From positions 1 through 37,172 of IMG/VR virus record IMGVR_UViG_3300030329_005240: a DNA stretch of 37,172 nt, one strand, 5' to 3'. The position numbers were made by a program, and so were the translations under genes. The stretch is from a virus. The notes under the pieces are model-generated. The model was given only the letters and a program-made list of their open reading frames with translations. It was not told where the DNA came from and searched no databases. The number at the start of each line of letters is the position of its first letter. The first letter of the stretch is position 1. This document shows, piece after piece, positions 1 through 37,172 of the stretch.

Positions 1-1322
1 AAGCATGTATTATAACTTCCTGTTAATTTAGTTCCAGTTATACCTTGTCCTGAATTACCTCCTATAAATGTATTATTTTCTCCTGTTGTACAAAATTGTC
101 CAGCATGGTAACCAAGACCTACATTATAATTTGAACCATCAATATTAAGATTACTAAAAGAAGATACCCCTATAACTACATTTCTTGCCTCAGAACCATC
201 AGCAGATGTCAATGCATTATACCCTATAGCTACATTATTTCCACCAGTTGCTATTGCATCACCTGCGTATGTACCAACTAATACATTACTATTAGCAGCT
301 CCCTCAAGAGAATATCCAGCTTTAAATCCTAATGCTGTATTAGAATTTCCTGTTAAAGGTTCTGAGTCATTGCCATACCCAGCTTCATAACCAATAAAAG
401 TCGAACAATCAGACGTTGTAGTATTTGCTCCTGCTCTATATCCAATTGCTATATTATATTGACCTTCTGATAAATCATTAAAAGCAAATCCTCCAATAGC
501 AATAGTTCCTAATGCATCTGTATTATCAGCAGAAAGATTTTGAGCGGCTTTATATCCTAGAAGTGTTAAATATCTTGTTGTTGTAGCTGTATATCCTGCT
601 CTATACCCTATCAAAGTATTATAATCACCAGTTGTTATTGCTGTTCCTGCATCTTCTCCAAATAATGTATTATAATCACCACCACTTGCAATTGAATCAC
701 CAGCATTCTTACCAAATATTGTATTTGATGTTCCTGTACCTGTTGATTGAGCTAATACTGAGTCTGAATCAACCCCGAGAGTTGCTCCATTAATTGTTGA
801 TGATAATGTTACCGCTGAATCAAATGTTATTGCATTTGTTATATTACCACCTGATATAGTTAAATCTCCAGCTATTGTAACATTTGCACCTGATAATGTA
901 ATAGCCGTTGCCGAAGATGATATAATATCATTTCCAGTTACAGTTAAATCACCTGCAATAGTTACATTGCTTGATGTATCTGTAGTAATTGCAGCATCTC
1001 CATCTGATGCATATATAATATTATTTCCAAGCTTAACTCCACTTGTTGCTGTTAATAGACTAGCAACTGATAGTGTTGAATCAAGCGCCAATGCATTTGT
1101 TATATTTCCGCCTGATATTGTTAAGTCACCTGCAATTGTAACATTATCAGATGCATCAAGTGTTATTGTATTACCACCATCTGATGCTTTAATTACATTT
1201 GAATTTAATTGAATTGTATCTGCAGTTAATGTACCTATTGATAGTGAATCGGTAGTAGTAGCACTAGAACCTCTTCTTGTGGTTGTTGCTTGGGTTGTCC
1301 ATGTTGTTGATGTTGATGACAT
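1..1322 (-). CDS. Tail fibre / adhesin, N-terminal 440 residues (runs off the left edge)
   Basis: The start ATG at 1322 follows a GGAGAG Shine-Dalgarno, and the frame stays open to base 1. After a Ser/Thr-rich start, residues ~35-165 hold three copies of a beta-repeat with core NVTIAGDLT. The rest is a long array of short Gly/Asn-rich repeats of the type TLIGYRAG, IAIGYRAG and TALGFKAG. Such repeats resemble the YadA/Hia head repeats of trimeric adhesins and phage fibres, which build host-binding beta-prisms. The frame continues exactly into the open frame at the right edge (36824-37172), giving a 556-residue protein if the genome is circular. The role as receptor-binding fibre is inferred from composition and position after the connector genes. 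No chaperone or catalytic motif was seen. Confidence 0.75.
   Translation of the reverse strand, partial: MSSTSTTWTTQATTTRRGSSATTTDSLSIGTLTADTIQLNSNVIKASDGGNTITLDASDNVTIAGDLTISGGNITNALALDSTLSVASLLTATSGVKLGNNIIYASDGDAAITTDTSSNVTIAGDLTVTGNDIISSSATAITLSGANVTIAGDLTISGGNITNAITFDSAVTLSSTINGATLGVDSDSVLAQSTGTGTSNTIFGKNAGDSIASGGDYNTLFGEDAGTAITTGDYNTLIGYRAGYTATTTRYLTLLGYKAAQNLSADNTDALGTIAIGGFAFNDLSEGQYNIAIGYRAGANTTTSDCSTFIGYEAGYGNDSEPLTGNSNTALGFKAGYSLEGAANSNVLVGTYAGDAIATGGNNVAIGYNALTSADGSEARNVVIGVSSFSNLNIDGSNYNVGLGYHAGQFCTTGENNTFIGGNSGQGITGTKLTGSYNTC
836..1146. repeat. Diverged direct repeats inside the fibre gene
   Basis: Three related blocks lie at about 836-889, 931-969 and 1096-1146. They share a core like GTTAAATCACCTGCAAT and encode the three NVTIAGDLT beta-repeats. 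Third-position differences between copies point to old duplications kept for protein structure, not to a recent or mobile repeat. Confidence 0.6.
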
Positions 1323-1330
1323 TTACTCTC

Positions 1331-1729
1331 CTATAATCTTGGTACGGATAAAGACCTAATTCCAGACCTTCTTCCTCTATGCTTTGCAACTTTTTGTTCA
1401 TACATTTTTCTAAAATATGCAGATTTTTCAAAATCTCCCATATCTTCAAATAATCTAGCTTTAACATAACAAAGTACAGAATTATGTAATGCGCTATTTA
1501 ATCCTGCTTGTGATGTTAAATCATCGGTTAATGCCGTTAATTCTTCGTATTTTGAATGATAAGTAATCCTAAGACCATTACTTTCATCATCTCCTTGATA
1601 TGTATCATATTTTTCTTTTGTTCTTTCTCCTGATGCTGATTCTGTATCTAAACAAACAATAGCTAATCTATCATCATCATTATACCATGCAAAATAATCA
1701 TTTGGATATGTTCTTTTATTTGTAGCCAT
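1331..1729 (-). CDS. Hypothetical protein of the connector region (132 aa)
   Basis: Soluble, mixed alpha/beta protein without signal peptide or TM segment. The second half is helical (roughly residues 60-115) and the C-terminus is Arg-rich. It lies between the connector-like proteins and the fibre, with 8 bp to the fibre start and 7 bp to the upstream gene, and is preceded by a GGAGA-type site. The position suggests a neck, stopper or fibre-attachment role, but I recognise no family. The evidence for a real gene is the tight operon packing and phage-like codon use. Confidence 0.7.
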   Translation of the reverse strand: MATNKRTYPNDYFAWYNDDDRLAIVCLDTESASGERTKEKYDTYQGDDESNGLRITYHSKYEELTALTDDLTSQAGLNSALHNSVLCYVKARLFEDMGDFEKSAYFRKMYEQKVAKHRGRRSGIRSLSVPRL

Positions 1730-1736
1730 AATTCTC

Positions 1737-2054
1737 CTAAGTTAACGAATCATCTGTTTCGTCAGTATCTCCTCTTAATAATCTATGTTGGTCTGCAAGT
1801 TTTGGTATCATTACATATCGACTATTTGTATCTTTTATTTCTACTTTAGTTATATCAATAACATTATCACTTAATTCATACCATCTTTTCTTTTCTTCTA
1901 AATTTGTTGTAGCGGATACAGTATAATGTTGTTTTTTATCAGATATATCAAGAAGAGCATCATTAATTAATCTTAATAAGTATTTATCAGGTTGTCTTCC
2001 AAATACATGCTCAATTTGAGATTTTATATCTTTAACTGTTAAACTTTTAGCCAT
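1737..2054 (-). CDS. Hypothetical small virion/connector protein (105 aa)
   Basis: Begins with a helical stretch (residues 1-35) followed by a beta-rich centre (YTVSATTNL, WYELSDNVIDITKVEI) and an acidic C-terminus. The start overlaps the stop of the upstream adaptor-like gene by one base (TAATG arrangement), implying coupled translation. The helix-then-beta pattern and the position beside the adaptor-like protein fit a head-to-tail joining role. This is inference and no family is recognised. Confidence 0.65.
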   Translation of the reverse strand: MAKSLTVKDIKSQIEHVFGRQPDKYLLRLINDALLDISDKKQHYTVSATTNLEEKKRWYELSDNVIDITKVEIKDTNSRYVMIPKLADQHRLLRGDTDETDDSLT

Positions 2055-2722
2055 TATCTACCTCCTTGTTGTTGAGGTGGAGCTACATCTCCAGTTTTAA
2101 GTACTTGTATTAATGTACCATAATTTTGTTTTAAATTTTGTATAATAGGTAAATATAATTCTACATCTTCTTCAAATGTAGCCAAATATTCCAATGCTCT
2201 TATTGATGCATATAATACAACTAAATTCTCAGCTTCATCTGGGAAATTGGAAATAGAGGTGTCATTATAGGCTAATGCTGTCATTCCAGAATAATCAATT
2301 GCAAAATATTCACTTGCACTTCCTGATGGAAGTACATTTATTTTATTTTGTTCAATATAATATACAGGGTCATCAGATGTTGCATATAGAATACTATCAG
2401 AATCCTCAGCATTACCTTTATCAATTGAATTAATTTGTCTACATGCAATAAACTTTGTTCCATTATGAGATTGAACATTATATATTTTTGCAGCCTTAAG
2501 TTCTTCTGATTCCATTCCAGCTGGAGTTGATGTAAATTCAAATTTAGTTAAACATGGAGATAATAATTCAAAAGATAATAAATTAACAATTTCTTTATAG
2601 CCATCATTTAACCATTGATTTGTTAATACATTATATTTAACTGAATCAAATGTATCATCTGCGGTATTATCAGCATCAAAGTTTGTTAATGCTTGTATTC
2701 TTATTCCTAGGGTTTGTGCCAT
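2054..2722 (-). CDS. Head-tail adaptor-like protein (222 aa)
   Basis: A long N-terminal helical region (LNDGYKEIVNLLSF) precedes a beta-rich middle and a C-terminal helix pair containing FPDEAENLVVLYASIRALEYL. That last pattern, a Pro/Asp-rich turn followed by a helix of the form LVxYxAxRALEYL, is common in head-tail connector proteins of podoviruses (gp4/gp6/gp11-like adaptors). It likely docks below the portal ring. The C-terminus is Gln/Gly-rich. It overlaps both neighbours by one base. Family placement is from pattern memory only. Confidence 0.6.
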   Translation of the reverse strand: MAQTLGIRIQALTNFDADNTADDTFDSVKYNVLTNQWLNDGYKEIVNLLSFELLSPCLTKFEFTSTPAGMESEELKAAKIYNVQSHNGTKFIACRQINSIDKGNAEDSDSILYATSDDPVYYIEQNKINVLPSGSASEYFAIDYSGMTALAYNDTSISNFPDEAENLVVLYASIRALEYLATFEEDVELYLPIIQNLKQNYGTLIQVLKTGDVAPPQQQGGR

Positions 2723-3213
2723 TATATGCTCGCTGCAAATATTTCAACTTCAACAGCATTAGAACCTGGGTCAACTAATATACTCTCTAAATCATGTAAT
2801 GTAGTTTGTGCGCTAGCATCAGCATCGTAAGAAGCAATAGAATCATGAGGTGTTCCCATTACAAAACTTTCACCAGCTGCAACTAAAATAGTAGCTGTTT
2901 CATTGGCAGCACTAGCTCCACTTCCACTTTCTGTTACATCTATTTGAAGATTAAGATTAATTGAATTTGTAGAATCAAGATTTGTAACTCTAATATATTT
3001 GACATCCTGAACATCCATCGATGAATCAGTAACATCAACACTTACTCCGCTTCTAAATATAGTAGTATCTACATCAGCAGGACATCCAATTATCCTTGTA
3101 TATATTTCATTTATACTTGATATAGAAAAACTATTTGAAGAGCCTCTATTCTTTCCATTTAAAACACAATGCTCTGTTATATTTACTTTTAATGTTCCTG
3201 TTGTTATTGCCAT
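2722..3213 (-). CDS. Beta-rich structural protein, unknown (163 aa)
   Basis: Mostly alternating hydrophobic/polar strands with many Asp/Thr/Ser and no Lys-rich patch, typical of a virion surface or fibre-like beta-sandwich. Segments such as VKYIRVTNLDSTNSINLNLQI and TILVAAGESFVMG resemble decoration or tail-accessory proteins that appear in many capsid-module neighbourhoods. Its TAATG-type overlaps with both neighbours place it in one translationally coupled chain. Function beyond virion component is unknown. Confidence 0.65.
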   Translation of the reverse strand: MAITTGTLKVNITEHCVLNGKNRGSSNSFSISSINEIYTRIIGCPADVDTTIFRSGVSVDVTDSSMDVQDVKYIRVTNLDSTNSINLNLQIDVTESGSGASAANETATILVAAGESFVMGTPHDSIASYDADASAQTTLHDLESILVDPGSNAVEVEIFAASI

Positions 3214-3434
3214 TATCTATTATTCCTATCTTTTATATCTTGCTCCATTGTTGTTTGACTAAATTCTACTTTTGTTTGACCGCTCCATTTATTATTTCTC
3301 ATATTAATATTATAATTAGATATACCATTTTTAATTCCAAACAATTTACCACATTTACATAAAGGTGCAGCATGTCTATCGAAATCAACACATTTCTTAC
3401 ATTCATCACAATAATATGTTATAATCCTTCTCAT
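3213..3434 (-). CDS. Small zinc-ribbon-like protein (73 aa)
   Basis: Cysteines at the start (YYCDECKKC) and in PLCKCGK make a four-Cys zinc-ribbon-like knuckle within the first 30 residues. The rest is Asn-rich and polar. It is coupled to the downstream gene by a one-base overlap. A strong GGAG site precedes its ATG (positions 3438-3444). A zinc-ribbon protein inside the capsid/connector module is a recurring but unexplained theme in phages. No function is claimed. Confidence 0.65.
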   Translation of the reverse strand: MRRIITYYCDECKKCVDFDRHAAPLCKCGKLFGIKNGISNYNINMRNNKWSGQTKVEFSQTTMEQDIKDRNNR

Positions 3435-3457
3435 TTATCTCCTAAATTCTTGATATT

Positions 3458-3486
3458 AATTTAAACTATTTATAGATATAATTCAA
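3458..3486 (-). promoter_or_regulatory. Candidate sigma70-like promoter for 3434-leftward genes
   Basis: On the minus strand TTGAAT (3481-3486) is followed after 17 bp by TAAATT (3458-3463). It sits in the 61-bp gap upstream of the zinc-ribbon gene. In such AT-rich DNA this match could arise by chance. Confidence 0.25.
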
Positions 3487-3495
3487 GTCAGTCTA

Positions 3496-3774
3496 TTATA
3501 AGTAATATGCTATAACACTTCCACTATCCAATTCAATAGAAGCAAATTGTCCAAAAATCGTTCCACTTGCTGGTATTTTAAAAGTAGCTGGAACTGTTCC
3601 TGAAAGCCAAGTTACATCACATTCAGATGTATCAACAACAGAATCTTCCAATGCTGTTATTGCAACAAATGGCCCAGATATTTCATCTGTTCCATCTATT
3701 ATTATTGCTCCGTTTTGTCCTAATTGATGATTTTGCGCTTCCGCTACTGTGAAATTATGTATTCCTTTTGCCAT
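3496..3774 (-). CDS. Small capsid-decoration-like protein (92 aa)
   Basis: Compact beta-rich protein (AIIIDGTDEI, FVAITALEDSVVD, GTIFGQFASIEL) with an aromatic C-terminal end (VIAYYL). Size, composition and place just downstream of the capsid gene resemble small head-decoration or spike subunits. A strong GGAGG site at 3780-3784 (minus strand) sits in front of its ATG. It is separated from the capsid pair by a hairpin, so it may be expressed at a different level. Function inferred. Confidence 0.65.
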   Translation of the reverse strand: MAKGIHNFTVAEAQNHQLGQNGAIIIDGTDEISGPFVAITALEDSVVDTSECDVTWLSGTVPATFKIPASGTIFGQFASIELDSGSVIAYYL

Positions 3775-3828
3775 TTTTACCTCCTACCCTAAGCATTGGC
3801 TATGCGTGAATGGGTTTGTTAAGTTATT

Positions 3829-3876
3829 AAAAAATTTTTAGTAGATTCGGGAGCTGCCCTTTATACGACAACTCCC
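3829..3876 (-). terminator. Hairpin downstream of the capsid genes (attenuator or weak terminator)
   Basis: In the minus-strand transcript, arms 3867-3876 and 3849-3858 form a 10-bp stem (GGGAGTTGTC with GGCAGCTCCC, two G-U pairs) with an 8-base loop. A run of six U lies 14 bases downstream (3834-3829), further away than in a canonical terminator. It could trim capsid transcripts or protect their 3' end. Confidence 0.45.
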
Positions 3877-3913
3877 ATAGTTCTACAAGACTATTAAACC
3901 TTATTGATTCGGT

Positions 3914-4366
3914 TTAGCCAAATGGTGTAGCTGCAGTTCCTTCAGAATATATAACTGCTTCCACTTGCCACATTTTATCACTTAGTCCAACAAGTTCAAC
4001 TGTTCCAGCAAAACCAGTTCCTCCACCATTCAATGTGATAACATCATCATCGCTTTCATCTGGTGCAAAGACTTCAGTTTGTGCAATTGTACCATCAGCA
4101 TCTAACAAAAGAGCATATCCACTATATAGAGTAGTTGTTGCGTCACATGTGATAGTATGACTACCACTTGTATTTCCTGCAAAAACTATCTTGATTCTAT
4201 CTCCAATGTTTGGTGCTGGTAAAGTAACAGCGCAACCATCTAAGTCAGTAACAAGGTAACAAAACCCGTCAGCTGCTGTAAAGGCTGCAGTTTTAGCTGA
4301 AAACTTCCATTTGTCTATTTGTTGTCCATAGCTATTGCTACTTGAATTTAATACATCACTTCTCAT
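3914..4366 (-). CDS. Head decoration / capsid accessory protein (150 aa)
   Basis: Beta-sandwich-like protein with motifs such as GFCYLVTDLDGCAVTLPAP and IGDRIKIVFAG, seen in phage proteins encoded right after the major capsid gene. It starts 2 bp after the capsid stop, with a GGAG site inside the capsid's last codons, so the two are probably made in similar amounts. A role as cement/decoration protein on the capsid lattice is likely but inferred from position and fold-like pattern. Confidence 0.65.
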   Translation of the reverse strand: MRSDVLNSSSNSYGQQIDKWKFSAKTAAFTAADGFCYLVTDLDGCAVTLPAPNIGDRIKIVFAGNTSGSHTITCDATTTLYSGYALLLDADGTIAQTEVFAPDESDDDVITLNGGGTGFAGTVELVGLSDKMWQVEAVIYSEGTAATPFG

Positions 4367-4368
4367 AA

Positions 4369-5706
4369 TTAAGCTCCTTCTATGTTAAATAACGCATGTG
4401 TTTCTGGTAAAGAGATTTCAAGACCTGCTTCTGTAAGAATCAAATCTTTACGTAAATCTTCATCAGCTTGTTGTACGTTAGTTGTTATTGAAGTGTCTCT
4501 ATTTAAACCATTACCAACTAAAGGTCTATAAGAAACATGGTCTAAATCAACTAAAGCCATAAAAGTAGAAGCAAGACCTCTAAACAAAGGCTCTTTCACA
4601 AGTGATAAATCACCATGAACTGTTTCTATTTTCATTACTTTATGACCAAAAGCACCTTTTCCTGAATCAAAATTATAAGCATAAGGATTAGCACTATGAC
4701 CTAAAGAAGCATCAACAAAAGCACCATCTCCTAACTTATTAAATAATGAAATTACAGGTAAAGAACATAAAGCCAATTTAGATGAAGAGCCACCTCTTGC
4801 AGGGTCAAATACAACTTCTAAATCAGATAAAAAGTTATCATATGTCATTGAGCCTGAAGCTATTGATTTATGATAAGCTTTTCCTTCTGAATAAGATAAT
4901 TGAGTTGAATCTGTTGCTGGAGCTGCTCCTTCAGCAATTATATGACCAACAATACCTTCAGAGTAGTTAATACCACCAACTGAAGCTCTTTGACCAAATA
5001 ACATTGCTCTTTCAATGTCAACTTTATGTTCTCTTAATTTAAGATTCCATAATCTTTGCCATTCATCAGCATATCCTTTATAAACAGTTGCTCTAGCAGT
5101 ATTGCTCATTTCACAAGCTGTTTTAAAGATTTGAGTGTAACCATAGTCATGGTCTAGTTCTTGAGACCATACGTCTGGAGCACCAGAGCCTTCAGCATAA
5201 GCTGAACCGATAACTTGGCAATTAACAGCAGTACTAGAGCCATCTATAGATACTGCTGATGTTGAGTTTTCTCGAAGCCATCTAACTTCAATTTCAGTAG
5301 CGGAATTAACTGCTGTAATAACACATGTTGCAGCGTTAGTACCTTCTCCCATACCTGATACTGTTGATGAAACCATTACAACCATACCTTTAATAAGCCA
5401 TGGAGAAGATGATACTGTCATTGTATCTGTAGTATCTTCAGCTATAGCTCCTAAATTACTTGATGTTGTAAAGCTTCTATCAGTAATTGCTACTTTTGTT
5501 CTATCTTCCAAAAACCTAAATTGAGAATCGGTAGTTGGAACTTTTCCTACTTTCGATAAATATACGAAAAATGGAGACTCTTCTGGTGCTAAATCAGCAA
5601 CTCTATCACTAAAGTCATATAATCTTCTTGAACCTTTAGCTAATGATAAAGCTGTCTGTGACCCAGGAGTGCCTGCATTTACTACACCACTATTGTAGTT
5701 TGCCAT
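4369..5706 (-). CDS. Major capsid protein, HK97-fold (SU10/DUF5309-like)
   Basis: 445 residues, the expected size for an HK97-fold shell protein. It lies just after the scaffold gene. The N-terminal part (LYDFSDRVADLAPEESPFFVYL, residues ~30-55) and the pattern of beta strands around residues 90-150 with a receding Gly/Ala/Ser-rich domain look like the SU10-type capsid family (PF17236). Position between scaffold and decoration genes, plus a strong SD (AGGAG upstream of 5706), supports high late expression. There is no delta-domain or protease next to it, so shell assembly probably relies on the separate scaffold. Family assignment is by recall of motif style. Confidence 0.85.
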   Translation of the reverse strand: MANYNSGVVNAGTPGSQTALSLAKGSRRLYDFSDRVADLAPEESPFFVYLSKVGKVPTTDSQFRFLEDRTKVAITDRSFTTSSNLGAIAEDTTDTMTVSSSPWLIKGMVVMVSSTVSGMGEGTNAATCVITAVNSATEIEVRWLRENSTSAVSIDGSSTAVNCQVIGSAYAEGSGAPDVWSQELDHDYGYTQIFKTACEMSNTARATVYKGYADEWQRLWNLKLREHKVDIERAMLFGQRASVGGINYSEGIVGHIIAEGAAPATDSTQLSYSEGKAYHKSIASGSMTYDNFLSDLEVVFDPARGGSSSKLALCSLPVISLFNKLGDGAFVDASLGHSANPYAYNFDSGKGAFGHKVMKIETVHGDLSLVKEPLFRGLASTFMALVDLDHVSYRPLVGNGLNRDTSITTNVQQADEDLRKDLILTEAGLEISLPETHALFNIEGA

Positions 5707-5721
5707 TATATTTTACTCCTT

Positions 5722-6447
5722 TTATAATACATTTGTTCGGCTACCAGCTTTAATAATACCTTCCCACATTGAATCTTTATCATCTTTTTTTACAGGCTGT
5801 TCACCAGTTAAAATACCTGCTTGTTGAGGAACAGCTTGATTTTGACGAATTGCATCAAGTGGATTATTTGTATTTATTTCGGCTTCGGCCTGATTTTGAG
5901 TTACAGATTGCCACATATTAATAGCACCATCAATACCATATTCAGCAGGATTCTTGCTAGCGAAATCCATAAAAGAAGCGATTTGCTCTGCATTTAGTCC
6001 TTTGTTAGCAAGTTCAGTTTGAAGTTTAGACATACCAACTTCTTGCCTTACATCACCAACTTGATTTGAAACTGCTTGATTAATTGTGTCTTGCAACTCT
6101 TGTTGTCGAAATTTATACGACTTAGACGACGGGTCATTATAGGCTTCCCATGGGTCAAACTCATCCTTAGATAATTCAACACGTTGAGGTTGAGTTGGTT
6201 GACCACCCTGAACCATACCACTAATGGTATTTACAATATCAGGTCTTGATTCCAACAATTTACCAACTTGTTCGTATTGTTTTAACTTTTCGTTTTCAGC
6301 ATGTAGTTTATCTTTTTCAGACTGAAAATACTTAGCTTGAGATTCCCAATCATTATTAGATTCTTGCTGTTGAGTTCCTTCATCTTGCCCTACATTATCA
6401 TTAACTTGACCTTCTTCAAGATTGTTATTTTCTAATGCGTTATCCAT
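5722..6447 (-). CDS. Capsid scaffolding protein (241 aa)
   Basis: Highly charged, Gln/Glu/Asn-rich protein with a coiled coil at about residues 30-75 (QSEKDKLHAENEKLKQYEQV) and a central Pro/Gln region, ending in a basic segment (ikagsRTNVL). This is the classic make-up of a phage scaffold, which fills the procapsid and is later expelled. I chose the ATG at 6447 because GGAGAG sits 5 bp upstream and the portal stop (TAA) is one base away. An in-frame start at 6498 would lie inside portal and lacks a site. Confidence 0.8.
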   Translation of the reverse strand: MDNALENNNLEEGQVNDNVGQDEGTQQQESNNDWESQAKYFQSEKDKLHAENEKLKQYEQVGKLLESRPDIVNTISGMVQGGQPTQPQRVELSKDEFDPWEAYNDPSSKSYKFRQQELQDTINQAVSNQVGDVRQEVGMSKLQTELANKGLNAEQIASFMDFASKNPAEYGIDGAINMWQSVTQNQAEAEINTNNPLDAIRQNQAVPQQAGILTGEQPVKKDDKDSMWEGIIKAGSRTNVL

Positions 6448-6448
6448 T

Positions 6449-8476
6449 TTACTCTCCTTTGTTTTGCAATCTCTCTTGCTTTTCTTGAGATTGGCCACGT
6501 AAACGTAACTTCTCTGCTTCGAGTTTAACTGCGTTTTCTAATTTACCAACTGCTATATTATTAGCAGATTTGGCTTTTGATTCTTGTGATTTAAGTTCAG
6601 TTTTGAATTTCTCAACTTCTGTTCGTTTTTTAGCTGAGATTGACTCTCTGTGAGCTGTTTGTAAATCACCTTCCAAATTCTTAATTGTTTCTTGAGCACC
6701 TTGCAATTGTTGTTGTAATTGCGCAATTATATCAGTTCTTTGTAATACACCTTCTTTGTCAAATATTTCGGTCTTTTTAAGAGCCTCAACTTTATCAATA
6801 AGACCTGCTTGATATGCTTCCATATACATTTGCCATTCACCCCATTTATTTGAAGGCATAGTAGAATTACCTATAACTCTTATATCAAATTGACCAACAA
6901 CAAGTTCATTTTCAATTTGTGTTAATTCTTTTGACTTATCATCATATAATCTTTTATTTATTGTATACTCAGTTAAATCATTATTAGGCTGAACAATTCT
7001 AAATGTCTTTTGAAAATTATAATGAGATTTAGCTAAATTATAAATAACTCTTCCTAATCTTTTTAAACTTCCTTCAATATCTCTTAATTTTGATTTACTT
7101 CTCCTTTGACCAAAATCCTCAAGCATCATGGTAGCAGAAGATGTTTTCGGAGCAACATCAGTATTTCCTTGCATCATTTCAAATATACCCATATTAAGGT
7201 CGATATACTTTTCTATAAGTTGCGGTAATTGCATAACAGAACTCGCTAAGGGTTGAGGTGAAGGGAAATGCGGTTCACCAAAAGATGGGTCATATTCAAT
7301 TGTTGCATTAGGATTAGCCCAATCTCTTTCTAACTCTTCAACATCTTCTATGCTACCTTGGGGGATTAAAAGTTTTAACCCAGATGCAGCTTGTGCATGC
7401 GAGGTTATTAAGGACATAGTCTTATTTAAAAATTTTTGAAAATCTTTATTTTTTCTTACATCACTCATGGGATAAGGAGTATTAGTCCATATATTTGGTA
7501 TTGGAACTATTGGGAATATATCTGTTTCTAACAATTTCTCATATAATACTATTTGCCCAAGAGTGCATGTTAATTTAATTCTTTTTTGTGTTACTTCTAC
7601 AATGTCAATTAGCCCAGATTCAATTGCTTTTGCTGTAGCTTCATCTTGAATCATTATTTCCATATTTTTAGAATCAAGTATTTTTTCTTCTTGTGTTTGA
7701 ACATTAAATATTCTATAGTATGGAACACTTACTTTTGAAAAATGTTCAATTAATTGATATTTATTACTTCCTTCTCCATGGTCTAAATCTTTAATATTGT
7801 CGGGAGTAAAAGAGCCAACTGTTCTTGAATTAGTATTACTTGGATATGTTTCATCCTCATTATATCCTTCAACCGAATCTATAAGTCTTTTTCCATCTTC
7901 TTGTTCTTCTGCTAATTCTGGATATAATTCAAGTAATTGCATTTCAGTAAATATAGTTGATAACATCATTCCAGATGAATCATCAAAATATTTATTTCTT
8001 GAATTAGGGTCAACTACAACCCTAAAAGGGTCTATATATGTAAATTTAACTTCCCCTCTTCCATAATCAGCCTCTTTATCTATATATGCATAAAAATATC
8101 CAAGACCTGTAACAGCATAATCATGAACAACTTGTTTAAAAGTTTCATCTCCATCTGATAAATCCCATACATATTCTAATATAGTTTTCCATACATTAGC
8201 CATTTTATTATCAGAATCTTCCCTACCAACAGCAGAAAACTTTGGAGGCTTAGATGTTATAATTGCTTTAAATTGCTCTATAGCTGAATATAATCTATCT
8301 AAAGGTAAACTTGATTGGTTTCTTTCGTTTAAAGCATCAACTTCTTCAGGAGTAAAATGATTCCCTAAATAAAAATCAATATCTTCCCTAGCTTGAATAT
8401 CCCAATCACTACGAGCATCAAACCATCTTCTCCATAACTCCTTAATATATTGGGCTCTTTTATCTTGCTCTATCAT
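6449..8476 (-). CDS. Portal protein, P22-like
   Basis: 675 residues, close to P22 gp1 in length. The N-terminus (residues 1-60) carries the pattern WRRWFDARSDWDIQAREDIDFYLGNHF, followed by FKAIITSKPPKFSAV, YAVTGLGYFYAYID and YIDPFRVVVDP, typical of P22-type portals (PF16510). Residues ~560-675 form a long coiled coil rich in Glu/Lys/Gln, as in the barrel of podovirus portals. It forms the dodecameric DNA gate at the capsid vertex, binding terminase and then the adaptor. It lies 33 bp after terminase and is coupled to the scaffold. Confidence 0.9.
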   Translation of the reverse strand: MIEQDKRAQYIKELWRRWFDARSDWDIQAREDIDFYLGNHFTPEEVDALNERNQSSLPLDRLYSAIEQFKAIITSKPPKFSAVGREDSDNKMANVWKTILEYVWDLSDGDETFKQVVHDYAVTGLGYFYAYIDKEADYGRGEVKFTYIDPFRVVVDPNSRNKYFDDSSGMMLSTIFTEMQLLELYPELAEEQEDGKRLIDSVEGYNEDETYPSNTNSRTVGSFTPDNIKDLDHGEGSNKYQLIEHFSKVSVPYYRIFNVQTQEEKILDSKNMEIMIQDEATAKAIESGLIDIVEVTQKRIKLTCTLGQIVLYEKLLETDIFPIVPIPNIWTNTPYPMSDVRKNKDFQKFLNKTMSLITSHAQAASGLKLLIPQGSIEDVEELERDWANPNATIEYDPSFGEPHFPSPQPLASSVMQLPQLIEKYIDLNMGIFEMMQGNTDVAPKTSSATMMLEDFGQRRSKSKLRDIEGSLKRLGRVIYNLAKSHYNFQKTFRIVQPNNDLTEYTINKRLYDDKSKELTQIENELVVGQFDIRVIGNSTMPSNKWGEWQMYMEAYQAGLIDKVEALKKTEIFDKEGVLQRTDIIAQLQQQLQGAQETIKNLEGDLQTAHRESISAKKRTEVEKFKTELKSQESKAKSANNIAVGKLENAVKLEAEKLRLRGQSQEKQERLQNKGE

Positions 8477-8509
8477 AACTCGTAATATATAATAATTTTA
8501 TCATATAAA

Positions 8510-10075
8510 TCAATACCTTGCTCCAGATAACCAATTATATCGTTTTTTTGGATTTTCCCAAGAATTTCCATTTTTTACCTTTTTCTTTTTTCCAGCTTTT
8601 GAATTTCCTTTTGCATATTGAGTGGAAAGCCAAAAAGCATCAATAGTATCATCATGAGTTCCTTTAGGGAAATCAAGTAATTCTCCTATAAATTCATGCA
8701 TATTCTTTTTTAAATGCACAGCTCCAGCTTTAAACATAGGTTGTAATCCTTCAAATAATCTATCTTTTTTCTTTTGATTACCATATCCTTTGATTCCTTG
8801 TTCAATTCCTGGTAAAAATTTTCCTTCTTTTTTACTTCTTTTATGTATATAATCTCTTAACATCTCTTGATATGAAATTGTTTCAATATTTATTCTTTTG
8901 ATTGGGCTGTATCGTTCAGCGATTTTAAATATCTCATCTGCGCAGTCCATGGGTAATACCCTCTGCCTCCAATATTCGATAACATAATAATCATAATCAG
9001 AAGTAACCCCAATAACCATAATAACACTATAATCATTTTTCGAGCTAAGTGTCGATGCAGGGTCAACCCCAATATAAATATTAATATACTCAGTTCTACC
9101 ATCATCTAATTTTAAATACCATGAATTTGCCTCATTGCTGAATTTTACGCTACCTTTATATAAATTATCTGTTATATCTTCTTCGCTAAATATTTGGTCT
9201 TCAGGAGATTTAGCTTGATTCATATATTCTTGATAAAACTTTGAAGGAGTGCCAGAATCTATATAAAACTGCTTTCTTTCTTCTAATTTCTTTAAAGGCC
9301 ACCTTGAAGGCCATAATGGAGTACCATCATCAAGTATTGCTTTATATGTTGTTATATCCCAAGAATACTCCTCACCATTATTCATTGCTTCTTTATGGTT
9401 TTTTACAAGACCATTTAAAAATGAATCATAATGCACAATAGTTCCATTACACCATAAAAATCCACCTTTATCAAAATCAATAGCTGGATATACTGCTGCT
9501 GTTACCCAGTTCTTAATTTGCAATCTAGCTTCAGGAGTTTTAGTATTTAACTCTGATTCAAAGTCATCTAGTATAATTCCAGTATATCTTGTAGATAATT
9601 GCTTTTTACCTCTAAGTCTTTGCGCTGTACCTTTTGCAATCATCCTACAATTATTCTTCAATACAATCTCGGTTTTAGTCCATTTTTCGCCTTGAAGGTC
9701 ACCGAAATAGTAATGAATTGCAGGATTCTCATATATGTGATTTGAAATCCAATTAAGGTTATCTGTTGCTTGGTCTTGAGCCTCGCCAACCCAAGCGATA
9801 AATTCTGGGCTTTCTTTATTCGCAAATAAGAACCGATGTAAGACAGCCGTTGCTGCTAAGGTTGACTTTGCGTGGTCACGAGGCAATACAAGAGCCAATT
9901 GTTGGTTTTCTTTATCTAAAAGCTTTTTACCTACTGTATTATGAAAATCTGGTGTTGCGGATGCTAAAAAATCTTGCGGTGAAAATAACTTCCCAAATAC
10001 AACAAGGTCTTTATACGCCATTTCAAGAACCTTTTCATTTTGAGATACATTTCCATTAAGATTTAAATTTGCCAT
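8510..10075 (-). CDS. terL: Terminase large subunit
   Basis: 521 residues with both motor domains. The N-terminal ATPase has a Walker A-like LPRDHAKST (residues 64-72) and Walker B GIILDDFESE (D170, D171, catalytic E173). The C-terminal RNase H-fold nuclease has D338 in IGVDPAST, E398 in NIETIS and D475/D476/D479 in THDDTIDA. It cuts concatemers and pumps DNA through the portal. The start overlaps the stop of the basic protein upstream. The C-terminal tail is Lys-rich. All key residues are present, so it should be active. Confidence 0.95.
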   Translation of the reverse strand: MANLNLNGNVSQNEKVLEMAYKDLVVFGKLFSPQDFLASATPDFHNTVGKKLLDKENQQLALVLPRDHAKSTLAATAVLHRFLFANKESPEFIAWVGEAQDQATDNLNWISNHIYENPAIHYYFGDLQGEKWTKTEIVLKNNCRMIAKGTAQRLRGKKQLSTRYTGIILDDFESELNTKTPEARLQIKNWVTAAVYPAIDFDKGGFLWCNGTIVHYDSFLNGLVKNHKEAMNNGEEYSWDITTYKAILDDGTPLWPSRWPLKKLEERKQFYIDSGTPSKFYQEYMNQAKSPEDQIFSEEDITDNLYKGSVKFSNEANSWYLKLDDGRTEYINIYIGVDPASTLSSKNDYSVIMVIGVTSDYDYYVIEYWRQRVLPMDCADEIFKIAERYSPIKRINIETISYQEMLRDYIHKRSKKEGKFLPGIEQGIKGYGNQKKKDRLFEGLQPMFKAGAVHLKKNMHEFIGELLDFPKGTHDDTIDAFWLSTQYAKGNSKAGKKKKVKNGNSWENPKKRYNWLSGARY

Positions 10076-10293
10076 TAATAAGTTTTTTTACTTCTATTTC
10101 TTGCATCCAAGATTTTTAATACTTTTTTTGCTATTTTAAGTTGTTCTCTTTTTTTAACTTCAGCACCATAACCACCTGGCCCTAATTTAGGTCGTGCCTT
10201 TAATTTTGTTTTATCTTTTGATGATGCTGGACTATCACCATCTCCTTTAGGTCTACCAACTTTTGACCCGTATGTTCCTTTTCCTTGTGGCAT
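10075..10293 (-). CDS. Small basic protein between terminase genes (72 aa)
   Basis: Starts GKGTYGSKVGRP, then a disordered Ser/Lys/Asp stretch and a basic helix at residues 45-70 (KKREQLKIAKKVLKILDA). Small proteins with this Gly-Thr-Tyr-Gly-Ser start are frequent next to terminase in environmental phages. The charge suggests DNA binding or packaging aid, but no function is established. GGAG upstream (10297-10302) supports the start, and the stop overlaps the terL ATG. Confidence 0.7.
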   Translation of the reverse strand: MPQGKGTYGSKVGRPKGDGDSPASSKDKTKLKARPKLGPGGYGAEVKKREQLKIAKKVLKILDARNRSKKTY

Positions 10294-10305
10294 AATAGCT
10301 CCTTT

Positions 10306-10890
10306 TTAATATTGTTTAGATGTTCTTCCTATATTGGGAGATTCTCCTTGAAACTGACCATATACTCTCCCTTGTCTATCTTCTTCTGAAATACCTTGTA
10401 CTAATCCCATCATAGATATAAGTGAGCCAAGTAATGCTCCTACTTCTCCTCCACTTGGGGGGTCATAATTTAGATTAAATCTTCCTTGATGCCAACCTCC
10501 GCTAGGCCCAGAATAGTTTGGGTCTAATTCTTCTCTTAATCTTCCTAGATATTTTTTCATTTCAGGATTCTTAGTTCCTGATATCTCTTTAGTTAAACCT
10601 TCCCAATTACGCCATTGGTCAGAAAGCCATTTAGCATCTTCAGGTTTTAATGTTTGTTGACCTTTTAATTCACCAGAAGTTAAATTTCTAATAGCTTTAG
10701 CATTTCTTGCTTTAATTTTTGTTATTATACCTCCACCTCCACCAACAGTTCCCATAACAAGATTTATTAAATCTTTTTGCAAATTATTATCAATAAGAGA
10801 ATCTATCTCATCATGAGCTTTAGGTTCTTCTTCGATTTTCATGCCATATGGCAATCCACCTTCTCTAATTAATTCATCAATAAATGCCAT
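10306..10890 (-). CDS. Hypothetical protein, AH-x-x-ID motif (194 aa)
   Basis: The N-terminal 45 residues contain KAHDEIDSLIDNNLQKDLINLV, similar to KGAHQDIDKLIERADED in the next upstream protein. A Gly-rich stretch (TVGGGGGI) and a weakly hydrophobic segment near residues 148-165 (GALLGSLISMMGLVQGI) follow. The C-terminus is polar. It is probably a virion or packaging accessory protein made late, and the shared motif may be a docking peptide. No known family is recognised. Confidence 0.65.
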   Translation of the reverse strand: MAFIDELIREGGLPYGMKIEEEPKAHDEIDSLIDNNLQKDLINLVMGTVGGGGGIITKIKARNAKAIRNLTSGELKGQQTLKPEDAKWLSDQWRNWEGLTKEISGTKNPEMKKYLGRLREELDPNYSGPSGGWHQGRFNLNYDPPSGGEVGALLGSLISMMGLVQGISEEDRQGRVYGQFQGESPNIGRTSKQY

Positions 10891-10899
10891 ATTATTCCT

Positions 10900-11256
10900 T
10901 TATTCGTTTCTTAATCTTGCTAATAAACTTGCTGCATAATCTTGAGATATAGGCTCTCCGATATTTCCTAAAGCATCTCTTCGTATCATATCTTCTAATG
11001 GTACTATTGGACTCCTATAATATCTATCAACCATACCTTGAAGTAAAGTTACAGTACTATCATTTGGATTTAAATGCCTATAAACAGCCCCAGTATTTCT
11101 ACCATCATCAACTGGGAATAATTTAGCAAGCAAAGCATCTTCATCCGCTCTTTCAATAAGCTTATCAATATCTTGATGAGCACCTTTATATTCAGAAAAA
11201 GATACTCCTGATATTAAATCACTTATCCATTGAGGCCATCCTCGTCTATCTTCCAT
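10900..11256 (-). CDS. Hypothetical protein, AH-x-x-ID motif (118 aa)
   Basis: Residues 20-45 carry the helix YKGAHQDIDKLIERADEDA that is also found, diverged, in the downstream protein. The rest is helical and acidic/basic mixed, without TM segments. Its ATG lies inside the last codons of the 23-aa micropeptide (8-base overlap in another frame), so translation is probably coupled. Its place between lysis and packaging genes gives no clear role. Confidence 0.65.
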   Translation of the reverse strand: MEDRRGWPQWISDLISGVSFSEYKGAHQDIDKLIERADEDALLAKLFPVDDGRNTGAVYRHLNPNDSTVTLLQGMVDRYYRSPIVPLEDMIRRDALGNIGEPISQDYAASLLARLRNE

Positions 11257-11317
11257 AGCAACAACTCTTTGTTTCTACCCAATAATCATTGGGAATTTCT
11301 ATATATCCATAAATCAT
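11246..11317 (-). CDS. Micropeptide in the lysis cluster (23 aa)
   Basis: Sequence begins MIYGYIEIPNDYWV and ends SCCYGR. Its ATG overlaps the endolysin stop as ATGA, with GGAGAAGA a few bases upstream, and its own stop lies 8 bases inside the next gene. These two junctions look designed for reinitiation, so the peptide may be a coupling device rather than a working protein. The Cys pair and many Tyr are unusual. A non-coding spacer is the alternative. Confidence 0.4.
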   Translation of the reverse strand: MIYGYIEIPNDYWVETKSCCYGR

Positions 11318-11712
11318 TTCTTCTCCTTTATCTCGAAATGTGGGAAATCATCAAATTGATTATCATCTACTTCAAAGTTCATATTCCAATCTCCTCCCCA
11401 CCGAAGAGTATAACCCATCCTACGAGCCACCCCAAGGACGAACCCAGCAAAAAGGTGGAAACGCTCTCTATCTTTCCAGTCAATAGGGTAAGGCACAACA
11501 TCAACAGCGAGAGAAGGGCTAGCATTATGCCTACCTTTTGGGTAAGCAACTTTAGTCTTTCCTTCCTTGAGAAGTTTGTTTTGCCTTTCTTCACTTCGAT
11601 GTCCTTCCAAGACTGAGCAGTCTACATACTTTATAACTTCATTAAATATTTCTTGTAATCTTTTATCGCAAGTTTTAAGTCTTTGTTTTGACCTTGAGCC
11701 AAATCTAGCCAT
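11314..11712 (-). CDS. Endolysin, M15-family L-Ala-D-Glu / D-Ala peptidase
   Basis: 132 residues, the size of T5-type (M15C) endolysins. Visible motifs are EGHRSEERQ (residues 36-44), the zinc-binding pair H62 and D71 in GRHNASPSLAVD, GGDWN (106-110) and PHFE with zinc ligand H125. The enzyme cuts peptide bridges in murein. There is no signal peptide, so it needs a holin to reach the wall. Bases 11401-11520 have 61 G+C of 120 (51%), against 28-40% in neighbouring stretches I counted. This fits a second coding frame in the same DNA. Confidence 0.85.
   Translation of the reverse strand: MARFGSRSKQRLKTCDKRLQEIFNEVIKYVDCSVLEGHRSEERQNKLLKEGKTKVAYPKGRHNASPSLAVDVVPYPIDWKDRERFHLFAGFVLGVARRMGYTLRWGGDWNMNFEVDDNQFDDFPHFEIKEKK
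11379..11594 (-). CDS. Candidate holin nested inside the endolysin gene (71 aa)
   Basis: A complete frame lies inside the endolysin gene in another reading frame. It starts with GTG at 11594, preceded by GGAAGG (11603-11608) at 8-bp spacing. The N-terminus is strongly basic (eight Lys/Arg in residues 2-20), followed by TM1 at about 21-39 (VGIMLALLSLLMLCLTLLTG), a short KIES turn, TM2 at about 45-65 and an acidic end (GGEEIGI). This matches a two-TM class II holin in size and layout. Nothing else in the late block looks like a holin. The GC-rich, unusual codon choice of the overlap (many CTC, GTC, GGG, TCG) supports dual coding. A chance hydrophobic frame is the alternative. Confidence 0.55.
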   Translation of the reverse strand: MKKGKTNFSRKERLKLLTQKVGIMLALLSLLMLCLTLLTGKIESVSTFLLGSSLGWLVGWVILFGGEEIGI

Positions 11713-11714
11713 GT

Positions 11715-11960
11715 TTACGCCTTTCCTGCATTAAAATCTTCGCCGTAAATATACACAATATTATCTTTATTATCAAATTCCGATTTACATTTAGGGCATT
11801 GCCACCCAATAATATCATGGTCAGGAGTATTTACATCAAATAAACCAACTCTTTTAGAATAATGTTCATTATGATATAAATCTTTATCACATATAGGACA
11901 AGGGTCTTTAATCTTCGTCTTTTTCCTTGTGAGCGATGAGTTTATTTTCGCTTTTTCCAC
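11715..11960 (-). CDS. Zinc-ribbon protein (81 aa, GTG start)
   Basis: Two CxxC knuckles, PCPICDKD and WQCPKCKSEF, frame a 30-residue insert, giving a typical four-Cys zinc ribbon. The GTG at 11960 has GGAGG at 11967-11971 with 6-bp spacing, located inside the terminase small subunit gene, so the first 17 codons overlap that gene in another frame. It may be a small nucleic-acid-binding accessory of packaging. Function unknown. Confidence 0.65.
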   Translation of the reverse strand: MEKAKINSSLTRKKTKIKDPCPICDKDLYHNEHYSKRVGLFDVNTPDHDIIGWQCPKCKSEFDNKDNIVYIYGEDFNAGKA

Positions 11961-12675
11961 CTAATGCCTCCATTTGTTCGGGTGTAAAACCTTGAAATAC
12001 TGTTAATTGTTCTTGTTTTCTCTCTGTATCAAATAATCCAGACATTTTAGCAAGAGCTTCTAGAGAACGTAGTTTATCAGTATCTCTATCTGATAGTTCT
12101 GCAATGTCTTTATACTTCCCAACAATCCATTCAGGTGAAATGCCCTCATCAGCAAGTATTTTCTTGATTTCTTCTTTAACCATTGTTCTCACTTCCTCTT
12201 TATTTAATAAAACATTCGTTTTCTTTTTGATATAATCTTCATCTTTTGCCTTTGGATACGCTTTTTTATACGCTTTAACCGTATCCTCGCCTGCTGCAAC
12301 GTATCTAGCGAAAAGAAATTCACGATTATTTAGCTTTCTTTCCTTTGAGCGTTCATATACGGCATTATAATTCCCTGAAAATGTAAATATGTTCTCCGCA
12401 ACTCCATGTTCTCCCAATATTTGATGTGTCTTCTGCTCAACAATATAAGAACCACATACAGTCAAAACAACATTTCTTGGTTTTTTATAGCCAGGGTGCT
12501 TAATGCCACTACGTTTAATGATTTGAAGCACATGCATGTCATCAGTATATACCCAATCCCCCGTATTTCCGTCTCTCCAATTGCCAATAATCTTCATATC
12601 AGGGTTGAAAGCACGAAATTCAATGTCATCCTCATATAAATAATTCTCAACGCCTTTTATGACTTTAATATCCAT
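11908..12675 (-). CDS. terS: Terminase small subunit-like protein (255 aa)
   Basis: Residues 115-160 hold the helix-turn-helix region (NNREFLFARYVAAGEDTVKAY) found in terminase small subunits, then an oligomerisation-type helical segment (ISPEWIVGKYKDIAE, KLRSLEALAKMSGLF, residues 180-215) common in this family. It would recognise phage DNA and load the large subunit. The first ~105 residues form an extra domain with aromatic beta-like pieces (GNWRDGNTGDWVYTDDMHVL) that I do not recognise. Coupled to the small basic gene upstream by a TAATG overlap. Confidence 0.8.
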   Translation of the reverse strand: MDIKVIKGVENYLYEDDIEFRAFNPDMKIIGNWRDGNTGDWVYTDDMHVLQIIKRSGIKHPGYKKPRNVVLTVCGSYIVEQKTHQILGEHGVAENIFTFSGNYNAVYERSKERKLNNREFLFARYVAAGEDTVKAYKKAYPKAKDEDYIKKKTNVLLNKEEVRTMVKEEIKKILADEGISPEWIVGKYKDIAELSDRDTDKLRSLEALAKMSGLFDTERKQEQLTVFQGFTPEQMEALGGKSENKLIAHKEKDED

Positions 12676-12836
12676 TATTTTTTTACTTTTTTAACCTTAC
12701 TACGTTTTCTTCCATCTAATATTGGTGTAAATACTCCAAGTGCCTCAGTTTTGATAATATTTTTTTTTAACTCTTTTGTAACCACCATCTTTGGTTTTTT
12801 TTCTATCTTTTTTAATTTTTTATTCTTTTTATCCAA
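12675..12836 (-). CDS. Lys-rich small protein, TTG start (53 aa)
   Basis: Frame from TTG at 12836, preceded by AAGGAAAGGAAA, ending in a TAA that overlaps the terS ATG. About one third of residues are Lys (for example KKNKKLKKIEKK and SKVKKVKK at the two ends) with a short hydrophobic middle (ALGVFTPIL). It resembles small basic DNA-binding proteins that precede terS in some phages. The rare start and A-rich composition make it less certain, but the clean stop-start coupling supports it. Confidence 0.5.
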   Translation of the reverse strand: MDKKNKKLKKIEKKPKMVVTKELKKNIIKTEALGVFTPILDGRKRSKVKKVKK

Positions 12837-12940
12837 TTTAATTTCCTTTCCTTTATAAAAATATTGAACTAGATAATATAAAAAATATTTTTCAAAAATA
12901 AAAACCTTGCATAATTCATTTATTTGATTATATTTATTCT

Positions 12941-12991
12941 ATATAATAGAGAATATAATAGAGATACTATCTCTAGAGAATATCCCTATTA
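12941..12991. repeat. 12-bp repeats with inverted copies (operator/iteron-like)
   Basis: ATATAATAGAGA occurs twice in perfect tandem (12941-12952, 12953-12964). Read as units these are TAATAGAGAATA (12944) and TAATAGAGATAC (12956). They are followed by inverted relatives, TAGAGATA on the minus strand near 12968-12975 and TAATAGGGATAT (12991-12980). Overlapping palindromes result: TAGAGAT-ACT-ATCTCTA (12959-12975) and TCTCTAGAGA (12970-12979). The arrangement suggests a cooperative protein-binding site upstream of the late -10 box. Confidence 0.6.
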
Positions 12992-13057
12992 GAAAGAAAA
13001 ATTAATAATAAAAAGAAAGTTGTTACATAGTTTCAAAAATAGGGTCAGAATGTGTGT

Positions 13058-13081
13058 GGGTGTTTCTTTATGCCGACACCC
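13058..13081. other. GGGTGT/ACACCC hairpin in the control region
   Basis: Six perfect G/C-rich base pairs (13058-13063 with 13076-13081) close a 12-base loop. It is followed by a C-run and lies in an otherwise AT-rich gap. It could be part of a packaging site or a small RNA. No U-run follows on either strand, so it is not an obvious terminator. Confidence 0.35.
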
Positions 13082-13190
13082 CCCATCAAAGTTCTTGGTT
13101 ACCCCTTCGATTAGGTTGAAAATTGGTTTTAAATTGAAATTATTTATAAAAAATAAAGATTTTACTAGTTTTAATAAGGAAGGAACACAA

Positions 13191-13217
13191 ACAAAAACGC
13201 CCTAACAAGTAGGGCGC
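13191..13217 (-). terminator. Rho-independent terminator of the small minus-strand operon
   Basis: Stem CGCCCTA (13198-13204) / TAGGGCG (13210-13216), 5-base loop, then a U-run from 13197-13193 in the minus-strand transcript. It lies 34 bp after the stop of the 58-aa gene, so it ends the 13250-13982 operon and insulates the late control region. Confidence 0.85.
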
Positions 13218-13249
13218 TATTGTAAACAATCGGCAATATTTAATATTAA

Positions 13250-13426
13250 CTAATTATTACACGCTTCTATAAATCTACGTTTATCAAAGTTATTATTATC
13301 ACATACAAATATATAGCTTAAATCATTTATTAAACTTGCTTTGTTTATAGATGTTTTATTATCTATTGTATTTGTATTATCTTTAATTGCTTGTGCTATA
13401 ACTCTATAATGTTTACGACTTAGCAT
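13250..13426 (-). CDS. Small conserved-type phage protein (58 aa)
   Basis: Starts MLSRKHYRVIAQAIKDN and ends KRRFIEACNN. This bracket (LSRKHY...IA at the N-terminus, F-x-R-x-x-F-I-x-A-C at the C-terminus) recurs in small early proteins of many phages, with unknown function. A near-perfect AAGGAGG lies 5 bp before the ATG. It is the last gene of the minus-strand early operon and is directly followed by the terminator. Confidence 0.75.
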   Translation of the reverse strand: MLSRKHYRVIAQAIKDNTNTIDNKTSINKASLINDLSYIFVCDNNNFDKRRFIEACNN

Positions 13427-13437
13427 TTGAACCTCCT

Positions 13438-13794
13438 TTAATATGTTAAGTTAATATATTTATTTACTTTATTATTTAATGTATTTATCTTTTCAAAACA
13501 TCTTTTTACATCTTGTTCTAGCGCTTTTAATTTTTCATCTTGTGCGTTTTTAGAGTTTATATCTCTTGCTTGTTGTATATTATCAAACGAGTGATATTTA
13601 TCTAATAATTTCAAATCCTCTAAATACGTTACACCTTGCGCCGTGTTGTCAATTGGATATACATCACATTTATCATCTAAAAATTTTGCTAATGGATTCA
13701 ACCAAGTAATTTTGACTTTTCCGTTCCCTATACTATTTCTACGCGCAATTTCAACATTTTTATTATCTACTATAACTTTAAATGTTGTACTCAT
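13438..13794 (-). CDS. Hypothetical early protein (118 aa)
   Basis: N-terminal 40 residues are beta-like (FKVIVDNKNVEIARR, KVKITWLNP), the middle is mixed, and residues ~80-118 form a helix suited to a coiled coil (EKLKALEQDVKRCFEKINTLNNKVNKY). No TM or catalytic motif. It lies 2 bp after the upstream gene and is expressed from the divergent promoter region, so it is probably early. It could be an inhibitor or regulator, but that is speculation. Confidence 0.65.
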   Translation of the reverse strand: MSTTFKVIVDNKNVEIARRNSIGNGKVKITWLNPLAKFLDDKCDVYPIDNTAQGVTYLEDLKLLDKYHSFDNIQQARDINSKNAQDEKLKALEQDVKRCFEKINTLNNKVNKYINLTY

Positions 13795-13796
13795 TT

Positions 13797-13982
13797 TTAA
13801 GCCCTCCCTATGCTATTTTTAAGACTTATATTGATAATATATGTATTATCACGTTCTATAATGTTAACGTCATAATCATTTGTATTAATTCTATTTAAAT
13901 AACTTTCTATTATCATATTATTAACTAAACCATATCTAGATTTATTAATAAGTATTTGTTTTGTATCAGCTTTTAGTACCAT
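13797..13982 (-). CDS. Hypothetical early protein (61 aa)
   Basis: First gene of the minus-strand early operon, with GGGG five bases before ATG at 13982. The chain is beta-rich (YDVNIIERDNTYIINISL) after a short helical start. No family recognised. A gene directly behind a divergent promoter with its own terminated operon is typical of regulators or host-takeover proteins. Confidence 0.6.
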   Translation of the reverse strand: MVLKADTKQILINKSRYGLVNNMIIESYLNRINTNDYDVNIIERDNTYIINISLKNSIGRA

Positions 13983-14020
13983 AACAACCCCTTTTTTATT
14001 TTGTTTTGTGTCTTGGCTAT

Positions 14021-14049
14021 ATATTATTACTATTATTTATTATATACAA
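14021..14049 (-). promoter_or_regulatory. Candidate promoter of the minus-strand early operon
   Basis: TTGTAT (14044-14049) and TAATAT (14021-14026) are 17 bp apart on the minus strand, about 40 bp upstream of the 61-aa gene. A second copy of TTGTAT-17-TATATT occurs at 36118-36146, which adds some weight. The AT-richness lowers certainty. Confidence 0.4.
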
Positions 14050-14063
14050 GTATTATTTTTATA

Positions 14064-14093
14064 TTGCATTATATATATTTATATGCTTATTAT
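14064..14093 (+). promoter_or_regulatory. Candidate plus-strand early promoter
   Basis: TTGCAT (14064-14069), 18-bp spacer, TATTAT (14088-14093), placing a start site near 14100, just before a small hairpin and 60 bp before the 139-aa gene. It is divergent to the minus-strand candidate. Confidence 0.35.
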
Positions 14094-14097
14094 TTAG

Positions 14098-14118
14098 TGC
14101 GCTTCGGCGTGGCTTTTT
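14098..14118 (+). other. UUCG-tetraloop hairpin followed by five U in the leader of the early unit
   Basis: CGC-TTCG-GCG with two extra G-U pairs (14098-14111), then CTTTTT (14113-14118). The C(UUCG)G loop is very stable. It looks like a small attenuator or a 5' protecting cap for the transcript starting nearby. Confidence 0.4.
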
Positions 14119-14160
14119 GAAATAATTGTTAAAATAAAAGTAAATGAAAGGTATTTTGCT

Positions 14161-14580
14161 ATGAAAAAGACAACAAACAATACTACTGAAAACATAACAA
14201 AAAGAGTTGATTTACAAAACTTGTTAGGTATTGAGAAAAAGCAAGTTGTAAAAGAAAATAAACAACTTAGTGAAAAAGCTCAATTGATGAAAGATGTAAA
14301 CAACGAAATTCATAAACTACTTGTTACTAAATACAAGGAATATTACAAAGAAATAACAACCGATGTTGTAGTTAAACAAAAAGACGGCAATTACAACATA
14401 AAATCAGTAAGCGGTTACTACTTATTATTTCCTAAAAAAGTAACATTAAATACTAAAGAAGGTAAAAAAGCAAATTATGATGGTTTTAGTATTTGCAAAC
14501 CAACTTTATATGTTAAAGGTGGTAGTAGTTACGAATGTTTAGATTTTACTGAAATTGGTAAAACAACATACCATAACTAA
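14161..14580 (+). CDS. First early gene, unknown function (139 aa)
   Basis: Lys/Asn/Thr-rich N-terminus (first 40 residues probably disordered), helix around residues 40-70 (KAQLMKDVNNEIHKLLVTKY), then a beta-rich C-terminal half (DGNYNIKSVSGYYLLFP, ANYDGFSICKPTLYVKGG). No known motif. It is the only gene between the divergent promoter region and a strong terminator, so it is its own transcription unit. That is the usual setting of a highly expressed immediate-early takeover or anti-defence protein, though nothing in the sequence shows which. Confidence 0.7.
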   Translation: MKKTTNNTTENITKRVDLQNLLGIEKKQVVKENKQLSEKAQLMKDVNNEIHKLLVTKYKEYYKEITTDVVVKQKDGNYNIKSVSGYYLLFPKKVTLNTKEGKKANYDGFSICKPTLYVKGGSSYECLDFTEIGKTTYHN

Positions 14581-14608
14581 ATAACAATAACACAACATAA
14601 AAACACAA

Positions 14609-14642
14609 AGCCCTTGTCAATTAATTTTGATGAGGGTTTTTT
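14609..14642 (+). terminator. Rho-independent terminator after the first early gene
   Basis: Twelve paired positions (AGCCCTTGTCAA with TTGATGAGGGTT, three G-U pairs) around a TTAATT loop, followed by a U-run. The downstream block must use read-through or a further promoter. Confidence 0.8.
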
Positions 14643-14669
14643 GTTATATGTCAATTTGAGGTACTGAAT

Positions 14670-14921
14670 ATGAAATTAAACATTAATGAAAAAGAATATA
14701 ATGTAAAGAAAAAGGAATTGTTTACTGATTCATATCAATTAACAATAACACCAAAGAAAAGGACTTGCTTTGCGTGTAAAAAAGGATTTGATTCAGTTGG
14801 TACTGAAACACTTGCTTGGTATGATGATGAAGGTTTTTATAGAATAAAGTATTTCTGTAATAAAGATTACAGACTTGCAAGAATGTTATTAATTGAAACG
14901 AAAAGAAAAGCATTTGATTAA
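14670..14921 (+). CDS. Hypothetical early protein (83 aa)
   Basis: Short beta-rich protein with one CxxC (TCFACKKGFDS, residues ~31-41) and a further Cys (YFCNKD, residue ~65), so a small zinc site is possible but incomplete. The C-terminus is basic and helical (ARMLLIETKRKAF). GAGG precedes the ATG. It follows the terminator and precedes the structured region, so it may be expressed by read-through. Confidence 0.6.
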   Translation: MKLNINEKEYNVKKKELFTDSYQLTITPKKRTCFACKKGFDSVGTETLAWYDDEGFYRIKYFCNKDYRLARMLLIETKRKAFD

Positions 14922-14922
14922 T

Positions 14923-15023
14923 TGAGAGCCAACAACTGGTCCTGTAAGTCCTGTCGATGTGGGAGAAAGGGTAGAAATACTTCAGCACTCAACAGATAGG
15001 CAAAGGAATATGTGAGGCTCTCA
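14923..15023 (+). ncRNA. Structured element 1: closed by an 8-bp long-range helix
   Basis: TGAGAGCC (14923-14930) pairs perfectly with GGCTCTCA (15016-15023), enclosing 85 bases without a gene. Inside are a GTA-GAAA-TAC tetraloop hairpin (GNRA type, near 14972-14981) and a possible CTGT/ACAG helix. The closing stem directly abuts the stop codon of the preceding gene. It lacks the T-arm and D-arm of a tRNA and matches no riboswitch or ribozyme core that I know. A 5' leader element controlling the long early operon is one reading. Confidence 0.45.
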
Positions 15024-15032
15024 GTTAGTCAT

Positions 15033-15094
15033 TATCAGTGCGACAAGTAAATAAACTATGTGTATGGAATTGTCCGAGAAATTACACACTGATA
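15033..15094 (+). ncRNA. Structured element 2: nested helices before the early operon
   Basis: TATCAGTG (15033-15040) pairs with CACTGATA (15087-15094), and inside it GACAA (15042-15046) pairs with TTGTC (15070-15074), leaving a conspicuous unpaired CGAGAAATTA segment on the 3' side. Both helices are perfect. The element ends 25 bp before the next ATG and close to its SD, so a shape change could affect translation. It may form one domain with element 1. Confidence 0.45.
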
Positions 15095-15119
15095 TAAAAG
15101 AAAAGGAAAGGAGAAGGAA

Positions 15120-15449
15120 ATGGAAGAAAAAATACAGAAAGCATTAAATGAATTAACTGATGAAGAAGTTGATGATATATTGCTGGAAAGAGCAAAGTAT
15201 AGATTGGAGAAATATCCAATAATAAAACTGAATAAAGAAATGAGTTATAGATGTGTTGAAGCAAAAACTTATGTAAAACACTTAGGAAAAGGATATTTTT
15301 TACAGTTTAAATGGTGGGAACAAGATGAATGGATTGATGTATCTGATTTAACTGAACTGAAAGTATGGGAATACAATAAACTTGTTGATGAGTTAAACAA
15401 GCATTATCCTGATTATCCAATTGAACATCTTGAAGGGAGGTTTGTGTAA
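15120..15449 (+). CDS. Hypothetical protein (109 aa)
   Basis: Helical, acidic N-terminal half (EEKIQKALNELTDEEVDDIL), then an aromatic segment (GKGYFLQFKWWEQDEWIDV) and a helical end. GGAGAAGG lies just before ATG, immediately after structured element 2. It opens a run of small, tightly coupled genes. No family function known. Confidence 0.7.
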   Translation: MEEKIQKALNELTDEEVDDILLERAKYRLEKYPIIKLNKEMSYRCVEAKTYVKHLGKGYFLQFKWWEQDEWIDVSDLTELKVWEYNKLVDELNKHYPDYPIEHLEGRFV

Positions 15450-15628
15450 TGAGTATAGATAGATTAGGTATTTTTGGAGATAAACCAACAGATGAAGACT
15501 ATAAAGATGCATTTAATCATATCAGAGCATTAGCTGATTTGGAATGGAATGGTAGCATAACAATAACACATTTCAGAGATAGAGTAAATGATATAATTAC
15601 AGCAATAAGTGAAAAGGAGAGCAAATGA
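15449..15628 (+). CDS. Small hypothetical protein (59 aa)
   Basis: ATG overlaps the previous stop (TAATG), with GGGAGG 8-9 bp upstream. The stop overlaps the next ATG (ATGA). The protein starts MSIDRLGIFGDKPTDED and is mostly helical and acidic. The start-stop overlaps on both sides make it a convincing gene. Function unknown. Confidence 0.75.
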   Translation: MSIDRLGIFGDKPTDEDYKDAFNHIRALADLEWNGSITITHFRDRVNDIITAISEKESK

Positions 15629-16008
15629 ACAAGATAACCATAACAGTAGAAATATCAGATAAAATGATTGAAGATATATTATGCTCTGCATTTGAAGGAG
15701 GCATAACATATTGGGCAGAAAATGTTAGCTGTAAAGATAATGATGATATGAAGAAAGTTGGTGGCTGGAAACACGAATATCTAACAAAAACAAAGAAAAA
15801 AGATGCTATAATGTATATACATGATATAGAAACAGGAGAAAGATACCCAATAACAAAGAAATCAATCATTGATGCATTACAGAAGATGGATAAACCTGAA
15901 TATAAATATACGAAAGCACTGAAAAGAATATTAAATGAACAATGGGATGCTGATGATGCAGATATAGTAGTACAGACTGCTTGCTTTGGGCATGTGGTAT
16001 TTGGATAA
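15625..16008 (+). CDS. Phage protein of unknown function, FEGGITYWAE type (127 aa)
   Basis: Contains the signature ISDKMIEDIL...AFEGGITYWAE at residues ~10-31 and a C-terminal DADDADIVVQTACFGHVVFG. Proteins with this arrangement are frequent in phage genomes and remain without a function. The ATG is preceded by AAAGGAGAG and overlaps the upstream stop. No TM or zinc motif. Confidence 0.75.
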   Translation: MNKITITVEISDKMIEDILCSAFEGGITYWAENVSCKDNDDMKKVGGWKHEYLTKTKKKDAIMYIHDIETGERYPITKKSIIDALQKMDKPEYKYTKALKRILNEQWDADDADIVVQTACFGHVVFG

Positions 16009-16026
16009 CATAACAGGGAGAATACA

Positions 16027-16293
16027 ATGAAAACAAATGACATAAAAAAAGGCACAAACATAAGAACAAAACAGCTTGGTGTGTCTGTTAGTGGTATAAT
16101 GATGGATAATGCAAGAGGTAATACACGATTAATCAAGACATTTGGCTCTGAAATAGGAATGTTTGATGAAATTGGTAGTGTATATGCAACAGATATAACA
16201 CACGCTGAGAATAGCGAAGGTATATGGGAAGATGTTGAATATACTGATAAACAAATACAATCAATAAAAATGAGAGAACAGTTCGGATTTTAA
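16027..16293 (+). CDS. Small phage protein, MMDNxxGNTR type (88 aa)
   Basis: Starts MKTNDIKKGTNI and contains IMMDNARGNTRLIKTFG and a typical EIGSVYATDI stretch. This small beta-barrel-like pattern is known in many phages without a function and may be a nucleic-acid or protein-binding SH3-like fold. AGGGAGA precedes the ATG, and it is in the early operon. Function unassigned. Confidence 0.7.
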   Translation: MKTNDIKKGTNIRTKQLGVSVSGIMMDNARGNTRLIKTFGSEIGMFDEIGSVYATDITHAENSEGIWEDVEYTDKQIQSIKMREQFGF

Positions 16294-16311
16294 TAATATA
16301 AAGGAATAAAA

Positions 16312-16587
16312 ATGAACAGAGAATATTATGAGAGTTTTGAATGGTTTTGGGATAAACAAACAGACAAAAAGGAGAATAAAATGGAAAAAACTATGTTTGA
16401 CAGACGAAAGAATCAAAATGATAAATTAAATGAAATAATGATGGAGTTTATAACACAACTAAACTTAGAGTGGGATGCTTGGGGTGAAGATACAGAAGTA
16501 TTCAAATTATTAGACAGATACTTAACTAAACTTCACGAAAAAATTGAAATAGAAACAACAAGAATACTTAAAGTAAAAGGAGAATAA
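16312..16587 (+). CDS. Hypothetical protein with two possible starts (91 or 68 aa)
   Basis: The first ATG (16312) has AAGGA at good spacing. An in-frame ATG at 16381 has a still better site (AAAAGGAGAATAAA) that matches the recurrent site used by neighbouring genes. The longer form adds 23 residues rich in Trp, Tyr and Phe. The common part is helical and charged (FITQLNLEWDAWGEDTEVF, LLDRYLTKLHEKIEIE). Both products may be made. Confidence 0.65.
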   Translation: MNREYYESFEWFWDKQTDKKENKMEKTMFDRRKNQNDKLNEIMMEFITQLNLEWDAWGEDTEVFKLLDRYLTKLHEKIEIETTRILKVKGE

Positions 16588-16588
16588 A

Positions 16589-16888
16589 ATGTCAGAACAA
16601 AATAGAAATGATGAGTTAGTAGCAAATATAACTGATAGTATAAGAGAAATTACTAATATAAATCATTTGAGAATGATACAAGATGAAATAAAAGAACAAA
16701 GAGATTACATTGGTAGAAAGATAGGTAATCAGTTGCAAAGAGGTGATAAGGTAAGAGTCAATAATGGAACAGGTATTGAATATGGAGAGGTAATAAAAGT
16801 CAATAGAACAAGAGCAGTTGTAAATATTGATGATAGAAGCTGGAATGTACCATTTTCAATGATAACAAAGGAGATAAATAATGGATAG
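16589..16888 (+). CDS. Small phage protein with an SH3/KOW-like C-terminal half (99 aa)
   Basis: Residues 1-45 are a coiled-coil-like helix. Residues 50-95 read QRGDKVRVNNGTGIEYGEVI, KVNRTRAVVNIDDRSW, NVPFSMITKEI, a pattern frequent in small phage proteins that look like a KOW/SH3 barrel. Such folds often bind RNA or the transcription machinery, so an antiterminator-like role is conceivable but not shown. Preceded by AAAGGAGAATAAA, and overlaps the next gene by 8 bases. Confidence 0.7.
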   Translation: MSEQNRNDELVANITDSIREITNINHLRMIQDEIKEQRDYIGRKIGNQLQRGDKVRVNNGTGIEYGEVIKVNRTRAVVNIDDRSWNVPFSMITKEINNG

Positions 16889-17132
16889 AACAAAATTAAA
16901 AAAGGTTTTAATTAATGAAACAGGATGTGGAATACAACATGATGGATGGACTTGTGGTAGCTGTTTTTATCCACTTGCTAATGAGTTAAATCTAAAAGAA
17001 GATTCTCATATGTATTGGCAGGCAGTACTCCATAAAAGAGGTGATTATGACGATTTTGATGAATGGGATTATAATACAGATATATTTCCAGAATTATTAA
17101 ATGAACTATATAATAAAATAGGAGAGATATAA
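16881..17132 (+). CDS. Small phage protein, CGIQHDGWTCGSC type (83 aa)
   Basis: Cys pattern GCGIQHDGWTCGSCF at residues 15-29 and an acidic region (DYDDFDEWDYN) around 53-63. The Cys-His-rich motif is frequent in phage early proteins and may bind a metal. The start lies in the end of the previous gene, with GGAG upstream, and the stop abuts the next ATG directly. No assigned function. Confidence 0.7.
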   Translation: MDRTKLKKVLINETGCGIQHDGWTCGSCFYPLANELNLKEDSHMYWQAVLHKRGDYDDFDEWDYNTDIFPELLNELYNKIGEI

Positions 17133-17450
17133 ATGAGTAAAAAAGAAGATTACAGCATTGAATCATTAATCATTGATGCCTGTGATACACTTGAACACGA
17201 GTGGGAAGAAATACAGAAAGGGCATTATGATTTGGATGATATGATACATGAGATAGCAGATAATGCTGTACCTATATATTACTATGATATTGGTCGTTAT
17301 GCAGCACATACAAGTTGGCTTATGACAGAAATACCTGAAATTAATCCAAATAGTAATGCACACGACCAAATACAGGCAAATATATATCAAGCAATCTGTG
17401 AAGGATTATATGAACACATAAACGAAAAGGAGAATAATAATGAGAAGTAG
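17133..17450 (+). CDS. Hypothetical acidic protein (105 aa)
   Basis: Entirely helical pattern with many Asp/Glu (LEHEWEEIQKGHYDLDDMIHEIADN) and aromatic patches (VPIYYYDIGRYAAHTSWL). It has no TM and no catalytic motif. Acidic helical proteins in the early region can act as nucleic-acid mimics or anti-restriction factors, but no defining feature is seen. The next gene starts inside its last codons. Confidence 0.65.
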   Translation: MSKKEDYSIESLIIDACDTLEHEWEEIQKGHYDLDDMIHEIADNAVPIYYYDIGRYAAHTSWLMTEIPEINPNSNAHDQIQANIYQAICEGLYEHINEKENNNEK

Positions 17451-17613
17451 TATAAACATACAAACAGCAACACTCAAAGAACTTGAAAATGAGTGTGAAG
17501 AACTGGTAGGAACACAGTTTGGACATAATATGATTGGAATAATCTGTAATGTAGTGGATGAACGATTCGGTAAAGAAGAAGCACAGAGATTATTTGATGA
17601 ATATCAAGGATAA
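17440..17613 (+). CDS. Small hypothetical protein (57 aa)
   Basis: Begins MRSSINIQTATLKELE and is helical with a hydrophobic middle (MIGIICNVVDERFG). AAAAGGAGAATAAT directly precedes the ATG, and it overlaps the preceding gene by 11 bases. It is short, but has a good site and phage-like codon use. Confidence 0.65.
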   Translation: MRSSINIQTATLKELENECEELVGTQFGHNMIGIICNVVDERFGKEEAQRLFDEYQG

Positions 17614-17641
17614 TAATAACAATAACAAAAAGGAGAATAAA

Positions 17642-18385
17642 ATGATAACAAGTAAATACGTAAAAACAGGAGAAACAAAAAAATACTCAATGTTTATATC
17701 ACCAGCACATCAAAGAGATATAAATAATAATAGCATAAAGTCTATTATGGAGAGTATGAAAGAACATGGAATAATATCAGCTGTATCAACAAGAAAATCA
17801 CTAATACATAAAGGTAAGTATGAGGTTTTTGATGGTCAGCATACAGTTGAAGCCTGCAAGAGATTAAATCTTCCAGTTATTTATAATGAATTTACAGATG
17901 TAAGTAACAAGGCAATGATTTCATTGAATGGAAAATCTAAAAAATGGGCAATGGGAGATTATCTCAAATTTGGAGTAACAGATGGTATCAAAGACTATAT
18001 GCTTCTTGATAAAATATACAAAAAAGAAAGATTACCACTAACTGCTCTTATAATGATGTATGGAGGAAGCTATGGAAATAAATCATTTAAAGACTTAAAA
18101 TGGAAAGCATTAACTATTTCAAGAGGTAGTAAAATACTTGAATATATAAAAGAGATTGAAACTACATTCAATATCAAGCACGTCAGATTTGCAAGATTCA
18201 TATGGGGATTTGGCAGAGTAATTGATTCAGGTAAATACGACCATAATAGAATGATATATCAACTTGGTAAGTGTTCAAGTATGCTGACAAAACAAGCAAA
18301 TCCAGAGGATTATACAAGTAATATTGAGATGGTATATAACTATGGTGTTAAAAAAGAAAATAGAGTACAATTCACACAAAAATAA
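17642..18385 (+). CDS. ParB-like (ParB/Srx fold) protein (247 aa)
   Basis: The N-terminal domain (residues 1-85) has the ParB/Srx pattern: beta strand and helix (SIKSIMESMKEHGIIS), then YEVFDGQHTVEACKRLNLPV with the DGQHT core at 64-68, the position of the GERR/GHRR phosphate-binding motif. The rest is helical and unassigned. ParB-like early proteins in phages may act as nucleases, CTPases or regulators. No HTH is clear, so it need not be a partition protein. I chose 17642 because AAAAGGAGAATAAA precedes it. A longer frame from 17558 would lie over the previous gene. Confidence 0.7.
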   Translation: MITSKYVKTGETKKYSMFISPAHQRDINNNSIKSIMESMKEHGIISAVSTRKSLIHKGKYEVFDGQHTVEACKRLNLPVIYNEFTDVSNKAMISLNGKSKKWAMGDYLKFGVTDGIKDYMLLDKIYKKERLPLTALIMMYGGSYGNKSFKDLKWKALTISRGSKILEYIKEIETTFNIKHVRFARFIWGFGRVIDSGKYDHNRMIYQLGKCSSMLTKQANPEDYTSNIEMVYNYGVKKENRVQFTQK

Positions 18386-18396
18386 GGAGAAATAAA

Positions 18397-18900
18397 ATGG
18401 GAATGGATGTACATGGATTAAATCCAAAACATAATAAAAATCTTGATGATTTTCCAGTAATGAAGAAATTTGATAGTATGGATTTCAAAGAAAAATGGAA
18501 AACACTTGACAAAGATGAGGCTCTGAGAGATGAATATTGGAGAGAAAAAGATAAATGGGAAGCATCAAATCCAGGTGTTTATTTCAGAAACAATTGTTGG
18601 TGGTGGCGACCTTTGTGGAATTACTGTTATACAATTGCAGATGATATAATATCAGAAGATGTATTTGAAAGTGGACATAGCAATAATGGAGCAGGATTAA
18701 ATGATAAAGATGCAAAACTACTTGGAAACAGATTGATGGAGCATATTGCTGATGGTAAAACGATTAAATATCAAGCAGATTATATTCAATATATGGAAGA
18801 TTCTGATGATAAGTTTGCTAAAAGCTATCCATTTGATGTAGACAATGTTGAAGCATTTGCATTGTTCTGCATTGAAAGTGGAGGTTTTGAGATATGTTAA
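18397..18900 (+). CDS. Phage protein, MGMDVxGxNP / WWWRPLWNY type (167 aa)
   Basis: The N-terminal MGMDVHGLNPKHNK and the aromatic core GVYFRNNCWWWRPLWNYCYTI (split by three consecutive Trp at residues ~68-70) are hallmarks of a widespread phage protein with no known role. The C-terminal part includes GHSNNGAGLNDKDAKLLG. It looks cytoplasmic. AAGGAGAAATAAA precedes ATG. It ends inside the start of the next gene (7-base overlap). Confidence 0.75.
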   Translation: MGMDVHGLNPKHNKNLDDFPVMKKFDSMDFKEKWKTLDKDEALRDEYWREKDKWEASNPGVYFRNNCWWWRPLWNYCYTIADDIISEDVFESGHSNNGAGLNDKDAKLLGNRLMEHIADGKTIKYQADYIQYMEDSDDKFAKSYPFDVDNVEAFALFCIESGGFEIC

Positions 18901-19163
18901 AACTAACAAAACAAATGAAAGCTGATATAAGAAAACTGAGAGAAGATGACCTTATTGTATGCGATGTTTGTGGCTCTGATAAATTAAGTGAAAAAATATG
19001 GGTTGGTAGCAATAGTTATATATCCATTAGTGGAGAAACATATTACAGATATGAAGGTGAAGTTGATGATGGTCAGTATTGGTGTGAAGATTGTAATGAT
19101 ATGACACATCCTATTCATATATCAGAGTATAAAGGAGATGAAGATGCCAAACAGAAAAGCTAA
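18894..19163 (+). CDS. Zinc-ribbon protein (89 aa)
   Basis: Two CxxC pairs, VCDVCGSDKL (residues ~23-26) and YWCEDCNDM (~64-67), frame a beta-rich insert, a canonical zinc ribbon. The N-terminus is a basic helix (KQMKADIRKLREDD). GGAGG lies upstream in the previous gene. It is probably a nucleic-acid or protein adaptor in the early operon. Confidence 0.7.
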   Translation: MLKLTKQMKADIRKLREDDLIVCDVCGSDKLSEKIWVGSNSYISISGETYYRYEGEVDDGQYWCEDCNDMTHPIHISEYKGDEDAKQKS

Positions 19164-19251
19164 AGAACGTAAAATGGAACGTAAACGTAAACATCTTGAA
19201 ATTAAGAGATGGAAACGTGAACAAAAGAAACTGAAAAAGGAGAAAAAATGA
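19144..19251 (+). CDS. Very basic micropeptide (35 aa)
   Basis: MPNRKAKERKMERKRKHLE at the start, and more than half of all residues are Lys or Arg. The MPNR(K/A)AxxRK start recurs in small phage proteins. GGAG sits 7 bp before the ATG, the start overlaps the previous gene and the stop overlaps the next ATG (ATGA). Likely binds DNA or RNA, based on charge alone. Confidence 0.65.
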   Translation: MPNRKAKERKMERKRKHLEIKRWKREQKKLKKEKK

Positions 19252-19421
19252 GTAAATTATTTAATGCAATGCAGGATTTTCTTGATGATGGTGGTACACA
19301 ACTTGGTTATTCACATTATGATATGCCTAGCCTTGCTGATATGAGCGCCATATTAGAAAATTCTGTAAAAGTATGGGAGTATCACGGAATGTCAGAAAGA
19401 GAATATTACAACGCTAAATAG
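19248..19421 (+). CDS. Small hypothetical protein (57 aa)
   Basis: Begins MSKLFNAMQDFLDDGG. Acidic helices and a YDMPSLADMSAILENSVKVW stretch. AAAAGGAGAAAAA precedes the ATG, which is coupled to the basic micropeptide by a four-base overlap. No family recognised. Confidence 0.65.
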   Translation: MSKLFNAMQDFLDDGGTQLGYSHYDMPSLADMSAILENSVKVWEYHGMSEREYYNAK

Positions 19422-19434
19422 AAAGGAGGTAATA

Positions 19435-19509
19435 ATGTTTAATCTTATAATGATGATTGTCTGTATAATAATATTAACATATATAATAGAAAAAAAAATA
19501 ATGAAATAA
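19435..19509 (+). CDS. Single-TM micropeptide (24 aa)
   Basis: One of the strongest ribosome sites in the window (AAAGGAGGTAATA) precedes an ATG opening a 24-residue peptide: a run of hydrophobic residues (LIMMIVCIIILTYII) followed by a basic tail (EKKIMK). This is a textbook membrane micropeptide. It lies between two small early genes with short spacers. It could disturb the host membrane or block superinfection. That is inference from topology. Confidence 0.6.
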   Translation: MFNLIMMIVCIIILTYIIEKKIMK

Positions 19510-19524
19510 CAGAAAGGAGTTTTA

Positions 19525-19695
19525 ATGGATATTGTGCGTGAATTACTAAGTAATATGGATGATGATACCAAGAATAGCATTTATTTGCGTGAAATTGCGC
19601 TTTTAATGGAAGAAATAGATGCGCTTAAGGGTACATTGAGGGATAGGGAAAAACTCTTGAAAAACTACGAAAAACAAATTAAGGGGAAAAAATGA
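19525..19695 (+). CDS. Small coiled-coil protein (56 aa)
   Basis: Begins MDIVRELLSNMDDDTKN and continues as one amphipathic helix (LLMEEIDALKGTLRDREKLLKNYEKQI), probably a dimeric coiled coil. AAAGGAGT precedes the ATG and the stop overlaps the next start (ATGA). Confidence 0.65.
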   Translation: MDIVRELLSNMDDDTKNSIYLREIALLMEEIDALKGTLRDREKLLKNYEKQIKGKK

Positions 19696-19841
19696 CAAAT
19701 ACGAGAGAAGAAATATTAGCTGAAATAAATGCGCTGAAAATAATGGTTTTTGATTTATGGGAAACACATTATGGAGAGGTCGAAACAGAAACATATGACG
19801 CATTTAAGAAAAATATAATAAAAAAAATGAAAAATAATTAA
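19692..19841 (+). CDS. Small helical protein (49 aa)
   Basis: MTNTREEILAEINALKIMVFD at the start and a basic C-terminus. All helical in pattern. GGGG lies 7 bases before the ATG, and translation is coupled to the preceding gene. Last gene before the short gap that precedes the RHH regulator. Confidence 0.6.
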   Translation: MTNTREEILAEINALKIMVFDLWETHYGEVETETYDAFKKNIIKKMKNN

Positions 19842-19847
19842 CATCTT

Positions 19848-19880
19848 ATATGTATTTATGTTTATATTATATATACATAT
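19848..19880. promoter_or_regulatory. Inverted repeat upstream of the RHH gene (candidate operator)
   Basis: ATATGTAT (19848-19855) and ATACATAT (19873-19880) form a perfect 8-bp inverted repeat with a 17-bp spacer in the 65-bp gap before the RHH gene. The spacing is about two helical turns centre to centre, as is common for RHH tetramers. TATATT between them could be a -10 box. Confidence 0.4.
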
Positions 19881-19906
19881 CGAGGGATAATAGAAGGGAG
19901 TTATTA

Positions 19907-20056
19907 ATGAGTGATAAGACTACATATATCATAAAAGATATAGATAGAAATACGTGGATGAAGTTCAGAGCTAAATGTTTAACAAATGGATACAGCTCTG
20001 CAGCTGCTGTGCTGCGTGAACTGATAAAAAAATACTCAAAAGGTGTAATTGAGTGA
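19907..20056 (+). CDS. Ribbon-helix-helix DNA-binding protein (49 aa)
   Basis: The chain TTYIIKDIDRNTWMKFRAKC is the beta ribbon plus helix A, and SSAAAVLRELIKKYSKG is helix B, giving a complete Arc/CopG-type RHH domain. It would dimerise and bind an inverted-repeat operator, most simply the one just upstream (autoregulation). The start at 19907 has GAAGGGAG in front. An upstream non-ATG extension has no site. Its stop overlaps the GTG start of the nuclease gene (GTGA), so the two are co-regulated. Confidence 0.8.
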   Translation: MSDKTTYIIKDIDRNTWMKFRAKCLTNGYSSAAAVLRELIKKYSKGVIE

Positions 20057-20859
20057 TTAAAGTACAAAGTCCAATAGATATTGAGGGAGTTTACGAAGAA
20101 TATCTTGATGAATTACAAGAGAAAAATAGAAAAGAAAGATACGAGGGTAATGAGCATTGGTATCACGCATCTGGAGCAGGCTCTTGTTCAAGGAAATTGT
20201 ATTTTGAATCAGTAGAAATGGTACAGCCAACCAATTTAATAGACCAAAGAACAAAAAGACTGTTAAATTTGGGTAACTTAGTGCATGAAGACATACAAAA
20301 TTCTCTTACGCGCACACGTAATAGAGATAATAATATAGATACTAATATAGATACTAATAGAGATTCTCTAATAGAAAAAGAAATTAAAAATAAAGAAAAA
20401 GAAACTGAGTTTTTAGTTGAAGGTGAGATTAAAATAGAAGAATTAAATGTTAGAGGTTTCTATGATATTGTTGCAAAACAGAGCGTAGGTGAGCAACAAA
20501 TTTATTTGTATGACATAAAAACTTGTGGTGGTTGGTCATGGAAAATGAAATTTGGTAGAAATAAAAAAATTAATACAAGTATACACTATGAGTTGCAGTT
20601 AGGTACTTATGGGTATGCTATACAAAAACAATTCGGTCAGTTAAATGGTATGTACCTTTATTATTACAATAAAGATGATTCACAAATGAGAGCTGTACAA
20701 GTTCCATTGACATATGTATCAAGAGCATATCTTTTCTGGCGGAATATAAACGATGAACATAAACAAGGATTACCTGACTTTAGAACTGGGGTTTCACCTG
20801 TTCAAAAATGGCAGTGCAACTATTGTCAGTTTAAAGACCATTGTAATCCACCAAGATAG
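20053..20859 (+). CDS. Cas4-like PD-(D/E)XK nuclease with Fe-S cysteines (268 aa)
   Basis: C45 in GSCSRKLYFE, H78 in NLVHED, D138 in GFYD, D154-I-K156 in YDIKTC and Q182 in LQLGTYGYA outline the RecB/Cas4 nuclease fold. C255, C258 and C264 in CNYCQFKDHC together with C45 make the four ligands of a 4Fe-4S cluster. It is likely a 5'-3' ssDNA exonuclease that prepares ends for the annealing protein encoded next. Start is GTG at 20053, overlapping the RHH stop. Residues 90-105 are an N(R/I)D(N/T/S) repeat made by four 12-bp DNA repeats, unusual in this family. Confidence 0.8.
   Translation: MIKVQSPIDIEGVYEEYLDELQEKNRKERYEGNEHWYHASGAGSCSRKLYFESVEMVQPTNLIDQRTKRLLNLGNLVHEDIQNSLTRTRNRDNNIDTNIDTNRDSLIEKEIKNKEKETEFLVEGEIKIEELNVRGFYDIVAKQSVGEQQIYLYDIKTCGGWSWKMKFGRNKKINTSIHYELQLGTYGYAIQKQFGQLNGMYLYYYNKDDSQMRAVQVPLTYVSRAYLFWRNINDEHKQGLPDFRTGVSPVQKWQCNYCQFKDHCNPPR
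20319..20366. repeat. Four contiguous 12-bp repeats inside the nuclease gene
   Basis: TAATAGAGATAA (20319), TAATATAGATAC (20331), TAATATAGATAC (20343) and TAATAGAGATTC (20355) lie head to tail, and a weaker fifth follows. They share the consensus of the repeats at 12944-12967. Since 12 bp equals four codons, the protein frame is kept. They could be iterons of an origin or an operator, or products of slippage. Confidence 0.65.
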
Positions 20860-20869
20860 GAGAGTGAAT

Positions 20870-21436
20870 ATGAGTAAAACAACACAAAATACATTCATGA
20901 AACTCTACAAGACTGATGTAAGTAAGTATATTGAGAAAAAAGGTCAATTTAATTACTTATCTTGGGCTAATGCGGTAGCCGAGCTTAAAAAAGCTTGTCC
21001 AACTGCAAGATGGGGAGTAACGAAAGCAGAGGATGGTTCGCCATTCTTTAAAACAGAGTGTGGTTACTTTGTCGATGTATGGGTTGAGGTTGATGGTGTA
21101 TCACTATCACAGATTCATCCTGTGCTAGATAATCGAAATCAATCGATTGAAAAACCAAATGCATTTCAAATAAATACAAGCTTACAGAGAGCTTTAGCTA
21201 AAGCAATAGCGTTACATGGATTAGGTTTATACATCTTTGCTGGTGAAGACCTTCCAGAGCCTGATGCTTTAACTCCAGCTGAAGAAGACAATCTTTATGA
21301 TTTAGCAAAACCTTTAGGTAAAAAGTTTGTTGATGATTTAAAGAGTAAAGCTAAGAGTATGGATTTAAATGCACATAACTATGAAGCTGTTATAGAAAAA
21401 GTACAAAACATGATAAAAGAGAAAGGAGAAAAATAA
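20870..21436 (+). CDS. Single-strand annealing protein, Sak3/DUF1071 type (188 aa)
   Basis: Residues 15-45 (VSKYIEKKGQFNYLSWANAV) and the segment SLQRALAKAIALHGLGLYIFAGEDLP (residues ~103-130) are characteristic of DUF1071 phage recombinases in the Rad52/Erf superfamily. It anneals complementary ssDNA during replication and recombination, in step with the upstream nuclease and the downstream SSB-like protein. ATG at 20870 has AGGAGAG upstream. The stop shares a base with the next ATG (TAATG). Confidence 0.85.
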   Translation: MSKTTQNTFMKLYKTDVSKYIEKKGQFNYLSWANAVAELKKACPTARWGVTKAEDGSPFFKTECGYFVDVWVEVDGVSLSQIHPVLDNRNQSIEKPNAFQINTSLQRALAKAIALHGLGLYIFAGEDLPEPDALTPAEEDNLYDLAKPLGKKFVDDLKSKAKSMDLNAHNYEAVIEKVQNMIKEKGEK

Positions 21437-22062
21437 TGGCAGACGTAAACGATATGTTCAATGAGGTAACAAAAGAGCAGAGCTTTTATGCAAAAACAAA
21501 AAAGAGAGAATTTACTCCATATGGTAAAGGTGAATACTTTGGTCATATAACTGACGTAGATTCTAAAGTTCTTGATGTAAAAGGCGGTCAATATAAAGCA
21601 AGACTATATACATACACAGTTGAGGTAGCTCCTGAAAATAAAGATAAAGATTTTCAGTATGAAGGTATAGATGGTAAGCCTGTTGCTACTAAGGGTCATG
21701 TATATGTTGGTGGTAAATTCAAAGGAAAACTTTGGAGATTTTTAGAACCTTCAAAGGATGATAAATTTGAATCAAATGCTAATGGTAATACGGGATACTT
21801 AAAGTTCTGTGAAACTATTGGTGTTGATTGTCCAACTGAAACAAGAACAATAGATGGTGAAGATGTTGAGGTTCAGCTTCTTCCAAATCTTACCTCTGAT
21901 TTAATGTTAGGTCAACCTGTTGTAGCTTTTGTTGACAAAGGAAGACCTTTCACAAATAAGGAAGGTAGAGAAGTTTTTTATTGGGATTGTAAGTTCTGTA
22001 AAAAATGGGAAGGTGGAAAGAAAAAGGAGATAAGCACAAAGGGTGGTGATTTACCATTTTAA
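21436..22062 (+). CDS. SSB-like ssDNA-binding protein (208 aa)
   Basis: Beta-rich OB-like body (GEYFGHITDVDSKVLDV, QYKARLYTYTVEVA, HVYVGGKFKGKLWRF) and a C-terminus GGDLPF. The terminal acidic/Gly + LPF tip is the bacterial SSB tail, which recruits replication and repair proteins. It follows the annealing gene directly, as expected for its partner. AAAGGAGAAA precedes the ATG. Two Cys pairs near residues 113-121 and 186-189 are not clearly a zinc site. I infer SSB function from the tail and place. Confidence 0.7.
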   Translation: MADVNDMFNEVTKEQSFYAKTKKREFTPYGKGEYFGHITDVDSKVLDVKGGQYKARLYTYTVEVAPENKDKDFQYEGIDGKPVATKGHVYVGGKFKGKLWRFLEPSKDDKFESNANGNTGYLKFCETIGVDCPTETRTIDGEDVEVQLLPNLTSDLMLGQPVVAFVDKGRPFTNKEGREVFYWDCKFCKKWEGGKKKEISTKGGDLPF

Positions 22063-22075
22063 AGTGTGTCGGGTA

Positions 22076-22133
22076 GTATAAGTGCAGGGGTTTTTGTAAT
22101 GTCAATAGTTTAGAAATACCTCTGCATTTATAC
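22076..22133 (+). other. 20-bp stem-loop between the SSB-like and coiled-coil genes
   Basis: Arms 22076-22095 and 22114-22133 pair in 19 of 20 positions (two G-U, one T-T mismatch), with an 18-base loop. No U-run follows, so it is not a standard terminator. It may be an RNase III processing or mRNA stability site, or a single-strand replication signal, as it is nearly symmetrical in DNA too. Confidence 0.65.
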
Positions 22134-22160
22134 GAAAATTTAAAACAAAAGGAGATAGTA

Positions 22161-22445
22161 ATGGGTAGAGCAATAGATATGGAAAATGATATTCATAAAT
22201 TAAAACAACAAGTTGAGAAGCTTCAAAATACTGTAAGGGGAATGGTAGCAAAACTTGATAGTTTAGATGAAAAATCAAGTAAAACACATAAGGTTGATTT
22301 AGTTGAGGAGGTTGGAGTTGAAATAGAAGATAGAAAAGAGGATGAAAATGAAAGCAAAAAAACCAACGATGAAGGAAATGACAAGAGTAGTGTCAAATCT
22401 GATAAGAGAAGTTCAAAGTCTAAGAAATCATCAGATAAATCTTGA
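22161..22445 (+). CDS. Coiled-coil protein with a charged tail (94 aa)
   Basis: MGRAIDMENDIHKLKQQVEKL opens a coiled coil of about 40 residues. The same start is seen in many phage proteins without a function. The C-terminal half is low-complexity Ser/Lys/Asp/Glu and lies over the start of the next gene in another frame (98 bases). AAAGGAGATAGT precedes the ATG. Confidence 0.7.
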   Translation: MGRAIDMENDIHKLKQQVEKLQNTVRGMVAKLDSLDEKSSKTHKVDLVEEVGVEIEDRKEDENESKKTNDEGNDKSSVKSDKRSSKSKKSSDKS

Positions 22446-22566
22446 ATTTATATTAGATAGCTATCATGAATTCAGAAAAGACAAAGAAAAGTTTAGAAAG
22501 TTTCTCGATAAAAAAGTTAAAAAGCTTTCTAAAGACGGAGCTGGCGATAGTATACCTAACAAGTGA
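22348..22566 (+). CDS. Small helical phage protein (72 aa)
   Basis: MKAKKPTMKEMTRVVSNLIRE and a C-terminal HEFRKDKEKFRKFLDKKVK match a common arrangement in small phage proteins (a helix around an aromatic, then E-F-x-K-D-x-x-x-F-x-x-F-L). AGAGG lies 6 bp before the ATG at 22348. The ATG at 22342 is too near that site. Overlaps both neighbours by about 100 bases each, in other frames. Confidence 0.65.
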   Translation: MKAKKPTMKEMTRVVSNLIREVQSLRNHQINLEFILDSYHEFRKDKEKFRKFLDKKVKKLSKDGAGDSIPNK

Positions 22567-22933
22567 TGATATTAAATTTTTAAATGAATATCAGGCGGTA
22601 ATACATGAAAGCTCTTTACATGAAAAAAAAACGACAGATAGGAGATGGGAACAAATGAAAACAAAAATAGCAGAACTTGTATCTGAAATATTAAAAGAAA
22701 AACAATGGGGTATCTTCTTTAAAAATGAGCCAGTACAAGCTTTGCCAGTTCAAGACAACACAACGCTATATAAGGTCAATGAGGTAAAAGATGACGAGCT
22801 GTTTGATGCGATTGAACATAAAATGGAAAGGATAACCGAATGGCAAAATCATCAGGCCGAAAACGAGCAAAGTCAGACCGAGAAAGAATCATTGAATGGT
22901 ATGAATCAGACCTTGAGAAATACAGAGGAATGA
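22466..22933 (+). CDS. Hypothetical protein (155 aa, start uncertain)
   Basis: The convincing part begins near residue 30 (YLTSDDIKFLNEYQAVIHE) and includes KTKIAELVSEILKEKQWGIF and FFKNEPVQALPVQ. No SD is visible at 22466, and the first ~30 residues lie over the previous gene, so a later start is likely. ATG at 22658 has AGGAG 10 bases upstream, while a GGAG at 22539 would fit an unusual start. C-terminal 30 residues overlap the next gene. Function unknown. Confidence 0.55.
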   Translation: MNSEKTKKSLESFSIKKLKSFLKTELAIVYLTSDDIKFLNEYQAVIHESSLHEKKTTDRRWEQMKTKIAELVSEILKEKQWGIFFKNEPVQALPVQDNTTLYKVNEVKDDELFDAIEHKMERITEWQNHQAENEQSQTEKESLNGMNQTLRNTEE

Positions 22934-23070
22934 TTGGAGAATATACTATTCATAATGTTCTTGTAACTGAGAAGCTTATCGAAGATACTGAAGAAAGAAT
23001 AAATAAACTTAAAAAACAAGAAAGAAAGTGGAATGATACTGTTAGGAAACTCTTACGAGAAGATAGATGA
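22840..23070 (+). CDS. Basic coiled-coil protein (76 aa)
   Basis: MAKSSGRKRAKSDRERIIEWY, then a long helix (KLIEDTEERINKLKKQERKWND). AAAGGA lies 6-7 bp before the ATG. The gene starts inside the end of the preceding one and runs 38 bases into the methyltransferase gene. Possibly DNA-binding, by charge. Confidence 0.6.
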   Translation: MAKSSGRKRAKSDRERIIEWYESDLEKYRGMIGEYTIHNVLVTEKLIEDTEERINKLKKQERKWNDTVRKLLREDR

Positions 23071-23839
23071 GGTATTTCCAAATAGTATTCAAACAGTTGT
23101 AACAAGTCCTCCATATTGGGGTTTAAGGAATTATGATAATGATGAACAGCTTGGTCAAGAGTCATCACCTGAGATTTTTGTCTCAAATCTTATCAAATTA
23201 TTTAATAAAATTAAAACAGTCTTAAGAGACGATGGAACTGTTTGGGTAAATATTGGAGATACATTTTTTGGCCCAAAGGGTGGTCATTATGATAAAAATA
23301 GCATAACGCAGGCAGATACTGGAAGTGAGTATAGACAAAAAAGAGCAGCACCTCCAAAACATGCATATTTAAAAAATGGAGATTTAGCAGGTGTTCCTTG
23401 GATGTTTGCTATGGAAATGCAAAAACAAGGATGGTATTTAAAGCAAGATATTATATGGCATAAACCAAATCCAATGCCTGAAGCTGTAAATAATAGATGT
23501 TCAAAAGCTCATGAATATATATTCTTGTTTAGTAAAAATAAACAATATTACTTTAATGCTGATGCAATTAGAGTAAAAGATGTAAGACGTACAAGTGTAT
23601 GGTCTATGAATACAGCATCATGTAAAGAGGCTCATTTTGCAGTATTTCCAGAAGAATTACCAGCTCTATGTATTAAAGCTGGAAGTAAAAAGGGAGACAC
23701 AGTTCTTGACCCATTTATGGGAAGTGGTACAACAGCATATGTTGCTCAAGAGCTTGGAAGAGAATGGGTTGGAATTGAACTTAACCCAAAATACGTTGAA
23801 ATAATAAAGCGAAGAACAGCACAAAATACTCTGTTCTAA
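23033..23839 (+). CDS. DNA methyltransferase, beta-class N4-cytosine / N6-adenine type
   Basis: Motif IV TSPPYWGLRNY at residues 24-34 precedes motif I LDPFMGSGTT at 225-234, the beta-class order. VWVNIGDTFFG, WHKPNPMPE and EYIFLFSK are typical internal blocks. 268 residues, a normal size with a short recognition region. No restriction enzyme is next to it, so it is an orphan that may shield phage DNA from host restriction or control timing. The start at 23033 has only a weak AAAGTGG site. It overlaps the upstream gene, so it is possibly coupled. Confidence 0.85.
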   Translation: MILLGNSYEKIDEVFPNSIQTVVTSPPYWGLRNYDNDEQLGQESSPEIFVSNLIKLFNKIKTVLRDDGTVWVNIGDTFFGPKGGHYDKNSITQADTGSEYRQKRAAPPKHAYLKNGDLAGVPWMFAMEMQKQGWYLKQDIIWHKPNPMPEAVNNRCSKAHEYIFLFSKNKQYYFNADAIRVKDVRRTSVWSMNTASCKEAHFAVFPEELPALCIKAGSKKGDTVLDPFMGSGTTAYVAQELGREWVGIELNPKYVEIIKRRTAQNTLF

Positions 23840-23853
23840 TAAGGAGACACACT

Positions 23854-25188
23854 ATGGAGTTAAATCTACCATATGATACCGAAACTGAGGATACAATTCT
23901 TGGCGGTGTCATAAATAATCCTTTAGAGTATGATTCTGTTAGTAAGTATATAACAAATAGTGGAGTGTTTTATCAAAATAAAGCGCAACTACTGTGGTAT
24001 AAAATAACAGAAATGAAAAGAGCAAATCAACATATTGATATGTTAACAATTTGTTCAGCTCTAAATGATAAAGATACGAAAAAAGGATTAACATCCTATT
24101 ACATTACTAAATGCACATCGAACTCACCAGCAAAAGGTATGTGTGAGTATTATGCAAATCAAATATATGAAAAATATCTTTTAAGGAAGATTATTGTTAA
24201 TTCTGAGGAGATAAAAGAAAAAGCTAAGGGAAACACAAAAGATGTATATCAATCAATAAGTGAGGCGCATTCATTATACGGAGAGCTTTTAGATATAAGG
24301 CCAAGTAAGGTTCAAGATATTGAAGATGTTATATCAGACACTCTTATTAGTATTGAAAATCAGACAAGCAAACTAATTAAAACTGGATATGATAATTTAG
24401 ATAAATATTCAGGTGGGTTAACAAGAGGTGAGATAACAATTATAGGTGGAAGGCCAGGTCATGGTAAAACTACTGTTATGATTAACATGTTATCTAAAGC
24501 TTTAGAGCAGGGATATAAAGCAATGTTTTTTAGTAGAGAATTACCTAACTCTGAATTAATGAAAAAGATAATATGTTTAGAGTCAGAACAACTATCCTAT
24601 GGAATGGTACGAAAGAATATATTTAGCGACCAATCACTTAAATTAGTAAATCAAACAATATCAAGTATAAGAAATAAATATTCAAAAGATAAATTTTTAA
24701 TGTTTGACAATTTAAAGGATTTTGCAGCATCATCATCAGAGGTGAAAAGATTTAAACCTGATATAATATTTGATGATTATATTCAACTTGTATCTTGCGA
24801 TGGACATAAAGCTGATAGAAGGCTTCAAATAGAAAGACTTGTTAATGATTATAAATGGTTAGCAAAAGAAAATGATTGTGTAGTTGTTCTTGCATCTCAA
24901 TTAAATAGATTTATAGAAAGAAGTAATACAAGGGGAAAGGCTTTAGAGCCTCAATTATCGGATTTAGCTGAAAGTGGAGCAATCGAACAAGTAGCTGAGA
25001 ATGTATTCTTTTCATATTATGATTACAAAGTTCAAGGAGAAGCTGGTAAGGGTAAAAATATTATTACTCTTATTGCATCTAAAGTTAGATATGGAGATTC
25101 TGGAAGAAGTGATTTAGGTTATGATGGGGATAAGTGTAAATTATATAATTCAATAGAGGAGATGATAAATGAAGAAATCCCGTTTTAA
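23854..25188 (+). CDS. Replicative DNA helicase, DnaB-like
   Basis: N-terminal DnaB domain at residues 1-110 (TEDTILGGVINNP, NQHIDMLTICSAL), linker, then a RecA-fold motor with Walker A GRPGHGKTT (199-207), catalytic E229 in SREL, Walker B IIFDDYIQL (D307, D308) and the sensor Q in ASQLNR. It would unwind the fork on the lagging-strand template. No primase domain and no separate primase or polymerase were found, so the host primase and polymerase are presumably used. The C-terminus NEEIPF resembles an SSB tip. AAGGAGA precedes ATG. Ends inside the RuvC-like gene. Confidence 0.9.
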   Translation: MELNLPYDTETEDTILGGVINNPLEYDSVSKYITNSGVFYQNKAQLLWYKITEMKRANQHIDMLTICSALNDKDTKKGLTSYYITKCTSNSPAKGMCEYYANQIYEKYLLRKIIVNSEEIKEKAKGNTKDVYQSISEAHSLYGELLDIRPSKVQDIEDVISDTLISIENQTSKLIKTGYDNLDKYSGGLTRGEITIIGGRPGHGKTTVMINMLSKALEQGYKAMFFSRELPNSELMKKIICLESEQLSYGMVRKNIFSDQSLKLVNQTISSIRNKYSKDKFLMFDNLKDFAASSSEVKRFKPDIIFDDYIQLVSCDGHKADRRLQIERLVNDYKWLAKENDCVVVLASQLNRFIERSNTRGKALEPQLSDLAESGAIEQVAENVFFSYYDYKVQGEAGKGKNIITLIASKVRYGDSGRSDLGYDGDKCKLYNSIEEMINEEIPF

Positions 25189-25645
25189 ATATATAGGAAT
25201 AGACCCTGGTGCTGGAGGTGGTATTGCATGCATAGATGAAAGAGGTGGTATAACAGCTCATAAATGTGCTCAATCAAGCGAGGATATGGCTCTTTTATTC
25301 CAAGTATTGATAGGAAATACAGCCCCAGAAAATGTAAGATTATTAATGGAAAGAGTATGGGCAAGACCTACTAATGCTGTAAGAGCGGCATTTTCATATG
25401 GTACAAATTATGGACAATGGCTTGGTATAGCAGCATCAAATGAAGTTAAAATGAATACAGTTATACCATCTGATTGGATAAGATGGATTGGATGCCCAAA
25501 GGCTTTAAAAAGTGTTATAAGAAAAAGATGGTTAAAAGAAAAGGCTCAGGAGTTATATCCTGAAATAAAAAGAGTAACACTTAAAACATCAGATGCGATA
25601 TTAATAACTAAGTATGCAAAAGAGGAGTATTTTAATGACATATAA
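25169..25645 (+). CDS. RuvC-like Holliday junction resolvase (158 aa)
   Basis: D12 in IGIDPGAGGG, E61 in LLMERVW and D142 in KTSDAILIT are the RNase H-fold acidic residues of RuvC. The spacing (49 and 81) and total size also fit. It would cut branched intermediates so that concatemers can be packaged. Starts 20 bases before the helicase ends with GGAG at good spacing. Confidence 0.85.
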   Translation: MKKSRFKYIGIDPGAGGGIACIDERGGITAHKCAQSSEDMALLFQVLIGNTAPENVRLLMERVWARPTNAVRAAFSYGTNYGQWLGIAASNEVKMNTVIPSDWIRWIGCPKALKSVIRKRWLKEKAQELYPEIKRVTLKTSDAILITKYAKEEYFNDI

Positions 25646-25820
25646 TCAGAAGACTTATAAAAAATGTAATTTTGTAAAGCTTACAAAAGACCCATTAAAA
25701 CCACTTAAGAAATTTAAACCTAAGAAATATAATGTTGATAGCAACTATAAATTAAAAGCCTTAAAAGAGTGGAGAGATGGATGGTTCAAAGGACAATATG
25801 AATTAGATGAACTAAAGTAA
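25635..25820 (+). CDS. Small basic hypothetical protein (61 aa)
   Basis: ATG at 25635 with GAGGAG at 8-bp spacing, overlapping the resolvase end. Lys-rich (CNFVKLTKDPLKPLKKFKPKK) with an aromatic C-terminal helix (LKEWRDGWFKGQYELDE). Possibly DNA-binding, and no family is known. A longer frame from 25614 lacks a better site. Confidence 0.65.
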   Translation: MTYNQKTYKKCNFVKLTKDPLKPLKKFKPKKYNVDSNYKLKALKEWRDGWFKGQYELDELK

Positions 25821-25829
25821 TTGATTAAA

Positions 25830-26297
25830 ATGATGGATATATATAAACTTGTAGGCAAGAATGCCTTAATACAGAAAGGGGATAGTTGGATGCCATTAGC
25901 AGAGGGATATTGCAAAGAATATGATTTGCATGTAAAGGAAGATATGTTGTTTGGTAAGATTGGGGAAGAATTTACTGAAAAGCTATTTGAAGGTAACACA
26001 AAAATAGAAATAAAAACAGAGCGAGATATTTGGAAAAATACAGGAAATATTGCCATTGAAATTCGCTGTAAAGGTAAACCATCAGGTATTTCTACAACAA
26101 CATCAAGCATATGGATGCATTTATTGGCTTATAAAGGGGTCATAGAGGGCGGATTTATATTAAAGGTAGATAAGCTTAAGGATAAGATAAAAAAGCTCCA
26201 AAAAAGCGGTAATTTAAAAATGGTCATGGGTGGAGATTTTAACGAAAGTCAAATGGTATTGCTACCAATTAAGGAATTATTTGGGAGAAATTCCTAG
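25830..26297 (+). CDS. PD-(D/E)XK-like nuclease (155 aa)
   Basis: A core at residues ~40-105 contains GKIGEEFTEKLF, then KIEIKTERDIW (E-x-K like) and NIAIEIRCKGKPSGISTTTSS, similar to phage restriction-endonuclease-fold proteins with a KPSGIS loop. It may cleave branched or host DNA. The ATG at 25830 (or 25833) is taken. A TTG at 25821 would add three residues. No SD is evident, so it may be coupled to the gene before. Last gene of the early block, ending 21 bases inside the giant late gene on the other strand. Confidence 0.65.
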   Translation: MMDIYKLVGKNALIQKGDSWMPLAEGYCKEYDLHVKEDMLFGKIGEEFTEKLFEGNTKIEIKTERDIWKNTGNIAIEIRCKGKPSGISTTTSSIWMHLLAYKGVIEGGFILKVDKLKDKIKKLQKSGNLKMVMGGDFNESQMVLLPIKELFGRNS

Positions 26298-29200
26298 TTT
26301 ATCCCATGTACTAGAATGTATTTTTGACCAATATTTTTTATAATCATCTTGTTTATAATTCTTTCTTAAAAAATAACTCCATTGCTTTTCCCATACCTTG
26401 ATTCTTGCATCAAAAACAATTTCTTGTTTTAAAGCTCTTATTACATAAGGAGAGGTATTTACCTTATTCTGAATTGATTCATTTATATTTCCTTTAATAA
26501 TATTTGCCTTGTCTTGCTCTGTTAAAGGATTTTTATCTTTACCTTGTTTAACTGCTTTTTCTTTCAAGTATAAGAAATACCTCATTCTTTCAGAAAACCA
26601 CTTTGTTCCTTTTTTTCTACCAACACCATTTAATATAGGATTAAGAGAAACTATTTTCTGATTTATGGCTTGAGTTGCCTTTTGGGCTGCTCCATCTGGA
26701 GTCTCATTTCCAGTTTCAATAGCATCATGATATTTATTCCACCATGCTCCAATTACTGTTTCATTAAAAAGATTCATATTGTCAGACATTTCAAAAGCTT
26801 CCTTCATTGCCCTATACTCATCAGCCATTACGCTTGCTTCAGCAACTGGGTTATAGGAAATAGGCTTAACTTCTTTTTTATATGTTCTTTCATTTGAATC
26901 AATCTCTTGCTGAATTTTATAATATTTATTATTCCTATTTAAAAAAGTTTGTCTCCAATCTCTGTATGCTCCAGATATTGCCTTCCCTAAATCAACTCCA
27001 GATTGTTGCCATGTTTTTGTTTTCATAAGGTATCTTGAAAAGGAATTCGTATCTATATCGCTAGATTTTTCTGCAGCAATTTGCAATAATCCTAGTACAA
27101 ATGCGTATACTTCCTTACCTTGTTGGATAGCAGGCGCAGGTAAATAAGGATTCGATAATGGGTTTACCCCAGCTATTACACCCCAAATCCATGAATGTAT
27201 AGCACCCTGCTCCATGTTATGTAATTTTCTAGCCCATTTTTTCCAAAAAACTGTATCAAGCTCTCCAGGGTCAGGAGCATGCTTCAAAAGTGTGTTTATT
27301 GCTAGCAATGCGCTTGAACCAAGACCTATTGTGCCAAAATACTGAGCAAATCTATGCCAGTTTTTATTTTTATAATTTTCTTTAAATCCATTATAAAGTT
27401 TATGGGATGCGCTTATAGCAGTTTGAGAATATAGTGCCATTGATTTAATAAGTGGCTGACTCATAGCCCATGGTTGGAATATAGGTTCAATTGTTCCTTG
27501 TGTTTGCTGATGAGCTTGCATAAGGATTTTTGAATGAAGATTATCTATTTTTCTTTGTTTCTTTGCTCTTTCAAAAGCTGTCATTTCTGAACCATCAACC
27601 ATTTTAAATCTTTTTGCTTTAACTCCCTTTTTTGCTATTGAGCCTTCATTTTGCCAATCTACATCGACATCACTAAGCCCATATTTTTTAAGAAGGCTTA
27701 TATCGCTATCACCATCAGAATCTTTTATATCTCTCAAAAGGTAATGGCTTTCCGCTCTTCTTATCCACTTAGGGTCTGCTCTTCTTATGCCATCTACCAT
27801 CATCGGTAGCTCTGCTAAGGCTAGATATATAGATGTAGTTCTTCCTATTTCTTCTGACGTTGGAAATCTTCCTGTTGTAAACATTTTTTCAAATATTTTT
27901 GACAAATAATTATTATCACCTTCTGTAATAGCTGTATAGCTTATCCCCATCATGCCTGTTTCCTTGGCTTCCATTCTTCTTTGAAAATCCATTGCTTTTT
28001 GCTGATAATATAATACTTGAGGGAGGTCATACATAAGAGAGTTCATATTTAATGCCAATAAAAAGTTTTTAATTGGAGATTTTATTGTTGTTAAATTTGC
28101 CCTAACTAAATATTTATTTAAAGAACTTATTAGACCAGCTGAAGCATTTATCATAGGATGTGTTTCAGAATTAGAATCAATACGAAGACCTGTTCTTGAT
28201 GAAATCATGCTATTTACATAATTACCAATAACTCCGCCTTTTAAACTAACCTCTGCAAGAACTTTAGGTAATGAGGAGTTAAATTTCATTCCAGGTATTT
28301 TTACAAGATAAGGAAAATGCTCAATATTAGCTATTAGTTTTGCTTGAGATGCTATATAGTTTGGGATATAATTATCATATTTATTTTCATAAACGTCTAT
28401 CCATTTCCCTTTTTTTGTTTTAATTCTTTCACCTAGATATACTTTTCTTCTAAGAAGATGTCTTGGATTATATCTTTTTCCACCATAGCTTTGTTCTGCG
28501 ACAATATCTTTATAAGCCTCGACAATACCTTTATCCTTAAACTCTTCCACTTGCTTTGATGTAACATTTTGTTTATTATATTTCTTTTGCGCCATTTCAG
28601 TAGCATATTTAATTGCTCCTTTTTCTAATCTTCTTTCAATATTCTGATTAGTCAAATCATACTCATCTCCAAATTTAGAGGTAATAGTACGAGGCACAAA
28701 GAAATTTTGCCTAATCCATTTTATTGGATACTTTTTATTAAATGATTTCCATTGAGCTTCTGTCATATTTGATTGAATGGAAAGTAAAACATTATCCATT
28801 ACATCTTTTCTCATTAATCTATAATATTCTTTTGCTATTTCACTTTCAAGGGTATCTATTCTTAATATAAGTTTTCCTTTATTTTCTTTTTTAGACATCT
28901 CTTTAATATTATAGACACCTTCATAGAATTTTTTTGCATCTTTAAGTCTTTTTGCAGCAACTTTATCAGATGGATTATTCTTGACATGTTCGACTAAATT
29001 TGGATACCTTTCTGGAGCAAGAGTCCATATATTATTTTTTACCTTTTTATCGAAGAACTTTTTCCCATACATATACATTCTTTTATTTCTTCTTGGAAGA
29101 GTTGTTGGTTGGTCTATCATTCTAATAGCAGTATTAATACCTTTTTTAACATGGTTTTTATATATTATTTTATAAACATTATGTTCAAATTGTCTAAGCT

Positions 29201-32200
29201 TTGCTCCCTGTACTGCTTCGGTTACTTGATGATTAACTAAATCATTTGAAATTTTATTAAGCTCTGGAGCATTAAGTTTTTTTGCAAGAAATTTAAATGC
29301 ATTGGGAACTTGTCCATAAAATCCAAAAGTAAGGAGAGCTGTTCTTGCAACGCCAGATGGTTTTTTAATATTAAAAAGTTGTCTTGATATTTTACCCATT
29401 GTTTCTGTATTTAATGCATTATTAACATATTCAAATCTATCCATATTTTTGATATTTGGATGAGCATGTATATAACTTAAATATTCTCTTGATTGGTCAT
29501 ACGTAAGATTAAGTTCACTTATTTTATCCAAAGGAGTATCTTGAGTATAAAACATATCTCTTATTAGCTCTTTTTGTGCATTTGCAGATATATTATTAAG
29601 CTCCATAATATCTCTTGCCTCAGTAACATTTTTAAGTGTTCTTGCAATCTGCTTTCTTTTGACAGCTTTCATTCTTTTTGTATCTATAATTTGGTCTGAA
29701 AATAAAATAAGTTCATCGGGAGAGGTTTTCTTATTTAATACAAAATTTGCATAATCTTCAATACCCGCAGATTGAGCGTAAAATCTCATTAGTTCCCCTT
29801 TTTCAGAGCTTTGCATATCTTTAGTAAGTTCATTCCAAACATTTTTAATAGAATTAACCAATTTTAATTTTACATCATCAGATAATTGAGCCTCAGCATC
29901 CTTGCTTGCATCTTTAACTGTTTTAATAACATCTTTATTTGATTTTCCACTAACATCTTCAATAGATAATCCAGGTTTTTTCAATCCTTCAACTACTTTT
30001 TCAATTCCTTTTGCTACTACATCGGTAATACCAGGTTCTTTCATAAATTCTTGTTTTGCTGCTTCTACTTTTTTAAGTACTTGCTCTTGAAGTTTAAATA
30101 AATCCCCCCAATTTTCTTGTTCTTTATAATATTTTAATATTGTTGGGTCTTTAGGCTCTGCGTGGCCAGCTATAACATTATAAACATCTAATTCAGATGG
30201 AGTTAGGTTTGCTTGTCTTTCTGCAAATGTTTTTTCTTGTTTTTTATATGCTTTTGAAGTCACATCCCCAACAACTTTTTTAGATACTGATGTTAATTTG
30301 TACGTAAAATCTGGGAATAATAACTTATTAGGATTTTTCTTTGCTAAACTTTGAAGCTCAAAAGCACGTTCTTTTGAAATCCATACTGGCCTTTTAACTC
30401 CTCTTGCTTTAGCAGCTCCACCTGCACTTCTAGGTTTGGTTAAATCTATATAATATTTACCTGTTGGAGGATGTATTTTTATATGAATTCCCTTTAAAGC
30501 ATTTAATTCCTCGGCTCTTATGGGAGTGCTTCCAATGATTTCAAAACCTTTTATAAAATTTTTATCATTTTTCATAGCCTTCTTAATCTGAGGAATTTTA
30601 TTAAACCAGGTTTTTAATTCAGGGAGCGGTTCTTTCTCAGCTGTCATAAGCTCGTTATATTCTGAGGTATATGCTTTTTGCATTTTAGCTGTCATGGGAT
30701 TTTTAGTAAGATAGCCTTCATCTATTAAATTTTGAAATATAAGCTTAATATTTGATGTTGTATTAGGGTCTATGCCTTTAATTTTTTTAGTTGGACTTTG
30801 TTTTGCTTTATCTAAATAATTTTTTACATCTTTCGATGTTATATCTGCTATACTTTTATGGCCAGATGCACCTAAAATTTTATTAACGATAGGAATTCTT
30901 TTATTTAATTCATTAGAAGAAAAGCTTTTAGTAAGCATTGCTATATCATAAGGATTTTTTATATTACTAACGGAAGCTTTTGATTTAACAATATTTGTTA
31001 ATTCATCTCCTTTAATATCTTTTGTTATTTCTTTGATTTGCGATGAAGTTTTTGGTATATTTTGTCCAACAGGCATCTCTTCTTTTATAACTTCTCTTAA
31101 TAATTCTTTTAATTCGGCTTTAGCTTCCTTGGCTCTCCCAAAACTTACAGATGGAATTTCTTTGGTTTCAATTCCTTCTTTTTTAGCATCAACTACGCTT
31201 TTTAATTCACCTTTTTCAATTCCTTGTTCTGCTGATTCTTTATCAATTGAAATAATATTACCATTTAAAGCTTTACCATTTTCATCAACAAGTATTACAT
31301 CTTTATTTTTTAAGTCTAATTCAGATGATTTGTCTTTTTTTATTTGCTCTTGAGGGCTAATACCTTCAAGAAGAGTTTTATTAATATCACTTTTAAGAAT
31401 ATCATATCTTTTAATTCTACTTTCTTGAGCTTTTAATACTGCTTTTCTTTGAATATCAGATAATGTTGTATTATTTTCCTTTTCATATCTTTTAATATAT
31501 TCTTGCTTTCCTTCATCTGTTTCAAAGTTTTTCAATCTATACCCTTGGTAAGCATTTAATCCAGTTGGAGTTATATAAGTTAAGTAAGCAATGTCATTTT
31601 CAGTCAATTTATCAATCTCTACACCAGTATACTCTCCATTATTATTTTTAATACCAGCTTTATCTAATATTTTTACAGTATTATCTACAATATTCCTAAG
31701 CTCTTTTAACCCATCAACAGTCTCAATTAGCTCTGTTTCTATACTTAAATCTTTATCAAAAAATTCAAAAGGAGTTTTGAGACCAAGCTCTCCTTTTATA
31801 TTGTTCATACTTTCTTGAAGCATATTACTTTCAGCACTTCTATAGTTTTTATCTATTAATTTATTATTTTCATACTTAATATCAGATACTATATTACTTT
31901 GTATTCTTCTTATCTCAGTTCCAAAATTAATATTTCTTGGAGCTGGCAGTCCTTCTATTTTCGCTCCTTTTTTTGTATGCCAATTCGGGTCATTATTGTA
32001 TTTATATTGAGTTTTAGGTATGAATAACTTGTTTATTCCCCAAAACATACCAATTACAGGATATGATACAAGATTATTAACAGCATATTTTTTCCACATA
32101 AAATTACCATCTTTATCATAGTATGATTTTCTTACTTCATCATCTAGAGCTATTGGCATAGTAGTGAAAATAGTACCTTGAATACCTAATTGAGATGGAG

Positions 32201-33371
32201 TACTACCTAATATCCTTGCTGAAAGAGTTTTTAGATTTTTTTGACCCATTTTCCATGAAGCATTACCCCATATATTTGCAACTCCAAGTGCTTGTCCAGT
32301 ACCTGTCAATAAAAACCCAGTTGTAGCTCCATCTTTAAATGACTTCCAAGAATCATTCATAGTATCCCATGGATTGATAGTTCCATTATTAGTAGAATAT
32401 TTCCCTCTATTCATTCTTTGTTGTGAAGCCGAATTTATAGCTCCAACAACAGCAGAAGCTCCTCCAAAACCAGATATTCCAAATGCAAGCTTATCAGAGC
32501 CTTCTCCCGCTACATAATCTAAAACTTTCTTTTTAATAGAATTTCCTGATTTACTTTTAGGTATAGATTTAACAGTATAGCTTCCTGTTGATTTTTGAAT
32601 CCATCTATTAATTGTCGATGGCATTGTCTTCAAACCTCTCCATGCTTTAGCACCGAATTTGCCACCTAATCCATAAGAGCCAAAAAAGGATAATATAGAT
32701 AATGGGTCGCTCATTGAGGCCATATTTTCTGCTATTATTTGAATTGCATTTGGATTATATTCTTCCATATTAACATCATAAATATCTTTTCCAGATTTTA
32801 TATTATAATGCATAGCAGGAATGCTTTGATTTAAACCAACTTTTATAGCATCTTTAAGTCCTTTATGTTTTGCTTTATCTAAATATGTCCAAGAATCTGG
32901 GTCAACAAGACTTTCAAAAATAGAGCCAACTTTACCAGTTTGTTCTACATAATCTGCTGTATTCATTAATATTGGAGAAGGAAAAGGAGGAGGATTTAAA
33001 TTTAATTCTTGTATTTCTTTAAAAGGTTTAGATTTAAGTTCTTCAGATAATTTTTGTGGACTAATATTTTTAGATTTAGCTAAATTAAGATAAGATACTT
33101 GTTCATTAGATATATCATCCATAGCATTAAAAATACTATTAACAGTATTTAAACTTGTATCTACTTGGCTTGAATCAGAAGGATAATCGTCTAATGTAGT
33201 TTTTACGTGTTTATATTCAGGTAAAGTAGAGTCAACAGACCTTGCTTTATTATATAAAAACTCTTTTTGCTGCTCTTCATTAAAACCTTTTGGGATTTGA
33301 TTTCCATAAAACTCTCTAGATATATCAATTATTGGCTGATAATCAAAATCTTTATATAATTCTTCAGACAT
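26277..33371 (-). CDS. Giant virion-associated (ejection/polyvalent-type) protein with an embedded tyrosine-recombinase-like domain (2364 aa)
   Basis: Layout: residues 1-210 soluble; ~215-500 Gly/Ala-rich hydrophobic segments (SILSFFGSYGLGGKFG, FLLTGTGQALGVANIWG); ~640-780 charged. A SAM-like core-binding unit lies at ~810-890 (ITSKDVKNYLDKAKQ). A tyrosine-recombinase-like catalytic unit lies at ~930-1090: R952 in TPIRAEEL, K988/K993, R1052 in FAERQ, H1070 in AGHAEP, Y1081/Y1082 in LKYYKE. The box II His is Phe1049. Residues ~1300-2364 form a large helical region with amphipathic or TM-like pieces near 2010-2070 (IGLGSSALLAINTLL). Size, place at the end of the virion block and the smaller neighbours fit an internal protein ejected with DNA, as T7 gp16. 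No lytic transglycosylase motif was found. Function of the recombinase unit is open. Confidence 0.8.
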   Translation of the reverse strand: MSEELYKDFDYQPIIDISREFYGNQIPKGFNEEQQKEFLYNKARSVDSTLPEYKHVKTTLDDYPSDSSQVDTSLNTVNSIFNAMDDISNEQVSYLNLAKSKNISPQKLSEELKSKPFKEIQELNLNPPPFPSPILMNTADYVEQTGKVGSIFESLVDPDSWTYLDKAKHKGLKDAIKVGLNQSIPAMHYNIKSGKDIYDVNMEEYNPNAIQIIAENMASMSDPLSILSFFGSYGLGGKFGAKAWRGLKTMPSTINRWIQKSTGSYTVKSIPKSKSGNSIKKKVLDYVAGEGSDKLAFGISGFGGASAVVGAINSASQQRMNRGKYSTNNGTINPWDTMNDSWKSFKDGATTGFLLTGTGQALGVANIWGNASWKMGQKNLKTLSARILGSTPSQLGIQGTIFTTMPIALDDEVRKSYYDKDGNFMWKKYAVNNLVSYPVIGMFWGINKLFIPKTQYKYNNDPNWHTKKGAKIEGLPAPRNINFGTEIRRIQSNIVSDIKYENNKLIDKNYRSAESNMLQESMNNIKGELGLKTPFEFFDKDLSIETELIETVDGLKELRNIVDNTVKILDKAGIKNNNGEYTGVEIDKLTENDIAYLTYITPTGLNAYQGYRLKNFETDEGKQEYIKRYEKENNTTLSDIQRKAVLKAQESRIKRYDILKSDINKTLLEGISPQEQIKKDKSSELDLKNKDVILVDENGKALNGNIISIDKESAEQGIEKGELKSVVDAKKEGIETKEIPSVSFGRAKEAKAELKELLREVIKEEMPVGQNIPKTSSQIKEITKDIKGDELTNIVKSKASVSNIKNPYDIAMLTKSFSSNELNKRIPIVNKILGASGHKSIADITSKDVKNYLDKAKQSPTKKIKGIDPNTTSNIKLIFQNLIDEGYLTKNPMTAKMQKAYTSEYNELMTAEKEPLPELKTWFNKIPQIKKAMKNDKNFIKGFEIIGSTPIRAEELNALKGIHIKIHPPTGKYYIDLTKPRSAGGAAKARGVKRPVWISKERAFELQSLAKKNPNKLLFPDFTYKLTSVSKKVVGDVTSKAYKKQEKTFAERQANLTPSELDVYNVIAGHAEPKDPTILKYYKEQENWGDLFKLQEQVLKKVEAAKQEFMKEPGITDVVAKGIEKVVEGLKKPGLSIEDVSGKSNKDVIKTVKDASKDAEAQLSDDVKLKLVNSIKNVWNELTKDMQSSEKGELMRFYAQSAGIEDYANFVLNKKTSPDELILFSDQIIDTKRMKAVKRKQIARTLKNVTEARDIMELNNISANAQKELIRDMFYTQDTPLDKISELNLTYDQSREYLSYIHAHPNIKNMDRFEYVNNALNTETMGKISRQLFNIKKPSGVARTALLTFGFYGQVPNAFKFLAKKLNAPELNKISNDLVNHQVTEAVQGAKLRQFEHNVYKIIYKNHVKKGINTAIRMIDQPTTLPRRNKRMYMYGKKFFDKKVKNNIWTLAPERYPNLVEHVKNNPSDKVAAKRLKDAKKFYEGVYNIKEMSKKENKGKLILRIDTLESEIAKEYYRLMRKDVMDNVLLSIQSNMTEAQWKSFNKKYPIKWIRQNFFVPRTITSKFGDEYDLTNQNIERRLEKGAIKYATEMAQKKYNKQNVTSKQVEEFKDKGIVEAYKDIVAEQSYGGKRYNPRHLLRRKVYLGERIKTKKGKWIDVYENKYDNYIPNYIASQAKLIANIEHFPYLVKIPGMKFNSSLPKVLAEVSLKGGVIGNYVNSMISSRTGLRIDSNSETHPMINASAGLISSLNKYLVRANLTTIKSPIKNFLLALNMNSLMYDLPQVLYYQQKAMDFQRRMEAKETGMMGISYTAITEGDNNYLSKIFEKMFTTGRFPTSEEIGRTTSIYLALAELPMMVDGIRRADPKWIRRAESHYLLRDIKDSDGDSDISLLKKYGLSDVDVDWQNEGSIAKKGVKAKRFKMVDGSEMTAFERAKKQRKIDNLHSKILMQAHQQTQGTIEPIFQPWAMSQPLIKSMALYSQTAISASHKLYNGFKENYKNKNWHRFAQYFGTIGLGSSALLAINTLLKHAPDPGELDTVFWKKWARKLHNMEQGAIHSWIWGVIAGVNPLSNPYLPAPAIQQGKEVYAFVLGLLQIAAEKSSDIDTNSFSRYLMKTKTWQQSGVDLGKAISGAYRDWRQTFLNRNNKYYKIQQEIDSNERTYKKEVKPISYNPVAEASVMADEYRAMKEAFEMSDNMNLFNETVIGAWWNKYHDAIETGNETPDGAAQKATQAINQKIVSLNPILNGVGRKKGTKWFSERMRYFLYLKEKAVKQGKDKNPLTEQDKANIIKGNINESIQNKVNTSPYVIRALKQEIVFDARIKVWEKQWSYFLRKNYKQDDYKKYWSKIHSSTWDKLGISPK

Positions 33372-33374
33372 ATT

Positions 33375-34481
33375 TTATTTATTCTTATACTCTTGTATAG
33401 CTCTTTCAAAAGCTCTTTCTTTTGCTCCTTCAATTACCATCTCATCGCCTGTCCAATGATAATATTTCTTTAATTCTTCTTGCATTGAAAAATATAAATT
33501 CTCTTCCTCAGATGACCACATATCTAAAACATCTTGAATAGTCATATCTTCATATTGGCTTAATTTTTCTTCAGCATAATTATCAAAATCCATAGGATTG
33601 CCATCTTTATCTTTAAACCATTCACTATCTTTATCTATATCATATTCAGATAATATTAAATCCATTGGAATATTTGCAGCATTAAATTTGTTTGACCCTT
33701 TTAATTCTTGTTTTGCAATAGCAATATCAAGTTGTTTTCTATATTTTTTAATAGAATTTAAAGATGACCTATATGATTTAACATTATTTTTAGTATTTGC
33801 TTTAACTTCTTTCATTCTATCTAGAAGCTTTTGTTTCTCCCCAGCTAAGACATAAAATGCTTCTTCTTCAGTAATAATATTTCCTGTAGTTAAAGCAGAT
33901 ATAGCTGTATTAATTATATCTTTATAATCTTTCATTTCATTTATTATTGAAATATCTTTTAACGGAGAATCGTTTTTTGATTTTATTCCTTTAGATATAT
34001 AGTGACCTGCAAATCTAACTGGCGTTTTCATATCAATAGGGTCTTCATACATTGAACTTAAAAAATCATCAACAAAATCTTGTTCATTCATAATATCCTT
34101 TAAAGTCCATGATTCAATATCTTTTGTTTCTAAACTTTTAACATAATTATATTTATCATAAGCATTATCTATTTGTTGTTTATAATTCATATAATCAGAA
34201 GTAGTTGTATTTAATTTAGAATCTGAACCAAGTTTATTTATAATAGCTTCAGGATTATCTTTAATAATAGGATTTAAACTATTAGATACTTGTATAGCTC
34301 CTTGTATATCTTGAGGTGTAGATATATTATCTATCAATTCATCAAAAGAATTAGTAATATTAATTTGTTTATCATTTTTTTCTTTTTCTTGTTGAATTGC
34401 TATTCTTTGCTGTCTATTGTTTTGAGCGTTTAGTATTGCTAGTAAACCACTAATAGTGCCTAGTCCTGCGTCTTGTGCCAT
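33375..34481 (-). CDS. Internal virion protein-like, coiled coil (368 aa)
   Basis: Starts MAQDAGLGTISGLLAIL, then a Gln/Arg/Lys-rich helix (NAQNNRQQRIAIQQEKEK) and a long all-helical acidic chain up to a C-terminal helix rich in Glu/Arg (AKERAFERAIQEYKNK). It resembles helical internal proteins that form a tube or coat the giant ejection protein. Ends 3 bp before the giant gene, so the two are made together. The family is not recognised. Confidence 0.65.
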   Translation of the reverse strand: MAQDAGLGTISGLLAILNAQNNRQQRIAIQQEKEKNDKQINITNSFDELIDNISTPQDIQGAIQVSNSLNPIIKDNPEAIINKLGSDSKLNTTTSDYMNYKQQIDNAYDKYNYVKSLETKDIESWTLKDIMNEQDFVDDFLSSMYEDPIDMKTPVRFAGHYISKGIKSKNDSPLKDISIINEMKDYKDIINTAISALTTGNIITEEEAFYVLAGEKQKLLDRMKEVKANTKNNVKSYRSSLNSIKKYRKQLDIAIAKQELKGSNKFNAANIPMDLILSEYDIDKDSEWFKDKDGNPMDFDNYAEEKLSQYEDMTIQDVLDMWSSEEENLYFSMQEELKKYYHWTGDEMVIEGAKERAFERAIQEYKNK

Positions 34482-34508
34482 GAAAAATCCTTTTATTTAT
34501 TCTTAACT

Positions 34509-35174
34509 TTAACTACCACCACCTGCTGGGAACCATGATTGCATAATCTCTTGGTTTGCAGTACTTTGGTCAATTAAAGATTGCATATAATCTTGTCTTT
34601 TCTTACCTTCTGATACTAATATATCTGAAGCTTTTTTACCGAATACATCTCTTGCTATTTGTCTCTTTTTGTCAGCAAATCCAGATGAAGCAAATCCTCC
34701 ACTTTTAACTTTTCCTAAATTACCTGCTAATTCACCTGTTAATGAACCAACTCCTAAATCTATTCCAGGTCTCATTGAGCCATATTGAGCACCCAATAAT
34801 TGCTGTATAGTAACGGGATTCATACTAAGACCAATTTCATGCCAAGTTGTTCCTTCTGGAGGCCCTCCACCAGTATATCCGAACATATTTGCAAGCCTTG
34901 CAGCTAACGCTTTAGCACCACTAGTCTCTGGAGTATAATCACCAGTTCCTGACCACATACCTTCATCTTCAGCACCAGCCCAATCTGCTCCAGCGCCAAA
35001 TGGAGCATTTCCTCTTGCAGACCAATCTTCTATTTTACTTCTACCATCTTCTAGAAAAGTAGTCAATAAATCACTATATGCTGCGCCATATGGAGCATCA
35101 GCTGTGCCACCAGAACCTATTACTCCCTCGCCAGTTCCCATACTTAATTGATGTATTAATTCTGCTAAAGTCAT
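34509..35174 (-). CDS. Virion-associated protein (221 aa)
   Basis: Gly/Ala/Ser-rich with segments such as GVIGSGGTADAPYGAAYSD and GIDLGVGSLTGELAGNLG. The C-terminal 60 residues are helical and basic (KKRQIARDVFGKKASDILV). No signal or catalytic motif. It sits in the cluster of internal virion proteins, 1 bp after the 302-aa gene, with a GGAG site at that junction. Likely a minor internal or tail component. Confidence 0.6.
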   Translation of the reverse strand: MTLAELIHQLSMGTGEGVIGSGGTADAPYGAAYSDLLTTFLEDGRSKIEDWSARGNAPFGAGADWAGAEDEGMWSGTGDYTPETSGAKALAARLANMFGYTGGGPPEGTTWHEIGLSMNPVTIQQLLGAQYGSMRPGIDLGVGSLTGELAGNLGKVKSGGFASSGFADKKRQIARDVFGKKASDILVSEGKKRQDYMQSLIDQSTANQEIMQSWFPAGGGS

Positions 35175-35175
35175 T

Positions 35176-36084
35176 TTATTCTCCTCCCTGTATCTGTGCT
35201 ATCAATGATGCTAATAAGTCTGCATCAGATAATGCGGTTTTTCCATATGCTGCGCCAGCACCTTCTCCATATGAAGCTAATAATCTCACTAAATCTCTTG
35301 TTCCAAGTCCTGATTCTGCTAATTGTCTATTGGTAGCTGACGGACTTACAGCTTGTTGAAACTTAGGTTGATAAACATCAGGAGCTGAAGCTTTATCAAT
35401 CGTAATATTTCTTGAATAAGGATTAACAGACGTTTCTGCTAATGATGGTTTTGGTACTTCTGGAGATATAAATTCGGGAGATGTTAAGCCACTTGGTTCT
35501 CCATAATCTCCATAAGCTAAATCAACATCGGGCTTAATTCCAATAGATGAATCGCTCACTTTAGGTAATTCTTTTGCTTCTTTTCCTTTCGATATTGATT
35601 TAGCTCCAGCTTGTAAAATTGCATCAGCAGCAAATGACTCAACAGCTGCTTTAACAGGGTCTAATGATGATATTTCATCTTGAGCTATATCTGAATATGA
35701 AGATATTAATTCATCAGCTAATGTTCCTTTTTTCATTTTATCTATTCTATCTTTTTCTTTCTTAAGCATATCTTCTGTTGATAAGGTAACTCCTCCTTTA
35801 GTTATTGCTCCTATTAAAGGCTTTAACCACCATTTACCCCCAGGTATGAACATTGAACCAAGAGAAAGAAGTCCACCAAGAAAACCTCTTCTTCTTCTTT
35901 TTCTATTCATCCTATCTCGTATTTTTTTTAACCCTTTTTCAACTTTTTTAATATGTTTGCCTTGCATTGACTTTTGTAGTAGAATATTCTGAATATTTTT
36001 TGAACGCTGAAGACCTTGGTCTCCATAACTTTGTACAATATTTTGAATATTTCCACCTTGATATGGATTATATCCGTTTGCCAT
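35176..36084 (-). CDS. Internal virion protein with a basic/hydrophobic centre (302 aa)
   Basis: Residues 45-75 are very basic (KKVEKGLKKIRDRMNRKRRRR) and run straight into a hydrophobic Gly-rich segment (GFLGGLLSLGSMFIPGG, WLKPLIGAITKGG), a pattern for membrane insertion or DNA contact. The rest is disordered Pro/Ser-rich with an Ala-rich helical end. It could help form the ejection channel, as internal proteins of T7-like phages do. GGAGATA precedes ATG at 36084. Confidence 0.65.
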   Translation of the reverse strand: MANGYNPYQGGNIQNIVQSYGDQGLQRSKNIQNILLQKSMQGKHIKKVEKGLKKIRDRMNRKRRRRGFLGGLLSLGSMFIPGGKWWLKPLIGAITKGGVTLSTEDMLKKEKDRIDKMKKGTLADELISSYSDIAQDEISSLDPVKAAVESFAADAILQAGAKSISKGKEAKELPKVSDSSIGIKPDVDLAYGDYGEPSGLTSPEFISPEVPKPSLAETSVNPYSRNITIDKASAPDVYQPKFQQAVSPSATNRQLAESGLGTRDLVRLLASYGEGAGAAYGKTALSDADLLASLIAQIQGGE

Positions 36085-36117
36085 TATATCTCCTTTTTAC
36101 CTAAAATTTTACACTTA

Positions 36118-36146
36118 AATATATTACATTTTTCCTTTATATACAA
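36118..36146 (-). promoter_or_regulatory. Candidate promoter of the internal-virion-protein genes
   Basis: TTGTAT (36141-36146), 17-bp spacer, TATATT (36118-36123) on the minus strand in the 65-bp gap upstream of the 302-aa gene. The -35 box is identical to the candidate at 14044-14049. Confidence 0.4.
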
Positions 36147-36149
36147 ATA

Positions 36150-36824
36150 TCAGAAATTACATCCAAAAAATGTTGCATTATCTGCTGTTACTGCTTCAGT
36201 TACATCTAAATATGGGTCTTTACTTGTTCCTGTATTGTTCGCATAATATGCACCTGAGCGATTATTAGCTGAAGGCTGTATATCCCTCATATCGTGTACT
36301 GATTCCATGCACATAATTTTAAATGTACTAACACTTGCTATTTGACTTAAAGCAGCAGCATTTAAAGTTATGGAATTATATCCTGATATATTCCAACTTG
36401 TAACCTCATCTGAATATTTAGTTACATAACTTTCTATATCTCCTGCCCCTGAACCATCGTAACTAGCAGGTGCACCACTTAAAACCATAGCATCAAAATC
36501 TCCTGTGCCTAATGTCGAACCTTGATTTGATGCAATAACAAAAAAATCACCACTAGAAGCACTCAATCCATATATATTTAATGTTGCAGCAGTAGGAGTT
36601 TCACTTATACTAGATGTATCAAACTCAAAAAAACTTCTTGTGTTTACATATAAGGTTGCTCCAGTCCTAGGTAAATATACTTCACCCGACTGTATGGCAA
36701 AATTATAAGAATTACTTGTTGAGGAAGCAGTATTCCCCGTAGTCAATGCCTTTGCAGTTGCCCAATTAACTGTACTAAAACCTCTTACATATCCATCATT
36801 ATTACCTGAGTAGATTATAGCCAT
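36150..36824 (-). CDS. Beta-rich fibre/adhesin-like protein (224 aa, DNRLRE-like)
   Basis: Starts with GNNDGYVRGFSTVNWATAKALT and goes on with RSFFEFDTSSISETPTAATL, a sequence style like the DNRLRE (DxxLR) beta-sandwich domain used in surface and fibre proteins (F-E-F-D-T-S-S-I-x-x-x-P-x-x-A-x-L-x-I). It is translationally coupled to the fibre (TAATG) and may be a second fibre part or tip. Host range role inferred. A C-terminal GCNF gives one free Cys. Confidence 0.65.
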   Translation of the reverse strand: MAIIYSGNNDGYVRGFSTVNWATAKALTTGNTASSTSNSYNFAIQSGEVYLPRTGATLYVNTRSFFEFDTSSISETPTAATLNIYGLSASSGDFFVIASNQGSTLGTGDFDAMVLSGAPASYDGSGAGDIESYVTKYSDEVTSWNISGYNSITLNAAALSQIASVSTFKIMCMESVHDMRDIQPSANNRSGAYYANNTGTSKDPYLDVTEAVTADNATFFGCNF

Positions 36825-37172
36825 TAAAACTGAAAATCCAAACTTGCTACGCCATAAGCTATTTCATTATCAGCATCCCAAAAAATTGAAATAATATCGA
36901 CATGGTTAGCATCTGTTGTTAATGTTGGATTACTACCTCCTGCAAATTTAACTGTTGAACTACCATTTGCTGCATTTCCTGCACTATCTAATGCCTTATA
37001 ATTAGTAATTAATCTACTTCCTGTACCATCTTGCTTTAATAATACTACAAAATTACCTGAAACTGCAGGGAATTTTAAGTTTAAATCTGTTATATCTCCA
37101 CTTCCAAAAGTCACAAATTGTTTATTTCCTGTCTTGAAATCAACATTTGTATTAGCTACATTATATGTAGGT
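36824..37172 (-). CDS. Tail fibre, C-terminal 115 residues (runs off the right edge)
   Basis: The minus-strand frame is open from the right edge with no start codon needed: PTYNVANTNVDFKTGNKQFV precedes a GTG at 37114 that could otherwise be taken as a start. The segment is a compact beta domain (FPAVSGNFVVLLKQDGTGSR, VDIISIFWDADNEIAYGVAS) as seen at fibre C-termini. The codon split across the ends (TT + A) gives Leu and keeps the frame with the fibre at 1-1322. Ends in TAATG overlap with the next gene. Confidence 0.75.
   Translation of the reverse strand, partial: PTYNVANTNVDFKTGNKQFVTFGSGDITDLNLKFPAVSGNFVVLLKQDGTGSRLITNYKALDSAGNAANGSSTVKFAGGSNPTLTTDANHVDIISIFWDADNEIAYGVASLDFQF

Follow-up and report, generated by a model that had tools for sequence, protein, structure and literature searches.

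A tyrosine-recombinase-like domain embedded in a giant late protein of an uncultured phage and its relatives

Introduction

Several phage proteins that accompany DNA into the host, or that share the size and gene context of such proteins, have been described. The virion RNA polymerase of N4 is injected with the DNA (PMC12633501), and gp44 of 80alpha, which is also injected with the DNA, binds DNA ends and has been proposed to promote circularisation (PMC7290940). Polyvalent proteins are giant phage proteins that are often processed by metallopeptidases (PMC5512222). Virion-carried RNA polymerases are known, but among the open-licence papers searched we found none describing a virion-carried tyrosine recombinase; the words 'recombinase' and 'integrase' are absent from the text of the polyvalent-protein survey (PMC5512222).

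Here we analyzed an entire IMG/VR virus record of 37172 bases (hereafter, the window), in which a preliminary description, made from the sequence alone, had placed a tyrosine-recombinase-like domain inside a virion-type protein of 2364 amino acids. The protein resembles the N4-type virion RNA polymerase and the T7 and P22 ejection proteins in being very large and encoded in a late cluster with late genes directly upstream; unlike these, it has no match to an RNA polymerase or transglycosylase family and contains a recombinase fold instead. As with the polyvalent proteins (Iyer et al. 2017, PMC5512222), the protein is giant and multidomain, its gene lies in a virion-gene context, and in relatives an HExxH motif accompanies the domain, although the window and its clade lack such a zincin-like motif. 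The likeness to 80alpha gp44 lies in the proposed function, namely handling and circularising the incoming genome, whereas gp44 is proposed to work by end binding and its virion gene arrangement differs from that of the window (PMC7290940). The domain itself shares the core-binding and catalytic fold of the tyrosine recombinases (XerC/XerD/XerA, Cre and lambda Int; PF00589 with Phage_int_SAM), as well as the order and spacing of Arg-I, Glu, the Lys of the β-hairpin, Gly-His and Tyr. In contrast to these enzymes, it is embedded in a late protein of 2.1-2.8 kaa, carries Lys at Arg-II and His-II in the window, and gives no integrase match when the window sequence is searched alone.

Results

Gene setting of the giant protein

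The window contains a minus-strand late cluster with the small and large terminase subunits, a P22-like portal, an SU10-type capsid and structural-looking genes, and a plus-strand early side that codes for a PD-(D/E)XK nuclease, a Sak annealing protein, a DNA methylase and a DnaB-type helicase. Neither tRNA genes nor Rfam matches were found in the window. The giant gene and its upstream neighbours are as follows.

26277..33371, minus strand: giant 2364-aa ORF, a single unbroken frame of 7.1 kb with homologues of 2.1-2.8 kaa on independent contigs; probable ejected or internal virion protein
33375..34481, minus strand: 368-aa protein directly upstream of the giant gene, candidate partner ejection protein; its homologue adjoins the giant gene in the two nearest relatives (L093 and L092)
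34509..35174, minus strand: 221-aa late protein; in L099 its homologue also lies upstream of the giant gene
35176..36084, minus strand: 302-aa late protein; in L099 its homologue also lies upstream of the giant gene

The 368-aa protein had no family match in Pfam or PHROGs. The giant gene is placed among late genes, and in some relatives homologues of its upstream neighbours adjoin it as well, so that by analogy its neighbourhood resembles ejection-protein loci. Judging from gene position and size, the giant protein is probably a virion-packaged internal (ejection) protein.

Open frames overrun both ends of the record (1-1322 and 36824-37172) and form a continuous frame if the ends are joined. 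Such continuity would fit a circularly permuted genome, and the chance of its arising by coincidence is one in three.

Predicted fold of the embedded domain

We predicted the structure of residues 780-1110 with AlphaFold2, using an alignment of six homologous regions, and obtained a model with a mean pLDDT of 87.4 and a pTM of 0.61. In this model, a helical domain is followed by helices, three strands and helices, which is the order of the Int catalytic domain. The two parts are located as follows.

30636..30953, minus strand: core-binding (SAM-like) helical domain, residues ~807-912, from the AlphaFold2 helices and from Pfam Phage_int_SAM_4 and SAM_1 matches in relatives
30045..30617, minus strand: tyrosine-recombinase-like catalytic domain, residues ~919-1109, from AlphaFold2, Foldseek against the PDB, hhalign and a clade-excluded HMM

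When the model was compared with the PDB using Foldseek, the top match was Cre (E = 7.6e-5, probability 1.00), and each of the top 44 matches was a tyrosine recombinase, a telomere resolvase or a topoisomerase IB (Cre and its derivatives, XerA, XerH, XerD, lambda Int, Tn1549 Int, an integron integrase, TelA and topoisomerase IB). Phage integrases were matched in the viral library BFVD. The TM-scores were only ~0.5 and the identity to the PDB matches was 11-17%, which indicates distant homology. Together with the sequence profiles described below, the model gives good support to the view that residues ~807-1110 form a tyrosine-recombinase (Int/Xer/Cre) fold, a core-binding domain followed by a catalytic domain. 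The preliminary description had proposed the same two-part arrangement at residues ~810-1090, and the predicted structure does contain the Int fold.

Sequence-profile evidence and controls

As a single sequence, the window giant protein matched no integrase family in Pfam or PHROGs. Using hhalign, the aligned region was compared with a profile of XerC, XerD, Cre, lambda Int, FimB and FimE, and a probability of 94.8% was obtained (E = 5e-8). As a control, nineteen overlapping stretches of 331 residues along the giant protein, built from the same five sequences, were compared with the canonical recombinases in the same way; only the stretches overlapping residues ~771-1101 scored, all others remaining at or below 3%. 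Reversed and column-shuffled control alignments gave no score against the canonical recombinases. The confinement of the score to one region and the failure of the controls indicate that the recombinase match goes beyond chance.

A profile of 13 family members searched against PDB sequences found XerA first (E = 1.1e-5), followed by XerD and a XerC-like protein (0.015-0.036), whereas the six-member profile alone gave no significant recombinase match there. PHROG integrase families matched 5-6 of the 13 members, and in one relative (L144) two phage-integrase SAM-like domains scored above their curated Pfam cut-offs. Moreover, a profile built without the window's clade matched window residues 836-1115 in a small database of giant proteins (E = 5e-21). 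Pfam matches of the recombinase-like region to DUF4522 and DUF4391 fell below the curated cut-offs and were set aside.

Relatives of the giant protein

Starting from relatives of the terminase, we reached contigs that carry a giant ORF of ~1.7-2.8 kaa, some of them cut by the contig end, and further family members were added through searches with alignments. In all 13 aligned giants, the region matching residues 780-1125 is Int-like by inspection, in two arrangements, of which the canonical one is backed by the profile test and the second by profile comparison only. Wherever a related record has its giant gene intact, the ORF is late-oriented and the domain lies in mid-protein. Compared with L082, the nearest relative, the window shows 64% identity in the domain and 41% in the rest of the protein; in the other relatives, the domain is no better conserved than the remaining protein.

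No PF00589 match was found outside the giant ORFs in 26 records (the window and 25 related records, which are possibly fragments), whereas all 14 control genomes were matched; the earlier remark that the window has no stand-alone integrase thus agrees with the profile search. A tblastn search of isolate phages with the window giant protein, three relatives and two relative domains as queries gave no match, and GTDB genome contigs searched with the giant protein and the terminase contained no relative. Neither a host nor a cultured relative was found by these searches.

Downstream of the recombinase-like region, a metallopeptidase-like HExxH motif (mostly PHEVSH) was found in the remaining giants that were checked (L096, L103, L107 and L130-L147), at a frequency that is biased since part of the sample was gathered by a pattern including the motif. 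It is absent from the window giant and its clade.

Active-site residues

Conservation was assessed in 13 regions with 16-21% identity to the first, save one near-duplicate at 96%. Only five columns are invariant: Arg-I (R952), Glu (E955), a hairpin Arg (R994), Gly-His (H1070) and Tyr (Y1082). The positions of the presumed active site are as follows.

30516..30518, minus strand: R952, Arg-I, invariant in 13/13 family regions, codon checked
30507..30509, minus strand: E955, Glu at Arg-I +3, part of the catalytic set, invariant in 13/13
30408..30410, minus strand: K988, β-hairpin catalytic Lys, invariant in the window clade and matching the XerD hairpin Lys by motif
30252..30254, minus strand: K1040, box-II His position changed from His to Lys, from clade conservation and the clade-excluded profile alignment
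30243..30245, minus strand: K1043, Arg-II position changed from Arg to Lys, from the clade-excluded HMM alignment, gap-free to Gly-His
30162..30164, minus strand: H1070 (Gly-His), His/Trp-III, invariant in 13/13
30126..30128, minus strand: Y1082, presumed nucleophile Tyr, invariant in 13/13

The domain and its giant host protein, as first described, are borne out by the predicted structure, the profiles and the conservation of Arg-I, Glu, Gly-His and Tyr throughout the family, and the homologues bear equally on the individual residues. R952 as Arg-I, K988 as the hairpin Lys and H1070 as His/Trp-III all hold, as do the ORF and the codons. Within the Tyr pair 1081/1082, Y1082 is conserved and Y1081 is not the conserved Tyr. 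R1052, previously taken as the second catalytic Arg, lies at the C-terminal end of its helix and varies among homologues, the Arg-II position being K1043; similarly, the box-II His was thought to be replaced by Phe (F1049), but the clade-excluded profile places this position at K1040. The set of catalytic residues first listed lacked E955.

Of the 13 regions, four have Lys at the Arg-II position (the window, L125, L126 and L128) and the other nine have Arg; the His-II position, Lys in the window, is variable and often acidic in the relatives. Lys at Arg-II is tolerated in Cre, where R292K stays active, and a small minority of natural recombinases have it (PMC4499138); activity may therefore be retained. 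From these alignments, the active site of the window appears weakened or variant rather than clearly dead, and the Lys at Arg-II weighs against calling the domain a standard active recombinase but leaves homology untouched. Catalysis is likely in the family as a whole and uncertain in the window's own protein, which may well be less active or do no more than bind DNA.

A second arrangement of the catalytic domain

In ten related proteins (L130-L140, residues ~670-1060), a core-binding domain, a hairpin Lys and a GE-R--R motif appear in the usual order, as does the Tyr in nine of the ten, and an Arg-I-like TGPRLNE helix follows the Tyr. The part up to the Tyr matched the 13-member family profile at 95.6%, and the structural model is confident over the catalytic part. 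A Foldseek search with this model returned weak recombinase matches (best E = 0.04, probability ~0.3), and a search of PDB sequences gave no recombinase match. We tentatively suggest from the motif order and the model that the catalytic domain of this subgroup may be circularly permuted, next to the HExxH peptidase-like motif; because the Foldseek support is weak and the PDB sequence search was empty, the permutation is a lead rather than a result.

Candidate sites in the DNA

A sequence search for a core site resembling lox, att or dif revealed no clear one, and AT-rich palindromes only. At 12941-13022, in an intergenic position upstream of the small terminase gene, there is an AT-rich element whose repeats read approximately TAATAGAGATA; a second copy with ~75% identity lies at 20330-20401, inside the PD-(D/E)XK nuclease ORF and upstream of the Sak gene. 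Each copy is found again in several relatives, and some versions of the element are nearly palindromic. The element might be an origin, an operator or a recombination site. A stretch of 762 bases without an assigned gene (12676-13437) is conserved among relatives, parts of it at about 70-90% DNA identity.

Discussion

We propose that the giant protein acts as an injected DNA-end or circularisation enzyme, which in the window's clade would be weakened or would bind DNA only; we give this reading a probability of about 0.48. As an internal (ejection) protein, it would enter the host with the phage DNA, and its central tyrosine-recombinase module would grip the incoming linear genome. In the family as a whole, strands would be cut and rejoined via covalent phosphotyrosine, and the DNA, presumably terminally redundant, would be circularised or resolved early, before phage gene expression. 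In most relatives, the HExxH peptidase-like motif just downstream may release the module proteolytically. Activity would probably be weaker in the window's clade, or the module there would only bind and bridge DNA ends, because Arg-II and His-II are Lys and the HExxH motif is gone. Several observations count against a circularisation enzyme: the two Lys residues in the window, the lack of a clear core site and the TM-scores of ~0.5, as well as the possibility that the phage's own Sak annealing protein and PD-(D/E)XK nuclease could circularise terminally redundant DNA.

The same substitutions are what a catalytically dead relic would predict, in which the Int fold would survive as a module of the ejectosome that binds DNA or bridges its ends, and that protects or tethers the genome without cutting it. 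Such a relic would agree with the loss of HExxH in the same clade, with the presence of the phage's own annealing recombination genes and with the proposal that gp44 of 80alpha works through end binding alone (PMC7290940). However, Tyr, Arg-I, Glu and Gly-His are invariant over the 13 regions at 16-21% identity, beyond what pure binding needs, Arg-II is kept in nine relatives, and the R292K form of Cre retains activity (PMC4499138). We consider a catalytically dead relic less likely, if still a serious contender.

The lack of an obvious specific site in the DNA would also suit a topoisomerase-like swivelase, which would nick and reseal the entering DNA without sequence-specific strand exchange and relieve torsion during ejection or early transcription. 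Type IB topoisomerase has the same fold and chemistry (1sc7, Foldseek rank 38; PMC4499138), but recombinases possessing a core-binding domain head the fold matches, and we regard this role as improbable. An ordinary temperate-phage integrase fused by chance into the giant ORF, although it would account for the sole Int-like domain found in the genome, is very improbable given the mid-protein position in a late-oriented giant ORF in all related records with an intact giant gene, the empty search of GTDB contigs with the giant protein and terminase, and the absence of any visible att site.

Returning to the injected DNA-end or circularisation enzyme, the fuller proposition that a widespread group of uncultured phages would package and inject a tyrosine recombinase within a giant ejection protein, with a naturally circularly permuted catalytic domain in one subgroup, is one that we put forward as doubtful at this stage. 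The circular permutation, if real, would be a natural experiment on how far an active site tolerates rearrangement. Injection of the giant protein would explain how entering DNA ends are handled in phages in which no PF00589 integrase was found, and would add a recombinase to the domains with which phages preload their particles. If this is true, the cleavage and rejoining of DNA strands would be among the first enzymatic events of infection.
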